A program made the translations under genes and the position numbers. 60,942 bases of DNA, taken from assembly GCA_950073835.1 (NCBI GenBank), contig CATMRP010000007.1, positions 1 to 60,942 on the forward strand. Direction: 5' to 3'. The notes beneath the pieces were generated by a model. The model did not search any database, was not told the DNA's origin, and worked only from the letters and a program-made list of their open reading frames with translations. Each line of letters starts with the position of its first letter. The stretch's first letter is position 1. Positions 1 to 60,942 of the stretch are shown here, piece by piece. This DNA is from an uncultured Alteromonadaceae bacterium. GTDB taxonomy: Bacteria; Pseudomonadota; Gammaproteobacteria; Enterobacterales; Alteromonadaceae.

Positions 1-321
1 TACACACCGGCTCTGTTTATCTGGCTGTTACCGGTATTAATCGGGCTGATTCTGGCAGCGCCGCTGATTCGGATCACCTCAAGCCTTGGCCTTGGCCGGG
101 CAGCTATGCGCGGCGGTATCTTCGTGATTCAGGACGAAATCAACGAATGCCGGGCATTAAAACGGGTTCGTATTGGTATGGCTAACATTGAACACTGTGA
201 AGCAAGCAATGTGAAAGCCCCGGTACCGGCGTTGCCTGAAAGTCGGTGGGAGCCTATGGTAATTCAGGATTTCAGCGCTTACCCTGAACCGCGAACGCCA
301 CTGGCGCCCGAAGCAGCGTAA
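1..321 (+). CDS. opgH: Glucans biosynthesis glucosyltransferase H, C-terminal end (partial)
   Basis: The reading frame is open from base 1 and ends at 321, so only the last ~106 residues are present and the start lies outside the window. The visible part has a final membrane segment (LFIWLLPVLIGLILAAPL) followed by SSLGLGRAAMRGGIFVIQDE. This matches the end of OpgH/MdoH, the inner-membrane glucosyltransferase that makes the backbone of osmoregulated periplasmic glucans, where the last helix is followed by a short cytoplasmic tail with an S-R-x-SLG-like motif. The catalytic domain is not in view, so the call rests on tail similarity alone. A hairpin terminator follows directly. Confidence 0.7.
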   Translation, partial: YTPALFIWLLPVLIGLILAAPLIRITSSLGLGRAAMRGGIFVIQDEINECRALKRVRIGMANIEHCEASNVKAPVPALPESRWEPMVIQDFSAYPEPRTPLAPEAA

Positions 322-340
322 TAGCCTGATAAGTACCATT

Positions 341-366
341 AAAAGCCGTCGTATGACGGCTTTTTT
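341..366 (+). terminator. Intrinsic terminator after opgH
   Basis: AAAGCCGTC, a GTAT loop and GACGGCTTTTTT form a 9-bp stem followed by a T run, 20 bases after the opgH stop codon. Confidence 0.85.
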
Positions 367-549
367 GGTTAAGGCCGTTATCTTTCTTATTGGTGGTGGT
401 CGTAGTCTTTTCCGATCTATACAGCGCGACGCCACGTAGCTAACTCAATACTTAAACACAAATATCGAGTTTAAGTAATCAGTGTTCCCAGCTTAAATTG
501 TACCCGGAGGTTCACTCAGCTCGCCCGCTTTAAAATGAATGGAGGCACT

Positions 550-2037
550 ATGGAACAGAAGCAACCTGTTACGCCAACGCTATCGCTGGCATTGACGCCG
601 GTGATTTTGACGCTGATTATTCTGGGCACACAGATCTTTTATTTCGGTGTATTTGAGCCCCATATTCCCCTGGCAATAGGGGTAGCACTGGCTAGCTTTG
701 TAGGGATTTATCTTGGGCTGAGCTGGGAGGACATTCGAGCCGGTATTTTTAAAGTTATCCATGTGGCCTTGCCATCGGTAAGTGTACTGATTGTGGTAGG
801 CATGATCATCGGTATATGGATTGCCAGCGGTACTGTGCCTACCATTATTTATTACGGTTTAAAAACCTTGTCACCTGAGATCTTTCTGGCTGCGGGCATG
901 GTGATATGCGCTGTGGTTGCCGTGTCCCTGGGCACCAGTTGGGGAAGCGTAGGAACCGTTGGTCTGGCACTGATGGGCATCGGCGATGGGTTTGATATCC
1001 CCGTTTACTGGACTGCCGGTGCGGTAGTATCGGGTGCATTTTTCGGCGATAAGGTTTCGCCGCTATCAGACACCACCAATCTCGCGCCGGCCGTAACCGG
1101 CACCGATGTGTTCTCTCACATCCAAAATATGATGGCGACCACTATTCCCGCCATGGTTATTGCCTTTCTGATTTATATTGGAGTTGGTTATTTTGTTATT
1201 GATACACAAAGCGTTTCGTTTGAAAAAATCGAAGGGATTACAGCGGCGTTAGAAGATAATTTTTATATTTCTGCCTGGGCCTTACTTCCTGCTTTAGTGG
1301 TTATGCTGCTGGCTCTGAAGAAGTTTCCGCCACTTCCCTCATTGTTTGCAGGGGTAATTGTGGGGGGCGCGTTTGCCATAGTGACTCAGGGGCAAGATCT
1401 GCAGTCGGTCTTTGACTACGCGAATAACGGCTACAGCATTCAAACCAATATCAGCGCAATAGACAACCTGCTCAATCGTGGCGGCATTCAATCCATGATG
1501 TGGACCATATCGCTGGTACTGATTGCCTTAAGCTTTGGCGGCGCACTGGAGACCACGGGGTGTTTGCGCAGTATTATTAATTCCATTAAGAGCAAAGTGA
1601 AAACTTTTGCCGGTACTCAGGTTGCTTCGGTAGGAACCGCATTCGCGACCAATCTGGTGGCTGGTGACCCTTACTTATCGGTCGCATTACCCGGCCGGAT
1701 GTTTTCGCCTGTTTATCGCTGCATGGGGTATTCAACGCTAAACCTATCGCGAGGCGTTGAGGAAGGGGGAACATTAATGTCGCCTCTGATCCCCTGGAAT
1801 GCCGGTGGCGCGTTTGTTATATCGGCACTTGGTCTTGGCATCTCTGGCGATAGTTTAGAAAACTTACTGTATATCCCCCTGGCCTTTGCCTGCTGGACCG
1901 CGCCATTAATCGGAATATTCTATGCCTACCTTGGTTGGTTCTCACCCAAAGCAACAGACGAAGAACGCGAGGAATGGGAATCATCGGGCGCTGACATCGC
2001 AAAGTTTAATGATGATGGTACGCCTGTAGCGAATTAG
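550..2037 (+). CDS. nhaC: Na+/H+ antiporter, NhaC family
   Basis: Predicted inner-membrane antiporter of the NhaC family that exchanges cytoplasmic Na+ for H+, about 495 residues with roughly a dozen hydrophobic segments. The family hallmark GDKVSPLSDTTNLAPA is present about a third of the way in, followed by the usual TNLVAGDPYLSV and LIPWNAGG stretches. An in-frame ATG at 535 would add five residues, but GGAGG at 541-545 sits just upstream of the ATG at 550, so 550 is preferred. It stands alone, with a terminator before it and a long gap after it. A second sodium antiporter of another family (nhaD) lies at 36.7 kb, which fits a marine bacterium. Confidence 0.9.
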   Translation: MEQKQPVTPTLSLALTPVILTLIILGTQIFYFGVFEPHIPLAIGVALASFVGIYLGLSWEDIRAGIFKVIHVALPSVSVLIVVGMIIGIWIASGTVPTIIYYGLKTLSPEIFLAAGMVICAVVAVSLGTSWGSVGTVGLALMGIGDGFDIPVYWTAGAVVSGAFFGDKVSPLSDTTNLAPAVTGTDVFSHIQNMMATTIPAMVIAFLIYIGVGYFVIDTQSVSFEKIEGITAALEDNFYISAWALLPALVVMLLALKKFPPLPSLFAGVIVGGAFAIVTQGQDLQSVFDYANNGYSIQTNISAIDNLLNRGGIQSMMWTISLVLIALSFGGALETTGCLRSIINSIKSKVKTFAGTQVASVGTAFATNLVAGDPYLSVALPGRMFSPVYRCMGYSTLNLSRGVEEGGTLMSPLIPWNAGGAFVISALGLGISGDSLENLLYIPLAFACWTAPLIGIFYAYLGWFSPKATDEEREEWESSGADIAKFNDDGTPVAN

Positions 2038-2408
2038 GCCATGTAAAGCAGTATGGGGAGCTTGCAGTGCCCAGAGCGCCGCGCTGCAATGTAATCTGTG
2101 CTGCAATGTGGCCCTGTGAATATCGGAATCGGTGCTATCAGTAGTAGCCAAATATCGGCATAAAAGTAACCCAGCGAATCGTGTTATTTTTCTTCATCGC
2201 TTCACCGTCCAGGTCCAGAATTATTCAATCATTTATACCAACGTAAATAGCGGTTTGAAATAAATTAAAAATAAACTGTGAGATTAATGCCCTGGCTGCG
2301 AATAATTAATAAAACGGGGTTTAAAAGCGAGATTTGAATTTTATGACGGTTATTCAAGCACAATGGGTATTGCATTACTTTCTACTCAGCGACGCGTAAA
2401 AAAGAGAG
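2038..2408. other. Gene-free stretch between nhaC and the ECF sigma gene
   Basis: 371 bases without a convincing reading frame. The second half is AT-rich and presumably carries the promoter of the sigma-factor gene. I see no strong hairpin terminator and could not identify a promoter with confidence. Confidence 0.5.
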
Positions 2409-2900
2409 ATGAACATTAATAAGCGAAAGCGGTATCTGAAAATCATAGAACAACACAAGGGTATCATTTTTAAGGTCACCCGCTCTTATTGCAAAAGTGA
2501 ATTTGACAGAGAAGATTTAGCGCAAGAAATTCTAGCGCAAATTTGGCGCTCTTTGGATACGTATAATAACGATTTAAAAATGAGTACATGGTTGTATCGG
2601 GTAGCGCTGAATGTTGCGATTTCATTTTATCGAAAAGACAAGTCAGCGGCTTATAAGCATACAGAGATAGAAGACAAACTGCTGACTTATAACATGGATG
2701 AAGAGGCCGAAAATAAGCAAAGCCTGATTAAGCTTTATGAATTTATTCATGAACTGAACGACATAGATAAAGCGGTGTTATTGATGTATCTGGAAGGCGA
2801 AAGCCAGTCTGAGATTGCCACCCATTTCAGTATTTCTGTTTCGAATGTCTCGACAAAAATTAATCGGATTAAACAAAAACTCAAGCAGAGTGCTGCTTAA
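2409..2900 (+). CDS. ECF-subfamily RNA polymerase sigma factor
   Basis: 163 residues, the normal size for a group IV (ECF) sigma factor. Region 2 spans about residues 15-85, with DREDLAQEILAQIWRS as the conserved 2.2 helix and STWLYRVALNVAISFYRK as region 2.3-2.4. Region 4 spans about residues 105-160, with AVLLMYLEGESQSEIATHF and the helix-turn-helix ISVSNVSTKINRIKQKL. It would direct RNA polymerase to a small set of promoters. The next gene starts 20 bases downstream and encodes a membrane protein, the arrangement usual for a sigma factor and its membrane regulator. The signal and regulon cannot be told from sequence. Confidence 0.88.
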   Translation: MNINKRKRYLKIIEQHKGIIFKVTRSYCKSEFDREDLAQEILAQIWRSLDTYNNDLKMSTWLYRVALNVAISFYRKDKSAAYKHTEIEDKLLTYNMDEEAENKQSLIKLYEFIHELNDIDKAVLLMYLEGESQSEIATHFSISVSNVSTKINRIKQKLKQSAA

Positions 2901-2920
2901 AACCACAAGGTGGAAACAAA

Positions 2921-3583
2921 ATGATGAATTTAGAGCAAATGCAATCGATGTGGCAAGCACACAGCGAAAAGTTAGATGAAAGTATGAGCCTTAACAACAG
3001 ACTGCTTAAAGAAATGAGGGTGGCAGATCAAAAAAATAAGTTAAATAAACTGGTTATATCAAGAGCCATTGAAGGTTTTTTGTTTATTATCATCACGGTT
3101 TTCTTGTGGCGCTATATTGTCTCGTCGTGGAGTCTGACGGCCCCCGTATTGTCGGCTGTACTGTTAAACGTATTTGCCATTATTGGTTTAGCCGGCAGCA
3201 TCGGTCAGATTGCGCTGTTAACTAAAATAGATTTTGCAAAACCGATCAAAGAAACCCTGACTGATCTTATAGCAGTGAGATCTCACAGTTTGAGTATTTT
3301 TAAATTGTTGATGTTTTCAGCGCCGTTTTATATGGCTTATGTATTTTTAGGTTATGACATGGCTTTTGGCGTAGACCTGTTCTCGTTAATGTCTGTTGAA
3401 ACAAAATCTGCCTTTGCCGCTATTTCAGTCGTGTTTGGTGGACTGGTTGCGCTGCTGATTAGCAAAATAAAACCAGAAAACAGAGGAAACAGGTTAATTG
3501 ACTGGCTGTACCGAGAAGTCGCAGGCGAGCGGTTGACGCATTTATTAGATGAAATAAACCATTTGGAAAGTGAAAAGCGTTAG
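2921..3583 (+). CDS. Membrane protein co-transcribed with ECF sigma; candidate anti-sigma partner
   Basis: 220 residues. The first ~45 are soluble and helical (MMNLEQMQSMWQAHSEKLDES...), then come paired hydrophobic segments near residues 50-68 and 72-102, two more near 125-145 and 160-182, and a charged C-terminus. Its position 20 bases after an ECF sigma gene suggests a regulator that holds the sigma factor at the membrane. However, there is no zinc-finger (HxxxCxxC) anti-sigma motif and I do not recognise a named family. The function is inferred from context only. ATGATG gives two possible starts three bases apart. Confidence 0.6.
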   Translation: MMNLEQMQSMWQAHSEKLDESMSLNNRLLKEMRVADQKNKLNKLVISRAIEGFLFIIITVFLWRYIVSSWSLTAPVLSAVLLNVFAIIGLAGSIGQIALLTKIDFAKPIKETLTDLIAVRSHSLSIFKLLMFSAPFYMAYVFLGYDMAFGVDLFSLMSVETKSAFAAISVVFGGLVALLISKIKPENRGNRLIDWLYREVAGERLTHLLDEINHLESEKR

Positions 3584-3586
3584 TGA

Positions 3587-3606
3587 CAGGGGGGATTTTT
3601 AATCAT
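3587..3606 (+). repeat. Left copy of an imperfect direct repeat flanking the 3739-4164 gene
   Basis: CAGGGGGGATTTTTAATCAT here resembles CAGGTGGATTTTTAACCAT at 4278-4296, differing by one base of length and two substitutions. The copies lie 691 bases apart and bracket the membrane-protein gene. The similarity is visible by eye; its origin is not known. Confidence 0.4.
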
Positions 3607-3738
3607 CGCCTTTTAGCAATGATTACCGCTATGTAGCAGTGCCGGTGGAATACTCAAAACCGTAGTTTTGCCATTGACTTTGATGCCGTGACCCCAAGCC
3701 CTTGACGATCCGTTATGATGCCCTGATTTTTACCGGGG

Positions 3739-4164
3739 TCAGGCAATGACCATCTTGGAGACTTCTATGGTAAATCCGATAAGTGCCAATACGAGTCCTA
3801 CGCCACCTATAGCATTGCCTCTGCCAAGCACAATTCCGAGTCTTACAAATACTTTACTAATAAAAATTACCACCCCGAGAAACACGGTAAATACGGTGAA
3901 GGCAACGTTTGCAACAATGCTCATTGGTGGTTCCATTATTGAAACGATAGCTACTGAAATGACCCAGATAGCAATGTAGGCTGCTATCGCAATCCCATTC
4001 CAGTCTCGCCTGGTTGCAGGCCGGCCCACGAAACGAAACTGAACGCTCTCGAAAAATACTTTAAGGCGCTCAGATAGGTTTGGTAAATAGAGCTCTACTG
4101 AAATCAACAATAAACCGATTACTTGTACGGTAAAGCCAATCCAATTTATTACGCTGTCAGTCAA
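3739..4164 (-). CDS. Small four-helix membrane protein, unknown function
   Basis: 141 residues with four probable membrane segments (about 8-27, 57-77, 81-104 and 117-138). A basic cytoplasmic loop with an FVGRPATRRDWNG stretch separates helices 1 and 2. I do not recognise the family. The opposite strand also carries an open frame over part of this interval, but the hydrophobic pattern of the minus frame looks like a genuine protein. The gene stands alone between the sigma-factor pair and the VF530 gene, and an imperfect direct repeat flanks it on both sides. Confidence 0.6.
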   Translation of the reverse strand: MTDSVINWIGFTVQVIGLLLISVELYLPNLSERLKVFFESVQFRFVGRPATRRDWNGIAIAAYIAIWVISVAIVSIMEPPMSIVANVAFTVFTVFLGVVIFISKVFVRLGIVLGRGNAIGGVGLVLALIGFTIEVSKMVIA

Positions 4165-4277
4165 AATTTAAAAACTTCCCGGTTTTAGTCAGAGCCCACA
4201 TTATTCAATAATAATCAGCATAACGCCATGCGTGATGCACCATAAGGTTATTGAAGGGCTCAACGGTCAAGCAATGC

Positions 4278-4296
4278 CAGGTGGATTTTTAACCAT
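4278..4296 (+). repeat. Right copy of the imperfect direct repeat
   Basis: CAGGTGGATTTTTAACCAT, the partner of the copy at 3587-3606. Confidence 0.4.
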
Positions 4297-4313
4297 GAAA
4301 GCGCGATTCGCAG

Positions 4314-4535
4314 TTAATCGTCACTGAAAGTATTCAGGTACAGCGCCTCTACCTTATCCCTGGCCCACTGTGTTTTGCGCAAAAACTTTAGCGACGATTT
4401 AATCGACGGGTCGTTATTAAAACAATTGACTCTGATTTGCTGATACAGCCGCTCCCAACCATAGTGTTGCTGCAGGCGGGTGAGGATCTTTTCCAGCGTC
4501 AGGCCGTGTAACGGATTGTTGGGTTGTTGGTTCAA
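4314..4535 (-). CDS. VF530 family (DUF2132) small protein
   Basis: 73 residues matching the VF530/DUF2132 family: [16 protein letters not shown] near the N-terminus, [19 protein letters not shown] in the middle and [20 protein letters not shown] near the end. The family is common in proteobacteria and cyanobacteria. It has a small helical fold and was suggested to bind DNA, but no cellular role is established. It stands alone here, with full family length. Confidence 0.85.
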
Positions 4536-4600
4536 GGTGGGCGCTCTGTCGCGATAATTGTGTGGGTATTATCGCGTGTCGCTGTCGGCCTGAAAAGCCC

Positions 4601-5296
4601 TTATTGGCCGGGTAGGGGTAATAGCCGGTTTAGTTCGCTTTTGAATGACTTGCCCACTTTAAGTCGTACCTGATTGTTCAGTAACAAGGAGCCACTGTCT
4701 TTTCCGATTACTGCGTTATTGCGTACCACAAAGGATTTGTGGATCTGGGTAAAGGCCTGCGCTGGCAGTTCTGCCAGTAGCTTCTTCAAAGTGCTGCTGG
4801 CCAGTAGCATGGTATCGCCCTGCCACACTTTCACATAGTTGCCATAGGCTTCCAGATAGGTGATGTCACTCAGCCTTAACCTTCGTAATTCCCGGTCGAC
4901 TTTTATTACGATCTCTTTGGGTGTTTGTGCCGGTTGGTTAGTGGCGCTGCGTTGGCGAACCTTCTCTAGGGCTGAAGCAAGGCGGCCTTCACTTACCGGC
5001 TTCAACAGGTAATCGGTCACATCCAGTTCGAAACCCTGCAGGGCATATTCTTCATAGGCGCTGACGATAATCACCTGGGGCCGGTTCGCCATTACCTTAA
5101 GCATATCCATGCCGTTTAGCTGTGGCATATTAATATCGAGGAAGATCAAGTCCGCGCGGTTAGAGGCTAACCAGGCCAGCGCCTCGGCAGCGTTATGGCA
5201 TTGCTTTACCACCTTGACATCCCCGTGACCGGCCAGATGATGCAAAATCACCTTATGAGCTAACGGCTCATCATCTACAATCAGTGCATTTAGCAT
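4601..5296 (-). CDS. LytTR-family response regulator
   Basis: 231 residues. The receiver domain covers residues 1-120, with acidic pocket D8/D9, the probable phosphoacceptor D54 in IFLDINMPQ, and the conserved Lys in YLLKPV. A LytTR DNA-binding domain covers about 130-230 (LSDITYLEAYGNYVKVWQ, then FTQIHKSFVVRNNAV). It overlaps the sensor kinase gene by 7 bases, so the two are translated together. LytTR proteins bind pairs of direct repeats about two helical turns apart, and such a pair lies at 6982-7009 in the gap before the divergent ABC operon, its likely target. The pair resembles the BtsSR/YehTU and LytSR types. Confidence 0.92.
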   Translation of the reverse strand: MLNALIVDDEPLAHKVILHHLAGHGDVKVVKQCHNAAEALAWLASNRADLIFLDINMPQLNGMDMLKVMANRPQVIIVSAYEEYALQGFELDVTDYLLKPVSEGRLASALEKVRQRSATNQPAQTPKEIVIKVDRELRRLRLSDITYLEAYGNYVKVWQGDTMLLASSTLKKLLAELPAQAFTQIHKSFVVRNNAVIGKDSGSLLLNNQVRLKVGKSFKSELNRLLPLPGQ

Positions 5297-6840
5297 GGTG
5301 CAAGCTCCATCTGCAGTCGGGTGTACCAGTGTGTACCGCGCTGTTCGCTAATCAGCTCGTGGCGATTGGCGTACTGCAGGCTTAGGCGCCGCCGTAGGTT
5401 TTCCAGTCCCAGCCCACTGTTATCTGCATCGACTGGCGCTTGGGTGTTTTGGCCTATGGGGTTTTCGCATTCAAATACCAGGTGCTTATCATCCAGTGTG
5501 AGTGCTAACTTTAGTTCGCAGGGCTTGCGGGCTTTTTCGATACCATGCTTAAAAGCATTTTCCAGCACAATGATCAGTAACAGCGGTGGCAATTGCCAGC
5601 GGTCCGCGTGTGATGGCCAGGTACACTTAAAATGACAGTCATCGGTGTAACGCATGGATTGCAGCGCCAGATAGTCCTGTAAATAGCGCACATCATCGGC
5701 CAGGGATACCCGTTCTTTCTGCCCCTGATAAACCGTGTAGCGTAACAGCCCTGCCAGTTTTTCCACCATCTCCGGCGCTTGTGGTGATCGCTCCAGGCAC
5801 AGTGCATACAAATTATTCAGGGTGTTGAATAAAAAGTGGGGGTTTACCTGTTGCTGCAGCATTTGTAATTCGGTGCGGGTTTGCTGCCGCGCAATATCCG
5901 CTACTCTGGCATCCTGAGACTTGCGTTCAAAAGCCAGAATGATGGGGGTGCTGAACATCAACAACCAAAAGGTCATCTGACTGTTAAAAGGGTCAAAAGG
6001 GTTATGGTTTTCTGATGGGATCAAGGTGAAGTCTGTCACATTATTCAGCGGCATCAATAACAGCAGAGCACTTACTGGTGCGCTGAACACCAGAATAAAT
6101 GCCAGTCCACCGGCCAGAAACGGTATTAAACCATGCACCGCTAATAAGCGGCGGATAAGCACATAACGGTTAAACCAATATACGACGAATAGCACCAGCG
6201 CCATGAGGCTGAACTGGCAGAAATAGTGCATAAACTGCGGGAGTTTTTCTGCAATCATGGAAAAGTCGATGATCATCTGTAATGGCTGATTGACCATGGG
6301 ATTGTCGGTGTACAAAAAGACCCCAGCCATGGTAAAGGTCCATAAAAGCAAGCTCAGCGCCACCATAAAGTCTAACGATAGCAAATGCGCAATCCAGCTT
6401 CGGGGGCCCTGTTTTACCCGCCCGTAGAAGTGATGAATAAACCACAGCACACTGGCTACATTGGCAAACAGGATCCCTTGTATTTCCAGCAACCGCCACT
6501 GCCCGTAGGCGGGAATGGTATGAGCCAGGATATTGCTTAACAGCGGATAACCGATAAACCCGCCTAACCAGATGAGCAGCACCGGCCTGCCGGAGAGGGT
6601 TGAGGCCAGATAATGGCACACAAAAAACGGTAGCATCTCTACTAACAGTTGCCCGTGAACCGCCAGATAAGTGGTGGCATTGGGTTGTTGGTAAGAAAGA
6701 AAACGAATCGCCGCTTCCAGCAACAGGGCGGCAAAAATCGGTAGCAGTACCAAACTGTTTTTGCGCAAGTTAACCACCATGTTGCTGAACCCTTGAATAA
6801 ATAATGCTGCCAAAGCCTGCCTGAAAGGCGTGGCCTGCAC
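5290..6840 (-). CDS. LytS-type sensor histidine kinase
   Basis: 516 residues. The first ~320 hold about eight hydrophobic segments, and the C-terminal half is a His_kinase (PF06580) plus ATPase module. The phosphoacceptor sits in LQQQVNPHFLFNTLNNLYAL; the ATP-binding N box is VLENAFKHGIEKARK and the glycine-rich box is NSGLGLENLRRRL. It is an inner-membrane sensor for the overlapping LytTR regulator. The membrane part does not match a sensor domain I can name, so the signal is unknown. The gene faces away from the ABC transporter operon across a 243-base gap. Confidence 0.9.
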   Translation of the reverse strand: MQATPFRQALAALFIQGFSNMVVNLRKNSLVLLPIFAALLLEAAIRFLSYQQPNATTYLAVHGQLLVEMLPFFVCHYLASTLSGRPVLLIWLGGFIGYPLLSNILAHTIPAYGQWRLLEIQGILFANVASVLWFIHHFYGRVKQGPRSWIAHLLSLDFMVALSLLLWTFTMAGVFLYTDNPMVNQPLQMIIDFSMIAEKLPQFMHYFCQFSLMALVLFVVYWFNRYVLIRRLLAVHGLIPFLAGGLAFILVFSAPVSALLLLMPLNNVTDFTLIPSENHNPFDPFNSQMTFWLLMFSTPIILAFERKSQDARVADIARQQTRTELQMLQQQVNPHFLFNTLNNLYALCLERSPQAPEMVEKLAGLLRYTVYQGQKERVSLADDVRYLQDYLALQSMRYTDDCHFKCTWPSHADRWQLPPLLLIIVLENAFKHGIEKARKPCELKLALTLDDKHLVFECENPIGQNTQAPVDADNSGLGLENLRRRLSLQYANRHELISEQRGTHWYTRLQMELAPC

Positions 6841-6981
6841 ACGTTGTGAATGATGAACCTACGCAATTTAATGATGAAAGTAAAACCCGTTGCCGGCGGT
6901 ATATCGCTCTGACATTTAGCACCCCGGTAAATTAAAAGGCTGCAACCCTACCCTGCGCTCAACAAAACCCTATTCAGGCCG

Positions 6982-7009
6982 TTTGTCACTGCAAACTTAT
7001 GCTTTGTCA
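6982..7009 (+). promoter_or_regulatory. Candidate LytTR operator (phased direct repeat)
   Basis: TTTGTCA occurs at 6982-6988 and 7003-7009, exactly 21 bases apart, or two turns of B-DNA. LytTR regulators typically bind two 9-bp direct repeats separated by 12-13 bp, which this spacing fits. The pair lies 75 bases upstream of the ABC ATPase gene, between it and the LytTR kinase gene. Confidence 0.45.
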
Positions 7010-7083
7010 TCCCTTGCTGTTGAGCCGTTAATCGGCTTGGTAGGTTAAGGCCATTCCCGTTTCACATTCAGGATGATGACTAC

Positions 7084-7935
7084 ATGCTTACCATGACCGA
7101 CGTGTCTAAAACCTATTCAGACGGCACCAAAGCGCTGAACGATATTTCCTTAACCTTGCCAGCGGGCATGGTCGGCTTGCTAGGCCCCAATGGTGCGGGC
7201 AAGTCGAGTTTAATGCGCACTCTGGCTTGTTTACAGGCACCAGACACCGGGCAGATTAGCTTTAATAATACGGATATTCAGCAATCACCGCAGCGATTAC
7301 GTGAACAGCTTGGCTATTTACCTCAGTCTTTCGGAGTGTATCCGCACATGAGTTGCGTGGCTTTGCTTGAGCATATTTCGGCACTTAAAAACATACCGCG
7401 TAAACAGGCCAAACAACAAATAGAGGAATTACTGACGTTAACTAACCTGACGGCATTTGCCGGCAAGCGCGTAAGCACATTTTCCGGCGGTATGCGACAG
7501 CGTTTTGGCATTGCCCAGGCGCTGTTGGGGGACCCAAAGTTATTGATCATGGATGAGCCCACGGCAGGGCTTGACCCACAGGAACGTCAGCGCTTGCACA
7601 GCGTGCTTATCCGTTTAAGTAAGAATAAGCTGGTATTGCTTTCCACTCACATCGTGGAAGACATCGAGCACCTGTGCCCCCATGCGGCCTTTATGATGCA
7701 GGGCGCTATCGTCGACAGCGGTGCTATCCCAGCGCTTATTGCGCCGATGCAGCACAACGTGTGGGAAACATCAGCGCAACCCGCAGAAGGGATAATGTTA
7801 GGCGAGCGTTATCACTTCGGCCAGCCGCTATGGCGGGTGTACCACCACGAACGGCCTGGTGCTGATGCCGTGGCCTGTCGGGCAACCTTACAGGATCGTT
7901 ACTTCTTAGAACTGGCCAGGCGGGAGGTGAACTAA
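7084..7935 (+). CDS. ABC transporter ATP-binding protein
   Basis: 283 residues. Walker A is LLGPNGAGKSSLMRT (about residues 36-50), the Q-loop is GYLPQSFGVYPHMS, the signature is FSGGMRQRFG and Walker B is LLIMDEPTAGLDP. The ~70 residues after the nucleotide-binding domain are not recognised. It belongs to the subfamily paired with ABC-2-type permeases. Its stop overlaps the start of the downstream permease-peptidase fusion, so the two almost certainly form one membrane complex. It is divergent from the LytS/LytTR genes. The substrate is unknown, but the peptidase fused to its partner points to peptides. Confidence 0.92.
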   Translation: MLTMTDVSKTYSDGTKALNDISLTLPAGMVGLLGPNGAGKSSLMRTLACLQAPDTGQISFNNTDIQQSPQRLREQLGYLPQSFGVYPHMSCVALLEHISALKNIPRKQAKQQIEELLTLTNLTAFAGKRVSTFSGGMRQRFGIAQALLGDPKLLIMDEPTAGLDPQERQRLHSVLIRLSKNKLVLLSTHIVEDIEHLCPHAAFMMQGAIVDSGAIPALIAPMQHNVWETSAQPAEGIMLGERYHFGQPLWRVYHHERPGADAVACRATLQDRYFLELARREVN

Positions 7936-10900
7936 TGCTTGTTAGCAATGAATGGCGTTTATATGTGCGCCAGCCTCTGGTGTGGTTATGCGCACTGGGC
8001 TTGCCCGGGCTGTCGGTGTTATTGGTGCAGGGGCTGACCGTTGCCGATTTGCAGCTGGCGAAGCGCCTGACCATGTTAAATATTACGGTAGTTATGCTGG
8101 CGCTGCCGGTGGTGGTGGCCGCGTTAACGCCTCCGTTGCTGCAGCGTGACAGGCTCCACACTATGCAGGAGCTCATTAGTGCGACCAGAACGAGTCAGTT
8201 TACCCGGCGGCTTAACCGGTTTGTGGCTTTTTTGAGTCTGGTTGCCGTGATCTGTTTTTGCGGCTCGGTGCTGCAGCTACTAATGCTGAGTCAGCATCCG
8301 CTGTTCGACGCCAGCGTTATTTACACGGCGCTCAAAAACAGCTTGTTTATTGTAGCCCCGGCGTGTTTTTTGTATTGCGCAGCTGCGTTACTGATTGCCC
8401 AGCGGGTCAACAGCGCGCTGCCGGTGTATGCCTTTTTCGCCCTGCTGTGGATAGGTTATGTGATGCTGGCGTCTGTGACCGGCTCGCCTGTTCTGGCCGG
8501 CAGTAGCATTATCCATCCGTCACTTTACGAGGCAATGCTGGTGGCTGACCCTTTGGGGTTTACGGCGATTTTTGCCCAGTTCACTGGCGATCAGACAAAC
8601 TGGTCTGCCAACCCGACTATCGTTTTGAATCGACTGGCCTGGCTCACGCTTAGCGCACTGCTGGTGTGGTTAGCGTTGAACGCTCGAAGTATGTTGAATA
8701 GAAACGCTAAACGCGTGCTCTGGTGGCGGTTAAGGAAAACAGCCATGCCTGATAACCAGATGAAAATGCCTGCGGCCATTACCCATCATCCCTTTGCTAC
8801 CTTACTTGTGAGCGCTACCAAAGTGTTACTGCTTAACCGGGTGATGCTGTTCGTCATGGCACTTTACGCTGGCGCGATTTTCTCAGAAGTGCTGGCCGCT
8901 ATTGATTATGCCGAACCCCATTCAGTCCTCACACCGCTAAGTATTGATGCACTCAATCGCGTTGTGTGGGATATGTTACCCTTTGCCGGGTGTGTGCTCA
9001 TGGCACTCTGGAGCTGGCAGCTGGGCTGGCAAAATCTGCGTAATGGTGCCGCAGAAATGCTAGCTGCTACGCCAGTAACTAACATTCAGCTGGTCATGGC
9101 ACAGGCCAGCGCCTTGTGCTTAGCCTGCCTTGTTTTGCTGGGTATAACGGCCGTTGCCGTTGTAGTTGCCCAGCTACTGGTTGGCAGCCAGATAGAAGCC
9201 GGTATCTATCTCCGTATGCTAACAATGACCGGCCTGCCTGTACTGCTGTTTGGCTGGCTTTGCCTTGCCCTTCATCATGTTATGCGCAGTGCGTTGGTAG
9301 CTGGGGGGCTTTGCCTGCTGTTGCTGATGGTAAAATTTACGCCGTTACTTTCCCTGGCCGGTATTGCCCACCCATTGCTCGATATTGCCGGTACGCCGTT
9401 GCAGCCAGCCGACTATTTAATCGGCTTCTCCCGCAGTGAACAGACCTTTTGGCCTTATCTTTTTATGTGGTCGATCGTCGTTGTTGGCGCACTGGTGCTG
9501 GCGATAAACAAAACGCACCGCGGGGCAGGTTTTGTGCTGCAATCATGGCGCTCCCTGTCACGCTCCGGTTGGCTTGCTGTTGGTGTGGCAGTCGTGACGC
9601 TGGTGGGTTTTCATCTGGCTCTTGAGCAGGAGCGGCCTTACATGACGCCGGACGCCCGATATGCCCTACGGGCCGAATATGAAAAGCAATACGGCCACTG
9701 GGAGAGCCGGGTTCAGCCGGTTGTCACACACATCGATACACAGGTGGATTTTTTCCCGCACAAGCGCCTGGCAACGCTTAAACTCACACTGCACCTTAAA
9801 AACCTTAGTGGGGAGTCGATTAAAGAAGTGTTAGTGGGCAGTTACCCGGGGTTTAAACCCGAAATGTTAACGCTTAGCGCCGGGCAATTAACGTCTCATA
9901 ACCAGAGGTTACAGCAATCTGTGTTTCAACTGGATTCGCCGTTACTGCCAGGCAAAACGGTTACCTTACAAGCAGAAGTCGTGGTAAAAGGCGCGCGCAG
10001 ATGGTTACCTTCAGGGCATCAGGTGCTACTACCGGAATTCAGTTATTTACGCGGTATTCCTTTGTTGCCCAATATTGGGTTTAACCGGCAGTACACGCTA
10101 CGTGATGCAGTGCGCAGGGAAGAATTTGGCTTAGCGGCGCTGGATATGCCGTTACCCAGTTCCTTTATGGATGCGGCCCCGGTCACAACAGTGCAATCGA
10201 CCCCGGTTACTCTTCGTAGTGTTGTCTCGTCGCCGGTTTCGCACACCGTGCATACCCAGGGGCAAATTGTTAACCAGTGGTTGGCTTCTAATCGTCGCTA
10301 CACAGAGTTTGCCACCGCAGAGCCTGTGCGAAATATTCCGGTCTGGCTGGCCACAGTGCAAACGAGCACTTCCCATCGCGTTACGGCGGGTGAGCGCTCT
10401 GTGGATATCAATCTGACCGGCCTGACGCGCAATCTCAAAAGTGGCTCACAGGCAAGCGCTCAGCAAGTTCATTTACAGGCCGTTACCGACACCCTTGAAT
10501 GGTTTTCAGCTCAGCTTACGCCCTATCCCTACAAGCAGCTTACCTTGCTGTTTACGCCGGAATTCGGTCCCAGTGGTTATGCGCTGCCACAGGTTATTTT
10601 AATGTCTCATCGCCTGGCGGTTCGGGCGCGTCCTGCCGACGATGCCGGTTTCGATCAACGCTATCGGCGTATGGCGCATGAGGTGGCTCATCAGTGGTTT
10701 GGGCACCAGATTGGCTATGGTGTTCAGGCTGATGGTTCGTTTTTAATTGAGTCGCTGGCGAAATATGCCGAGCTGGTGCTTATTGAGCAGCGCTTTGGTA
10801 AAGCAGCAATGCAATCGCTGGTGGACTATGAGCGGCAGCGCTATCAGCACGCCTTGCGGGGCAGGTTAACTGCCACCAGAGCCATTGTTGATGCCTACAG

Positions 10901-11132
10901 TTCGCCTGATGTGTATGCCAGAGCAACCCTGGTGTTTGCCCGGCTGCGTGAGCTGCTGGGCGACGAGCCCATTGTCAGCGTATTAAATCAGCTATTCGAG
11001 CAAAACGCGCCGGGCCAAAAAAGTGTTACCTCGATGGATTTCGTTACCCGGCTGCTGGCTATTGCCCCGGCCCAACACCAGGAAGAGGTTAAAAGACTAC
11101 TGTTGGGCAAAGATGTAAAACCCTTATTATGA
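7935..11132 (+). CDS. ABC-2 type permease fused to an M1-like metallopeptidase domain
   Basis: 1065 residues. The first ~570 contain two sets of about six membrane segments, as in ABC-2 permeases. The rest is an extracytoplasmic M1-type domain. The zinc site is intact: HEVAH at residues 915-919 followed by Glu939 (HEXXH-X19-E, in EVAHQWFGHQIGYG...FLIESLAKYAE). The GAMEN exopeptidase motif of ordinary M1 aminopeptidases is not seen in its expected place, where GPSGYALPQV stands instead, so the specificity may differ. ABC-M1 fusions are known in Bacteroidota and Gammaproteobacteria but are poorly characterised. The partner ATPase gene overlaps its start. A role in peptide sensing, export or degradation is inference. 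Confidence 0.88.
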   Translation: MLVSNEWRLYVRQPLVWLCALGLPGLSVLLVQGLTVADLQLAKRLTMLNITVVMLALPVVVAALTPPLLQRDRLHTMQELISATRTSQFTRRLNRFVAFLSLVAVICFCGSVLQLLMLSQHPLFDASVIYTALKNSLFIVAPACFLYCAAALLIAQRVNSALPVYAFFALLWIGYVMLASVTGSPVLAGSSIIHPSLYEAMLVADPLGFTAIFAQFTGDQTNWSANPTIVLNRLAWLTLSALLVWLALNARSMLNRNAKRVLWWRLRKTAMPDNQMKMPAAITHHPFATLLVSATKVLLLNRVMLFVMALYAGAIFSEVLAAIDYAEPHSVLTPLSIDALNRVVWDMLPFAGCVLMALWSWQLGWQNLRNGAAEMLAATPVTNIQLVMAQASALCLACLVLLGITAVAVVVAQLLVGSQIEAGIYLRMLTMTGLPVLLFGWLCLALHHVMRSALVAGGLCLLLLMVKFTPLLSLAGIAHPLLDIAGTPLQPADYLIGFSRSEQTFWPYLFMWSIVVVGALVLAINKTHRGAGFVLQSWRSLSRSGWLAVGVAVVTLVGFHLALEQERPYMTPDARYALRAEYEKQYGHWESRVQPVVTHIDTQVDFFPHKRLATLKLTLHLKNLSGESIKEVLVGSYPGFKPEMLTLSAGQLTSHNQRLQQSVFQLDSPLLPGKTVTLQAEVVVKGARRWLPSGHQVLLPEFSYLRGIPLLPNIGFNRQYTLRDAVRREEFGLAALDMPLPSSFMDAAPVTTVQSTPVTLRSVVSSPVSHTVHTQGQIVNQWLASNRRYTEFATAEPVRNIPVWLATVQTSTSHRVTAGERSVDINLTGLTRNLKSGSQASAQQVHLQAVTDTLEWFSAQLTPYPYKQLTLLFTPEFGPSGYALPQVILMSHRLAVRARPADDAGFDQRYRRMAHEVAHQWFGHQIGYGVQADGSFLIESLAKYAELVLIEQRFGKAAMQSLVDYERQRYQHALRGRLTATRAIVDAYSSPDVYARATLVFARLRELLGDEPIVSVLNQLFEQNAPGQKSVTSMDFVTRLLAIAPAQHQEEVKRLLLGKDVKPLL

Positions 11133-11219
11133 GTGCCAAGAGGCGCTGGGAGCAGCGCACCCTTATGCATCGGGGGGAAGACCGCATTGTAAAGAATAAT
11201 AAGACGCGGCTGACCTGGT

Positions 11220-12683
11220 TTATTGTGAACGCATTAACCCGATATAAAAACTGACCGCTTTGGTCATATTGTCAATGCTGATCCGTTCATTGATGCCATG
11301 AAAGCCTGCTAAGTCCTGGTTATCAATGACCATTGGATTAAAGCGATATGCGTTGGTAATCTGGCCATAGTAGCGGCTGTCTGTGGCAGCAATAGTGAGT
11401 CCGGGGACCACTATCACATCGCCGTGTACGCGCCTGGCTTGCTGGGCAATTTGGATAAACCCCTGCTCGGTGCTGGAAGAAATGGCTGAGGCTTCGGCAG
11501 GTTGAATAGCATTGATATCGATTCGATCATCGTCGATAACGGTCCTCACCCACTCGGTAAGACTGGCAACGCTATCTCTGGGGTGTAACCGGAAATTGAC
11601 TTTGGCCGTTGCTATAGTGGGTAACACATTGGCTTTCACACTACCTGACAACATGGTTGGTGCGGTGGTGGTGCGCAGCATAGCATTGCCACTGGGTAGT
11701 GAGCCCATGACACTTTCAATAACTGGCTTAAACAACCATGTATTGGCAAACAGGATGCGCTTGCCAAAGTCCATATGTTTACCCAGATTGAGATACATTT
11801 CCTTACTGAGGCCTTCTAAACCGCCGGGAACGGGGTTCTCTTTCAGTTTTACAATGGCAGCGGCCAGTATACTTACCGCGGTTTCCTGGGGCGGCATCGA
11901 ACTGTGCCCACCCTGACCATGGGCAACCAATTCCAGGGTCAGGTAGCCTTTTTCTGCCACGTTGATACTGGCTACAGGTGTTGTGATGCCGGGGATCATA
12001 CCGTCCAGTACAAATGATCCTTCATCGAGTGACCACGCCACATTTACTGCGTTAGACCTGAGCTGTTCTGCTACTGCCCGGGCGCCATTCTGACTGCCGA
12101 TCTCTTCATCGTGAGTTAGTGCAATGTAAATGTCCTGCTCAGGTTGAAAGCCAGAAGACAGCAACAGCGTAGCTGCTTCCATCAGCGCAATCGCAGCACT
12201 CTTGTCGTCCAATGCACCGCGCCCCCAGATATAGTCCTCAGCGATCATGCCGTCGAATGGTGGGTAGGTCCAATCGGATTCGCCAGTCACGGGCACCACA
12301 TCGTAGTGGGCCGACAATAACACTGCACGGTCAGACTGCTTACCTTGCCATTTATACAGCAAGGTATAGTCGTTCAGGCGCTGGAGCGAAAATTGCTGGT
12401 GGAGTAACGGGTATGTTTTCGCTAACCAATCAATAAAGGCGGTAAACTCTGTAGACGCCGAACTGGCCTTTTGCTCATGTGAAATCGTGCGAAACTGAAT
12501 AGCCTGGGATAGATGGTTAGCAATAACCTCGGGTGAGGGGAGGAGCTCATTTTGTTGGGGGGCAAGCGCTTCAGCCGTTAATGTTGCAGCCGGTGCGGGA
12601 GTGAAATTATAGGCGCGATAAAGTATTAAGGTTAATAGTGCAAACAGCGACAAAGCAATAAACAAAGCGATTTTTTTTATCAT
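11220..12683 (-). CDS. M20 family metallopeptidase (PM20D1/carboxypeptidase-like), membrane-anchored
   Basis: 487 residues. An N-terminal hydrophobic segment (IALFIALSLFALLTLILY) serves as a signal or anchor. The M20 catalytic core follows: LLSAHYDVVPV (metal-binding His and the associated Asp), WGRGALDDKS (bridging Asp), LTHDEEIGSQNG (catalytic Glu pair), a dimerisation domain with GGHSSMPP, and a late metal-binding His in LAGFHGINERI. The length fits the Cps1/PM20D1 branch, which hydrolyses peptide or N-acyl amino-acid bonds. It probably acts in the periplasm. It lies downstream of the AraC regulator on the same strand, and a copy of the TTGCAAA-centred motif lies 64 bases before its start. 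Confidence 0.9.
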   Translation of the reverse strand: MIKKIALFIALSLFALLTLILYRAYNFTPAPAATLTAEALAPQQNELLPSPEVIANHLSQAIQFRTISHEQKASSASTEFTAFIDWLAKTYPLLHQQFSLQRLNDYTLLYKWQGKQSDRAVLLSAHYDVVPVTGESDWTYPPFDGMIAEDYIWGRGALDDKSAAIALMEAATLLLSSGFQPEQDIYIALTHDEEIGSQNGARAVAEQLRSNAVNVAWSLDEGSFVLDGMIPGITTPVASINVAEKGYLTLELVAHGQGGHSSMPPQETAVSILAAAIVKLKENPVPGGLEGLSKEMYLNLGKHMDFGKRILFANTWLFKPVIESVMGSLPSGNAMLRTTTAPTMLSGSVKANVLPTIATAKVNFRLHPRDSVASLTEWVRTVIDDDRIDINAIQPAEASAISSSTEQGFIQIAQQARRVHGDVIVVPGLTIAATDSRYYGQITNAYRFNPMVIDNQDLAGFHGINERISIDNMTKAVSFYIGLMRSQ

Positions 12684-12746
12684 TCCCGGGCTTTCCTAAT
12701 AGTCAGTTGGACGCTGTTATACCAAGCCCAACACACAAATAATTCC

Positions 12747-12760
12747 TGATTTGCAAAATA
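12747..12760. promoter_or_regulatory. Candidate regulator site upstream of the M20 peptidase
   Basis: TGATTTGCAAAATA shares its first 11 bases with the perfect palindrome TGATTTGCAAATCA at 14237-14250 upstream of the TonB receptor. It lies between the araC-type gene and the peptidase start. Confidence 0.4.
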
Positions 12761-12802
12761 ACACATATTTAATGCTGCGCCGGTTGCCAACAGGTAACCC
12801 GA

Positions 12803-14008
12803 CTATTGCGCTCTGTATTGACGCGGTGTAACCCCGGTCATTTTTTTAAAGTGCGTGTAAAAGGTTGAATTAGAGTTAAATCCGGATTGATAACCGATAT
12901 CCGTCACCGATAGATGAGCCATGTCTGTCGAGTGCAATAAAGCTTTCGCTTCTGCGATACGTAAACTATTAATGTAGTCATAAAAAGAGAGCCGGGCGTA
13001 ACCGTTTATCGTTTCGGATAAATGGTTAACTGACACCTCTAAGGCGCTGGCCAGTTGAGAAATCTTTAGTCCGGGTTCTAAATACGGTTGATAGCTCTGC
13101 ATGTGGGTTTGCAGACGGCGCCACAACTGAGCCGCTTCGTCTTCTGTGAGGCTGCTGGTTGCATATTTTTTTTTCGATTCAGGTGATACGTACTCCAGAG
13201 TGGTGTCAGAGGCCGTATCGGTGTTTTTCGCTTGAGGTGTTTCAGTTGTAGCGGGGTCTGCAGGAAAAATATCCTGTTGCCTGAAGCCATAGCGGATGAT
13301 CAACAATATCAGTAATAATGGCCCAAGAGCCTGGAAATCACCGCCATTTAACGAATGTTTAACGCCCATAAAGCGAGTGATATCTGACACTATACTCACG
13401 CTCGTTAAGCCAATAATGCTAATGGCCAGCCCTTTCAGCCAGTTCAGGTTGACCTCAGACAATTCGGAAAAGCGCTCTTTCATATTGCCTTCGTGGGGCA
13501 TTAGCAGGCGTAAGGATGCTACAGAATAGCCTATCAGTGACAGCCAGGCGGCTAATTTATGCCAGAACCGGTGTGCATGTACGCCATTTTGATGCGCTTC
13601 ACTGATCACCAGTAGCGGGTCGTCGTCACTAAGAGGTAGCTGCCATATCCACAGGCCGGCAAATAACAGGGTGGGCAGGGTATGTAACCAGTGTTGTGGT
13701 TGCCAGCTAAAATGTTCAATGGTCTGCACCCGTGTATAGAAAAATACCAGTGGACCAATGAGCATCTGCAGGGAGATTAACGTGTAAAAAGGTAGCGCCC
13801 AGTCCTCTGCTTCCTGCTGAATGATATAGGTAAGGGCCAGCAACAGAACACACAATTTGGTTAGTAAGAGAAAACGCTGACCCGTCTGAAAGCGTGTGTG
13901 ATGCTGCCAGAAATTGGTCGACATCCCCATGCTGAATGCAATAGTGAGTAAGATAAGCAGACTTTGTAGCTGCAAATTAAATGGCTGAGAAAAAAAGGCG
14001 GTTATCAC
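12803..14008 (-). CDS. AraC-family regulator with membrane-spanning N-terminus
   Basis: About 401 residues. The N-terminal ~235 contain seven or so hydrophobic segments, a linker of ~50 residues follows, and the last ~100 are an AraC/XylS DNA-binding domain with two helix-turn-helices (LKISQLASALEVSVNHLSET, then VTDIGYQSGFNSNSTFYTHF and TPRQYRAQ). This is the transmembrane AraC architecture. A TTG at 14014 opens the frame, but GAAGG (minus strand, 14015-14019) is spaced six bases from a GTG at 14008, which I prefer. It lies between a divergent TonB receptor and a downstream M20 peptidase and probably regulates them, sensing a ligand in the membrane or periplasm. Confidence 0.87.
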   Translation of the reverse strand: MITAFFSQPFNLQLQSLLILLTIAFSMGMSTNFWQHHTRFQTGQRFLLLTKLCVLLLALTYIIQQEAEDWALPFYTLISLQMLIGPLVFFYTRVQTIEHFSWQPQHWLHTLPTLLFAGLWIWQLPLSDDDPLLVISEAHQNGVHAHRFWHKLAAWLSLIGYSVASLRLLMPHEGNMKERFSELSEVNLNWLKGLAISIIGLTSVSIVSDITRFMGVKHSLNGGDFQALGPLLLILLIIRYGFRQQDIFPADPATTETPQAKNTDTASDTTLEYVSPESKKKYATSSLTEDEAAQLWRRLQTHMQSYQPYLEPGLKISQLASALEVSVNHLSETINGYARLSFYDYINSLRIAEAKALLHSTDMAHLSVTDIGYQSGFNSNSTFYTHFKKMTGVTPRQYRAQ

Positions 14009-14362
14009 TGGCAACCTTCATTTATTGCAAAACTGATCACGAGCCGCGCTGAGCGGAGCATAAAATATACGTAAGCACGGCAGTGATAGCAATACTCATC
14101 AGACCACTTGCGCAGCTTTATATCATTGTATCGCCATTCTCTCTGCGTAATGACACGTCGGATCAGGCCACAGTGTTTCCTTATATCGAAATTTAAAAAT
14201 ACCAGAAATCAACTCCTTAAGGTGTATCCGGAATGTTGATTTGCAAATCAGGACGTTTCGTTTTGGTGCTTAAGGTAGAACAACGGGCAAGGCATCGGTT
14301 ACTGCAATGCATCGATGGCGCAGGTCAACCAGTATCATAACCCAATAATAAGGAAAACCATT
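14009..14362. other. Divergent intergenic region between araC-type gene and TonB receptor
   Basis: About 350 bases with no convincing gene. It contains the perfect palindrome at 14237-14250 and a related TTGCAAAACTGATCA near 14025-14039, just before the araC-type gene. An ATG at 14315 in the receptor frame has no ribosome site and would put a non-signal-like extension before the signal peptide. Confidence 0.55.
14237..14250. promoter_or_regulatory. Perfect 14-bp palindrome, candidate operator of the TonB receptor gene
   Basis: TGATTTGCAAATCA is fully self-complementary and lies 113 bases before the proposed receptor start. A near copy lies before the M20 gene (12747-12760). Confidence 0.45.
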
Positions 14363-16672
14363 TTGAGAACCAACAATCTCCCCTTGTACGCAATGGTCGG
14401 ATTATTCAGTGTCCTGCCCTTACGTGCGGCAATTGCGCAGAATTTAGCAGCAGAAACGCAAACTCAGGAAGATGGCGCTTTGCAGGTTGAAAAAATCATG
14501 GTCACCGCACAAAAGCGTGGCGAAGATCTTCAGGAAGTACCGTTAGCACTTTCCGTGTTGGGCAATAAAGAGCTTGAGCGAGGTAATTTGCAAAGTTTTC
14601 AGGACTTGCAGTACTCAGTGCCAAATCTAAGCATGGTGGTAACGTCGCCTTTCGCCACGACTGTGAATATGCGTGGTGTGCCGTCCAGCCCCAATGGTGT
14701 CTTTAATTCCGGCACCAGCCCTGGTCTTGGTATTTATGTTGACGGGGTTGTGTATTCCAGAGCAACTGGCTTTAATCAGGATTTAAGCAATATTGAACGA
14801 GTGGAAGTATTGCGTGGTCCGCAAGGTACACTGTTTGGTCAGAATACTAATCTGGGTGTGGTGAGTATCACTACCAAGAAACCTTCCGAGTTTACCGAGG
14901 CAAAAGTGAAACTGGATGTTGGTAACTACAATCTTCGCCGGGTGAATGCATACGCCAGTATGCCAGTGATTGAAGATATCCTGGCCGCCAGTATCACTGC
15001 GTTCAATGTGGACCGGGATGGTTACATAGACAATCGGGCTGATGGCCAGAAGCTGGGTACGGAAAATCGCTATGGTGGCCGTGCACAGGTTCGTTACACA
15101 CCAACCGCTGACCTGACTATTGATATCAATGCTGAGATGTCCGATGGTGATAGTTTACCACCGGTTGGTCGGCTTACCGATTACGCTCTGGGATTAGGTT
15201 TTCTGGGGCTGGCAGCACAGGGAATGACACCCGAAGCGCACTTTAGCGATGATATTCGCACGGTATCGGTGAATAGCGAAGACAACTTTGCCAGGCGCGA
15301 AAACTGGGGAATAGACAGTACGGTTAGCTACCGTTTTGCCAACGGCTTTGAGCTAAAGTCCATCACCGCAAAAAAAGATTACGACGCCGTTATCGGGCTG
15401 GATACTGACAACACCAGCGTCGCGATATTTTCCAGTGAAGAACGTGAAGACAATAAGCAGTTCACTCAGGAATTACAGCTTATTTCGCCTGATGATCAGG
15501 ACTTTCGTTATGTGGCAGGTCTCTATTACCTTAACAATGAAGCTGAGAACCGCCAGCAGTTTGGCACGGGCTCAGGCATTTATTTTATCCCTACAGGATT
15601 GCCCGACGGATACCCGCAAAACCTGAATTTGTTACCCGGTAGTGCCATAGTACTCGATGGTACTCTTGAAACAACCAGTAGCGCGGTGTTTACCAACTTA
15701 AGTTATGACTTCAGCTCAGCGGTAAATGGCTTTGTTGGGATACGTTATTCCGCTGTGGAGAAAGCAATGAGTTTTGCTCAGCAAGGCTTTGCCACCTCTC
15801 TGCCGGGCGTTTATCTGCTGGACTATATTGACATACCCACTACTGAACAACGCTTTGATGATAGTTTTGTGTCATGGACCGGTGGTATCTCGGGCACCGT
15901 TTCGTCGACGGTGAATGTGTATGCCAAGGTATCCCGTGGTTTTAAAGAAGGCGGTTATAGCTTTCGGCCACAATCAACAGCATCGATTGGCGGCGACCCG
16001 GCCAATCCGGTGATGGATTTCGGGCGCGAGCAGGTCACCAGCTATGAAGCAGGCATGAAAAGTGACTTACTCTCGCGCCGTCTGCGCTTGAATATGGCGG
16101 TGTTTTATCTCGATTACGAAGATATTCAAACACGTGTCATTGACGATAATGGCGTGAATAGGGTGATCAACGGCCCGACAGCAACCAGTCAGGGGCTCGA
16201 AGCCGAAATTCGCTATCGGTTAACCCCGTCTCTTACAATTAGTGCCAATCTGGGGTACGCCGATGCAAAGTTTGGTGACTTTGCTAATTGTCATGCGGTA
16301 GACGATTGTACCGGTAATCAATTACCTGGTGCGGCTACCTGGACCAATGCGGTGGCGCTGAATTACCTCGCCAGCGTAGCTGACAACTGGGAGCTATTTG
16401 CCAACGCCGACTATTCGTATCGCAGTGAAATACAATCTGATGCGCGAAATCTTACCACCACTGAGTTGGATAGCAGTAACCTGGTGAATACACAGCTAGG
16501 CCTGGTATCAGATGATGGTATGTGGGAGTTGATGTTATGGAGTAAAAACCTGTTTGATGAAGAAACCCTGGTCAGTCGTAATGATAAAGCCACTTCCGAC
16601 TTAAGCTTCTCAAGCGAGTTGTACGCTATGCCACGGACTTTCGGTTTGTCGGTTACCTACAGCTTTTACTAG
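14363..16672 (+). CDS. TonB-dependent outer-membrane receptor
   Basis: About 769 residues. I prefer the TTG at 14363: AAGGA stands 8 bases upstream and the product then begins with a normal signal peptide (MRTNNLPLYAMVGLFSVLP... ending in RAAIAQ). The ATG at 14315 lacks both. The plug domain includes KIMVTAQKRGEDLQEVPLAL, then IERVEVLRGPQGTLFGQNT. The rest is a beta barrel ending in the aromatic terminus VTYSFY. It belongs to the iron-complex/FecA-like superfamily widely used by marine bacteria for large substrates. The ligand is unknown; the neighbouring AraC regulator and M20 peptidase point to a peptide or N-acyl compound. A hairpin terminator follows. Confidence 0.92.
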   Translation: MRTNNLPLYAMVGLFSVLPLRAAIAQNLAAETQTQEDGALQVEKIMVTAQKRGEDLQEVPLALSVLGNKELERGNLQSFQDLQYSVPNLSMVVTSPFATTVNMRGVPSSPNGVFNSGTSPGLGIYVDGVVYSRATGFNQDLSNIERVEVLRGPQGTLFGQNTNLGVVSITTKKPSEFTEAKVKLDVGNYNLRRVNAYASMPVIEDILAASITAFNVDRDGYIDNRADGQKLGTENRYGGRAQVRYTPTADLTIDINAEMSDGDSLPPVGRLTDYALGLGFLGLAAQGMTPEAHFSDDIRTVSVNSEDNFARRENWGIDSTVSYRFANGFELKSITAKKDYDAVIGLDTDNTSVAIFSSEEREDNKQFTQELQLISPDDQDFRYVAGLYYLNNEAENRQQFGTGSGIYFIPTGLPDGYPQNLNLLPGSAIVLDGTLETTSSAVFTNLSYDFSSAVNGFVGIRYSAVEKAMSFAQQGFATSLPGVYLLDYIDIPTTEQRFDDSFVSWTGGISGTVSSTVNVYAKVSRGFKEGGYSFRPQSTASIGGDPANPVMDFGREQVTSYEAGMKSDLLSRRLRLNMAVFYLDYEDIQTRVIDDNGVNRVINGPTATSQGLEAEIRYRLTPSLTISANLGYADAKFGDFANCHAVDDCTGNQLPGAATWTNAVALNYLASVADNWELFANADYSYRSEIQSDARNLTTTELDSSNLVNTQLGLVSDDGMWELMLWSKNLFDEETLVSRNDKATSDLSFSSELYAMPRTFGLSVTYSFY

Positions 16673-16695
16673 TGGCAGGCTGAGGTTTCACCCAC

Positions 16696-16723
16696 AAAAA
16701 AGGAGCAGATCGCTGCTCCTTTT
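16696..16723 (+). terminator. Intrinsic terminator after the TonB receptor
   Basis: AAAAGGAGCAG, an ATCG loop and CTGCTCCTTTT form an 11-bp stem. It can act on both strands and also lies just beyond the end of yceI. Confidence 0.8.
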
Positions 16724-16748
16724 GCTATTCACGCTCTGGTATTAGCGC

Positions 16749-17321
16749 TTATTCCATTTCAAAGGTTACCGAAAAGGTCACTGGTGAGGTTTGCGTAATG
16801 CTCTTTAAGCCTGCAATGTTCTGCAGCATGTCAAGGCCAGCTGTTAAACCGAAGGTTTCGGCGCCAATCAGGGTGGGCGATACCGTGCTTACTACCATGG
16901 TATCGGCAGACACCTTGCTAACGCTCACGTTAAAGCTGACCGGAGCTTCCACCCCGTGCAGCGACAGCGTGCCATCGACTTTCGCAGTAGTGCTGCTGCC
17001 TGCTTTTAGTTTCATTAAGTCAGCGGGTACGTCGGCGGTAAAAGTAGCGGCCGGAAACTTGGCTACATTAAACAGCTTCTCCTGCATCCGCGTATTGCGA
17101 ATAGGAATGTTGGTATTGACTGAGCTAAGTGGTACCTCAATCATCAGTTTACCGCTGTCTGAAACTGAGCCGGAGAGCTCTTCGAAGGCATGCACCTCGG
17201 TTACCTGGGCATTTTTGGTCGACATAAAGTGCAGGCTGGAATGCTCTGGTGCAACGGTCCAGTCGGCAAACGCCGGCGCTACCAGTAAACTGCTGAGAAG
17301 AACTAATGATTGCTTAAGCAT
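16749..17321 (-). CDS. yceI: YceI family periplasmic protein
   Basis: 190 residues. A signal peptide ends at about residue 19 (LLSSLLVAPAFA). The mature part has the YceI features: DWTVAPEHSSLHFMSTKN at the start, FPAATFTADV and GTLSLHGVEAPVSFNVSV. The fold is a lipocalin-like barrel that binds long polyisoprenoid or lipid-like ligands; the physiological role is unclear. It starts 15 bases after cysQ on the same strand, so the two are probably co-transcribed. Full family length. Confidence 0.9.
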   Translation of the reverse strand: MLKQSLVLLSSLLVAPAFADWTVAPEHSSLHFMSTKNAQVTEVHAFEELSGSVSDSGKLMIEVPLSSVNTNIPIRNTRMQEKLFNVAKFPAATFTADVPADLMKLKAGSSTTAKVDGTLSLHGVEAPVSFNVSVSKVSADTMVVSTVSPTLIGAETFGLTAGLDMLQNIAGLKSITQTSPVTFSVTFEME

Positions 17322-17336
17322 AAAAACACTTACTCC

Positions 17337-18155
17337 CTAATATTGAATAATGTCCCGCCACGGCACATTTTGATCGCCCAGTACAATAAAGTCCGGGTTC
17401 TCTAACGTTTTACGCTGATTGTAGCTAAGTGGCTCAAAATCAGCAGCATAGATGGCCCCGCCCGCTTCTGAGACAATGCACTGAGAAGCGCCGGTGTCCC
17501 ATTCGCCAGTAACACCCAAGCGCATAAAGGCGTCGGCTTTACCTTCGGCAATAAAACAAGACTTGAGCGAGCAACTGCCTAATGGCAGCGTTTGATACAC
17601 CCGCTTGGCACATAGTTTAGAAATCACCCGTTCCCGCGGCTGGCGACGACTAATGGCCAGGATCACCACGCTGTTATGTGGATCATCCAGCTTGCGCACA
17701 CTGATGGGGCCACTGGTTTCAGGCGAGTCTTTAAAGGCACCGTGTCCGGCCAGAGCGTAATACAGGCTTTGTCCGGGCGGCCAGAATATCACCCCTATCT
17801 TAGGCTTGTTGTCTTCAATCAGCGCGATATTCACGGCAAAGTCGCCGCTGCGTGCGATAAATTCCTGGGTGCCGTCAATCGGATCGATTAACCAGTAACG
17901 CTGCCAGGTTTTGCGCTCTTCCAGACTGGCGTGTTTGGTTTCTTCCGAAAGGATCGGAATATCCGGTGACAGTCGGGTTAAATGTTCGGTGATAATTTCA
18001 TTGGCTTTATAATCGGCACTGGTGACCGGTGATTCATCGGCTTTCTGGTAGCTTTCGAAATCCCCCACATCATACAACCGCATAATGGCTTCGCCAGCGG
18101 CCAGAGCGGCGTCTTTGGCTATTTTTAGCAAATCATGATCAGTATTATCAGGCAT
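17337..18155 (-). CDS. cysQ: 3'(2'),5'-bisphosphate nucleotidase
   Basis: 272 residues of the inositol-monophosphatase superfamily. The metal-binding motif is WLIDPIDGTQEFIARSGDFA, with an upstream EE pair in ILSEETK and the second signature GEWDTGASQCIVSEAGG. CysQ removes the 3' phosphate of PAP/PAPS and so keeps sulfate assimilation and RNA turnover running. It overlaps the nudE start region by 8 bases (18148-18155). The cysQ-nudE pairing divergent from yrfG is common in Alteromonadales and Vibrionales. Confidence 0.93.
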   Translation of the reverse strand: MPDNTDHDLLKIAKDAALAAGEAIMRLYDVGDFESYQKADESPVTSADYKANEIITEHLTRLSPDIPILSEETKHASLEERKTWQRYWLIDPIDGTQEFIARSGDFAVNIALIEDNKPKIGVIFWPPGQSLYYALAGHGAFKDSPETSGPISVRKLDDPHNSVVILAISRRQPRERVISKLCAKRVYQTLPLGSCSLKSCFIAEGKADAFMRLGVTGEWDTGASQCIVSEAGGAIYAADFEPLSYNQRKTLENPDFIVLGDQNVPWRDIIQY

Positions 18156-18720
18156 AGTCCGGATGCTCCTTTAACCACTTTTGAGCAAGAAACAGTGCAG
18201 CGATACAACGCGCTTCAATAAAGTCTTCGCGAGCCAGCAGCTCGTTGGCCTGATCGATCGGCCAGCGTACCAGTTCAAGCGGTTCCGGCTCGTCGCCAGG
18301 CAGACTTTCGGGATATAAGTCGTGAGCGATAACAATATTCATCTGGGCGTTAAAAAAGGTTGGTGCCATGTTCACTTTATGGATGGCCTGAAGCTCTCTG
18401 GCACCAAAGCCAGCCTCTTCTTTCAGCTCTCGGTTCGCCGCTTCTAAAATACTTTCGCCCTGATCGATAAGGCCCTTGGGGAACCCCAGTTCGTATGTAT
18501 GGGTACCGGCCGCATACTCCCTGACCAGCAGAAAGTCGCCATCCTGTACCGCAACGATCATAACCGCTCCGCGGCTGTAACCTGCCATACGTTCAAACTG
18601 ACGGGTTGCGCCATTGGTAAATTCGAGATCCACACGCTCAACCCTGAAAAAGCGGCTTTCAGCCACAATTTCGCGCTGGTGGATCTGCGGAAGCGTTTTG
18701 TCCTTATCGATATTGCTCAT
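18148..18720 (-). CDS. nudE: ADP compounds hydrolase (Nudix)
   Basis: 190 residues. The Nudix box reads GLIDQGESILEAANRELKEE followed by AGF, matching G-x5-E-x7-REUxEExGU. NudE cleaves ADP-ribose, NADH and Ap3A-type dinucleotides. The RVDLEFTNGATRQFERM start region is as in the E. coli enzyme. Its 3' end overlaps cysQ, and its promoter region is shared with divergent yrfG. Confidence 0.93.
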   Translation of the reverse strand: MSNIDKDKTLPQIHQREIVAESRFFRVERVDLEFTNGATRQFERMAGYSRGAVMIVAVQDGDFLLVREYAAGTHTYELGFPKGLIDQGESILEAANRELKEEAGFGARELQAIHKVNMAPTFFNAQMNIVIAHDLYPESLPGDEPEPLELVRWPIDQANELLAREDFIEARCIAALFLAQKWLKEHPDYA

Positions 18721-18788
18721 GTTGTTTGGGTCAGTCTTTCGTTATCATATTGTCAAACTTAAGGTTAACGTATTTAGAGGAAAAGCGC

Positions 18789-19475
18789 TTGCCATTTCTG
18801 CCCTGGAACGAAATCAATACCGTCTTACTGGATATGGACGGCACCTTACTGGACCTGCACTTCGATAATCAGTTCTGGCTGGAGCACTTACCGAAAAAAC
18901 TGGCCGAGAAAAGTGGCCGCTCGCTGGCAGAGTGCCGCGAGGAAATGCATGAGCGCTATTCACGGGTCAGTGGCCGCATTGAGTGGTATTGCCTGGACTA
19001 CTGGGCAAAGCATCTGGATATGGATATAGTGGCGGCGAAAAGGGAAATAGAACACCTCATTGCTATGCGTGACGATACCCTGCCATTTTTGGATGCTCTG
19101 CATAACAGTGGCCGTGAGGTGGTACTGGTGACCAATGCACATCCGGGGAGTCTGTCGTTAAAGGTAGAGCACACCAAACTCGACTCACATATTGATACCC
19201 TCATTTCCACCCATGAATTTGGCGTTACCAAGGAGTCGCAGGACTTGTGGCTGGCACTGCAGGCACGCCTGGGTTTCGACCCGTCCACCACGTTATTTGT
19301 TGATGACAGCCTCAATATTCTTGAGGCAGCCAGAACCTTTGGCATAAAGCATGTACTGGCAGTGAAAAATCCCGATAGCAAGCAACCCGAGCGGGAAATC
19401 GAGGGCTACCCGGCGATCAGCGACTATCGCACCCTCATCGATGATATTACTAATAACCCTTTTAAAAACGCATAA
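18789..19475 (+). CDS. yrfG: GMP/IMP nucleotidase, HAD superfamily
   Basis: 228 residues from the preferred start. HAD motif I is VLLDMDGTLLDL, motif II is VLVTNAHPG and the motif III/IV region ends in TTLFVDDSLNILEAA. YrfG dephosphorylates GMP and IMP. The frame is open upstream to a TTG at 18726, but that part includes the intergenic region. A TTG at 18789, preceded by AGAGG at 18776-18780, gives MPFLPWNEINTVLLDMDGTL, which aligns with the usual YrfG N-terminus. It sits 14 bases before yjjX, so nucleotide house-cleaning genes are grouped here. Confidence 0.9.
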   Translation: MPFLPWNEINTVLLDMDGTLLDLHFDNQFWLEHLPKKLAEKSGRSLAECREEMHERYSRVSGRIEWYCLDYWAKHLDMDIVAAKREIEHLIAMRDDTLPFLDALHNSGREVVLVTNAHPGSLSLKVEHTKLDSHIDTLISTHEFGVTKESQDLWLALQARLGFDPSTTLFVDDSLNILEAARTFGIKHVLAVKNPDSKQPEREIEGYPAISDYRTLIDDITNNPFKNA

Positions 19476-19489
19476 ACGGAAACGGTGAC

Positions 19490-20020
19490 ATGAAAGTAGT
19501 TGTGGGTTCTAAAAATCCGGTCAAGATAAATGCTACCCGCGCTGCCCTGCAGCAGGTCTTTAAGGCGGATGATAAGTTAGAGGTGGTTGGCGTTGATGCG
19601 CCAAGCCTGGTGGCCGATCAGCCCATGACTGAAGCCGAAACGCGCTTAGGCGCGGTGAATCGGGTAAAAGCCTGCCTCGCTGAACATCAGGCCAACTGGT
19701 ATGTGGCCATTGAGGGCGGTGTGGATAAGTTTACCGACGGCCCCGCTACCTTTGCTTACGTAGCCATTTGTAATGGCGAGCACTGGTCGGTGGGCCGCAG
19801 TGCTAACCTGCCCCTGCCAGAGTCGGTTTATGCGTCTTTGACCGCAGGTGAGGAGCTTGGCAATGTTATGGATAACCTGTTTGATACCCACAATATCAAA
19901 CAAAAAGGCGGCGCTATTGGCTTATTAACCAATCACCTGGCCACCCGCCAGAGTGTTTATGAGCTGGCGATTATTCTGACCATGGCCAAATTTAATTTTT
20001 TGCCGCTGTATACAGATTAA
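19490..20020 (+). CDS. yjjX: Inosine/xanthosine triphosphatase
   Basis: 176 residues. It starts MKVVVGSKNPVKINATRAAL, continues with GVDAPSLVADQPMTEAETRLGA and has YVAIEGGV in the middle, all typical of YjjX/NTPase_I. The enzyme hydrolyses ITP and XTP so that deaminated purines are not incorporated. It follows yrfG closely on the same strand. It ends 14 bases before the end of the convergent gspN, and I see no hairpin between them. Confidence 0.92.
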   Translation: MKVVVGSKNPVKINATRAALQQVFKADDKLEVVGVDAPSLVADQPMTEAETRLGAVNRVKACLAEHQANWYVAIEGGVDKFTDGPATFAYVAICNGEHWSVGRSANLPLPESVYASLTAGEELGNVMDNLFDTHNIKQKGGAIGLLTNHLATRQSVYELAIILTMAKFNFLPLYTD

Positions 20021-20034
20021 AGCTCACGCTGGGA

Positions 20035-20796
20035 TTAAAGTTCAAACTGAGTATAGCCATTGGCATCCGGGCGACCAAAAAATAATGCTGCGTCGTGGAC
20101 TTCTTGCGGCAATGCGGGATCGGGTTTAAACTGCCCTTTTACCGATAAACCGGAAAAATCCTGACGGGCTGAGGCTTGCATGCTCAGTCCAAAAGCGTTG
20201 GGCTCTTCTACCTTTATCACAATTTGCTCGTTTTCACAGCGGATTTGTGCCGAGAAGGTGCCCAGCTCGATGGGACCCTGCGTGCCGGCAACGCGGGCGT
20301 TTAGCCAGTCGCCATAAGCCATCATCTGGTCACAACCCTGAGCGGAGTACGCCAGGTTTTCGATATTAACCCGAAACCGGCCGCCAGCATTGACCGGCAG
20401 CGGTAATTGCACTTCAGACAGCACCCGATCAACCGGTAAGTACAGTAAAAAGTCCTCGGCAGACACAGCCTGATAATCAAACAGACTAACGCTAACCGGC
20501 CCGTTAAAGGCGATTGACGCGGCGTCACGCATGTTACCCGCATCGAGTTCTACAGCCAGTTGGCCGGTGAACAAAGCCCAGGGGGATACGTCCCAGCTTA
20601 ACTGATTTACCGGGATATTATTAACGATCAGCCTATCGACCTCACCCTGCCAGAGCGTACCCTGCACGGTGCCAATCTTAACGTTGTCTGGCAGGCTCAT
20701 TCGGCTAACCACCTGTGACGCTGGCAGGTAAGCAACCAGTAAACACAAATAAAGAAAAAGGCCGGCTAACAGCCAGCGCCAGTTAATGCCCATCAT
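20035..20796 (-). CDS. gspN: Type II secretion system protein N
   Basis: 253 residues. A single N-terminal membrane anchor (WLLAGLFLYLCLLVAYLPAS) is followed by a periplasmic domain (GTVQGTLWQGEVDRLIVN, LSWDVSPWALFTGQL). This is the usual GspN layout. It is the last gene of the gspC-N operon and its start overlaps gspM by 4 bases. GspN is present in many but not all systems and is not strictly needed for secretion in some species. Confidence 0.9.
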   Translation of the reverse strand: MMGINWRWLLAGLFLYLCLLVAYLPASQVVSRMSLPDNVKIGTVQGTLWQGEVDRLIVNNIPVNQLSWDVSPWALFTGQLAVELDAGNMRDAASIAFNGPVSVSLFDYQAVSAEDFLLYLPVDRVLSEVQLPLPVNAGGRFRVNIENLAYSAQGCDQMMAYGDWLNARVAGTQGPIELGTFSAQIRCENEQIVIKVEEPNAFGLSMQASARQDFSGLSVKGQFKPDPALPQEVHDAALFFGRPDANGYTQFEL

Positions 20797-21269
20797 TTTG
20801 TAAGTACCAACCGTCTGACTTTTATCATTCCTGGCGCATTGGCTTCAGCAACATCGAGCTGCTCTATCACAATGCCTCGTGTTTCTAACTCATTCAGCCA
20901 GCCAGCCAGGCTGTTGAACGGCGCTTCATCTATCCATACCTGAATTTCATCACCTTGCGGCTGCATGCGTGATATAGACAGTGAGTGGTTACTACTTGTG
21001 CTGGTAACCAACTGCGGCAGCGAACCGCTAACCCGTTTGGGTGTCGATTGAGTCCGGCGTAGCTGGGCGGCCTTTTGCCCTTGCTCTTCAACCCAGCTGA
21101 CCAGCTTTTTATTACTTTCCAGTAACTGGCTTTGCTGACTGATACTTTGATTCAGTGGTGCCCATAATCCCCAATAGAAAATACCCAGTAAAACCACCAG
21201 GCCGGATAACAGCACCAGGCGCTGTTCCCGTTCGGTGAGCGCCGTAAACTTTTGCTTTAACGCGTTCAT
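20793..21269 (-). CDS. gspM: Type II secretion system protein M
   Basis: 158 residues. A short cytoplasmic start (LTEREQRLVLL), one membrane helix (LVVLLGIFYWGLWAPL) and a periplasmic ferredoxin-like domain follow. GspM forms the inner-membrane platform with GspL. It overlaps gspL and gspN by 4 bases each. Confidence 0.9.
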   Translation of the reverse strand: MNALKQKFTALTEREQRLVLLSGLVVLLGIFYWGLWAPLNQSISQQSQLLESNKKLVSWVEEQGQKAAQLRRTQSTPKRVSGSLPQLVTSTSSNHSLSISRMQPQGDEIQVWIDEAPFNSLAGWLNELETRGIVIEQLDVAEANAPGMIKVRRLVLTK

Positions 21270-22471
21270 GAGGCTCCCCGGATATTCATTGTGCCAATGA
21301 CTGTATCATCGCGATTGTTGATGGCGCCCTGCTCTACAGTAAACCCGGCGGCTTCGGCACTGCGTTTAAACGTGTCCAGGGCGTTAAAATCCTTGCCCTG
21401 CGCCTGCATACGAATCTCCGTTCGGTTGGCATCAAAACGCAAGGTTTGCGGTGTGATATTCGACGCGGCGAATGCGCTGTTTAATTGTGCCAGCATGACC
21501 AGCAGCGAACTGCCGTCGCCGGATTGCTCCAGGCGTTGCATCTCCTGTTGCACTTTCAGGCGTACATTGCGGTAGGTTCCGATATCCGGAAAACCTTGCT
21601 TCACCAGCGCGTCGATTTGCGCAGTCAGCTCGGCATTTTGCTGTTGCAGTTGATTGAGCTTGAGCGTTTTATCGCCGATGGTTAAAACGACCACCAGAGC
21701 GAGCAAAATAAGTGGTACGCGCCAGACCTGCCAAACCTGATTATGTTGTTTTTTAGGCTTGTATTGCCCCTGGAGCAAATTGAACGATGCCTTACCGACA
21801 TGTTTAGCCAGTACCCCAATGGCAGGTACGTCTTCGTTCTGTGCTTGCTGGTGAATATTGGGTACCGCATGAAGATCGATGTCGGTGAGAGCGCTTAAGT
21901 TAACCGGCTCAGGCTGGGCTTTAGCCTGTAAGGCAAGTACCCCGGTAAGAAACGCCTGTTCTCCTTGCAAGCCCTGCCAGGGCCCCTGACGAACAATTAA
22001 TTGCTCGCCCAGTGTTAGCGCTACCCATTGGTTATCTTCCTGCTGAGGAAGCGCCAGAATATCAGGCAGGATCACATCCGCGCTGAACCCGGCATCTTCC
22101 AGCCAGCCCTGCCATTTTGCCATTTGGCGGTGACTGACGATGGCCACGGATTGCTCTGTGCCATGGGAAGGGCCCATGGCAAAAAACAGTTCGCCGATAT
22201 CTTCAGCCAGCTCATCTTCCAGCATAAATGGAATCGCGTTTTGTAATTTGCGGTTGACCTTGCCAGGCAGGGTAACGTTGCACAATCTCACATCCGCGCC
22301 GGGAACCAGCACGATTGCTCTGCGCAAACTGGTGCGCTCGCCAAGGCTTATCAGTGTATCGGCACCGGCGAGTTCGCCGCTGGCGATAACGTCCTGGCTT
22401 TGGGTAGACCAGACAACCCAATGCACGGGATCGTGCAGGTTAGTACCCAGCCTAACAACTAACTGTTCCAT
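21266..22471 (-). CDS. gspL: Type II secretion system protein L
   Basis: 401 residues. The cytoplasmic actin-like domain is at about 1-230 (LPGKVNRKLQNAIPFMLEDEL is the recognisable stretch). A single helix near 248-265 (PLILLALVVVLTIGD) is followed by a coiled coil and a periplasmic ferredoxin-like domain. GspL couples the GspE ATPase to the platform. It overlaps gspK by one base. Confidence 0.92.
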   Translation of the reverse strand: MEQLVVRLGTNLHDPVHWVVWSTQSQDVIASGELAGADTLISLGERTSLRRAIVLVPGADVRLCNVTLPGKVNRKLQNAIPFMLEDELAEDIGELFFAMGPSHGTEQSVAIVSHRQMAKWQGWLEDAGFSADVILPDILALPQQEDNQWVALTLGEQLIVRQGPWQGLQGEQAFLTGVLALQAKAQPEPVNLSALTDIDLHAVPNIHQQAQNEDVPAIGVLAKHVGKASFNLLQGQYKPKKQHNQVWQVWRVPLILLALVVVLTIGDKTLKLNQLQQQNAELTAQIDALVKQGFPDIGTYRNVRLKVQQEMQRLEQSGDGSSLLVMLAQLNSAFAASNITPQTLRFDANRTEIRMQAQGKDFNALDTFKRSAEAAGFTVEQGAINNRDDTVIGTMNIRGAS

Positions 22472-23454
22472 TACTGTATGACTCCAAATTCGCGGCGCAA
22501 CACCGCTATTTTGCCTGATGAAGCGGCATTTAACACGGTTGTCATGGCAAACGTTGCTTCATTGTAACGGCTCTTGGTATGTAAAATAAAATACTCTGTG
22601 GTTACGCTGAACCATTGAGTTTGTTCTGCTTGCAAATTCAATGCGGCAATATCCGGTTCGGCTAAAAAGGTGTTCACGTCATCCCAGCCGTCCAGTGGGC
22701 GAGCTGCGATAATCGAGGAGGCCTGCGACAGACTTAGCCCGGTTAAGGCAGCCAGTACCGGTGCGCGCTCCTCGCTCAGGGTGTTTACATTGATTACTAG
22801 CTGATCATTATCAGGAATAACACAAACCTGCGGCAGCAAGTCTTCCAGCCACTCGGCTTCCACACCGTTGATCAGGCGTAACTCAGACTGGCTGCTCATC
22901 TGCCCGTTGGCGGCGAGGTAGGGGAATGCGCGGGAGGCATACTCGCTGTCTTCAGCGCCGTAGGTGCGCATGCGATCATCATCGTCCAGCCAGTCTGCCA
23001 GGGAGTCCCTAACGGTATCAACGGTGAAACTGGGGATTTCTTCATTGGTCAACTGCAACAAACGGGCAAATGCGTTCATTGCTTCTGTGGGTTGCTGGTT
23101 ATTAACATTGGTCTGATTGGCGTTGGGCAGTGCATTGAGATTGAAACAACTTTGCATATCTTCCAGGGTTACGCTGATACCCCCTTCTTCCATGGGATAT
23201 TCGAATTCCTGGGCCCAGGGCTGATTCAGGGTAATTTTATCGCCGGTTTCTTCCATTAGCGTTACCAACGACAGGCGGGCATATTCTTCGGCACTTTTAG
23301 CATACCAGTAGGCCTGGTTACTGCTTTTGATATTACTGGCGCGCTGTACCTGCAGTTGCAGTCTGGCGCCCATCTCTGTCGCGAGGATGGCCACCAGGGC
23401 GACTACCATGAGTACAATTAACAAGGCCGCGCCGCGTTGTTTCTCCAACCTCAT
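22471..23454 (-). CDS. gspK: Type II secretion minor pseudopilin K
   Basis: 327 residues. The N-terminal prepilin signal reads KQRGAALLIVLMVVALVAIL, without the Glu5 of other pseudopilins, as is characteristic of GspK. The large domain includes FNLNAL, an SLADWLDDDD stretch and a helix-hairpin-helix-like region. It caps the pseudopilus together with GspI and GspJ. It overlaps gspJ by 4 bases. Confidence 0.92.
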   Translation of the reverse strand: MRLEKQRGAALLIVLMVVALVAILATEMGARLQLQVQRASNIKSSNQAYWYAKSAEEYARLSLVTLMEETGDKITLNQPWAQEFEYPMEEGGISVTLEDMQSCFNLNALPNANQTNVNNQQPTEAMNAFARLLQLTNEEIPSFTVDTVRDSLADWLDDDDRMRTYGAEDSEYASRAFPYLAANGQMSSQSELRLINGVEAEWLEDLLPQVCVIPDNDQLVINVNTLSEERAPVLAALTGLSLSQASSIIAARPLDGWDDVNTFLAEPDIAALNLQAEQTQWFSVTTEYFILHTKSRYNEATFAMTTVLNAASSGKIAVLRREFGVIQ

Positions 23455-24065
23455 GACGCTTGCTCCGTCAGTGCGAAGACGCGCTGAATTTCGCCCATGT
23501 CGGCAAGGGTAATGGTAACCCTAATCGCCCGCGGCAGGGTTTCGCCAATGTAATTGTCATGCCAGGCTGCTTCGCCGGATTCACTGCCGCCGGTGTTAAA
23601 TTCAATAGTAAAGTTTGTCACATTGTCGAGGAGTTCCCTGACTTTAGGCTCAGTGCCCAGCACACTATCCACATACACAGTATTCAGACGTTCGAGTTTT
23701 TCTTCCCGCAGGCGGTAGGCTACGCCCTGCAGGGTACTGCGCGGCAGCGCCAGTTTCGGGTTATGCCAGCCGCCGCGTACAAAAGCCAGGCCGCCAGCGT
23801 CGCTGTCGTCGGTTTCTTCACCGCCACGCATCACAATACTGTTCTGCTGGCCTTCCATTCGGACTGCCCTTGGCATGGCCTGTTGTACGTCCCGTTCGAG
23901 AATAAGCATAAAGCGCTGCAGTTGCTGTAATCGGGCAAATTTCTCGCTGGAAATTTCGTCACTGTCGATAACGGTGGAAAGTAGTGCTGTGGAAGCCAAC
24001 CCCAGCATGGCAAAAATCGCCATGGCAATTAAAATTTCAATCAGAGTAAAACCGCGGGCACGCAT
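23451..24065 (-). CDS. gspJ: Type II secretion minor pseudopilin J
   Basis: 204 residues. The prepilin cleavage motif RARG/FTLIEILIAM is at residues 1-14, followed by the hydrophobic helix and a C-terminal domain with FVRGGWHNPKLALPRS. It forms the pseudopilus tip with GspK and GspI and overlaps gspI by one base. Confidence 0.92.
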   Translation of the reverse strand: MRARGFTLIEILIAMAIFAMLGLASTALLSTVIDSDEISSEKFARLQQLQRFMLILERDVQQAMPRAVRMEGQQNSIVMRGGEETDDSDAGGLAFVRGGWHNPKLALPRSTLQGVAYRLREEKLERLNTVYVDSVLGTEPKVRELLDNVTNFTIEFNTGGSESGEAAWHDNYIGETLPRAIRVTITLADMGEIQRVFALTEQAS

Positions 24066-24451
24066 TAGCCATTCTCCGCTGGTTTGGCAAAGTAGGTGAT
24101 CACCGTTGTGATGGTGTCGTTAAAGTCTGCATCCAGACTGACGCTCACTTCTACTGCTTTAAAGTCACTGTCGCCGGTATCCCTGACAACCTGTTTCCAG
24201 TACCAGGTGCGTTCGGCCATTTCGGCCTGGCCCTTAAGGTTGTTTTTCAGCGGCCAGGGGCGTTCTAGCTGAATTTCATTTAACTGGTTATTAGCCACCC
24301 AGGTGGCAATGGTGATTTCTTCAATTTGTCCCACGCCGTTAAGATGCTCTGACGCCGCTTTCATAATGGCGCCGCCGGTCATGGCAAAAATAAACAATGC
24401 CACCATTACCTCGAGTAATGTCATGCCCCGCTGTCTACTGTTCAATCCCAT
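24065..24451 (-). CDS. gspI: Type II secretion minor pseudopilin I
   Basis: 128 residues. The prepilin motif is RQRG/MTLLEVMVALFIFA, followed by a small globular domain with WVANNQLNEIQLE, a strong GspI signature. It overlaps gspH by 10 bases. Confidence 0.93.
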   Translation of the reverse strand: MGLNSRQRGMTLLEVMVALFIFAMTGGAIMKAASEHLNGVGQIEEITIATWVANNQLNEIQLERPWPLKNNLKGQAEMAERTWYWKQVVRDTGDSDFKAVEVSVSLDADFNDTITTVITYFAKPAENG

Positions 24452-25104
24452 TCTGGTCGCTCCAGTGGGCCGAGTAGCTCGAGCGGTGGCATATCCTGGC
24501 AGTTTAATACGTAGTAGGCGGGTAAATCGTTAGTAAACTCAGGCTCATAATGAAGCACCAGGCTGAAAGGCGTAATCTCACCGCTGGACATTATCAGGAT
24601 CTGTGGTGGCGGTGGCGGCGCCTCTTCCTCACCAATTTCAATATCCTGTTCATTTACACTCAGCGAGCTGTCGAACATTTCGCGGTCAAACAACCGGTCT
24701 TCGGTTTGCCAGGGTAAATCATCCAGATTGAGGGTGAAAAAGAACGGCTCACTGAGCGTCACCGGCTCATACAGCGGATTACCTTCTATGAATTGCCACT
24801 CGTCTTCCGCGCTGAGTTGCATGAAGCTGTAGGTACGATTTTCCTGATCAATAAAAATACCCAGTTGCTGCTGGTTAAGTACCGCATAATCACTGGCCAT
24901 GTCGATAACCACCTGCAGGCGCCGGGCTTCCCGCTCGAGCTGCTCTGATGGATCGGTGGAGAAGGCATTAAAGATGACATAGCCGGCCGCCAGACCCATT
25001 AACAGCAACACCAACATAACTTCAAGCAGCGTAAAGCCGCGCTGGCGGTTGGCCGCCAACGATGCTAAAGCGAAGCTGTACCGGCGACGACCTGGTGCAC
25101 GCAT
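24442..25104 (-). CDS. gspH: Type II secretion pseudopilin H
   Basis: 220 residues. The cleavage motif RQRG/FTLLEVMLVLLLMG is preceded by a basic leader of ~23 residues, longer than usual for pseudopilins; an in-frame later start was not obvious. The mature domain contains REARRLQVVIDMASDYAVL, as in GspH. It lies 15 bases after gspG. Confidence 0.9.
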   Translation of the reverse strand: MRAPGRRRYSFALASLAANRQRGFTLLEVMLVLLLMGLAAGYVIFNAFSTDPSEQLEREARRLQVVIDMASDYAVLNQQQLGIFIDQENRTYSFMQLSAEDEWQFIEGNPLYEPVTLSEPFFFTLNLDDLPWQTEDRLFDREMFDSSLSVNEQDIEIGEEEAPPPPPQILIMSSGEITPFSLVLHYEPEFTNDLPAYYVLNCQDMPPLELLGPLERPEWD

Positions 25105-25119
25105 AAACAGCGTAATGCC

Positions 25120-25557
25120 TTAATTCAGATAGTCGTTGATGTTCCAGTTACCAATATCGTCATCAGTGCCGGGTTCGCCATCCGGACCATTAGAGAAGAT
25201 ATCAATAGTCCCCATTTCTCCCGGGCTGATAAGCACATACGGATTACCCCACGGATCGTCAGGTAACCGCTTGATGTAACCATCGGTCGGGTAATTACGC
25301 GGGATGGGATCAAGAGTTGGTGCGCTTACCAGGGCGTCAAGGCCTTGCTCGGTGGTGGGAAAACGGTTGCTTTTAAGCTTGTACATTTCCAGCGCACTTT
25401 CCAGTTGCTGAATATCCACCGCGGCTTTTTTAAGCTGCGCTTCTTCCTGATTTCCCAGAATTTGCGGTGCGACCATTGATGCGAGGATACCAATGATTAA
25501 CAGCACCACCATGATTTCGATTAAGCTGAATCCCGACTGTCGTTTAAGCATTTTCAT
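25120..25557 (-). CDS. gspG: Type II secretion major pseudopilin G
   Basis: 145 residues. The prepilin motif QSG/FSLIEIMVVLLIIGIL is followed by NRFPTTEQGLDALV, DPWGNPYVLISPGEMG and the calcium-site region GPDGEPGTDDDIGNWN, the standard GspG features. It builds the pseudopilus shaft. The start overlaps the gspF stop; a second ATG two codons later is also possible. Confidence 0.96.
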   Translation of the reverse strand: MKMLKRQSGFSLIEIMVVLLIIGILASMVAPQILGNQEEAQLKKAAVDIQQLESALEMYKLKSNRFPTTEQGLDALVSAPTLDPIPRNYPTDGYIKRLPDDPWGNPYVLISPGEMGTIDIFSNGPDGEPGTDDDIGNWNINDYLN

Positions 25558-26780
25558 TACACATTCACCATATTATTTAATGCCAGAATTGGTTGGATAA
25601 TGGCCATGACGATAAATAACACTACGCCCGCCATAGTTACAATAAGCAAAGGTTCAAATATCTTCAGTGAGACACTGATTAGCGACTCAAATTCCCTGTC
25701 CTGATTATCGGCAGCCCTGCCAAGCATCTGTTGTAACTCTCCTGAGCGTTCGCCCGAAGCAATCATATGCATCATCATCGGCGGAAAAATCCGGGTATTG
25801 TCCAGTGCGGCCCGCAAACTGGACCCTTCTTTTACATGCACTGCAGCTTCGGCAATGCGTTCTTTAATATACAGGTTTTGCAACACGTCAGTGGAGATCC
25901 GCATTGATTCGAGCAATGGCACGGCACTGGCGGTAAGAATGCTCAGGGTTCGTGCAAAGCGGGCCGTATTGAGCCCCCGGCTGATTTTACCAATCATGGG
26001 CACTTTTAGCAGTGCCCGGTGATAGCGCAGGCGAATTGCCGGTTGTTGGATCAGGCGTTGGAACACCACAATCAGCACCATAACGGCAATCAGCAGATAT
26101 AACCCGTAGTTTTGCATCCATTCACTTATGGCGATCAGCACCGTGGTAATGGTTGGCAGGTCCTGACCCATATGATCAAACTGCCCGACTATCTTTGGCA
26201 CCACTACGGTCAGTAACACCACCACAATCATCAAGGCAAAAAACATCATGATGGCAGGATAAATTAACGCCTGAATCACCTGACTACGGGTTTGCTGACG
26301 ACGTTCAGTATAGTCTGCCAGGCGGTTTAACACCGTATCCAGATGCCCTGACTTTTCGCCGGCAGCGACCATAGCGCGATATAGATCGTCGAATACGCTG
26401 GGAAATTCGCTGAGTGCATCGGCCAGCGTGTAACCTTCAACCACGCGGCTGCGAACCGCCATCATCATATTTTTATGGCGCGGCTTTTCACTTTGCTCGG
26501 CAACGGCCAGTAGCGCTTCCTCAATGGGCAACGCTGATTCAACCAGAGTGGCAAGCTGACGGGTAAGCAACGATAAATCACTGGCGGAGATACGCGGGCG
26601 AAACAGCTGAAAACCTGAAGAGGACTGCTTGGCGCTTTTTTCGGCGACCTGCTCCACTTCCAGCGGCACCATGCCTTTTTCGCGCAACTGCTGGCGGATT
26701 TGCCGGGCGTTATCGCCCTCCAGAACGCCACTCTTGTTGCGCCCGTTGGCGGCAATGGCTTTGTATGCAAAAGCGGCCAT
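25557..26780 (-). CDS. gspF: Type II secretion inner-membrane platform protein F
   Basis: 407 residues with the two repeated GspF domains (about 70-193 and 270-395) and three membrane helices near 170-190, 225-245 and 380-400. AFAYKAIAANGRNKSGVLEG at the start and GEKSGHLDTVL/GERSGELQQML in the two repeats are typical. It overlaps gspG and abuts gspE by one base. Confidence 0.95.
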   Translation of the reverse strand: MAAFAYKAIAANGRNKSGVLEGDNARQIRQQLREKGMVPLEVEQVAEKSAKQSSSGFQLFRPRISASDLSLLTRQLATLVESALPIEEALLAVAEQSEKPRHKNMMMAVRSRVVEGYTLADALSEFPSVFDDLYRAMVAAGEKSGHLDTVLNRLADYTERRQQTRSQVIQALIYPAIMMFFALMIVVVLLTVVVPKIVGQFDHMGQDLPTITTVLIAISEWMQNYGLYLLIAVMVLIVVFQRLIQQPAIRLRYHRALLKVPMIGKISRGLNTARFARTLSILTASAVPLLESMRISTDVLQNLYIKERIAEAAVHVKEGSSLRAALDNTRIFPPMMMHMIASGERSGELQQMLGRAADNQDREFESLISVSLKIFEPLLIVTMAGVVLFIVMAIIQPILALNNMVNV

Positions 26781-28339
26781 TAATCCTCCCGGGTAACCCG
26801 TAGCACTTCTTCCAGCGACGTTTGTCCGCTAAGTACCTTATGGCAACCGTCTTCACGAATACTCGGCGTGGTCTGGCGAATATATTTTTCGATGGCCTGC
26901 TCACCTTTGCCTTCATGCATCATAGTACGTACCGCTTCATCCACTATAAGCAGTTCATGGATACCGGTACGGCCGCGATAGCCGGTTTGATTACAGGCTG
27001 CGCACCCTTTGGGTGAATAGATCACAACATCGGCAGCATCATGGATGCCCAGTATCTGGGCTTCCTGCTCGCCGGGCGTGTGAGATGTTTTGCATTCCGG
27101 GCACAGCGTACGTACCAGACGCTGTGACAACACTGCCAGCAAGCTGGATGACAGCAGAAACGGTTCGATGCCCATATCTTCGAGGCGGGTAATCGCCCCC
27201 GCTGCGGTATTGGTATGCAGGGTAGATAATACCAGGTGACCGGTTAAACTGGCCTGCACGGCAATCTGGCCGGTTTCAATATCGCGGATTTCCCCCACCA
27301 TGACCACATCCGGATCCTGACGTAAAATGGCCCGTAAGCCCCGGGCAAAAGTCATTTCTACCCGTGGATTAACCTGGGTCTGACCAATGCCTTGCAAATC
27401 AAATTCGATGGGGTCTTCCACCGTCATGATGTTGCGATCTTTGGAGTTAATCTCGCTCAGGCCCGCGTAGAGCGTGGTACTCTTACCGGAGCCGGTTGGC
27501 CCGGTAACCAGAATAATACCGTGTGGTTTACGAATGAGGGTAGAGAAGTGGTCGCGGTTAACCTGAGTCATACCCAGATCCGCTAAATTCAACCGCGCAT
27601 TATTTTTGTCGAGTAAACGCAGTACTACCCGCTCACCGTGACTGGATGGTAAGGTAGATACCCGCACGTCAACAGCGCGGCCGGCAATTCGCAGCGTGAT
27701 ACGGCCATCCTGGGGCACGCGTTTTTCGGCGATATCCAGTTTCGCCATGACCTTAATCCGTGAGACCAGCATCGATGACAGTTTGCGGTTTGGCCGCAGA
27801 ATTTCGCGCAGCACGCCATCCACCCTAAATCGCACCACTAACTGATTTTCAAAGGTCTCAATGTGGATATCCGACGCGCCTTCTTTGATGGCTTCGCCGA
27901 GCATAGCATTAATGAGTTTGATGATGGGCGCGTCGTCTTCGCTGTCGAGCAGATCTTCGGTATCCGGCAGTTCTTCAGCAAGAGAGAATAAGTCACTCTC
28001 GTTACCGAGATCTTCCATTAACTGCTTGGCCGCCGAGGAATCCCGCTGATACGCCTGAGTCAGCAGGGGCTCAAACTGGTCTTGCGGGAGTTCTTTTAGC
28101 ACCAGTGATCCAGCATGATAACGACGGACTTCGCTGAAGATTTCCAGCGGTGTTTCGCTGGTGTGATAAAGCAACGCAGGTTCCTGATTGAGCTCCAGCA
28201 ATACCTTGTGCCGCTTGGCAAAACCAAAGGGCAACTGTTGATCGTCTACCGCTTCTTCCGGTAACAGCTCTTCTGCCGATTCAGCAGCCACACTGGCTAC
28301 TGATTCGGTAAGTTCGGGCTGCTTGGCTTCGGTGCTCAT
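26780..28339 (-). CDS. gspE: Type II secretion ATPase E
   Basis: 519 residues. The N-terminal domain binds GspL. Walker A is [18 protein letters not shown], the Asp box is [12 protein letters not shown], Walker B is [17 protein letters not shown], and a His box lies in [11 protein letters not shown]. The zinc-binding tetracysteine domain is present as CPEC and CAAC in the C-terminal third. It is a cytoplasmic hexameric ATPase that drives pseudopilus assembly. It overlaps gspD by 4 bases. Confidence 0.96.
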
Positions 28340-30396
28340 TCGTTGCCATCCTGGGCTTTTTGCTGAGCTTCTTCCTCTTCCCGACGCTTGAGGTAATCCT
28401 CATAGGTAGGCGGCAGCGCCAGGCTTTCATTCCACTCAGGTAATACCGGCGTTTCGGTGCGAGGCATTAACGCGACGCCACGTGACTGGCGCTCAAGCTG
28501 CTCAGCACGGATATAATTGTATTTACGCTTGCTGATCTCATTCATGGTGACGCCATCACGAATGATCTTAGGGCGTAAAAATACCATCAGGTTAGTCTTA
28601 CGTTTGCTGCTGCTGGTTGATTTAAACAGGTGGCCCAGAATCGGAATGTCACCCAGTAACGGTACCTTGGACTCACTCTCCTGAATATCTTCGTCAATCA
28701 GGCCGCCCAGCACAATGGTGCCGCCGTCATCTACAATAACCGTGGTTTTGATTTGGCGTTTATTAATTGAGATATCTACTGCCGTCGCACCGGATACGCT
28801 GGACACCTCTTGCTCGATGGTTAGCTGAATGGCGTTACCTTCGTTAATTTGCGGGGTAACCTGCAGCTTAATACCCACTTCCTGACGATCGACGGTCTGG
28901 AACGGGTTAGAGTTGTTGGCGCCGGTTGTCTGGCCGGTGATCACCGGTACTTCCTGACCCACAATAAAGAATGCCTCTTCGTTATCCATGGTGGTTAAAT
29001 GCGGGGTTGCCAGTACATTAGAATTGGTGTCGTTACTCACAGCCTGAATTACGGCTCCCCAGCCATTTTCAACAATCCCGGCGATCAACCCATTCGCGCT
29101 GCCGAGCAGACTGGCCAGGCTGGTGAAATCGCCCTGGGTAGTATCCTGGGTTGTTACTACCTCACCGTTTGCGGTGACATAGGTTGACTGGGTTGTCTGA
29201 TCTTCTGCCTGACGTAAGGCTACACCCAGCGCGCCCACCGGTACCACACCGTTATTAAACTGCGTACCGCCACCAGCTTCTGATACAAACTGCATGCCCA
29301 GTGACGTACCGTCACCTTCATACATTTCAACAATGATGGCTTCAACCTGTACCTGTGCGCGGCGGATATCGAGCTGTCGGATGACTTCTTCCAGCGAACG
29401 CATCATGTCCGGCTCAGCGGTGATCACCAATGCATTTGAGTCTTCGTGTGAATCGATGCTGACATTACGGTTAGACGAAGTACGACGAGCATTGCCAGTG
29501 CCGGCCGTTTCTTCGGCCTGAATGCTGTCGCTTACACCCTGGAGGACTTTTACCAGATCTTCGGCTTTGGCGTAGTTGAGGAAAATAACCCGGGTATTAC
29601 CGTTGGTTTCGAGCTCCTGATCCATGCGCTGTACCAGGTTGATCAGACGTTTGCGGGCTTTGGAGTCGCCGCTTACGATAACGCTGTTGGTGCGGTCATC
29701 GGCTACTACGCGAGGTTCACTTTTACCGCCCGCAGCTTGCTTACCCTGTGATTTGTTGATGCTTTCTATTATGCGTACCATTTCAGAAGCAGAGGCGTAT
29801 CGCAGCTTAACAATGTCGACTTCCTCGTCACCGGCACGGTCGACCCTTTCGATGATCTCCACCAGTCGGTTTACTACTGCGGCACGGCCGGTTAGCATCA
29901 TGACATTCGATGGGTCGTGGCTCACTACGTTACCACCGCCAGCCTGATCGTTAAGCTGGCGTAAAATCGGCGCCAGTTCACGTACCGGCACGTTATACAC
30001 GGGGATTACGCGGGTGATCATTTCGTCACCGTCGAGGTTCGCGTTTTCTACCACCGGAATATTGGAGGTTTTGGCGTCTTTAGAGCGCACGACCTTCAAA
30101 ATGCCATTAGGCATTTCAACCACAGCAAAATCATATACTTGTAGTACGTTTAAGAAGAACTGATAGTACTGTTCCTCATTGAGCATGTCGTAGCTGATAA
30201 CACTGATTTTGCCCCTTACGTTGGGATCAACAATGATGGTTTTTTGCAGGTTTTTACCAACAATCGTAATAAATTCGTTGATATCCGTATCCTGAAATTT
30301 GGGCATACGATCGATTGCCGCTGCCTGCACACATAACAGTGTGGTGCAGATTGCTACGCTCATTCGGGTCAACCAGGTTCGACCAACTCGCCTCAT
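28336..30396 (-). CDS. gspD: Type II secretion secretin D
   Basis: 686 residues. A signal peptide of ~28 residues is followed by the N0 domain ([20 protein letters not shown]), three N1-N3 repeats (from about 125 to 340) and the secretin barrel domain with [14 protein letters not shown] and [12 protein letters not shown]. It forms the outer-membrane channel. The C-terminal S domain is short. It is the second gene of the operon, 34 bases after gspC. Confidence 0.96.
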
Positions 30397-30430
30397 GTTT
30401 TATTCCTGTTTAGTATTTTACTTGCTCAAA

Positions 30431-31399
30431 TTATTGCTCTGGCATGTCCAGATACAGTGTAATGTACTCGCCTTCGCGGGTCACCGTTAGTTCTATGGAT
30501 TGCGCCGTTCTTAATTCGCTCATGGCTTCTCTGGCCTGAGCCGGATCGGTTAAGTCCAACCCGTTTATCTGAATAACAATGTCGCCGTTTTGTAAACCCA
30601 CCGACTCAAATAAGCTCGGATCTTTGCCTGGCTTAACCTTATAACCGGCCATCTGACCGCCCTCAAGCGCTGGCGTCACGGTAATAAAATCAATAAAACT
30701 GGATGGGCTTTCACGCAGGGCTTCGGTAGCGGCAACGGCTTCGTCGTTTAACTCGCGAGCTGGCTGAGGGCTGTTATCGATTCTGCCCATGGTTGCACTG
30801 TTGTTATTATTGTCCCGGGTAATTCTGCCGGTAGCCGATGATTGTTGTGCCGCGCGGCGCTTGGTAAAATCCAGACCATCGAGCATCAGGGTTTCGTGAC
30901 GGCCGCCATTTTTAATAATTACGCGGTCGGTATGAACCTGAGAAAGCGTAGCATTGGTGCCGTCAATCTTCTCGCCAATGGCGTAGGTCGCTTGTTTACC
31001 GCGGTTTTCTATGATGGCGGTACCTTGATCTTCAGCGCTGGTCGATACTACGCCAGAAAGCACCAGATTGAGCTGGGTCTCTGGTGCATCGGTGATGGTT
31101 TCCTGTACCGGCGGTGGTGCGGCTTTATTCACCTCGCCAAATAAGTTCAGGCGTTGTATTTGGGTAATGTCGACCCCACGTTGGGAGTTTGATGACGCCC
31201 CGGCGGAGCGGGAGCCAGCGGTGTTGAGCCCGGCGAGGCTGGCATTGCTGTCTGGCTCGGGAATGAGTTTCCAGGTGATTTCAGCAGCGAAAGCGATAAG
31301 ATACAGGCACAATAACACCACCACCGCGAGTCGAAGGCGTGGTTGGTGGGCGCTAAATAAGGCCGGTAAATTTTGTAAGCTGGATTGATTTAATATCAT
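30431..31399 (-). CDS. gspC: Type II secretion system protein C
   Basis: 322 residues. A cytoplasmic tail and one membrane helix (LRLAVVVLLCLYLIAFAAEI) are followed by a periplasmic HR domain (LNLFGEVNKAAPP...LNLVLSGVVST) and a C-terminal PDZ domain (FESVGLQNGDIVIQINGLDL). GspC links the inner platform with the GspD secretin and helps select substrates. It is the first gene of the operon, divergent from hslR across 139 bases that must hold both promoters. Confidence 0.93.
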   Translation of the reverse strand: MILNQSSLQNLPALFSAHQPRLRLAVVVLLCLYLIAFAAEITWKLIPEPDSNASLAGLNTAGSRSAGASSNSQRGVDITQIQRLNLFGEVNKAAPPPVQETITDAPETQLNLVLSGVVSTSAEDQGTAIIENRGKQATYAIGEKIDGTNATLSQVHTDRVIIKNGGRHETLMLDGLDFTKRRAAQQSSATGRITRDNNNNSATMGRIDNSPQPARELNDEAVAATEALRESPSSFIDFITVTPALEGGQMAGYKVKPGKDPSLFESVGLQNGDIVIQINGLDLTDPAQAREAMSELRTAQSIELTVTREGEYITLYLDMPEQ

Positions 31400-31538
31400 C
31401 TGAAAACAACTAATTGGTGAACAAATAACCGCGAAAAAACGTTCCCATCATAGCCTAGTCTGCGCGGGGGCAACAACATTAATCCGATCAGGTTAAAATT
31501 ATATTACAGTTTAGTAATTAAACGCATGAGAAAAACCG

Positions 31539-31937
31539 ATGGCTAATGATGCAACCAATGAACTAAAGGTCCGGTTGGACAAATGGCTCTGGGCAGCGAG
31601 GTTAACCAAAACCCGTGCACTGGCAAGAGACCTGATTCAGGCCGGAAAAGTTCACTACAACGGGCAAAAAAGCAAGCCGGGTAAAATTGTTGAGCCCGGT
31701 GCAGCCATTCGGGTGCCTGCCGGCTGGGATGTAAAAGAGCTCATAATTCAGGACGTTTCTGAAAAACGCCTGCCAGCCAAAGACGCTCAGCTATTATATG
31801 AAGAGACGTCGGAAAGCATCGCTAAAAGGGAAGAGAATCAGGCCGCCCGAAAATCGCAAAGTTTCCATAATCCGCGACCGGAAAGCCGGCCCGACAAAAA
31901 ACAGCGTCGCGAACTTATTAAATTTAAACATCAGTGA
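31539..31937 (+). CDS. hslR: Heat shock protein 15, ribosome-associated
   Basis: 132 residues. An S4 RNA-binding domain spans about residues 9-70 (VRLDKWLWAARLTKTRALAR, then AGKVHYNGQKSKPGKIV). A basic C-terminal tail ends in RRELIKFKHQ. Hsp15 binds free 50S subunits that still carry a nascent chain and helps rescue them. It is followed after 27 bases by hslO, the usual heat-shock pair. Confidence 0.94.
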   Translation: MANDATNELKVRLDKWLWAARLTKTRALARDLIQAGKVHYNGQKSKPGKIVEPGAAIRVPAGWDVKELIIQDVSEKRLPAKDAQLLYEETSESIAKREENQAARKSQSFHNPRPESRPDKKQRRELIKFKHQ

Positions 31938-31964
31938 TAACACTGGTGACAGACAGGAAATACC

Positions 31965-32864
31965 ATGAATCAGTTTGATCAGTTACATCGTTATTTATTC
32001 ACTGATGCCAGCGTGCGCGGTGAATTGGTTAGATTGCAGGACACTTTAAAGCCAATCGTACACAGCACCGATTATCCGCAGGCCATTCAGCAACTGCTGG
32101 CCGAGATGGCCGCAGCCACCAGTTTGTTAACCGCCACCCTCAAATTTGAAGGGGAAGTGGGGCTGCAAATTCAAAGTCAGGGTAAAGTGCGCTACGCCGT
32201 GGTCAATGCCACCCACGAACAAACCCTGCGGGGCGTTGCCCGATGGGACGAGGAAGCCGATTTATCAACCGCGAGCTTTGCCGATCTGGTGGCTAACGCT
32301 GTGCTGGTTATTACCATTACGCCTACCGAGGGGGAGCGGTATCAGGGCGTTGTAGCGCTCGATAAAGGCTCGTTGGCCGGCTGTATTGAAGATTACTTTG
32401 AACGCTCAGAACAATTGGCAACCCGCGTGTTTATTCACACTGACTTAGCAGACAAAAACGCACCTAAAGTGGCCGGGATGTTTTTGCAGGTAGTGCCGAC
32501 CAGCAGTGAAGCCACCAACGTGACTGCCGACAGTGAATTTGAACACCTGTGTACATTAACTGAAACCATGACCAGTGAGGAGCTGTTTGCCTTACCTGCT
32601 CAGGATGTATTGTACCGGTTGTATCATGAACAAACCGTTGAAGTGTATGCCCCTGAAGCGGTGACGTTTGCCTGTACCTGTTCCCGGGAACGTAGCGCCG
32701 AAGCATTGCGCAACATCGACAAAGCCGAACTGCTGGCCATCATTAAAGAAGAAGGTTCTATCAATATGAACTGTCAGTACTGCCACACAGAATATCGCTT
32801 CGATGAAATTGACGTGGAAGCGTTAAAAAGTGGCTATAACAGCGCACCAGAAGCTTCACAGTAA
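31965..32864 (+). CDS. hslO: Redox-regulated chaperone Hsp33
   Basis: 299 residues. The C-terminal zinc centre has both cysteine pairs, CTC (in FACTCSRER) and CQYC (in MNCQYCHTEYRF). Under oxidative unfolding these form disulfides and switch on the holdase. The N-terminal substrate-binding domain starts FDQLHRYLFTDASVRGELVRL. AGGA precedes the ATG. It is coupled to hslR. Confidence 0.95.
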   Translation: MNQFDQLHRYLFTDASVRGELVRLQDTLKPIVHSTDYPQAIQQLLAEMAAATSLLTATLKFEGEVGLQIQSQGKVRYAVVNATHEQTLRGVARWDEEADLSTASFADLVANAVLVITITPTEGERYQGVVALDKGSLAGCIEDYFERSEQLATRVFIHTDLADKNAPKVAGMFLQVVPTSSEATNVTADSEFEHLCTLTETMTSEELFALPAQDVLYRLYHEQTVEVYAPEAVTFACTCSRERSAEALRNIDKAELLAIIKEEGSINMNCQYCHTEYRFDEIDVEALKSGYNSAPEASQ

Positions 32865-32875
32865 GCGGTTTGTTG

Positions 32876-33118
32876 ATGGCTGACTTTCATGTTAAAGCGC
32901 TTGAGCTGGCCAGAGCCGGTGACTGGGATGGCTCTCACGAACTGGTTCAGGACTATAACGATGAATATTCCTGCCTGATCCACGGCTATTTGCACCGGGT
33001 CGAAGGTGATGAGTTTAATGCCCGTTACTGGTATACCCGGGCTGGCACTTCGATGCCGGCGAATTCACTGGAACAAGAGTTGGCGCGCCTGGAGAGCCTG
33101 GTGCGCGGCAACGGCTAG
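32876..33118 (+). CDS. Small conserved-looking protein downstream of hslO, unknown function
   Basis: 80 residues from the ATG at 32876; two TTG codons at 32870 and 32873 precede it in frame. It has no signal peptide or membrane segment. The composition is acidic and helical (HVKALELARAGDWDGSHELV, GYLHRVEGDEFNARYWYTRA), reminiscent of a single TPR/Sel1-like helical pair. It starts only 11 bases after the hslO stop and is probably in that transcript. I do not recognise a named family. Confidence 0.65.
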   Translation: MADFHVKALELARAGDWDGSHELVQDYNDEYSCLIHGYLHRVEGDEFNARYWYTRAGTSMPANSLEQELARLESLVRGNG

Positions 33119-33154
33119 CCGGGCGTAGTTAACCCTTTTCTCATACTTTTACTT

Positions 33155-33213
33155 GTATGCAGCGGTGATTACTAGAATTGTTAAGTACATTAACGAAATC
33201 ACGCGCTGCATAC
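33155..33213 (+). ncRNA. Long imperfect stem-loop upstream of the MFS gene
   Basis: GTATGCAGCGGTGATT (33155-33170) can pair with AATCACGCGCTGCATAC (33197-33213), giving 16 base pairs with one bulged G and a 26-base loop. A second smaller hairpin, CGGCT...AGCCG, follows near 33261-33284. No T run follows either one, so this does not look like a terminator. It could be a structured leader or a regulator site; I match it to no known riboswitch. Confidence 0.35.
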
Positions 33214-33306
33214 GAATTCTTATTGATGTGCCCACAGGTTCGATGCTATTGCTAACGTAGTCGGCTTTTATCTGGGAGCCGGAACGACGCGTCTGACGGA
33301 GAACTA

Positions 33307-34482
33307 ATGAATCGAACCCTGGCCACTACCGTTATTTTCAGCGGCTTTTTTCTGCTCGGTATTTTGCTACTGATGTGGGGGATCCTGCTGCCACGTATGG
33401 CGGCAGAGCTGACCATGAGCAGTTTTGTTAGTGGCGCGTTGTTTACGCTGTTTTCACTGGGCATGATGATGGGGGCGATTATTGGTGGCAAATATGCGTC
33501 GCGATTTGAGTTCTTACCGTTGTTTGCCAGTTTATCGCTGGTGAATGCCCTGTTCATCGTTATTGCCGGCTTAATGCCAAACTGGCCGGGATTGCTGGTG
33601 ATTGTGTTTATTGTTGGCGTACTGAGCTCCTGTAAAATTACCATTGGTCATACGGTTATCGCTCAGCTTTATGTAGAAAAGCGCTTTGCCATGATGGGCG
33701 TTATGGATTTTATGTTTAGCCTGGGCACGCTGGTGGCGTCTTTTTACGTGTCGCTTATCTTTTTGTGGCAGGCTAACTGGCGCTTACCGCTGCACTTTCT
33801 GGCCGGTTTGTGGGTTATTCTGGCGCTGTTTACTTTCTTAAGTGTGCGTAATGCCAAGGCAAAATTAGCGGTAGAAAACAAACAGGAAGAAGCCACTAAA
33901 CAAACCCTGGCATTTGCCACCATCGTGCGTCAGCCGGTGTTTTTATTATTGGCGGTAGCCAGTTTTGGCTATGGTGCGGTGGAATTTGGTACGGTTAACT
34001 GGTTTGTGAGTTACGCGCAGCAGGGGCTGGGTTTCGACGGGGATGCCGCCCGTTTGTTATTAGCCGGCTTTACCGGCGGGATGGCGTTGAGTCGGTTGTG
34101 CTTTGCCTGGTTTCTTCGCTGGTTTAGCGTACACCGCTTAATGGTGGTGCTGGTCACCATGCTGCTGGCCGGTGCCATTATTGCCAAGCTGGGCGATACC
34201 TTTATGCCGATAATGCTGGGTAACTTCCTGTTAGGTTTGGGGCTTGGCGGGCTCTTCCCGTTAATCCTCTCTGCCGCCATGAATATCGACAGCGAAAAAG
34301 GCCCGTTGCTATCAGGAATAACCATTCTTGGTAATGCCATGGGAGTGCAGTTGGTGTCGCTTGGCACCGGCGCCTGGGCCGGGATGGCTTCTATTGAAGT
34401 AGCTTACTGGGCCGTGCCGATGGCGGCGGTGCTACTGTGGAGCGCAACCTGGTTTTACAGCCGCATTATTAAGCAAGGCTAG
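33307..34482 (+). CDS. Major facilitator superfamily transporter
   Basis: 391 residues with 12 probable membrane segments and a central cytoplasmic linker of ~35 residues near 185-220. GGAG stands before the ATG. The N-terminal half has GMMMGAIIGGKYASRF as the loop 2-3 region. The general form resembles TsgA/FucP-like MFS carriers, but no substrate motif is clear. The 5' region carries the stem-loop described above. It is convergent with envZ, 8 bases apart, with no visible terminator between them. Confidence 0.85.
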   Translation: MNRTLATTVIFSGFFLLGILLLMWGILLPRMAAELTMSSFVSGALFTLFSLGMMMGAIIGGKYASRFEFLPLFASLSLVNALFIVIAGLMPNWPGLLVIVFIVGVLSSCKITIGHTVIAQLYVEKRFAMMGVMDFMFSLGTLVASFYVSLIFLWQANWRLPLHFLAGLWVILALFTFLSVRNAKAKLAVENKQEEATKQTLAFATIVRQPVFLLLAVASFGYGAVEFGTVNWFVSYAQQGLGFDGDAARLLLAGFTGGMALSRLCFAWFLRWFSVHRLMVVLVTMLLAGAIIAKLGDTFMPIMLGNFLLGLGLGGLFPLILSAAMNIDSEKGPLLSGITILGNAMGVQLVSLGTGAWAGMASIEVAYWAVPMAAVLLWSATWFYSRIIKQG

Positions 34483-34490
34483 GCCGTATT

Positions 34491-35831
34491 TTACAGCCCC
34501 TCGCTGGGCAGCCAGAATTCAGCAATCAGGCCTTCCTCGGGATGATTGCGCAGGTTAATCTGCCCGCCATGCATCTCGATAATACGCTTGGTGATGGCCA
34601 GTCCAAGTCCTGAGCCGCCAGAGTTGCGCGCTGAGTCGCCCTGAGAGAAGGGGCGGAAGACGTTTTCCAGACTATCCTCAGGAATGCCCTGACCAAAATC
34701 CCGTACTTTACAGATCACCCGGTTCTGCTTCTTGTCAAAATAGGTGGTGATTTCTATATGGTTACTGCCGTAGCGGAAGGCGTTTTCAATCAGATTATCC
34801 AGCACTCGTTTGAGGGCGACTTTACGCAATGGAATATTCGGCAGCGGATTGAGCTCCAGATGAATGGACTGACGATCTGCCGCGGAAGGATTAAATTGCT
34901 GATTGGTATTGCGGGCATCGGTTAATTCGGTAATTAACGGGTTCAGGTTGGCGATGGTCTGGCGTTCCTGTTGTTCCTGCCGGGCGTATTCGATGAACTG
35001 ATCAATAATCGCATTCATATCTTCAATATCGCTGACGATGCCCTCTTTCACCCAGTCCTGGTCTTCGGGCAGCATTTCGGTGGCCAGGCGAATGCGGGTA
35101 AGTGGGGTGCGCAGATCGTGGGAAATCCCCGCCGTCATTACCATGCGATCATGCTCTAACTGTTTGATACCCTGGTTCATGCGGTTAAACGCTTTGGTTA
35201 CCTCAATCATTTCGCTGGTGCCATCTTCCTTCAGTGGCGGCGGGAACTGACCCCTGCCCACTTTGATAGCGGCGCGTTGCAAGGCGTTAAGTGGTCGGTT
35301 AAGGCGAAGTACAAACAGCCAGCCGCCACCCACACTTAAAATACCAATCAGCAACAGATACAGAGTTAGCGGAAAAATATTGGCTTCACTTAAGCCATAC
35401 ACCGGAACCCGAATCCACTTGTCTGGCAGGGTGGCGATTTTGATCCACACATAATAGGGCGTGGATTGCTGATCAAGCTGGGGCGCACTAATGCGCACTT
35501 CGGCTTTTTCTTCCAGTTGCTCGGTGACCTGAGCAGACATAAACTGATAGAAGGTCGCCTGCCCCAGTCTGGCTGCCTTTGCTTCGGTATCGGTAAAAAT
35601 ACGAATGCCGGTTTGTGCTTTTAAAGTACGCAGGTACTCCGGGTTGTCGAGTTCGTCCACATGGGTTTTGAGTGTGGCAGCCTGGGTGGCAATCAGGCTG
35701 TTGATTTGCTCGTAACTGGGCCGGATAAAATACATGGTGACCGACAGGTAAGAGACGACCTGATTGATCAACAACAAAACGCCAATCAGCAGTACGGTTT
35801 GGCCAAAGGCGCTTTTAGGGAGTAATCGCAC
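34491..35831 (-). CDS. envZ: Osmosensor-type histidine kinase EnvZ
   Basis: 446 residues. Membrane helices lie near 10-30 and 155-178 around a ~125-residue periplasmic domain, followed by HAMP ([19 protein letters not shown]). The phosphoacceptor H box is [17 protein letters not shown], the N box LIENAFRYG, and the G boxes are DFGQGIPE and GSGLGLAI. EnvZ phosphorylates and dephosphorylates OmpR to control porin genes. It lies 8 bases after ompR. Confidence 0.93.
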
Positions 35832-35839
35832 AGGTTATG

Positions 35840-36565
35840 TTACTGGGCAACCGCGCCATCCGGCACGAACACATAACCTAAACCCCATACCGTCTGGATG
35901 TAACGTGGATTGGCCGGATCTTCCTCCAGCATGCGGCGCAGGCGGGATACCTGAACATCGATGCTGCGTTCCAGCGCGCTATAGTCACGGCCTCTGGCCA
36001 GATTCATCAGTTTGTCGCGGGACAATGGCTCACGGGGGTGAGTAACCAGTGATTTTAATACCGCAAATTCGCCGCTGGTGAGCGACAGCGACTTGCCGTC
36101 GTCGGACATTTCGCGGGTGGCCAGGTTTAACCGGTAACTGCCAAACTCGACAATTTGCTCTTCCATAGAAGGCGCGCCGGGGGCCTCATGTGTCTGACGA
36201 CGCAGCACGGCTTTAGCCCGGGCAAGCAGCTCCCGCGGATTAAAAGGCTTTGGCAGGTAGTCGTCGGCGCCCATTTCCAGCCCGATTATGCGGTCTACCT
36301 CATCGCCCTTAGCGGTTAACATAATAATTGGCATCTTGCTTTCTGCCTGACGCATACGGCGGCAGATAGACAGGCCGTCCTCACCGGGCAGCATCAGATC
36401 AAGGACCATCAAATGAAAGTTTTCACGTTCTAACAGGCGGTCCATCTGCTCGGCATTCGCCGCGCTTCTTACCTGAAAGCCCTGCTCCACCAGGTAGCGC
36501 TCAAGCAAGCTACGTAACCGCATATCGTCATCGACGACTAATATCTTTGATGTTTCCTGACCCAT
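35840..36565 (-). CDS. ompR: Response regulator OmpR
   Basis: 241 residues. The receiver domain has acidic residues in VVDDDMRL, the phosphoacceptor in MVLDLMLPGEDG and Lys in YLPKPFNPREL. The winged-helix effector domain has LTSGEFAVLKSLVTHPREPL and ERSIDVQVSRLRRMLE, then YIQTVWGLGYVFVPDG. The PRYIQTVWGLGYVFVPDG ending is characteristic of OmpR itself. Operon with envZ. Confidence 0.95.
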   Translation of the reverse strand: MGQETSKILVVDDDMRLRSLLERYLVEQGFQVRSAANAEQMDRLLERENFHLMVLDLMLPGEDGLSICRRMRQAESKMPIIMLTAKGDEVDRIIGLEMGADDYLPKPFNPRELLARAKAVLRRQTHEAPGAPSMEEQIVEFGSYRLNLATREMSDDGKSLSLTSGEFAVLKSLVTHPREPLSRDKLMNLARGRDYSALERSIDVQVSRLRRMLEEDPANPRYIQTVWGLGYVFVPDGAVAQ

Positions 36566-36682
36566 TTCTGCCTCACTGACAACCGCGTTCCGGTATCACT
36601 ATAACCCTAAGTGATAGCAGACAAAAGTGCTCAAATGTTTCGAACCGGCACGGATTGTTACAAAGCGTGTCAGGCGCCTGAT

Positions 36683-37939
36683 TCAGGCAACACCGGGCAT
36701 CACGTAAGTCGCAACGCCGTAAACGAGCGCGTAGCCCACCGAGTAGGCAATGAGCAACAGTAGAAAATACTTGCCATAACGGGCGAAACTCAGGCCCTTT
36801 ACTTTACTCATGGTAACAATGCCGGCTGCCGAGCCGATGATGAGCAGCGAACCGCCTACGCCTACGGCATAGGTCAGTAACATCCATTCACTCACCGACA
36901 TGCCGATATTGGCCTTAAGCAACGCCGCTGTTAGCGGTACGTTATCGATTAGGGCGGAGGTTGCGCCCATCACATAATTGGCTACCAGCGGCGGGAAGAC
37001 CTGGTAAAGATAAAGCAAAGAGTGCAAGGCTTCGATATGCTCCAGCATACCCACTAACAGCAGTACACCCAGGAAGAACAGCAAGGTATCAAACTCTATG
37101 TAGCGGATGTAATCCATAATGGGGTCCTGATCGTCATCTTCGCCCATATGGTTGGCCACCAGAAACATAATCGCCATACCCGCCAGGAAAGTCAGCATCG
37201 GCGGAATGGCATACAACACGTTAAGGATCAGCGTTGCGATAATGGTGCTTAAGAAAATACCAGCGATCACATAATCGATAGTGTTGGTGGCATAGGTGGT
37301 TTTGCGAATTTTTACCTTGCCGCTCATGCCGATACTTAGCAATCCGGTGAGTACCATAACGGCGAGGAAGGCAGGCACCAGCAGCCAGAACAACTGGGTA
37401 ATGGTGACTTTCTTTTGCATAAAGATCATCAACGTGGTGACATCACCGGTAATCAGCGACACGCCGCCGGAATTGACTGCGAAAACTACCAGTACCGCAA
37501 AGCGCATGGTTTGATTAAACGGCAGTCCCAGTGATAACACCATGGCGATAGACACCAGCGTAGCGGTAATGTTGTCGGCCAGTGAGGAAAAGCAAAAACT
37601 GAACAGTGCGGTTATCAACATCAGCTTTTTGAGTGAAATGTTGGTTGGCATCACCAGGTTCAGCATATTGGCAATCAGCCCCTTGCGGTTGAGGTAAGCC
37701 ACAAAGGTCATGGCCGCCACCAGGAATAACCACAGGGTGGAGATTTCGGTAATGTTATGCAGTAAGCCTTCGTTAACCGCGTCGGTTGAGGCCGGGCTAT
37801 CGGCAGAGATAAAAAGAATCATCCAGGCCAGCGTGCCAAAAAACAGGGTGATCTTTGCCTTGTTGATATGCAGGACTTCTTCGAACATCACGCCAAGCAG
37901 GGCCAGGGCGGCCAGGGTAATAAGAATGGTATCTATCAT
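36683..37939 (-). CDS. nhaD: Na+/H+ antiporter NhaD
   Basis: 418 residues with ~11-12 membrane segments. ADNITATLVSIAMVLSLG and VNSGGVSLITGDVTTLMIF are the family-specific ion-path motifs, with DNVPLTAALLKANIGMS in the second half. NhaD is a sodium-proton antiporter typical of marine and halophilic gammaproteobacteria. It is a single gene. The 302-base region beyond its start marks the boundary with the CRISPR island. Confidence 0.93.
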   Translation of the reverse strand: MIDTILITLAALALLGVMFEEVLHINKAKITLFFGTLAWMILFISADSPASTDAVNEGLLHNITEISTLWLFLVAAMTFVAYLNRKGLIANMLNLVMPTNISLKKLMLITALFSFCFSSLADNITATLVSIAMVLSLGLPFNQTMRFAVLVVFAVNSGGVSLITGDVTTLMIFMQKKVTITQLFWLLVPAFLAVMVLTGLLSIGMSGKVKIRKTTYATNTIDYVIAGIFLSTIIATLILNVLYAIPPMLTFLAGMAIMFLVANHMGEDDDQDPIMDYIRYIEFDTLLFFLGVLLLVGMLEHIEALHSLLYLYQVFPPLVANYVMGATSALIDNVPLTAALLKANIGMSVSEWMLLTYAVGVGGSLLIIGSAAGIVTMSKVKGLSFARYGKYFLLLLIAYSVGYALVYGVATYVMPGVA

Positions 37940-38241
37940 CAGGGGGGATTCCGCAATTTCAGTGGCCGTATTTTACGGCGAAGCCCTCGCCAGTAAAGGG
38001 CTAAGCGGTGAATGAGCCGTGTCAGGCGTTAATACTTAGTATTCATTTTGATTATAAGAGACTTTGGTCTTACAACTAAAGCGCTTAATGTTAGCAACTG
38101 AGTTTATTTACATCTGCATTAAGGCGGTTGCGTGAAGAGTTTTGTTTTTGAAAAACAGAGATATGCCCTTGGTTGCTAAGAGCCGATCTGCCTGTCATTA
38201 TTGTTTTAACGCCATGGTCGCAAAATAAATGGAATTGAGTT
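37940..38241. other. Gene-free boundary region between nhaD and the WYL regulator
   Basis: 302 bases without a supported gene. It contains two perfect odd-length palindromes, AATACTTAGTATT (38031-38043) and GTTTTTGAAAAAC (38144-38156). The second is followed by CAGAG, giving TTGAAAAACAGAG (38148-38160), nearly the same as TTGAAAACAGAG at 39161-39172 upstream of the cas operon. These are candidate regulator sites, and the promoter of the WYL gene should also lie here. Confidence 0.5.
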
Positions 38242-39078
38242 ATGGATAACGGTGTTGGTAATAAGTACCTTTGGCTAATTGAGTTACTCGCGTTTTGGCA
38301 AGGGCGAGTAAATAGTCAGGACCTGTGTAATGCATATGGTATTAGTACTACTCAGGCTAAAAAGTACATTTCAGACTACAAAATTATCTACCCATTCAAT
38401 ATTTTCTACAATAAAAGTGCTAAAGCGCATTTTCCCGATAGTGAGCTCAAATGTGAGTTAATCAGTGGTGATGTAAATGAGTATCTGGACTGGCTGAATA
38501 CTCAAAATGATCACGCTGAAGTGTTCTACAACAGTATTACCCATGCCGAATTGCGGTTACCACCAAGGCATACCTCCCCTGAAATAATGCGTGGACTGGT
38601 CACTGCAATAAGGCATCAGCGCCGGATAGATGTGGAATACCTTTCGCTAAGTAAAACAACGGCTGAAGGGAGAGTAATACAGCCACATACTTTTGTTAAA
38701 ACAGGTTTGCGCTGGCATTTACGCGGATTTTGCGAGTATCGCTGTGAATATCGTGACTTTGTTTTAAGTCGGTTCAGAGGAGCCCCTTTTTTGTTAGATG
38801 CGGCTACCCACACCCGAACAAAGGATGAGGGCTGGAACACCAATATAACAATACGACTTCAACCCGATCCCCGTTTTACACCGGACCAAAAAACCATTAT
38901 TGAGCAGGATTACCAAATGCAAAATGGTGAGCTCCTAATAATAACTAAAGCCGCTCTGGCTCAATATGTTATTCAGGGCATGCAGGTACGTACCGATTCC
39001 CTGGCAAAAACACCTCAACAGCAACAGTTAGTATTGGTAAACGAAGATGACCTTAAACCCTGGTTATTTGCCAGCTAA
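38242..39078 (+). CDS. WYL-domain regulator, BrxR/CapW-like, adjacent to CRISPR-Cas
   Basis: 278 residues. An N-terminal winged helix (YLWLIELLAFWQGRVNSQDL, then YGISTTQAKKYISDY) is followed by the WYL domain at about 130-200 (RRIDVEYLSLSKTTAEGRVI, HTFVKTGLRWHLRGFCEYR, FVLSRFRG) and a WCX-like C-terminal part. The layout, size and the INPFNIFYNKSAKAHFPDSE-like segment after the helix-turn-helix resemble BrxR/CapW, repressors that control BREX and CBASS phage-defence operons. It points towards cas3, about 140 bases before the first reading frame of the cas operon. It is a good candidate for the switch that controls the type I-C locus; the effector bound by the WYL domain is unknown. Confidence 0.82.
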   Translation: MDNGVGNKYLWLIELLAFWQGRVNSQDLCNAYGISTTQAKKYISDYKIIYPFNIFYNKSAKAHFPDSELKCELISGDVNEYLDWLNTQNDHAEVFYNSITHAELRLPPRHTSPEIMRGLVTAIRHQRRIDVEYLSLSKTTAEGRVIQPHTFVKTGLRWHLRGFCEYRCEYRDFVLSRFRGAPFLLDAATHTRTKDEGWNTNITIRLQPDPRFTPDQKTIIEQDYQMQNGELLIITKAALAQYVIQGMQVRTDSLAKTPQQQQLVLVNEDDLKPWLFAS

Positions 39079-39145
39079 CTCTGAGAATAATGCTGAATCG
39101 GTCAAGTTGGTTTACTGGTTAAATGTCAGGGATTGTGTGATGTGC

Positions 39146-39166
39146 TTTCAAGTGAAATGCTTGAAA
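39146..39166. promoter_or_regulatory. Inverted repeat upstream of the cas operon, candidate operator
   Basis: TTTCAAG and CTTGAAA are perfect inverted arms of 7 bases around a 7-base spacer. The right arm continues into TTGAAAACAGAG, also found with one extra A upstream of the WYL gene. The site lies in the 144-base gap before the first frame of the cas operon, a position suited to repressor binding. Confidence 0.5.
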
Positions 39167-39222
39167 ACAGAGCTCTATTAGAGACGTTTGCATTTTACTT
39201 TGAATAAAAGTTAAGGAGCCAT

Positions 39223-39324
39223 ATGAATATCTTTGGCGATACTAAGTACGGTTCCATAATGCAGTCATTTTGTATATGGCTATTGGGCGTTGTGGCCAGC
39301 ACTGTTATTTTGAGTGTTCAGTGA
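39223..39324 (+). CDS. 33-residue membrane-peptide ORF overlapping the cas3 start
   Basis: An ATG at 39223 follows AAGGAG (39213-39218) at good spacing, the best ribosome site in this part of the operon. The product starts MNIFGDTKYG and then has one hydrophobic run of ~17 residues beginning at residue 16 (FCIWLLGVVASTVILSV), enough for one membrane helix. The stop TGA at 39322-39324 overlaps the ATG of cas3 (TGATG). cas3 has no good ribosome site of its own, so its translation is probably coupled to this frame. It could be a leader peptide or a functional small membrane protein. I know no family for it. Confidence 0.6.
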   Translation: MNIFGDTKYGSIMQSFCIWLLGVVASTVILSVQ

Positions 39325-41618
39325 TGATTAAGTATTTTGCACATTCCGGAAATAAAAGTGATAAATCGGATTGGCAATCATTAAAGGATCATTTGGCAAT
39401 AGTTGCAGAGATCTCAGAACATAATGGAAGGTATTTCAAGGCTAATAAATTGTGTTACCTAGCTGGTCTTTTGCATGATTTAGGTAAGTACACCGCTGAA
39501 TTTCAAAGGAGACTTGAAGGTAATCCCCAAAAAGTAGACCATGCAACAGCGGGCGCCAAAATCGCTGCTGAATTGCTTCGTGACAAGCATTTTAATCAAT
39601 TTCCATTCTATAAGTTCGTCGCCTACGCCATTGCTGGTCATCATGCTGGGTTGGCTAATGGTTCTGCTGAAGGAGATGATAGAAGAGCGCTTAAAGACCG
39701 AATGAACCTAAAATTCGGTAAAGAATTACCGGTTCTGGATCATGAAGTTTGGAAAGCAGAACTCGAAATCCCTCCAATTGAATCACTATTACCAAAAATT
39801 GCAGTCAATCCCGATGCTGAGCGACAAGGTTTTCAATTTGCTTTTTTAATTCGTATGATCTTTTCGTGTTTGGTTGATGCGGATTATATTGATACCGACA
39901 AGTTTTATAGAAGCTTAAAGAATAAAGCCTTGCTTAGAGGAAAATATCCTCAACTGTCAGAATTAAAAAAGCGGTTGGATCAAACATTGACTGACATGTT
40001 GGTCAAATGTGATCAAGCTAAAAAGGTCAACCAGCTACGCAAAGAAATTCTTGATAATGCCCGTTATAAGTCGAAACTCTCTCCTGGGTTATTTACCTTA
40101 ACCGTTCCAACTGGAGGCGGAAAAACGCTAAGTTCTATGGCATTTGCCTTAGATCATGCTCTGGCACATGGTATGCGAAGAGTAATTTATGTAATTCCGT
40201 TTACCAGCATAATTGAACAGAACGCAAAAGTGTTCCGCGAAGCCTTTGGTGATTTAGGTGACGCCGCAGTTTTAGAGCATCACAGCAATTTTGATGATCG
40301 TAATATCCTGGGTAAAGAGGGGGCCGAAGAAACTCGCGATAAGCTTAAGTTAGCAATGGAAAACTGGGATATGCCAGTGGTCGTGACTACGGCTGTTCAG
40401 TTTTTTGAATCCCTGTTTGCAGATCGACCTTCGTGCTGCCGAAAGTTACACAACATTTCAGGTAGCGTGATTATTCTGGATGAAGCGCAAACACTACCGC
40501 TCAAATTCCTTCGTCCGACAATGGCTGTAATTGATGAATTGGCGCGTAACTACAATTGTTCTGTAGTGCTTTGTACCGCGACTCAACCGGCATTGTGTGA
40601 GCCAGACTTTGATAAGGGTTTCCGGGAAGAAGATGTGCGTGAAATTGCGCCAGATCCAGAAAGACTTTTTGAAGAACTCAGCTTGGTGAGCGTCTCTCAT
40701 CTGGGGGAGTTAACTGATGATGAATTGTTGTCTCGCATTCAAACCAATGAACAAATTCTCACCATTGTAAATAATCGCCGTCACGCTCAATCGCTCTTTC
40801 AAACCCTTAAAAAGCAGCAAACAGAAGGTGTTTATCACCTAACAACTTTGATGTGCGCTGCTCATCGTACTGAAACACTGGAATTAGTTCGTGAACGTTT
40901 AAAGCCGGAAAATGCACTTCCATGTCGGGTGATCTCAACGTCACTGATAGAGGCAGGTGTTGATGTCAGCTTTCCGTGCGTTATGCGTGCTGAGGCAGGT
41001 TTGGATTCTATCGCGCAAGCTGCCGGTCGCTGTAACCGTGAACGAATCTGGAACAAAGATGACAGTCATGTTTGGATTTTTAAATCTCCCGACTGGCCTA
41101 TTCCCCCTGAATTAAAAGGGCTTTCGGCAGATATGCGAGCGGTGCTGCGTAAAGAGCATGGCAACTTATTAGATCAAGCCGCTATGAAGGATTATTTTTC
41201 CAATGTGCATTGGCGTAAAGGAGAAGAACTCGACCAGAAGCAGATATTAAAAGCCTGTCGGGTTGGAGCATCAAAATTAGATTTTCCATTTCAGAAAATA
41301 GCTAAGGATTTTCGAATTATAGACAGTGTTATGCAGCCTGTTTTTATCCCCTATGACGATGCATCCCGTAGCCTATTAGAACAGCTCAAAACAACAGATG
41401 ATGTAAGTGGCACTTTGAGGAAGCTACAGCCCTATGTTGTACAGATTCCGCAAGGTGGTTTTGACAGCTTACAGGTGGCAAAAGTAATTCAACCGCTGGC
41501 ACCTCATCGTTTCGCAGAGCAATTTTGGGGGTTAATAAACATGGATATATATGATTCAGAGTTTGGGCTAAGTTGGTCAGAGCCAGATTTTATTAAAGCC
41601 GAAAATTTGGTGTTGTAA
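39324..41618 (+). CDS. cas3: CRISPR-associated helicase/nuclease Cas3 (type I-C)
   Basis: 764 residues. The HD nuclease domain comes first (KYFAHS at the start, LLHDLGK with HD at residues 51-52, AIAGHHAGL). The SF2 helicase follows: motif I TVPTGGGKTLSSM near residue 262, DEAQ box VIILDEAQTLP near 386, TATQPAL (motif III) and AQAAGRCNRE (motif VI). Cas3 is recruited to the R-loop by Cascade and degrades target DNA. The frame is open 54 bases further upstream to a TTG at 39270, but family N-termini begin like M-KYFAHS, so 39324 is chosen. First large gene of a complete I-C operon. Confidence 0.96.
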   Translation: MIKYFAHSGNKSDKSDWQSLKDHLAIVAEISEHNGRYFKANKLCYLAGLLHDLGKYTAEFQRRLEGNPQKVDHATAGAKIAAELLRDKHFNQFPFYKFVAYAIAGHHAGLANGSAEGDDRRALKDRMNLKFGKELPVLDHEVWKAELEIPPIESLLPKIAVNPDAERQGFQFAFLIRMIFSCLVDADYIDTDKFYRSLKNKALLRGKYPQLSELKKRLDQTLTDMLVKCDQAKKVNQLRKEILDNARYKSKLSPGLFTLTVPTGGGKTLSSMAFALDHALAHGMRRVIYVIPFTSIIEQNAKVFREAFGDLGDAAVLEHHSNFDDRNILGKEGAEETRDKLKLAMENWDMPVVVTTAVQFFESLFADRPSCCRKLHNISGSVIILDEAQTLPLKFLRPTMAVIDELARNYNCSVVLCTATQPALCEPDFDKGFREEDVREIAPDPERLFEELSLVSVSHLGELTDDELLSRIQTNEQILTIVNNRRHAQSLFQTLKKQQTEGVYHLTTLMCAAHRTETLELVRERLKPENALPCRVISTSLIEAGVDVSFPCVMRAEAGLDSIAQAAGRCNRERIWNKDDSHVWIFKSPDWPIPPELKGLSADMRAVLRKEHGNLLDQAAMKDYFSNVHWRKGEELDQKQILKACRVGASKLDFPFQKIAKDFRIIDSVMQPVFIPYDDASRSLLEQLKTTDDVSGTLRKLQPYVVQIPQGGFDSLQVAKVIQPLAPHRFAEQFWGLINMDIYDSEFGLSWSEPDFIKAENLVL

Positions 41619-41633
41619 TTTTTATTGGAGAGA

Positions 41634-41655
41634 TCGCCCCTCTTAAAAGGGGATT
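41634..41655 (+). repeat. CRISPR-repeat-like hairpin between cas3 and cas5
   Basis: TCGCCCCTC (41634-41642) is identical to bases 2-10 of the array repeat. It is followed by TTAAA and then AGGGG (41648-41652), which is the right arm of the repeat's stem. The stem is CCCCT/AGGGG with a 6-base loop, against CGCCCCT/AGGGGCG with a 5-base loop in the array. The GTGGATTGAAAC 3' end of the repeat is missing, so it is a partial repeat. It lies in the 74-base gap between cas3 and cas5 on the coding strand. A plain mRNA hairpin is the alternative. Confidence 0.5.
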
Positions 41656-41692
41656 ATAATTTTGAATTGTGACAAGCCAAAAGGAGAGCGTA

Positions 41693-42382
41693 ATGGCTTA
41701 TGGTATTAAATTGCATGTATGGGGAGACTATGCCTGCTTTACCCGACCAGAGATGAAGGTTGAGCGTGTTTCTTATGATGTCATCACACCTTCGGCTGCC
41801 AGGGGCATTTTGGAAGCTATTCATTGGAAGCCTGCGATTTGTTGGGTGATTGATCGCATTCATGTACTCAAACCTGTTCGTTTTGAGTCAATTCGGCGCA
41901 ATGAATTAGGAGATTGTAAAATCTCTCAAACCACCGTTTCGGGCGCAATAAAAAGAAAATCCACTTCAGGTTTAGGATTCTTAATTGATAATCCATATAA
42001 ACCAAATAATCGACAGCAAAGAGCGACTACTTTACTGCGTGACGTAGGCTATGTAATTGAAGCGCATTTTGAACTCACCGATAAAGCAGGTGCTGAAGAT
42101 AGCGTTGGCAAGCATCTGGATATTTTTAACCGCAGGGCGCGCAAAGGTCAATTTTTTCATCAGCCTTGTTTAGGTAACCGGGAATTCCCTGCGTATTTTT
42201 CGTTAATTGAATCCGAAGCTGATTTTCCTCCGTCGGAATTGGTACTCGACAACAAAGATCTAGGCTGGATGTTACATGATATTGATTTTTCAAAAGATGC
42301 AGAGCCAAGATTTTTTAGAGCTGAACTCACTAATGGTGTGGTCGAGGTGCCACCGTTTTACTCTCCGGAGGTGGTACAGTGA
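41693..42382 (+). CDS. cas5c: Cas5 (type I-C, pre-crRNA processing nuclease Cas5d)
   Basis: 229 residues from the ATG at 41693, which follows AAGGAGAG; a GTG at 41669 would add eight residues that include the ribosome site. The N-terminal RAMP fold begins YGIKLHVWGDYACFTRPEMK, then VERVSYDVITPSAARGILEA. In type I-C, which lacks Cas6, Cas5 cuts the precursor RNA within the repeat and stays on the 5' handle. It overlaps cas8c by four bases (GTGA). Confidence 0.95.
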   Translation: MAYGIKLHVWGDYACFTRPEMKVERVSYDVITPSAARGILEAIHWKPAICWVIDRIHVLKPVRFESIRRNELGDCKISQTTVSGAIKRKSTSGLGFLIDNPYKPNNRQQRATTLLRDVGYVIEAHFELTDKAGAEDSVGKHLDIFNRRARKGQFFHQPCLGNREFPAYFSLIESEADFPPSELVLDNKDLGWMLHDIDFSKDAEPRFFRAELTNGVVEVPPFYSPEVVQ

Positions 42383-44187
42383 TTTTATCTGCCTTAACTC
42401 AATATTACGAGCGTCTCATTACGACGAGCAATGGGGCGGTTCCCTCTTTTGGTTTTAGTGAAGAAAAAATCGGCTATATTCTGGTCCTTTCTGAACGAGG
42501 GGAATTAGTTGATTTAGTACCAAATTTATCCGAAGAAAAAAAGCCAAAACCTAGATTACTCAATGTACCGCGCCCAGAAAAGAGAACATCGGGGATCAAA
42601 CCGAATTTTCTATGGGATAAAACCGCTTATGTATTGGGCGTTGGTTTACCAAAGGATAAAAAAAGTGAAGCGTTATTTGAATTGTCCATGCCAACCTTTG
42701 AAGCATTTCGGGATTTACATGTGTCGCTCTTCAAGAATGCCGAAGATAAAGGATTAAAGGCTTTAGTTCTGTTTTTGAAAAATTGGAAGCCTGAGAACTT
42801 TGCCGAATCTGTACTTTCACCGGATGTACTGGATGCTAACGTGGTGTTTCAGTTAGATGGTCTGCGTAAGTATGTCCATGAATGCTTAGAGGCAAAGACT
42901 ATTTGGAGAGCGCAGCTCCAATCGGATGATGCCAAGGAAGCAATGTGTTTAATTACTGGAGAACAAGCACCTATTTCCAGATTACATCCGGCGATTAAAG
43001 GTGTTTCAGGTGGACAGAGTTCCGGGGTTTCTATTGTCTCTTTTAATAAAGAGTCGTTCGAATCTTTTGGAAAAGGGCAAGGAGACAATGCGCCAGTTTC
43101 TGAGCAAGCAGCCTTTGCTTACACCACTGCACTAAATTATTTGCTGCGAAAAGAGAATGATCAGGTCATCAGTTTAGGCGATACCACTTTAGTATTTTGG
43201 GCATTAGCAGACTATGAACGAAAAGCCAAAAGTGCTGAAACGTTTTTTATGACAGGCTTTAATCCGCCGTCGCCCACAGATGAAAGTGAAGCAAAGGCAC
43301 TGGCTTCCGAATTGGAAAAATTAGCGAAGGGGCGTCCTTTATCGGAGATTTCACCCGATCTGGAGCCAAACACCCAGTTTTACATTCTGGGACTGGCTCC
43401 AAACGCTGCGCGGCTGTCCATCCGTTTCTGGTTACAAACCGATCTGGGACATATCCAACAAAGATTTGCAGAGCACTTTCAAGATATAGCACTAAATCCC
43501 TTGCCATGGAAAACAGCACCATCTTCATATCGGCTTCTTTTAGAACTTATTCCGACCAGGTACGAAAGCAATGGAAATAAAAAAAAGAAGGACATTAATG
43601 ATGCTCCAGCACATATAGCTGGTGAATTGATGCGTGCCATTTTAACCGGGCAACGTTACCCCAGAGCGATATTGACACAGTTACTTTCGCGGTTTAGGGC
43701 TGATGGCGATATCAGTGGCTTACGTGTTGCCATGGTGAAATCGGTATTACAAAGAGAATTCAGATTATTAGGAAAAGAGGAGATTTCTATGAGTTTAGAT
43801 GGATCAAACGATAACCCCGCTTACCTGTTAGGCAGGTTGTTCGCGGTGTTGGAGAATATTCAACGACTTGCCCTGGGAGACAAGGTTAATGCAACGATTA
43901 CAGACAAATATTACGCGTCTGCATCTACGGTTCCTTATTCCGTTTACCCCAGATTACTTTCAGGTAGTAAGCACCACCTGTCCAGAATTCGAAAGGACAA
44001 GCCTGGTTTAGCTTATTCGATTGAAAGAGAGCTAGGGGCAATAATGGGAATTTTGCCAACAGAGTTTCCACGCCACTTTTCAATTGAAAATCAAGGTCGC
44101 TTTTCAATTGGTTATTACCATCAAAAAAATGCACGTTTTGCACAATCAGTTGAATCCAATGAATTAATAATAGAAGGGAATGAATAA
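42379..44187 (+). CDS. cas8c: Cas8c/Csd1, large subunit of type I-C Cascade
   Basis: 602 residues, normal for Csd1. It starts at a GTG overlapping the cas5 stop. Typical stretches are [10 protein letters not shown] near the start, [37 protein letters not shown], and [17 protein letters not shown]. The large subunit recognises the PAM and recruits Cas3. In I-C systems an internal start commonly also yields a small Cas11c subunit from the 3' part of this gene; an ATG at 43789 ([15 protein letters not shown]) preceded by GAGGAG is a good candidate. Confidence 0.95.
43789..44187 (+). CDS. Candidate internal Cas11c start within cas8c
   Basis: An in-frame ATG at 43789 is preceded by GAGGAG about 8 bases upstream (AAAGAGGAGATTTCT) and would give a 132-residue protein starting [20 protein letters not shown]. 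In type I-C systems the 3' end of cas8c is known to be translated separately as the small subunit Cas11c. The strong ribosome site inside a coding region supports this; it has not been tested for this sequence. Confidence 0.6.
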
Positions 44188-45056
44188 TGACTATCCAGAA
44201 TCGCTATGAATTTGTTTACTTTTTTGATGTAACAAATGGTAATCCAAACGGTGACCCTGATGCTGGTAACATGCCGCGCCTTGACCCAGAGTCCAGTAAA
44301 GGCCTGGTAACGGATGTTAGCTTAAAGCGCAAAATCCGAAACTATATTCAGTTAAGTGAATATAGCTCGCCGGGTTATGACATTTATGTACAAGAAAAAA
44401 GTGTTCTGAACCAGCAAAATCAAAAAGCTTATGACGCTCTTGAAATTAAACCTGAATCAAAAAAATTACCAAAAGACCAATCCAAAGCAAAAGAAGTAAC
44501 AGATTGGATGTGCGCAAACTTTTTTGATGTACGGGCTTTTGGTGCAGTTATGACTACTGAAATCAACTCGGGACAGGTGCGCGGCCCATTACAATTGGCA
44601 TTCGCTAAATCTATTGATCCGATTATTCCTCTAGAAATTTCTATTACACGAATGGCGGTTACTAATGAAAAAGATTTGGAAAAAGAAAGAACTATGGGGC
44701 GTAAGCATATTGTTCCTTACGGTTTATACCGGGTCCATGGTTTTGTTTCTTCAAAATTGGCCGAAAAAACTGGGTTCACCGATAGTGATTTAGACAAGGT
44801 CTGGAAATCACTCGAAATGATGTTTGAACACGATCATTCCGCTGCACGAGGAGAAATGGCCGGACGGAAATTGATAGTATTTAAGCATGAAAATGCTCTT
44901 GGGAATGCGCCTGCGCATAAATTGTTTGAACGAGTTACCGTCGATCGAGTTAAGGGGGAGAGTGGAACACCAGCTGCTGAATTTTCAGATTATAAAATCC
45001 AACTTAATTCAGATGGCTTAGTTGAACTTGGCGTTGAGGCTCTGGAAATTTTCTAA
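44187..45056 (+). CDS. cas7c: Cas7 (Csd2), backbone subunit of type I-C Cascade
   Basis: 289 residues, full length. [20 protein letters not shown] and [11 protein letters not shown] are the hallmark of Csd2. DVRAFGAVM and [18 protein letters not shown] follow, then [15 protein letters not shown]. Cas7 forms the filament along the crRNA. Its ATG overlaps the cas8c stop by one base (TAATG). Confidence 0.97.
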
Positions 45057-45059
45057 GTA

Positions 45060-45689
45060 ATGGACGATCTCAAACTCGTCCCACTATCCGCCTTACAACA
45101 CTTTGCCTTTTGCCCACGCCAATGTGCGTTAATTCATAACGAGCAGGTGTGGGCCGACAACTGGCATACGGCCAAAGGCATTTTGTTGCATAAACGGGTG
45201 GATAGTGGCGATCCCGAAAGTCGCAAAGACGTACGTTTTGAGCGTGCCGTGCAGGTTTGTGCAGAACAGCTTGGAGTAATAGGAAAGCTTGACCTGGTGG
45301 AGAAGAACCTCTTTACCGGGCAATTGACACCAGTTGAATATAAAAAAGGCAAAAACAAACCTGGCAATTGGGACAAGGTGCAACTTTGTGCACAGGCTTT
45401 GTGTTTGGAAGAGATGACTGAGCAGCCAATTGATGTGGGTTATTTATGGTACTGGCAAACTCGCCGGCGGGAGTCTGTAGAGTTCTCGGCTTCACTTAGG
45501 CTGAATACTCAACACATAATCGAAGAGGTACGGCATTTGATAAATTCTGATCTCTTGCCCAAGCCGGTATATGAAAAAAAGTGCCAGGCATGTTCGTTGA
45601 TCGATATTTGTAATCCTCAACATGTTGCAAAGGACAATAGTGCTGATTACATCGCAGCATTGTTTGCTATGAACAGGGACATTGAATGA
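45060..45689 (+). CDS. cas4: Cas4 adaptation exonuclease
   Basis: 209 residues. The RecB-like nuclease has LTPVEYKKGK and VQLCAQALCLEEM (motif III and QhxxY-like). Cys residues for the iron-sulfur cluster lie at the N-terminus (FAFCPRQCALIHNEQVW) and C-terminus (CQACSLIDIC). Cas4 trims prespacers and fixes PAM and orientation with Cas1-Cas2. It lies 3 bases after cas7 and overlaps cas1. Confidence 0.95.
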   Translation: MDDLKLVPLSALQHFAFCPRQCALIHNEQVWADNWHTAKGILLHKRVDSGDPESRKDVRFERAVQVCAEQLGVIGKLDLVEKNLFTGQLTPVEYKKGKNKPGNWDKVQLCAQALCLEEMTEQPIDVGYLWYWQTRRRESVEFSASLRLNTQHIIEEVRHLINSDLLPKPVYEKKCQACSLIDICNPQHVAKDNSADYIAALFAMNRDIE

Positions 45690-46705
45690 AGAAGCTGCAA
45701 AATAGCCTGTATTTAACCAGAGATAACTTGTATGCCCATAAAGAGCGTGAGGCTATTGTCATTAAACAAGAAAATGAAACTCTTTTAAAATTACCGATTC
45801 ATTCCATCAGCAACATTTACTGTTTTGGGCAGACCCGAGTATCCCCCGGATTGATGGCACACTGTGCTGAAAACGATGTCAATTTGGCCTACTTCGATCT
45901 TTTTGGAAGATATCAGGCCCGCATGGTGGGGCGTAAGTCTGGCAACGTTTTACTGCGCCGGGCTCAATATAGAGCCAGTGACAATGCACAATTAGAAATT
46001 GCCCGTAATATTATTGCCGCCAAAATCCAGAATTGTCGCGGCTTACTGCAACGACAGCTAAGAAATCATGGGCAGAATGCAACTATTGCTCAAGTAGTAA
46101 CTAAGCTCAAGTTTTCAGTAGAACAAACTAAACAAGCCAATTCGTTAGATAAACTTCGCGGTGTTGAAGGGGATGCCGCGGCGCAATATTTTTCAGTGTT
46201 TCAGCAGCTAATTAAAGCCGGTTTACGTGAAAAATTTGTTTTTTCAAGGCGAACACGCAGGCCTCCCAGGGATGCTGTTAATGCGATGTTGTCTTTAGTT
46301 TACAGTGTCATAGGCCAGGATGTTAGCGGTGCCTTACATGCGGTTGGGCTTGATCCGCAAGTGGGGTTTCTGCATGCAGACCGGCCGGGTCGAGACAGCT
46401 TGGCTCAGGATATATTGGAAGAATTACGTGCTTATTTGGCCGACAGACTGGTCCTTAGTTTGATAAATCGGCAACAAATAAAAATCACCGACTTTGAAAA
46501 TGAAGTAAGTGGCGCGGTTAAGATGAAAGATGATGCACGGAAAGTTCTGTTTGCAGCATTACAGCAACGTAAACAAGAAAGTATTGTTCATCCGTTTCTT
46601 AATGAAAAAGTTGAAATAGGCTTGCTGCCTCACATTCAGGCAATGTTGCTTGCAAGACATCTACGTGGTGACTTGCAACATTATCCGCCCTTCTTGGCTA
46701 AGTGA
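45686..46705 (+). CDS. cas1: Cas1 integrase
   Basis: 339 residues. The C-terminal alpha-helical domain keeps the metal ligands: Glu in LRGVEGDAAAQYF, His in VGFLHADRPGRDSLAQDILE and Asp/Glu in the same segment. The N-terminal beta domain starts LQNSLYLTRDNLYAHKE. It overlaps cas4 by 4 bases and is followed by cas2. Confidence 0.97.
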   Translation: MKKLQNSLYLTRDNLYAHKEREAIVIKQENETLLKLPIHSISNIYCFGQTRVSPGLMAHCAENDVNLAYFDLFGRYQARMVGRKSGNVLLRRAQYRASDNAQLEIARNIIAAKIQNCRGLLQRQLRNHGQNATIAQVVTKLKFSVEQTKQANSLDKLRGVEGDAAAQYFSVFQQLIKAGLREKFVFSRRTRRPPRDAVNAMLSLVYSVIGQDVSGALHAVGLDPQVGFLHADRPGRDSLAQDILEELRAYLADRLVLSLINRQQIKITDFENEVSGAVKMKDDARKVLFAALQQRKQESIVHPFLNEKVEIGLLPHIQAMLLARHLRGDLQHYPPFLAK

Positions 46706-46714
46706 GGTCAATTT

Positions 46715-47008
46715 ATGTTGATTCTGGTGACCTACGATGTGTCATTCGAAAGCGAATGTGGTAAAAGGCGACTGAGACGGATTGCAAAAATATGTCAGGA
46801 CTATGGTATTCGTGTGCAGTACTCAGTATTCGAGTGCGATGTTGACCCAGCTCAATGGGTTCAGTTTAAGCAGCAATTATTTGATATTTTTGATGCAGAA
46901 GTAGATAGTTTGAGATTCTACAAGCTTGGCAAAAACGGACAGCAGAAGATCGAACATTACGGAGCCAAGCCCTCTTTCGATATATTTAAAACTCCCATTA
47001 TTTTATAG
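46715..47008 (+). CDS. cas2: Cas2
   Basis: 97 residues. The ferredoxin-like fold begins MLILVTYDVSFESECGKRRL, then YGIRVQYSVFECDVDPAQW. The central Asp in VTYDV is conserved. It bridges two Cas1 dimers in the adaptation complex. Last gene of the cas operon; the leader starts directly after its stop. Confidence 0.97.
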   Translation: MLILVTYDVSFESECGKRRLRRIAKICQDYGIRVQYSVFECDVDPAQWVQFKQQLFDIFDAEVDSLRFYKLGKNGQQKIEHYGAKPSFDIFKTPIIL

Positions 47009-47189
47009 CTTCCGCTAACCCATTGTGCTCTTTAAAAATCTGGATAGTTAGCGATTACATTAACCATTTGAATGCATTGAACTTGTGACTTGTAGAGTGG
47101 CAATGTAGTGTAGATAAAGGTAATTTTGTTAACACATTAGCGGAATTGCTAGGTTTATCTATTGGGTTTTGGGACCTGAAAGATGGCCT
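47009..47189 (+). promoter_or_regulatory. CRISPR leader
   Basis: 181 bases between the cas2 stop and the first repeat, AT-rich, with no reading frame. TTCCGCTAA (47010-47018) and TTAGCGGAA (47137-47145) are exact inverted copies 118 bases apart. New spacers are expected to be added at its right-hand end, and array transcription should start here. Confidence 0.8.
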
Positions 47190-49043
47190 GTCGCCCCTCA
47201 CGCAGGGGCGTGGATTGAAACGCTATCCTGATGGCAAAGATTACTGGTTCCCGAGTCGCCCCTCACGCAGGGGCGTGGATTGAAACGCGGATGATATCGA
47301 CGTACTTGCTTAGTCCTGAGGTCGCCCCTCACGCAGGGGCGTGGATTGAAACAACAACGTTCAGCATTCGATTTACGTCGGTAGGGTCGCCCCTCACGCA
47401 GGGGCGTGGATTGAAACTGATAACAAGCCTATATTTTCAGGCTCCGATATGTCGCCCCTCACGCAGGGGCGTGGATTGAAACTCCACGTTGCAGATCACT
47501 GGCAGGATGGCGGTAGTCGCCCCTCACGCAGGGGCGTGGATTGAAACCGGCGTATTGCAACCCGTATCGCCAGCCGTATTGTCGCCCCTCACGCAGGGGC
47601 GTGGATTGAAACTATTAAATGTATTACCGGTGAGCTGCGCATCGACGTCGCCCCTCACGCAGGGGCGTGGATTGAAACTTTAAAAGGTCTGCAATGGCCT
47701 GCTTTGTGGCGGTCGCCCCTCACGCAGGGGCGTGGATTGAAACCGCTTGCTCAGCAGAACCTACTGGCTGGCAATAGTCGCCCCTCACGCAGGGGCGTGG
47801 ATTGAAACCTGTGAATTAGTGTCAGAAAATGACTATGTGTAGTCGCCCCTCACGCAGGGGCGTGGATTGAAACCGGGTACTTTAATCCATTTGAATGGGA
47901 TGGCGGGTCGCCCCTCACGCAGGGGCGTGGATTGAAACACGCTATTGCCCCACTATGGCTACAAACGGCGAGTCGCCCCTCACGCAGGGGCGTGGATTGA
48001 AACAACCAATCCGGCATTTTAAGCCCTGCACCCTGGGTCGCCCCTCACGCAGGGGCGTGGATTGAAACCTGACTGAAGTCACACACATCAGTAATGCGAA
48101 CGTCGCCCCTCACGCAGGGGCGTGGATTGAAACAAAATATCGTTTACCGTGTAAACAAATAATAGTGTCGCCCCTCACGCAGGGGCGTGGATTGAAACGG
48201 ATAAGGCACGACACCGGCAACGCTTTACTTAGTCGCCCCTCACGCAGGGGCGTGGATTGAAACTCAGCCTCCGCGCATCACCCTTTATGGTCCGGCGTCG
48301 CCCCTCACGCAGGGGCGTGGATTGAAACATCCTTGGCATAGGGCGGGCGGATCCAGTTAGTGTCGCCCCTCACGCAGGGGCGTGGATTGAAACAAGCAGC
48401 GTAGCATCAGTAAAACTCACCCAGGGCGTCGCCCCTCACGCAGGGGCGTGGATTGAAACCGAACCCCAGCGCGGCGGATTTGGTGTTGCAGTGTCGCCCC
48501 TCACGCAGGGGCGTGGATTGAAACATCACTAAACGATACACTAAGGATTGACATGAGTCGCCCCTCACGCAGGGGCGTGGATTGAAACACGGTAACGACA
48601 GAAGGTACGGTGTGGGGTGATGGTCGCCCCTCACGCAGGGGCGTGGATTGAAACCCTGGCTCCGGCAGTGTCACCCGCGTACTCGAGTCGCCCCTCACGC
48701 AGGGGCGTGGATTGAAACGATACTATCTCCGCGCTTTCCCCCGAGAAATCGGTCGCCCCTCACGCAGGGGCGTGGATTGAAACCAATTTCCGGTTGCCAG
48801 GATCCAGTCGCCGGACGTCGCCCCTCACGCAGGGGCGTGGATTGAAACACTATCAGTTGAGCTGAATAACATAGGTGAATCGTCGCCCCTCACGCAGGGG
48901 CGTGGATTGAAACATTATGTCTCTGAGCAGCGGGCCAATGAGAAAAGTCGCCCCTCACGCAGGGGCGTGGATTGAAACGCCTACGTCAAGGGCAAAGCCT
49001 CCTACGACCCCGTCGCCCCTCACGCAGGGGCGTGGATTGAAAC
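47190..49043 (+). CRISPR. Type I-C CRISPR array, 29 identical 32-nt repeats
   Basis: The repeat begins GTCGCCCCTCACGC and ends GTGGATTGAAAC, with a perfect CGCCCCT/AGGGGCG stem and a CACGC loop. I located 29 copies, at 47190, 47255, 47321, 47386, 47451, 47516, 47581, 47647 and so on to 49012, and saw no base change in any. There are 28 spacers between them: mostly 33 nt, four of 34 and two of 32. I saw no duplicated spacer. A 34-nt spacer (49044-49077) and a degenerate repeat follow. Orientation: the leader and cas2 side is 5', and the decayed repeat marks the old end. Type I-C by cas genes and repeat form. The uniform repeats suggest an intact, possibly active array. Confidence 0.99.
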
Positions 49044-49077
49044 CGCACCGTCGCCTACCAGGTGGCTAAACTCCGGG

Positions 49078-49093
49078 GTCGTCCCTCAAGAAG
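49078..49093 (+). repeat. Degenerate terminal CRISPR repeat
   Basis: GTCGTCCCTCAAGAAG matches the first 16 bases of the array repeat at 13 positions and then loses all similarity. It is preceded by a normal 34-nt spacer-length segment. It reads straight into the KilA-N remnant at 49099. Confidence 0.85.
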
Positions 49094-49098
49094 AAAGT

Positions 49099-49315
49099 AT
49101 GGAGTATATTTGTATTACTGATATTGCCCGGTATAAGCATAAAGACCGCACAGGTGTGATAATCGGCAATTGGTTGCGGAATCGAAATACCATTGAATTT
49201 TTAGGTATTTGGGAGCAACTTGATAATCCTCAATTTAAAGTCATCGAATTCGATGACTTTAAAAAAGAAGCAGGTTTGAAGCGCTTTACGCCAACCCAAA
49301 AGATGGATTAACTAA
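49099..49315 (+). pseudogene. KilA-N domain protein remnant
   Basis: The first 70 codons read as the N-terminal part of a KilA-N domain (YICITDIARYKHKDRTGVII, NWLRNRNTIEFLGIWEQL, FKVIEFDDFKKEAGLKRFT). Intact relatives go on with a P-K-K-W-I sequence. Here the frame ends in PTQKMD, while the frame shifted by one base at 49295 reads PKRWIN and then stops. So the gene has a frameshift and lost its 3' half. Its 5' end is cut off or replaced by the CRISPR terminus. KilA-N proteins are common in phages and mobile islands, so it is probably a relic of one. Confidence 0.75.
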
Positions 49316-49319
49316 ATAG

Positions 49320-49681
49320 CAGTCAAGCAGAATCTGCTATTGGCTCTGTTTAATCGTTAAAATTAACGGCCTAACATTCTTTAACAGACTTCGCGCCTGG
49401 GTTATGGTGAAGACAACTAACTTATCTGATTGGCTGAAAGCAGGCTTTGTCTACGTTACCACCTCCCGTTTGGGTCCGTTCTGGGAATAACACCGTCGAT
49501 TATGCCGCCGAGTGCTCCCCTGTGGAGGTGTCTCAGCAGTACCCGGATGGGCTGGTGTGTACTACGCCAGCTTATATTCAAATTGGCACTTTTAAGGAAG
49601 AGCCCAGCCGGATAATTGGGCTTCTGTTAAAAATCTGCGCATGCATGGCACGGGGGCGAAACACGCTGTTCCGCCACTAAA
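49320..49681. other. Gene-free stretch between the KilA-N remnant and prkB
   Basis: About 360 bases. A short hairpin AGCAGAATCTGCT lies at 49326-49338. Open frames here (49404-49490 and 49447-49680) have unremarkable compositions and no recognisable motif; I take them as eroded sequence at the island edge, not genes. Confidence 0.5.
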
Positions 49682-50578
49682 TTACTGCACCCAATCCATC
49701 TGATAACCACGGCTTTTCTTGCGCTTCATCAGGTCTTCTATCAGTGGCGTCAGAATAAGCTCCATGGCCAGGCCCATCTTACCGCCCGGTACCACCAGGG
49801 TGTTGATGCGCGACATAAAGGAGCCGTCGATCATTTGCAGCAGATAAGGAAAGTCGACGTTTTTCATTTCGCGGCGGAAACGCACTACAACAAAGCTTTC
49901 ATCCTGAGTAGGTATTTCACGGGCGCTGAACGGGTTGGAGGTATCTACCGTGGGAACACGCTGAAAGTTAATATGGGTACGGGAAAACTGTGGCGTAATA
50001 TAATGGAAGTAATCGTCCAGACCACGCACAATGCTGCTCATCACCGCTTCCCGGGAATGGCCCCGGTCGGTGGTATCGCGCACAATCTTTTGGATCCACT
50101 CCAGGTTTACAATGGGCACCATGCCCACCAGTAAATCCACGTGGCGGGCTACGTCGATATCTTCGGTTTTTACGCCGCCATGTAACCCTTCGTAAAACAA
50201 CAGGTCTGTATCGTTAGGTAATTCCTGCCAGGGTGTAAAGGTACCAGGCATCTGATTAAACGGCACGGCATCGTCAAAGGTATGCAGGTACTGGCGAAAC
50301 CGGCCTGTACCATCTTCTGCATACTGGCTGAATAAAGTTTCGAGCAACGAGAAATCATTGGCTTTCGGCCCGAAGTAGCTGATGTGGCGCCCCTGCTCCT
50401 GTGCTTTTCGTATTTCTACTTCCATTTCCGGACGGGTAAAACGGTGGAAGCTATCGCCGCCAACATACGCCGCATCGATTTTCAGGTTCCGAAAAATATG
50501 CCGAATCGCATTCGTGGTGGTGGTGGTTCCGGCACCAGATGAACCGGTAATAGCGATAATGGGATGTTTTACCGACAT
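49682..50578 (-). CDS. prkB: Phosphoribulokinase-like protein
   Basis: 298 residues. The P-loop is ITGSSGAGTTTTTNAI, followed by GGDSFHRFTRPEME, TDLLFYEGLHGG (Walker B) and RKIVRDTTDRGHS-like lid sequence (QKIVRDTTDRGHSREAV). This is the PrkB/YhfH branch found in non-autotrophic gammaproteobacteria, whose in vivo substrate is not settled. A GTG at 50584 would add two residues, but the ATG at 50578 is preferred (AAGAG upstream). No RuBisCO is visible in the window. Confidence 0.92.
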   Translation of the reverse strand: MSVKHPIIAITGSSGAGTTTTTNAIRHIFRNLKIDAAYVGGDSFHRFTRPEMEVEIRKAQEQGRHISYFGPKANDFSLLETLFSQYAEDGTGRFRQYLHTFDDAVPFNQMPGTFTPWQELPNDTDLLFYEGLHGGVKTEDIDVARHVDLLVGMVPIVNLEWIQKIVRDTTDRGHSREAVMSSIVRGLDDYFHYITPQFSRTHINFQRVPTVDTSNPFSAREIPTQDESFVVVRFRREMKNVDFPYLLQMIDGSFMSRINTLVVPGGKMGLAMELILTPLIEDLMKRKKSRGYQMDWVQ

Positions 50579-50685
50579 GCGCACTCTTTTTGGCTGATGG
50601 AGATCCGAAATGTCAGACTCTTAGTTGGTCTGTGTCAGATACTCAATAAGATAATCCCTATTTATAAGCTTGTGAGCGCCAATAA

Positions 50686-51699
50686 TCAACCCTGATGCGA
50701 ATCGGTGGACTGCCCGGAAGGGAGTGATTTACCACAGTGAGGGCAGTACTGATAGGGGCTGGCATGTTGATTTTGCTGGTTATATTCCTGTGCAATGTCG
50801 ATCAATAAATTGGCCTGATCGTCGTCGAGCCCAAGGGTTTCCCGCAACTGATTCAAACGCGATAATTCATGTGGCGACAGACTGCCATCGGCGATGACTT
50901 CCATTACATGCTTACGAAAGGTATCGCGCCGCAGGCGTAATTGCTCGGATAAACGGGAGGCCAGGATACCTGCTGGTAAAGCAAATATCCCTACCCCTAA
51001 AATAGTTATCGCACCGCTGAATATCTTACCCAGTGGCGTAATGGGCGTTACGTCGCCGTAGCCGACGGTGGTCAGCGTATTGATTGCCCACCAGAGTGCG
51101 GCCGGAATGCTGCCAAAGGCTTCTGGTTGGGCGCGTTGTTCTATGTAGTACATACCGGTGGCGGCGAGTACCATCACGATAACCAAAACCGATACCGCGG
51201 CTGCCAGCACGCGTAGCTCTTTACGAATAACGGTGTACAGCAGATTAACTGAACGGGAGTAACGACCGAGTTTTATCAGCCGGGTAAGCCGTAATAAGCG
51301 TAAAATACGCAAATCAAAGGCGATGAACATGCTCAGGTAAAAGGGCAGTATCGCGGCTAGATCCACCAGTGCCATGGGCGTAAACATATAGCGTAAACGC
51401 TGCTGCCAGGATTTGCGGTATGGTGCCTGGCGATAGCTGACGGTTTGCGGAGCACTGGTGGCGCTCCATACCCGGGCTACATACTCCAGGGTAAACACCA
51501 CCACTGAAAAAATTTCAAAGGCATAGAGTTGAGGGTGCCATTGCCGGTGCAGTGATTCTACCGTTGAAGCCATTACTGCCACTGTATTGAGCAGGATAAG
51601 AACAATCAGAAACAGGTCAAATACCTGGCTAAGGTGATCGCCTTTTCGGTGAGACTCAAGAATATGATAAATACGGTTGCGAATTGGCTGGTCGTTCAT
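50686..51699 (-). CDS. Voltage-gated potassium channel-like ion transporter
   Basis: 337 residues. Six membrane segments S1-S6. The voltage-sensor helix S4 carries evenly spaced arginines (RILRLLRLTRLIKLGRYSRS), and the pore loop has the K+ filter TLTTVGYGDVTP. S6 is GAITILGVGIFALPAGILAS. The C-terminal tail has a zinc-ribbon-like CPHCGKS motif and a helical linker. It is a tetrameric inner-membrane channel. Its start is preceded by GAGGAG. It stands alone. Confidence 0.93.
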   Translation of the reverse strand: MNDQPIRNRIYHILESHRKGDHLSQVFDLFLIVLILLNTVAVMASTVESLHRQWHPQLYAFEIFSVVVFTLEYVARVWSATSAPQTVSYRQAPYRKSWQQRLRYMFTPMALVDLAAILPFYLSMFIAFDLRILRLLRLTRLIKLGRYSRSVNLLYTVIRKELRVLAAAVSVLVIVMVLAATGMYYIEQRAQPEAFGSIPAALWWAINTLTTVGYGDVTPITPLGKIFSGAITILGVGIFALPAGILASRLSEQLRLRRDTFRKHVMEVIADGSLSPHELSRLNQLRETLGLDDDQANLLIDIAQEYNQQNQHASPYQYCPHCGKSLPSGQSTDSHQG

Positions 51700-51872
51700 G
51701 GAAACTCCTCAGTACTCCTGTTTTACTCTACCCGTTAGCAATCATGTTGAGCAAGTCTGGTCAGCGAGCAGGCTTGAGCTAGCACAATTTTTTTGTTTTT
51801 AGCGTAACAGCGTAATTTTTCTGCGCGTAGGAAGACTACCTGTATAACCTTCTCACTTACAGGATCTATGAT

Positions 51873-52124
51873 ATGGAATTTTTAACGCAGCTTTTCGACA
51901 ATACTTCACCTGCCCAGTTTGCCGTTGTGGGAGCATCGGTGCTATTTGTGTGGTTTTTACCGGCCATGGTGGCAATGATGTTTAACCGCAAACAGGTCAG
52001 GTTAATTGCCCTGGCATGTATACCGGCTGGCTTTTCTCTGATCGCCTGGGGCGGCGTAATGGTATGGGCATTCACCGGTAACATGGTTAACCGGTTTAAT
52101 AAGAAGCCGGCAACCCAGGAATAA
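51873..52124 (+). CDS. Small membrane protein resembling the superinfection immunity family
   Basis: 83 residues. Two hydrophobic helices: about 16-37 (FAVVGASVLFVWFLPAMVAM) and 45-68 (LIALACIPAGFSLIAWGGVM). The pattern FLP-x-MVAMMFNRKQ...SLIAWGGVMVWAFTG recalls the superinfection-immunity (T4 Imm-like) family, whose members have FLP after helix 1 and a GW-x-x-IGW-like helix 2. The match is by eye and partial, so unknown function is the safe call. AGGA precedes the ATG. A terminator follows. Confidence 0.5.
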   Translation: MEFLTQLFDNTSPAQFAVVGASVLFVWFLPAMVAMMFNRKQVRLIALACIPAGFSLIAWGGVMVWAFTGNMVNRFNKKPATQE

Positions 52125-52150
52125 AGCCGTGTTACTGATAGTGCAGGTAG

Positions 52151-52177
52151 AAAAAAGCCGCTCAGGTGAGCGGCTTG
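52151..52177. terminator. Bidirectional intrinsic terminator
   Basis: AAGCCGCTCA, GG and TGAGCGGCTT form a 10-bp stem between the small membrane gene and convergent purD, with A and T runs at its ends. Confidence 0.8.
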
Positions 52178-52189
52178 TTATTTGCTGAC

Positions 52190-53488
52190 TTATTTGGCTA
52201 AACCAGCCTGCTCCCGCGCCATTGCCCGATAGGCAATATCATTGCGGTAGTAGACCTCTTCCCAGTCAATGGCTTTGACCAGCTGATAGGCCTGCTGTTG
52301 AGCTTCGGTAACACTGTTACCCAGCGCCGTGGCACAAAGCACGCGGCCACCGCTGGTGACTACTTTACCGTCTTTCAGGGCAGTGCCAGCATGAAAGACT
52401 TTGCCATCCAGTTTCGCGGCTTCGTCTAAGCCCGAGATCACATCGCCTTTGGCGTAATCGGCAGGATAGCCACCGGCTGCCAGCACTACACCAACGGCAG
52501 CGCGGGAGTCGAAGTCAATCTCAATACCACCTAACTCGCCATCACAGGCTTTCAGGCAGAGCGCTACCAAATCTGACTGTAAACGCAGCATTATAGGCTG
52601 GGTTTCCGGGTCGCCAAAGCGGCAGTTATACTCAATGACCTTAGGTGTGCCATCGGTCATAATCATCAGGCCGGCATATAGAAAGCCGGTATACGGATAC
52701 CCTTCTTCGGCCATGCCGTTAACGGTGGGGTAAATGACTTCGTCCATAACGCGCTGGTGAATCTCAGGCGTTACAACCGGTGCCGGTGAATAAGCGCCCA
52801 TACCACCCGTGTTAGGACCAGAATCGCCATCACCCATACGCTTGTGATCCTGGCTGGTGGCAAACGCCGACACGTTTTTGCCATCCACCATGACAATGAA
52901 AGAGGCTTCTTCACCGTCAAGGAATTCCTCGATAACCACACGGCTACCGGCTTCACCAAAGGCGTTGCCAGCCAGCATGTCTTTAATGGCGTGTTCGGCA
53001 TCTTCCAGGGTCATGGCAACAATAACACCTTTACCCGCCGCCAGGCCGTCGGCCTTCACTACGATAGGCGCGCCTTTTTCACGAACGTAAGCCAGCGCTG
53101 GCTCAATCTCGGTGAAGTTCTGGTAATCGGCGGTTGGGATGTTGTGGCGGGCCAGAAAATCCTTGGTAAAGGCCTTAGAGCCTTCCAGTTGAGCAGCGCC
53201 CTTACTTGGCCCAAAGATCTTAAGACCTTCTGCCTCAAACGCATCTACCACACCGATTACCAACGGCGCTTCCGGACCAACTATGGTCAGTCCGATAGCG
53301 TTTTCTTTGGCAAATGCCACCAATGCATCTACGTCAGTCGCTGAGATATCAACATTAGTTAAGCCCGCTTCGGTGGCTGTGCCGGCATTACCCGGTGCAA
53401 CAAATACGTCGGTTACGCCAATGGATTGTGACGCTTTCCAGGCCAGCGCGTGTTCGCGGCCACCACCGCCAATTACAAGTACCTTCAT
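52190..53488 (-). CDS. purD: Phosphoribosylamine-glycine ligase
   Basis: 432 residues. The N domain is MKVLVIGGGGREHALAWK; ATP-grasp sequences are VVKADGLAAGKGVIV and GDGDSGPNTGGMGAYSP; the metal site is VIEYNCRFGDPETQPIM. It makes GAR in the second step of purine synthesis. purH lies 1 kb upstream on the same strand with a methyltransferase gene between; in many relatives purH and purD are adjacent. Confidence 0.97.
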   Translation of the reverse strand: MKVLVIGGGGREHALAWKASQSIGVTDVFVAPGNAGTATEAGLTNVDISATDVDALVAFAKENAIGLTIVGPEAPLVIGVVDAFEAEGLKIFGPSKGAAQLEGSKAFTKDFLARHNIPTADYQNFTEIEPALAYVREKGAPIVVKADGLAAGKGVIVAMTLEDAEHAIKDMLAGNAFGEAGSRVVIEEFLDGEEASFIVMVDGKNVSAFATSQDHKRMGDGDSGPNTGGMGAYSPAPVVTPEIHQRVMDEVIYPTVNGMAEEGYPYTGFLYAGLMIMTDGTPKVIEYNCRFGDPETQPIMLRLQSDLVALCLKACDGELGGIEIDFDSRAAVGVVLAAGGYPADYAKGDVISGLDEAAKLDGKVFHAGTALKDGKVVTSGGRVLCATALGNSVTEAQQQAYQLVKAIDWEEVYYRNDIAYRAMAREQAGLAK

Positions 53489-53506
53489 TAAGAGTGTTCC
53501 GTAAAG

Positions 53507-54319
53507 TTATTCAGGTTTCATAAATTTTAGGGTCATTCGGTCACTTTCACCAATGGCCAGATAGTGAGCGCGTTTTTCGTCGCCCAGGCGCAGGCTTGGT
53601 GGCAGTGTCCAGACACCCCGTGGATGATCTGCAGTATCCATTGCGTTTGCGTTAATCTCGCTGCTTGCGACCAGTTTAAAACCGGCTTTTTCTGCCATCT
53701 CAATCACGTATGATTGTTTCATGTAGCCGGAGGATTCCATTTTATCGTCGGCGTCAGACTCCGGTAAACGGTGATCGACAACACCCAGAATGCCGCCTGG
53801 TTTCAGCGCTTTAAAAAAGGTTTCCATGGCATTTTTTACGCCACTCTTTTTGTCGGCCATATACCAGTTATGCACGTTGCGAAAGGTCAGTACGCGATCG
53901 GCACTGCCGGCTTTGGCAACATCGAGTTGCTCGAGCGGATCAAAAGCGGTTAGCTCAACTGCGTTAAACGGCCCATCACTGGCCATTTTCTCTTTAAAGT
54001 TGGCTAACAGGCGGTTGTAGTAGCTGGGTGAGTCTGCTTTCACGTTAAAGTGCGCGGCTACCAGTTTACCGTCTTCCGCCAGCAATGGCGCGAGGATGTT
54101 TGAGTACCAGCCACCGCCAGGCAGAATTTCCACCACGGTCATGTCGGGCTGAACATCAAAAAAGCGCAGGGTTTGCTGAGGGTGACGATATTCGTCACGC
54201 AGACGCTCCTGGCTCGATCGTGTATCGCTGGCTACTGCATCAGCAATGGCATCGGCATTAGCTGTAAAAGCCGGGGTTGCCAGTAAGCTGGCAAGTAATA
54301 GAACCGCAGATTTACGCAT
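53507..54319 (-). CDS. Secreted class I SAM-dependent methyltransferase-like protein
   Basis: 270 residues from the ATG at 54319, which has GAAGGGA upstream; an ATG at 54364 adds 15 residues without a signal. The product begins with a clear Sec signal (MRKSAVLLLASLLATPAFTA). The Rossmann methyltransferase motif I is VVEILPGGGWYSNILAPLLA, followed by VLTFRNVHNWYM and GGILGVVDHRLPESD. It is inserted between purH and purD. SAM is not known to be supplied to the periplasm, so an exported enzyme of this fold is odd; it may have lost methylation or bind another ligand. Confidence 0.82.
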   Translation of the reverse strand: MRKSAVLLLASLLATPAFTANADAIADAVASDTRSSQERLRDEYRHPQQTLRFFDVQPDMTVVEILPGGGWYSNILAPLLAEDGKLVAAHFNVKADSPSYYNRLLANFKEKMASDGPFNAVELTAFDPLEQLDVAKAGSADRVLTFRNVHNWYMADKKSGVKNAMETFFKALKPGGILGVVDHRLPESDADDKMESSGYMKQSYVIEMAEKAGFKLVASSEINANAMDTADHPRGVWTLPPSLRLGDEKRAHYLAIGESDRMTLKFMKPE

Positions 54320-54475
54320 TGGTATTTCCCTTCTGTCATTAACAACGTGTTGTTTATACTGCATGACTCATCAGATCGTTTAATGAGCAACAGCTTGTTG
54401 CGCTAGCCTAACACAAAATTTTTACATTCGTGATGTCAGGCCAACGCAAAAACACGTTACACAGCGTATGCTGAA

Positions 54476-56074
54476 TTAGTGACGGAAGTGACGCATGCCG
54501 GTAAACACCATGGCAATGCCGTGCTCGTCGGCCGCGGCGATAACTTCATCGTCACGCATAGAGCCACCCGGTTGGATAACGGCTTTAATGCCAGCCGCTG
54601 CGGCAGCATCAATGCCGTCGCGGAACGGGAAGAACGCGTCAGAGGCCATAACTGATCCAGCCACTTCCAGATCTTCATCGGCCGCTTTAATGCCGGCAAT
54701 CTTGGCTGAATACACACGGCTCATCTGGCCAGCGCCCACACCAATGGTCATGCTGTCTTTGCAGTAAACAATGGCGTTAGATTTAACGTACTTGGCCACT
54801 TTCCAGCAGAACATCAGGTCACGCAGTTGTGCTTCGGTGGGTTGTACTTTAGACACCACTTTCAGGTCTTCCATATCAACCATGCCAAAGTCACGTTCCT
54901 GGATCAGCAGGCCGCCGTTAACCCGTTTAAAGTCGTAACCTTCCGTGAGCTGGCCAGCCCAGTCGCCGCACACCAGCAGGCGTACATTCTTCTTGGTGGC
55001 CACAATATCAGTCGCGGCTTGCGATACTGAAGGCGCGATAATGACTTCAACAAACTGACGGTCGATAATGGCCTGTGCGGTGGTGGCATCCAGCTCCCGG
55101 TTAAACGCGATAATGCCACCAAAGGCAGACGTTGGGTCGGTTTTAAAGGCGCGGTCGTAGGCTTGCAGAATATTTTCACCCAGCGCCACACCACAAGGGT
55201 TGGCGTGCTTAACAATAACGCAGGCGGGTTGGTCGAATTCTTTAACGCACTCTAAAGCGGCGTCGGTATCGGCGATGTTATTGAACGACAGCTCTTTACC
55301 GTTTAATTGCGTAGCGGTAGCAACCGAGGCTTCCTGAATGTCGTTTTCAACATAAAAGGCGGCAGACTGGTGGCTGTTTTCGCCGTAGCGCAGATCCTGT
55401 TTTTTGCTAACCTGAATATTGTAGGTCCGCGGAAATTCACTGTGCTCGTGCTCGCAGTCTTCAGCACAGTCAGTAGAATCCAGACGGGCGCCGAAGTAAT
55501 TAGCAATCATGCCATCGTATTCGGCCGTGTGCTCAAATGCCTTGATGGCTAAATCAAAGCGGGTGTTGTACGTCAAAGACCCTTCGTTACCCTGCATTTC
55601 GCTGAGTACGCGCGGGTAATCAGCCGCATTCACTACGATAGTGACGTCTTTGTGGTTTTTCGCCGCAGCACGCACCATGGTTGGTCCGCCAATATCGATA
55701 TTCTCGATAGCGTCTTCTAAGGTGCAATCTTCTTTTGCCACCGTGGCCGCAAACGGATACAGGTTAACCGCCACTAAATCGATAGGGCCAATGTTATTTT
55801 CTGCCATCACCGCTTCGTCGGTACCACGACGGGCTAAGATGCCACCATGAATTTTAGGGTGTAAGGTTTTCACCCGGCCGTCCATAATCTCTGGGTGTCC
55901 TGTGTAGTTTGACACTTCAATAACGGGCAGCCCCTTGTCAGCGAGTAGCTTGGCGGTGCCACCTGTCGACAGCAGCTCAACGCCTGCTTCATGTAGTGCA
56001 GTCGCGAATTCAACAATGCCGGTTTTGTCTGAAACGCTTAACAGGGCTCGTTTGATAGGTTTTGGTGTTTCCAT
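54476..56074 (-). CDS. purH: Bifunctional AICAR transformylase/IMP cyclohydrolase
   Basis: 532 residues from the ATG at 56074; an upstream in-frame start at 56161 gives a non-conserved extension. The N-terminal IMP cyclohydrolase (MGS-like) reads [30 protein letters not shown]. The transformylase domain has [33 protein letters not shown] and [17 protein letters not shown]. It catalyses the last two steps to IMP. Confidence 0.97.
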
Positions 56075-56180
56075 AGTGGTATTTTGCTTCGATGAGGTTA
56101 ATAACAATGGTGTGGGTGTCCGGAGTGTTTCTATTTTATCCGCCGTTGCCTCCGGAACCAAGGCTGGGCGGTTAAAACAA

Positions 56181-56203
56181 AAAGAGCACCGAAAGGTGCT
56201 CTT
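56181..56203 (-). terminator. Intrinsic terminator after fis
   Basis: AAGAGCACC, GAAA and GGTGCTCTT form a 9-bp stem with a GNRA-type loop, just past the fis stop. On the minus strand it is followed by TTTTGTTTT. Confidence 0.8.
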
Positions 56204-56225
56204 ATGTGGGCCAGGCCCGCAGGGC

Positions 56226-56519
56226 TTAGTTCATGCCATACTGCTTTAATTTTTTGCGCAGTGTGCCACGGTTGATGCCCATCATGATTGCCGCGCGGGT
56301 TTGGTTACCGCGAGTGAAAGTCATAACTTCTTCCAGTAAAGGCGCTTCAACTTCGGCCAGTACCATTTCGTACAGGTTGTCGATGTTGGTGTTGTCTAAT
56401 TGCTTCAGGTACTTGTTGACTGCTTGCTTAACAGAGTCACGCAGTGGTTTTTGTGCCTGAGTTTGTGACGGAGTAGTTACAGTAGTTGTAAAAGGAGAAG
56501 TTACATTTTGATCGAACAT
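56226..56519 (-). CDS. fis: DNA-binding protein Fis
   Basis: 97 residues. The C-terminal helix-turn-helix [20 protein letters not shown] followed by LKQYGMN is the Fis signature. The N-terminal flexible arm and helix ([15 protein letters not shown]) are present. Fis is a nucleoid protein that peaks in early exponential growth and activates rRNA promoters. It follows dusB by 30 bases, the conserved dusB-fis operon. Confidence 0.97.
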
Positions 56520-56549
56520 AATACTTTCTTGCTCTTTTGTTAATCAGTC

Positions 56550-57551
56550 TTAAGCTGCCGGCGAGATCTGTCGGGCCTCACCATCAGGCAGCACGTTGTT
56601 AAAGTAGTGGTCAATGGCCTGCAGTTGCTCTTCGGCAGACTCCAGCGCATTAAACACTTTACGGAACTGACGATCCTTATCATGCTCCATCAAATACCAA
56701 CCCACATGTTTGCGGGCAATACGAACACCGTTCTCTAAGCCATAAAAGGCGTGAACGGCCGTTACGTGTTCTTTAAGTACCGAATGTTGTTCCATTAATG
56801 ATGGTGGGGCCAGCCGTTCGCCGGTATTCAGATAGTGGGACACTTCTCTGAATATCCACGGATTGCCCTGGGCACCGCGGCCAATCATTAATGCATCAGC
56901 TTCAGTATACTCAAGCACTTCCCTGGCTTTTTCTGGTGAGGTTATATCACCATTGGCAACTACCGGAATCGACACCGCCTGCTTAATGCTGCGGATAGTG
57001 TCGTACTCGGCAAAACCTTTGTACATACAGGCACGGGTTCGACCATGAACGGCCAGTGACTGAATGCCATTTTCCTGTGCAATGCGGGCAATCTCTACCC
57101 CATTGCGGTTGTCCGTGTCCCACCCTGTGCGGATCTTCAGGGTGACGGGAACTGACACAGCGTCTACTACCGACCGAACAATGGATTCCACTAAATCCGG
57201 GTATTGCAGTAGTGCTGAACCTGCCAGCTTTTTATTTACTTTCTTGGCAGGGCAACCCATATTGATATCAATAATCTGGGCGCCGTTGGCAACATTAAAT
57301 TTTGCTGCTTCTGCCATTAAGTCGGGGTCGGCTCCGGCAATTTGCACAGAACGAATTCCTGACTCCCCGCTGTGATCCATGCGTTGCATGGATTTCGCTG
57401 TATTCCATACCCTTGGATTACTGCTCAGCATTTCCGACACAACCAAGCCTGCTCCAAGACGACGACAGAGCTGTCTGAAGGGCCTGTCTGTTACACCTGC
57501 CATAGGTGCTAACATTAGGTTGTTATCAAGTGTGTAAGTTCCGATTCGCAT
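56550..57551 (-). CDS. dusB: tRNA-dihydrouridine synthase B
   Basis: 333 residues from the ATG at 57551 (MRIGTYTLDNNLMLAPMAGV); an upstream start at 57626 would add 25 unlikely residues. The FMN barrel has APMAGVTDRPFRQL, INMGCPAKKVNKKLAGSA with the catalytic Cys, VHGRTR and VVANGDI. It reduces U17 in tRNA. First gene of the dusB-fis operon. Confidence 0.95.
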   Translation of the reverse strand: MRIGTYTLDNNLMLAPMAGVTDRPFRQLCRRLGAGLVVSEMLSSNPRVWNTAKSMQRMDHSGESGIRSVQIAGADPDLMAEAAKFNVANGAQIIDINMGCPAKKVNKKLAGSALLQYPDLVESIVRSVVDAVSVPVTLKIRTGWDTDNRNGVEIARIAQENGIQSLAVHGRTRACMYKGFAEYDTIRSIKQAVSIPVVANGDITSPEKAREVLEYTEADALMIGRGAQGNPWIFREVSHYLNTGERLAPPSLMEQHSVLKEHVTAVHAFYGLENGVRIARKHVGWYLMEHDKDRQFRKVFNALESAEEQLQAIDHYFNNVLPDGEARQISPAA

Positions 57552-57691
57552 AAAAAACAACCTAACTTTGCGTAGAAAATAACCACCTGTCTGAAACGGG
57601 GCGCTAAGTGTACGCGTTTTCTGCAATCTTGAAAAGGCTAAAAATCACACAAAATTTGCGTGTTCACTCTTGACAAAGAGATTTCGTTTTT

Positions 57692-57709
57692 ATGTCAAAG
57701 TTATGACAT
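57692..57709. promoter_or_regulatory. 18-bp palindrome upstream of dusB-fis
   Basis: ATGTCA, six bases, TGACAT: a perfect inverted repeat with the spacing of CRP/FNR-superfamily sites (TGTnA-N6-TnACA). It lies 141 bases before the dusB start and 37 bases after the prmA stop. Confidence 0.35.
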
Positions 57710-57745
57710 TGACATTTAAGACAGGTCAACCAGTATTGTCGATAA

Positions 57746-58627
57746 TTAACCGTGCCGGCGGCCCGAAACTCGTGCCCATTCCTGGTCGATAGCGCTGGTA
57801 TCGAGGGTGATATCACGAGCGTAAGCCTGCTCGATTCGTTCTACCTGTTCGGCGAGAATGCCGGAAAGCACCAGTAAGCCATCCGTTTTACAGTAGCCGG
57901 TAATCACATCCTGCAGTTCCAGTAACGGACCAGACAAAATATTTGCCATCACGATATCGGCTTGCAGTGTGGGTTGGTCGGCCGGCAAAAACACCTTTAA
58001 GCGGTCGGCCACCTGGTTGCGCTGGGCATTGTCCATGGAGGCCTGCAAAGCCTGCGGATCGATATCGATACCAATGACTTCTTTAGCGCCGAGTTTTAAG
58101 GCTGCGATAGCCAGAATTCCCGAACCGCAGCCAAAATCGACCACGGTTTTACCGGCTACCTCTATGCCGTCCAGCCAGCGTAAACACAGGGCAGTGGTGG
58201 GATGCGTGCCGGTACCAAATGCCAGCCCCGGATCGAGCATTACATTTACTGCATCGGGCTCAGGCACATCGCGCCAGCTTGGGCATATCCACAAGCGCTC
58301 GCCAAACTTCATCGGGTGGAAGTTATCCATCCATTCCCGCTCCCAGTCTTTGTCTTCCAGCGGCTCCAGGCGGTATTTAAAATCCTTGCCAAGTACCCTG
58401 GCTTTTTCGAGACGCTTAATAATGGTCGGCATGTCGTCTGCGGCATCAAATAATCCAACCACCTGGGTATCCGGCCATAACATCACTTCACCTGGTTTCG
58501 GCTCGTACATCGGGGTGTCTTTAGCATCCACAAAGGTAACAGCCTGAGCGCCATTGGCACTCATCATACCGCCTACTTGTTCAGCTAACTCGGCAGATGT
58601 ATCGATTCGTAATTGTAACCAGGGCAT
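57746..58627 (-). CDS. prmA: Ribosomal protein L11 methyltransferase
   Basis: 293 residues. The N-terminal L11-binding domain starts [16 protein letters not shown]. The methyltransferase domain has [39 protein letters not shown] and [10 protein letters not shown]. It trimethylates L11. It lies upstream of dusB-fis on the same strand, the usual prmA-dusB-fis order. Confidence 0.96.
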
Positions 58628-58789
58628 GGGATCCTCAGCGGTAATGCAGAAAAACGCAATTTTAACAGGGATGGCAATAATTGGTATCGGCGATTACACG
58701 GCATAGCGATCATTGCGCTTTTCATTTATGGTAAATAAAAACGACGTAGTAATAATAACAAAGCGGAAATGTCCGCCCGGAGAGAAAAT

Positions 58790-60412
58790 ATGACACATAG
58801 ACTGCTTGGCATTCTGCTCGTCTGTTTCGTTGTATCCTGTGCCACCCAAACCCAGCCTGTGGTCGACAATAAATGGCTGGATGCACCAGTGGCGCAGCAG
58901 GTTGCTGCGATGAAGCGCGGCGAGTTAACTGCCGAAGCACTGATGGCTGGCTATCTGGCCCGCATAGAATCCATCGATAAAAGCGGCCCGACAATAAACA
59001 GTATTTTGCTGGTTAATCCCAACGCGCTGGCTGAAGCCAAAGCAAAAGATGCAGCGCTCGCCAGTGGCGAGGCAACAGGCCCGCTGCACGGTATCCCGGT
59101 ATTACTTAAAGATAATATTGAAACCCGGGATATGCCCACCACGGCCGGTTCACTGGCATTACTTAATAATGATACCCGGCGTGATTCACCGTTGGTGGCC
59201 AGTTTGCGTGCTGCCGGGGCGATTATTCTGGGTAAAACCAACTTATCGGAATGGGCTAACTTTCGTTCGGAGGGTTCTATCAGCGGCTGGAGTGCAGTAG
59301 GCGGGCTTACTCGCAATCCTCACGTTCTTTCCCGCACGGCTTGTGGTTCTTCTTCTGGCTCCGGTGCGGCCGTAGCAGCAGGCCTGGCATCCCTTGCGGT
59401 CGGTACCGAAACTAACGGCTCAATTATTTGCCCGTCTTCAATGAACGGTATTGTCGGATTCAAACCCACGGTGGGCCTGATCCCACGAACGCATATTGTG
59501 CCTATTTCCGTAACCCAGGATACTGCAGGCCCCATGGCTCGTTCAGTAGCGGACGCCGCGCTGATGGCCTCAGTCATGGCCAGGCAGGACGAACAGGACG
59601 AGGCCACTAAGGCCGCGGCACGTCCAGAAGCCAGTGCGCTTGCGGCAGTTAACGGTAATATTCAGGGTCTGAAGATTGGCGTTATGCGTTATCGCCAGGG
59701 CAACAACCCGGCAATCATTGCGGCGGTCGACGAGGCTGTGGAAAAGCTAACTGCCCTGGGGGCACAGGTAGTGGAAATCGACAGCCTTGAACAGCCGGAG
59801 GATTTTTGGGCTAAATCTTATCTGGTTTTGCTTGCTGAATTTAAAACCACGCTGAATGATTATCTGTTGTCATCGCCAGCTGATTTGCCAGTGGCCAATC
59901 TGGATGAGCTGATTGGTTTTAATCGCACATCAAAACGGGAAATGCAGTTATTTGATCAGTCTATCTTTGAGAAATCCGCTGCCACCAAAGGCATGGCCGG
60001 TGAAGACTACCAGCAGGCACTGGCACTGGTGCGCAATGCAACCCGCGAGCAGGGAATAGACAAGTTATTAAACGAATATGATGTGGATGTGCTGGTGGGA
60101 CCGTCTAACAATCCGGCTTTCCTAATCGACGCGGTATATGGCGATAATGCGCCAGAAGGTTATGTTGGGGTTGGCTATCTGGCAGCCATTGCCGGTTACC
60201 CGCATATTACCGTACCGCTAACTAAGGTAAAGGATTTACCGGTGGGATTAAGTGTGATTGGCGGGCAGTGGCAGGATGCACAGGTACTTAACACTGGTCT
60301 GGCATTTGAACGAGCTAATCAGTTTATTGCCACACCGGCGTTTTTACCAAACCGGTTGCAGGCTGAATCGGTTAACGGCATTCAGAAGCCCTATCAGCTG
60401 CCGGCCCAATAA
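58790..60412 (+). CDS. Lipoprotein amidase (amidase signature family)
   Basis: 540 residues from the ATG at 58790 (GAGAGA upstream). A lipoprotein signal is present: MTHRLLGILLVCFVVSC with the lipobox Cys at residue 17. The amidase signature triad is visible as Lys in VLLKDNIETRD, the cis-Ser in ACGSSSGSGAAVAAG and the nucleophile Ser region GTETNGSIICPSS. It hydrolyses amides, for example of peptides or small molecules, presumably in the periplasm. The substrate is unknown. A terminator follows. Confidence 0.9.
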   Translation: MTHRLLGILLVCFVVSCATQTQPVVDNKWLDAPVAQQVAAMKRGELTAEALMAGYLARIESIDKSGPTINSILLVNPNALAEAKAKDAALASGEATGPLHGIPVLLKDNIETRDMPTTAGSLALLNNDTRRDSPLVASLRAAGAIILGKTNLSEWANFRSEGSISGWSAVGGLTRNPHVLSRTACGSSSGSGAAVAAGLASLAVGTETNGSIICPSSMNGIVGFKPTVGLIPRTHIVPISVTQDTAGPMARSVADAALMASVMARQDEQDEATKAAARPEASALAAVNGNIQGLKIGVMRYRQGNNPAIIAAVDEAVEKLTALGAQVVEIDSLEQPEDFWAKSYLVLLAEFKTTLNDYLLSSPADLPVANLDELIGFNRTSKREMQLFDQSIFEKSAATKGMAGEDYQQALALVRNATREQGIDKLLNEYDVDVLVGPSNNPAFLIDAVYGDNAPEGYVGVGYLAAIAGYPHITVPLTKVKDLPVGLSVIGGQWQDAQVLNTGLAFERANQFIATPAFLPNRLQAESVNGIQKPYQLPAQ

Positions 60413-60418
60413 TGAAAA

Positions 60419-60448
60419 AGGCGACGTCACCAAGGGTAACGTCGCCTG
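60419..60448. terminator. Hairpin between convergent amidase and HiPIP genes
   Basis: AGGCGACGT and ACGTCGCCT pair perfectly around a 12-base loop. The A run before it and the short TTAAAT after it fit a two-way terminator of moderate strength. Confidence 0.7.
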
Positions 60449-60470
60449 CTTAAATCTCTTTGTGCTGCGT

Positions 60471-60764
60471 TTAGCCAGGCTTTTTCACCCACGCACTACA
60501 CCAGCCGTTGGCATTGATTTGCTTGCCCGGGAAGATGGCACATGGACGCCATTCTGCGCCAGCATCCCCCTGAATGTACATGCAGTTTGCACATTTAGAA
60601 CCTTCAACGGTGGATTTGTGAGTGTATTTCAGGGCCTTTGCGGTGGCATCTTCTTCGCTCAGGTGCTCCTGCGCCTGCGCACGCAGGGCTACACCGCCTA
60701 AGGTCATGCCAATTAGCGTGGTTCCGGAAAGTTTCAGAAAATCACGACGATTGACTGATTTCAT
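60471..60764 (-). CDS. High-potential iron-sulfur protein (HiPIP)
   Basis: 97 residues. A Tat signal (NRRDFLKLSGTTLIGMTLGG) runs to about residue 31. The four cluster cysteines are C58, C61, C75 and C89 (C-x2-C-x13-C-x13-C; KCANCMY, WRPCAIFPG, NGWCSAWV). It is a small periplasmic carrier with a 4Fe-4S cluster, folded before export by Tat. A possible Fur-like site lies upstream. Single gene. Confidence 0.95.
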   Translation of the reverse strand: MKSVNRRDFLKLSGTTLIGMTLGGVALRAQAQEHLSEEDATAKALKYTHKSTVEGSKCANCMYIQGDAGAEWRPCAIFPGKQINANGWCSAWVKKPG

Positions 60765-60787
60765 AATATTACTCCAAAAAAGTTAAC

Positions 60788-60806
60788 GAGAATGATTCTT
60801 TTTTAC
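60788..60806 (-). promoter_or_regulatory. Possible Fur-like site upstream of HiPIP
   Basis: GAGAATGATTCTTTTTTAC matches 12 of 19 positions of the Fur consensus, with the first half-site nearly complete (GAGAATGAT). It lies 24 bases before the HiPIP start. A weak match. Confidence 0.3.
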
Positions 60807-60822
60807 CATGGTCCCAAAATGC

Positions 60823-60847
60823 AAAAACCTGCCGAAGCAGGTTTTTT
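60823..60847. terminator. Bidirectional intrinsic terminator at the window edge
   Basis: AAAACCTGC, CGAA and GCAGGTTTTTT form a 9-bp stem with T runs on both strands. It probably ends a gene lying beyond the right edge. Confidence 0.8.
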
Positions 60848-60942
60848 GGAATCGCACATATTTATTAGTTTCTACTTATACAGGTTAAAAATGGATCTAC
60901 CAACTGTAATTCCCCATTCTATTGATCTGCATTAAAAAGCTG

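What the first reader, a model, noticed from the sequence alone, without database searches (positions are those of the whole stretch)
39223..39324. Unannotated 33-residue membrane-peptide ORF coupled to cas3
ATG at 39223 has AAGGAG at the right distance, and its TGA overlaps the cas3 ATG (TGATG). cas3 lacks a ribosome site of its own. The peptide is mostly one hydrophobic helix. So the first product of the cas operon may be a tiny membrane protein, or a leader that meters Cas3, the nuclease whose level must be kept low. Frame, ribosome site and overlap are read from the sequence; the function is inferred.
Basis: partly seen in the sequence, partly recalled or inferred. Interest (0 to 1): 0.7.

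Follow-up and report, generated by a model that had tools for sequence, protein, structure and literature searches.

The report
Orphan leader ORF ahead of cas3
A well-formed 33-codon reading frame sits just before the first gene of a bacterial CRISPR operon and probably helps ribosomes reach that gene, but no close relative found has it, so a role for the tiny peptide itself remains unproven.

Summary
In detail: ATG 39223, TAAGGAG 4 nt before it, 33 codons, TGA overlapping the cas3 ATG. It is not a routine chance ORF: 2 of 272 genes sampled here have such an upstream frame, the other a spurious reading at cas5. The peptide is unusually hydrophobic and models as one helix. It has no homologue: the five closest Cas3 loci found (70-77%) lack it, as do 23 loci with related WYL regulators. 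But unrelated hydrophobic frames overlap other cas3 starts: 6 of 128 loci, this one included, 0.80 expected; two sister loci (L115, L119) keep a fast-diverging 34-codon frame. The locus looks like a join of a WYL regulator/operator module and I-C cas genes of another lineage; the ORF lies at the join, its ATG just beyond where related operons start their first gene. Best reading: a lineage-specific leader that carries the operon's strong ribosome site and hands ribosomes to cas3. Membrane function is possible; CreTA was tested and not met. In passing: probable CreTA modules in the cas3-cas5 gap of 18 I-C loci.

The parts
38242..39078 (+). WYL-domain regulator, upstream of the cas operon
   Evidence: Pfam WYL 1.7e-12; relatives of 41-53% identity precede cas operons of several subtypes
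39099..39135 (+). Putative WYL operator/promoter element (GTTTACTGGTTAAATGTCAGGGATTG core); in some relatives it includes the dyad GTAAAC-N3-GTTTAC
   Evidence: Motif found in 22 of 23 related WYL loci L175-L197 (the pattern was written from these same sequences, so the count is descriptive)
39150..39200 (+). Inverted repeat / hairpin in the untranslated leader (AAGTGAAATGC...GCATTTTACTT)
   Evidence: RNA fold; function unknown
39212..39218 (+). Ribosome site TAAGGAG of the small ORF
   Evidence: Sequence; rarity and spacing
39223..39324 (+). 33-codon leader ORF, predicted single hydrophobic helix, no homologue found
   Evidence: no hit in plasmids, only E = 9 hits in phages, best other hit E 1.1 in the loci fetched
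39322..39326 (+). TGATG stop/start overlap between the small ORF and cas3
39324..41618 (+). cas3 (type I-C), no ribosome site of 4 nt or more
   Evidence: PADLOC Cas3c 1.4e-223
41693..46705 (+). Rest of the I-C operon: cas5c, cas8c, cas7c, cas4, cas1
47190..49043 (+). CRISPR array, 29 exact repeats, 28 spacers

Best explanation
The ORF is a lineage-specific translated leader at the join between a WYL-regulator/operator module and type I-C cas genes of another lineage. Ribosomes load at TAAGGAG, translate 33 codons, stop at the TGA and restart on the overlapping cas3 ATG, so cas3 expression depends at least partly on the leader. The peptide would probably enter the membrane if made, but most likely has little function of its own. 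Shown: frame, ribosome site, overlap, hydrophobicity, a regulator unlike that of the closest cas3 loci, absence from the relatives found. Inferred: that it is translated, that cas3 is reached by reinitiation, that the modules were joined here, and that the peptide is dispensable.
For: A strong ribosome site is rare here (9 of 207 genes) and this type of upstream frame is almost absent (2 of 272, one spurious). cas3 itself has none. Possible 1-nt and 4-nt overlaps occur at 21 and 16 of 133 adjacent gene pairs, and at three other junctions of this operon. Operator-to-ATG is 112 nt for the small ORF and 213 nt for cas3 (coordinates); in 16 of the 20 related loci that the script could measure the first long gene starts at 76-111 nt. 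The five closest Cas3 loci carry a WYL regulator with an added WCX domain, barely similar to this one (24% over 72 residues in L031). Relatives of this WYL precede I-F cas1 (L179, L205), Cas3c (L182), Cas3e (L186, L192, L193) or Cas3g (L059) genes.
Against: The 4-nt spacing is short. Synonymous codon use says nothing either way. Lack of a ribosome site at cas3 is common, so cas3 may start unaided. The RNA 39150-39400 folds better than most shuffles (z -2.44, 5 of 200 as good), but the cas3 start itself is not unusually closed. Four of 20 measured operons start outside 76-111 nt. In L115 and L119 a similar frame is kept while its sequence diverges, which hints that such peptides can matter. No expression data exist here.
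Confidence: 0.47

Rival explanations
1. It is not translated to any purpose: a chance frame in a longer-than-usual leader, with cas3 initiated without a ribosome site.
For: None of the relatives found has it; 82 of 272 genes here and 43 of 126 cas3 loci also lack a ribosome site; no codon signal; one other gene of 110 here has a hydrophobic frame at its start.
Against: A 7-nt ribosome site, stop/start overlap and hydrophobicity together are rare.
Confidence: 0.24
2. It is a functional tiny membrane protein, the first product of the operon, for example an accessory or membrane-active effector switched on with the cas genes by the WYL regulator.
For: Hydrophobic beyond chance, one helix in the model. 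Hydrophobic frames overlapping cas3 starts number 6 of 128 against 0.80 expected. In the sister loci L115 and L119 a 34-codon hydrophobic frame keeps its start, length and 8-nt overlap with cas3 although its DNA is 50% identical and cas3 93%. Other extra genes use the slot: HIRAN in L171 and L205, a 45-aa hydrophobic ORF in L191.
Against: No homologue found. The other frames are unrelated in sequence; L115 and L119 count as one event; the remaining ones (L011, L088, L154) start with GTG and look weak. In this genome's own control the rate is 2 of 110, this ORF included, so the excess over ordinary genes is modest. The L191 ORF has no visible ribosome site.
Confidence: 0.22
3. It is a CreT-like toxin of a CRISPR-regulated toxin-antitoxin pair.
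For: Size and hydrophobicity resemble small ORFs beside ectopic repeats in other I-C loci.
Against: No repeat-like sequence in the WYL-cas3 gap (193 of 200 and 167 of 200 shuffles score as high); the only handle-like matches in the window outside the array have 2 mismatches and lie at 10.6 and 28.4-28.6 kb; no spacer matches the gap better than four shuffles of it; no guide/target pair with a handle in 37.9-47.15 kb.
Confidence: 0.03
4. It is the truncated 5' end of a former first gene left behind when the I-C cas genes replaced an older cas operon behind this WYL promoter.
For: Regulator/cas mismatch and position of the ORF.
Against: It matches no first gene of the related WYL operons or any other locus fetched (best other tblastn hit E 1.1).
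Confidence: 0.04

Closest known systems
Translationally coupled short leader ORFs (termination-reinitiation over TGATG/ATGA; general knowledge, recalled)
   Same: Strong ribosome site on the leader, stop overlapping the next start, downstream gene without its own site
   Different: No homologue and unusually hydrophobic; coupling not demonstrated
CreTA / CrePA CRISPR-regulated toxin modules (PMC8501985, PMC9458426, PMC12737573, PMC12055562: passages seen)
   Same: Tiny ORF inside a cas locus; the Citrobacter rodentium I-E toxin is a 96-bp ORF between cas3 and casA (PMC12055562, passage)
   Different: No repeat-derived antitoxin RNA or PAM-flanked target at this ORF
Hydrophobic 34-codon frames overlapping cas3 in two Burkholderiales I-C loci
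   Same: Length, hydrophobicity, overlap with the cas3 start, no ectopic repeat found beside them
   Different: No sequence similarity, 8-nt overlap, weak or no ribosome site, other neighbours
Cas11c, the small subunit made from an internal start in cas8c of I-C (recalled, not looked up)
   Same: A short product hidden in an I-C operon
   Different: Inside cas8c, soluble and conserved
HIRAN gene between WYL and cas genes (L171, L205)
   Same: Same slot in the operon; in L205 it directly abuts cas1
   Different: A 136-152 aa gene with a recognised domain

Membership tests
Translationally coupled leader ORF | Stop of the leader overlaps or lies close to the next start | tested here: met
   TGATG at 39322-39326
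Translationally coupled leader ORF | Leader has the better ribosome site | tested here: met
   7-nt site against none of 4 nt or more
Translationally coupled leader ORF | Downstream start hidden by structure until the leader is translated (frequent, not obligatory) | tested here: not met
   43rd percentile of 242 starts
Translationally coupled leader ORF | Downstream translation falls when the leader is not translated | not testable with these tools
   Needs reporter fusions
Conserved small membrane protein | Predicted transmembrane helix | tested here: met
   Max KD 2.39 over 17 residues, helix 3-31 in a single-sequence model
Conserved small membrane protein | Homologues under amino-acid constraint | tested here: not met
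   None in 72,556 plasmid records at E up to 10, only E = 9 phage hits, none in loci fetched, absent at the 5 closest cas3 loci
CreTA | Repeat-like sequence beside the toxin gene | tested here: not met
CreTA | Spacer-like guide matching a PAM-flanked site at the toxin promoter (positions 1-5, 7-11) | tested here: not met
   Three pairs without a handle (best 6 of 12 bases) in 37.9-47.15 kb
Type I-C CRISPR-Cas (the operon) | cas3, cas5c, cas8c, cas7c, cas4, cas1 and an array | tested here: met

The most novel reading that the evidence does not exclude
Type I-C operons repeatedly acquire, as their first cistron, a tiny fast-evolving membrane peptide translated in step with Cas3 (this ORF, L115, L119): a protein counterpart of CreTA whose switch is the operon's own promoter (here a WYL regulator) instead of a guide RNA.
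Probability: 0.09. Interest if true: 0.7.

Novelty: new member of a known kind. Interest (0 to 1): 0.32.

Why it matters
If cas3 is reached only through a leader, its level is tied to one ribosome site that can be tested with a single mutation. The comparison also suggests that regulator/promoter and effector modules of CRISPR operons recombine, and that the slot before the first cas gene collects small extra ORFs. The probable I-C CreTA modules found in passing bear on why cells keep CRISPR-Cas.

Tried and rejected
Rejected: CreT-like toxin; an Rfam element in 37.9-41.8 kb (no match at E up to 0.1); structural masking of the cas3 start; a second copy of the intergenic DNA in the genome (only a 24-base match, E 0.58); homology to the first genes of related WYL operons. 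A -1 frameshift fusion into cas3 was considered by eye: I saw no slippery heptamer in the zero frame.

Led nowhere: viral contigs with Cas3 of the window or of L119 (no relative); further relatives of L119 in plasmids (none above 47%) or in 114 genomes (one at 56%); alignment A2 used wrong flank stretches and is not used; paper searches on coupling at cas3, leaders and small membrane proteins in cas operons listed nothing on this.

Mended after the report was first held back: the survey demanded a ribosome site of 5 nt and so missed L115; one search repeats it without that demand. Subtype labels of neighbours were then tested. The membrane-protein rival rose from 0.18 to 0.22, the novel case from 0.07 to 0.09, the best explanation fell from 0.50 to 0.47 and chance from 0.25 to 0.24 because of L115 and L119.

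Rows dropped: searches left out L058, L022, L032 and L092 (duplicates or fragments), loci without a candidate start (L056, L138, L144, L151), loci whose Cas3 match does not begin near the N-terminus (L007, L015, L036, L161, never entered) and, loci with under 160 bases upstream. One search left out nine duplicate loci and gaps with Cas3 identity under 40.9%; one search had already left out loci with cas3 and cas5 on different strands or gaps outside -50 to 1500. Gene starts are mechanical (long ORFs in 348,942 bases, the window plus 15 stretches of its genome), not curated.

Full report
What is there. The window holds a type I-C locus: a WYL regulator (38242-39078), cas3, cas5c, cas8c, cas7c, cas4, cas1 and an array of 29 exact repeats. 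In the 245-base gap between the regulator and cas3 lies the 33-codon ORF, exactly as described.

Is it more than chance? I took 272 ORFs of at least 120 codons from 348,942 bases of this genome. Two had an upstream ATG frame of 15-60 codons with a ribosome site of 6 nt or more and a stop within 8 nt of a possible start: this one, and an out-of-frame reading at the cas5 start. Strong ribosome sites are rare (9 of 207 genes with a 6-nt match). The peptide's hydrophobicity is reached by 188 of 4014 or 27 of 1960 random open frames, depending on the composition used. Against this, spacing is short (4 of 93 sites have 4 nt), synonymous codon use is uninformative, and a main gene without a ribosome site is ordinary here (82 of 272).

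Relatives of cas3. Cas3 of 70-77% identity was found in five genomes of one other family: L031 and L224-L227 (5 of 62 genomes; L227 has an internal stop). None has the ORF. In L224-L227 cas3 starts within about 80 bases of the regulator's end. In L031 a HIRAN gene lies between (read from L171), cas3 has its own AAGGAG, and an unrelated, barely hydrophobic 24-codon frame overlaps its start. The regulators of all five have WYL plus WCX domains, unlike the window's. In the window's genus, one other genome of 59 had a match at E up to 1e-60, a distant one at 38%.

Survey of cas3 starts. Among 126 loci (other subtypes included) 12 had a frame of 15-80 codons with a ribosome site of 5 nt or more ending near cas3; this window's is the only one with a 7-nt site. 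Without the ribosome-site demand, 6 of 128 loci have a frame of 20-70 codons with KD of at least 1.8 ending within -12 to +16 of a cas3 start; 0.80 are expected from shuffles. They are the window, L115, L119, and three GTG-started, weaker-looking ones (L011, L088, L154). In this genome's own genes with non-coding DNA upstream the figure is 2 of 110, this ORF included. L115 and L119 are sister Burkholderiales loci: cas3 93% identical over 2000 bases, the 34-codon frame 50% (7 of 34 residues), the 100 bases before it 62%, with start, length and an 8-nt overlap with cas3 kept. No ectopic repeat was found beside them. So small hydrophobic leaders at cas3 may be a recurring theme, but this rests on one pair found after the fact.

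Relatives of the regulator. Searching 295 genomes of the family gave 65 with a match at E up to 1e-40, the own genome included. In the 23 best other loci (L175-L197) the gene is followed by a shared element in 22 (pattern written from the same sequences). What follows was tested for some: I-F Cas1 (L179, and L205, which is L196 extended), Cas3c (L182), Cas3e (L186, L192, L193) and, outside the family, Cas3g (L059); a Cas1 in L204, which is L191 extended. Others were assigned by eye; L175, L176, L177 and L197 have other genes next. None has the window's ORF. In L182 and L185, where a 48% WYL precedes a Cas3c-type or similar cas3, that gene has its own AAGGAG. L191 has an unrelated 45-aa hydrophobic ORF without a visible ribosome site. 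The window's regulator and cas genes thus have different closest relatives and meet in the stretch that holds the ORF. From the shared element to the first gene of at least 200 codons is 76-111 nt in 16 of the 20 relatives measured (exceptions 29, 158, 197, 201; the 29 and 201 rows look like mis-called starts; L176 within the range is not a cas gene). For the window it is 112 nt to the ORF and 213 nt to cas3 by coordinates.

How it most likely works. Transcription starts near the shared element, ribosomes bind TAAGGAG, make the short peptide, stop at TGA and restart on the overlapping ATG of cas3. The same overlap style occurs at cas5/cas8, cas8/cas7 and cas4/cas1. All of this is inferred from anatomy. 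That the leader keeps Cas3 low has no specific support: the cas3 start is about as accessible as the median start, although the RNA 39150-39400 folds better than most shuffles (z -2.44).

Peptide function. A one-sequence model gives a helix from residue 3 to 31. No homologue was found in plasmids, phages (25 records at E = 9) or the loci fetched (best other hit E 1.1). Without homologues, selection on the peptide cannot be tested.

CreTA test. Because many I-C relatives carry small hydrophobic ORFs beside ectopic repeats in the cas3-cas5 gap, I tested this explanation. It fails for the window: no repeat-like sequence in the WYL-cas3 gap, no handle nearby and no spacer match above chance, no guide/target pair with a handle across 37.9-47.15 kb.

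Side finding. Of 76 cas3-cas5 gaps examined (Cas3 at least 41%, the window included), 19 contain a repeat handle with at most 2 mismatches of 12 (1.40 expected from shuffles). With PAM TTC, TTT or CTC allowed, the sequence after the handle matches a PAM-flanked site in the same gap better than 97% of shuffles or more in 18 of 19 (14 of them better than all 200; L143 fails); the PAM is TTC in 17 of the 18, TTT in L120; 13 of 19 match fully at positions 1-5 and 7-11. PMC8501985 describes the same 1-5/7-11 pairing with a TTC PAM for a CreTA of a I-B system (passage seen). Ten of the 19 have a small hydrophobic ORF with a ribosome-like 4-mer by a loose rule, eight of these on the cas strand. The string I-C has zero occurrences in the main texts of PMC12737573, PMC9458426 and PMC8501985. 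A search for CreTA, type I-C, CRISPR and cas5 (at least three terms) listed 12 of 96 papers, one of them holding both CreTA and type I-C, once each, an anti-CRISPR review seen as a listing only (PMC13131331). The founding 2021 Science paper was not seen, so I do not claim this is unpublished.

Literature. Searches. Nothing on a leader ORF at cas3 appeared in the listings or in the passages seen of six papers (PMC12737573, PMC9458426, PMC8501985, PMC12055562, PMC12231136, PMC8616872). Small membrane proteins are reported beside defective I-E variants in Streptomyces (PMC12231136, passage).

Verdict. The feature is real as sequence and probably translated, but without a homologue. Its most likely role is ordinary, a coupled leader; the L115/L119 pair keeps the membrane-peptide reading alive.

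Noticed in passing
cas3-cas5 gap of L088, L033, L095, L004, L097, L104, L106, L105, L116, L120, L125, L123, L127, L135, L132, L144, L142, L151: Probable CreTA modules in type I-C loci: ectopic repeat handle followed by a guide-like stretch matching a PAM-flanked (TTC; TTT in L120) site in the same gap (18 of 19 handles), several with a small hydrophobic ORF.
   Followed up: partly
L115 and L119, just upstream of cas3 (ATG 121 bases before the conserved YYAH codons): A 34-codon hydrophobic frame overlapping the cas3 start by 8 nt; its sequence diverges far faster than cas3 but start, length and overlap are kept.
   Followed up: partly
L041, 125 bases upstream of cas3: A repeat handle with a guide-like stretch matching a TTC-flanked site nearby (0 of 100 shuffles as good): possible CreTA ahead of cas3.
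   Followed up: no
window 41634-41652; upstream of cas5 in L031, L224, L225, L226, L227: A small repeat-like hairpin (GTCGCC...GGCGTGGAT in L225 and L227, longer in L224, degenerate in the window and L226) sits just before the cas5 ribosome site in all six. It might be bound or cut by Cas5c, separating cas3 from the rest of the message; untested.
   Followed up: partly
window 39099-39135; L175-L197 except L191: A WYL regulator family shared by cas operons of several subtypes, with a common downstream element that in some loci includes the dyad GTAAAC-N3-GTTTAC, likely its operator.
   Followed up: partly
L171 (complement 9084-9542), L205 3341-3751: HIRAN-domain genes whose products start with a basic, hydrophobic, signal-like stretch (MNRRKLLKSL..., MERRKVLKLL...) lie between a WYL gene and the first cas gene.
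   Followed up: partly
L191 / L204, between WYL and cas1: An unrelated 45-aa, very hydrophobic ORF in the same slot, without a visible ribosome site.
   Followed up: no
cas3-cas5 gap of L098, L102, L107, L129, L130, L131, L153: A recurring roughly 100-aa frame with motifs like VIYxITxPNGKIYVG (GIY-YIG-like by eye, not tested) between cas3 and cas5.
   Followed up: no
window 39150-39200: A long inverted repeat in the untranslated leader just before the ribosome site; no second copy found in the genome.
   Followed up: no
L009, L012: A separate 75-codon frame resembling a cas3 N-terminus overlaps the main cas3 start, suggesting a partial duplication or frame break.
   Followed up: no
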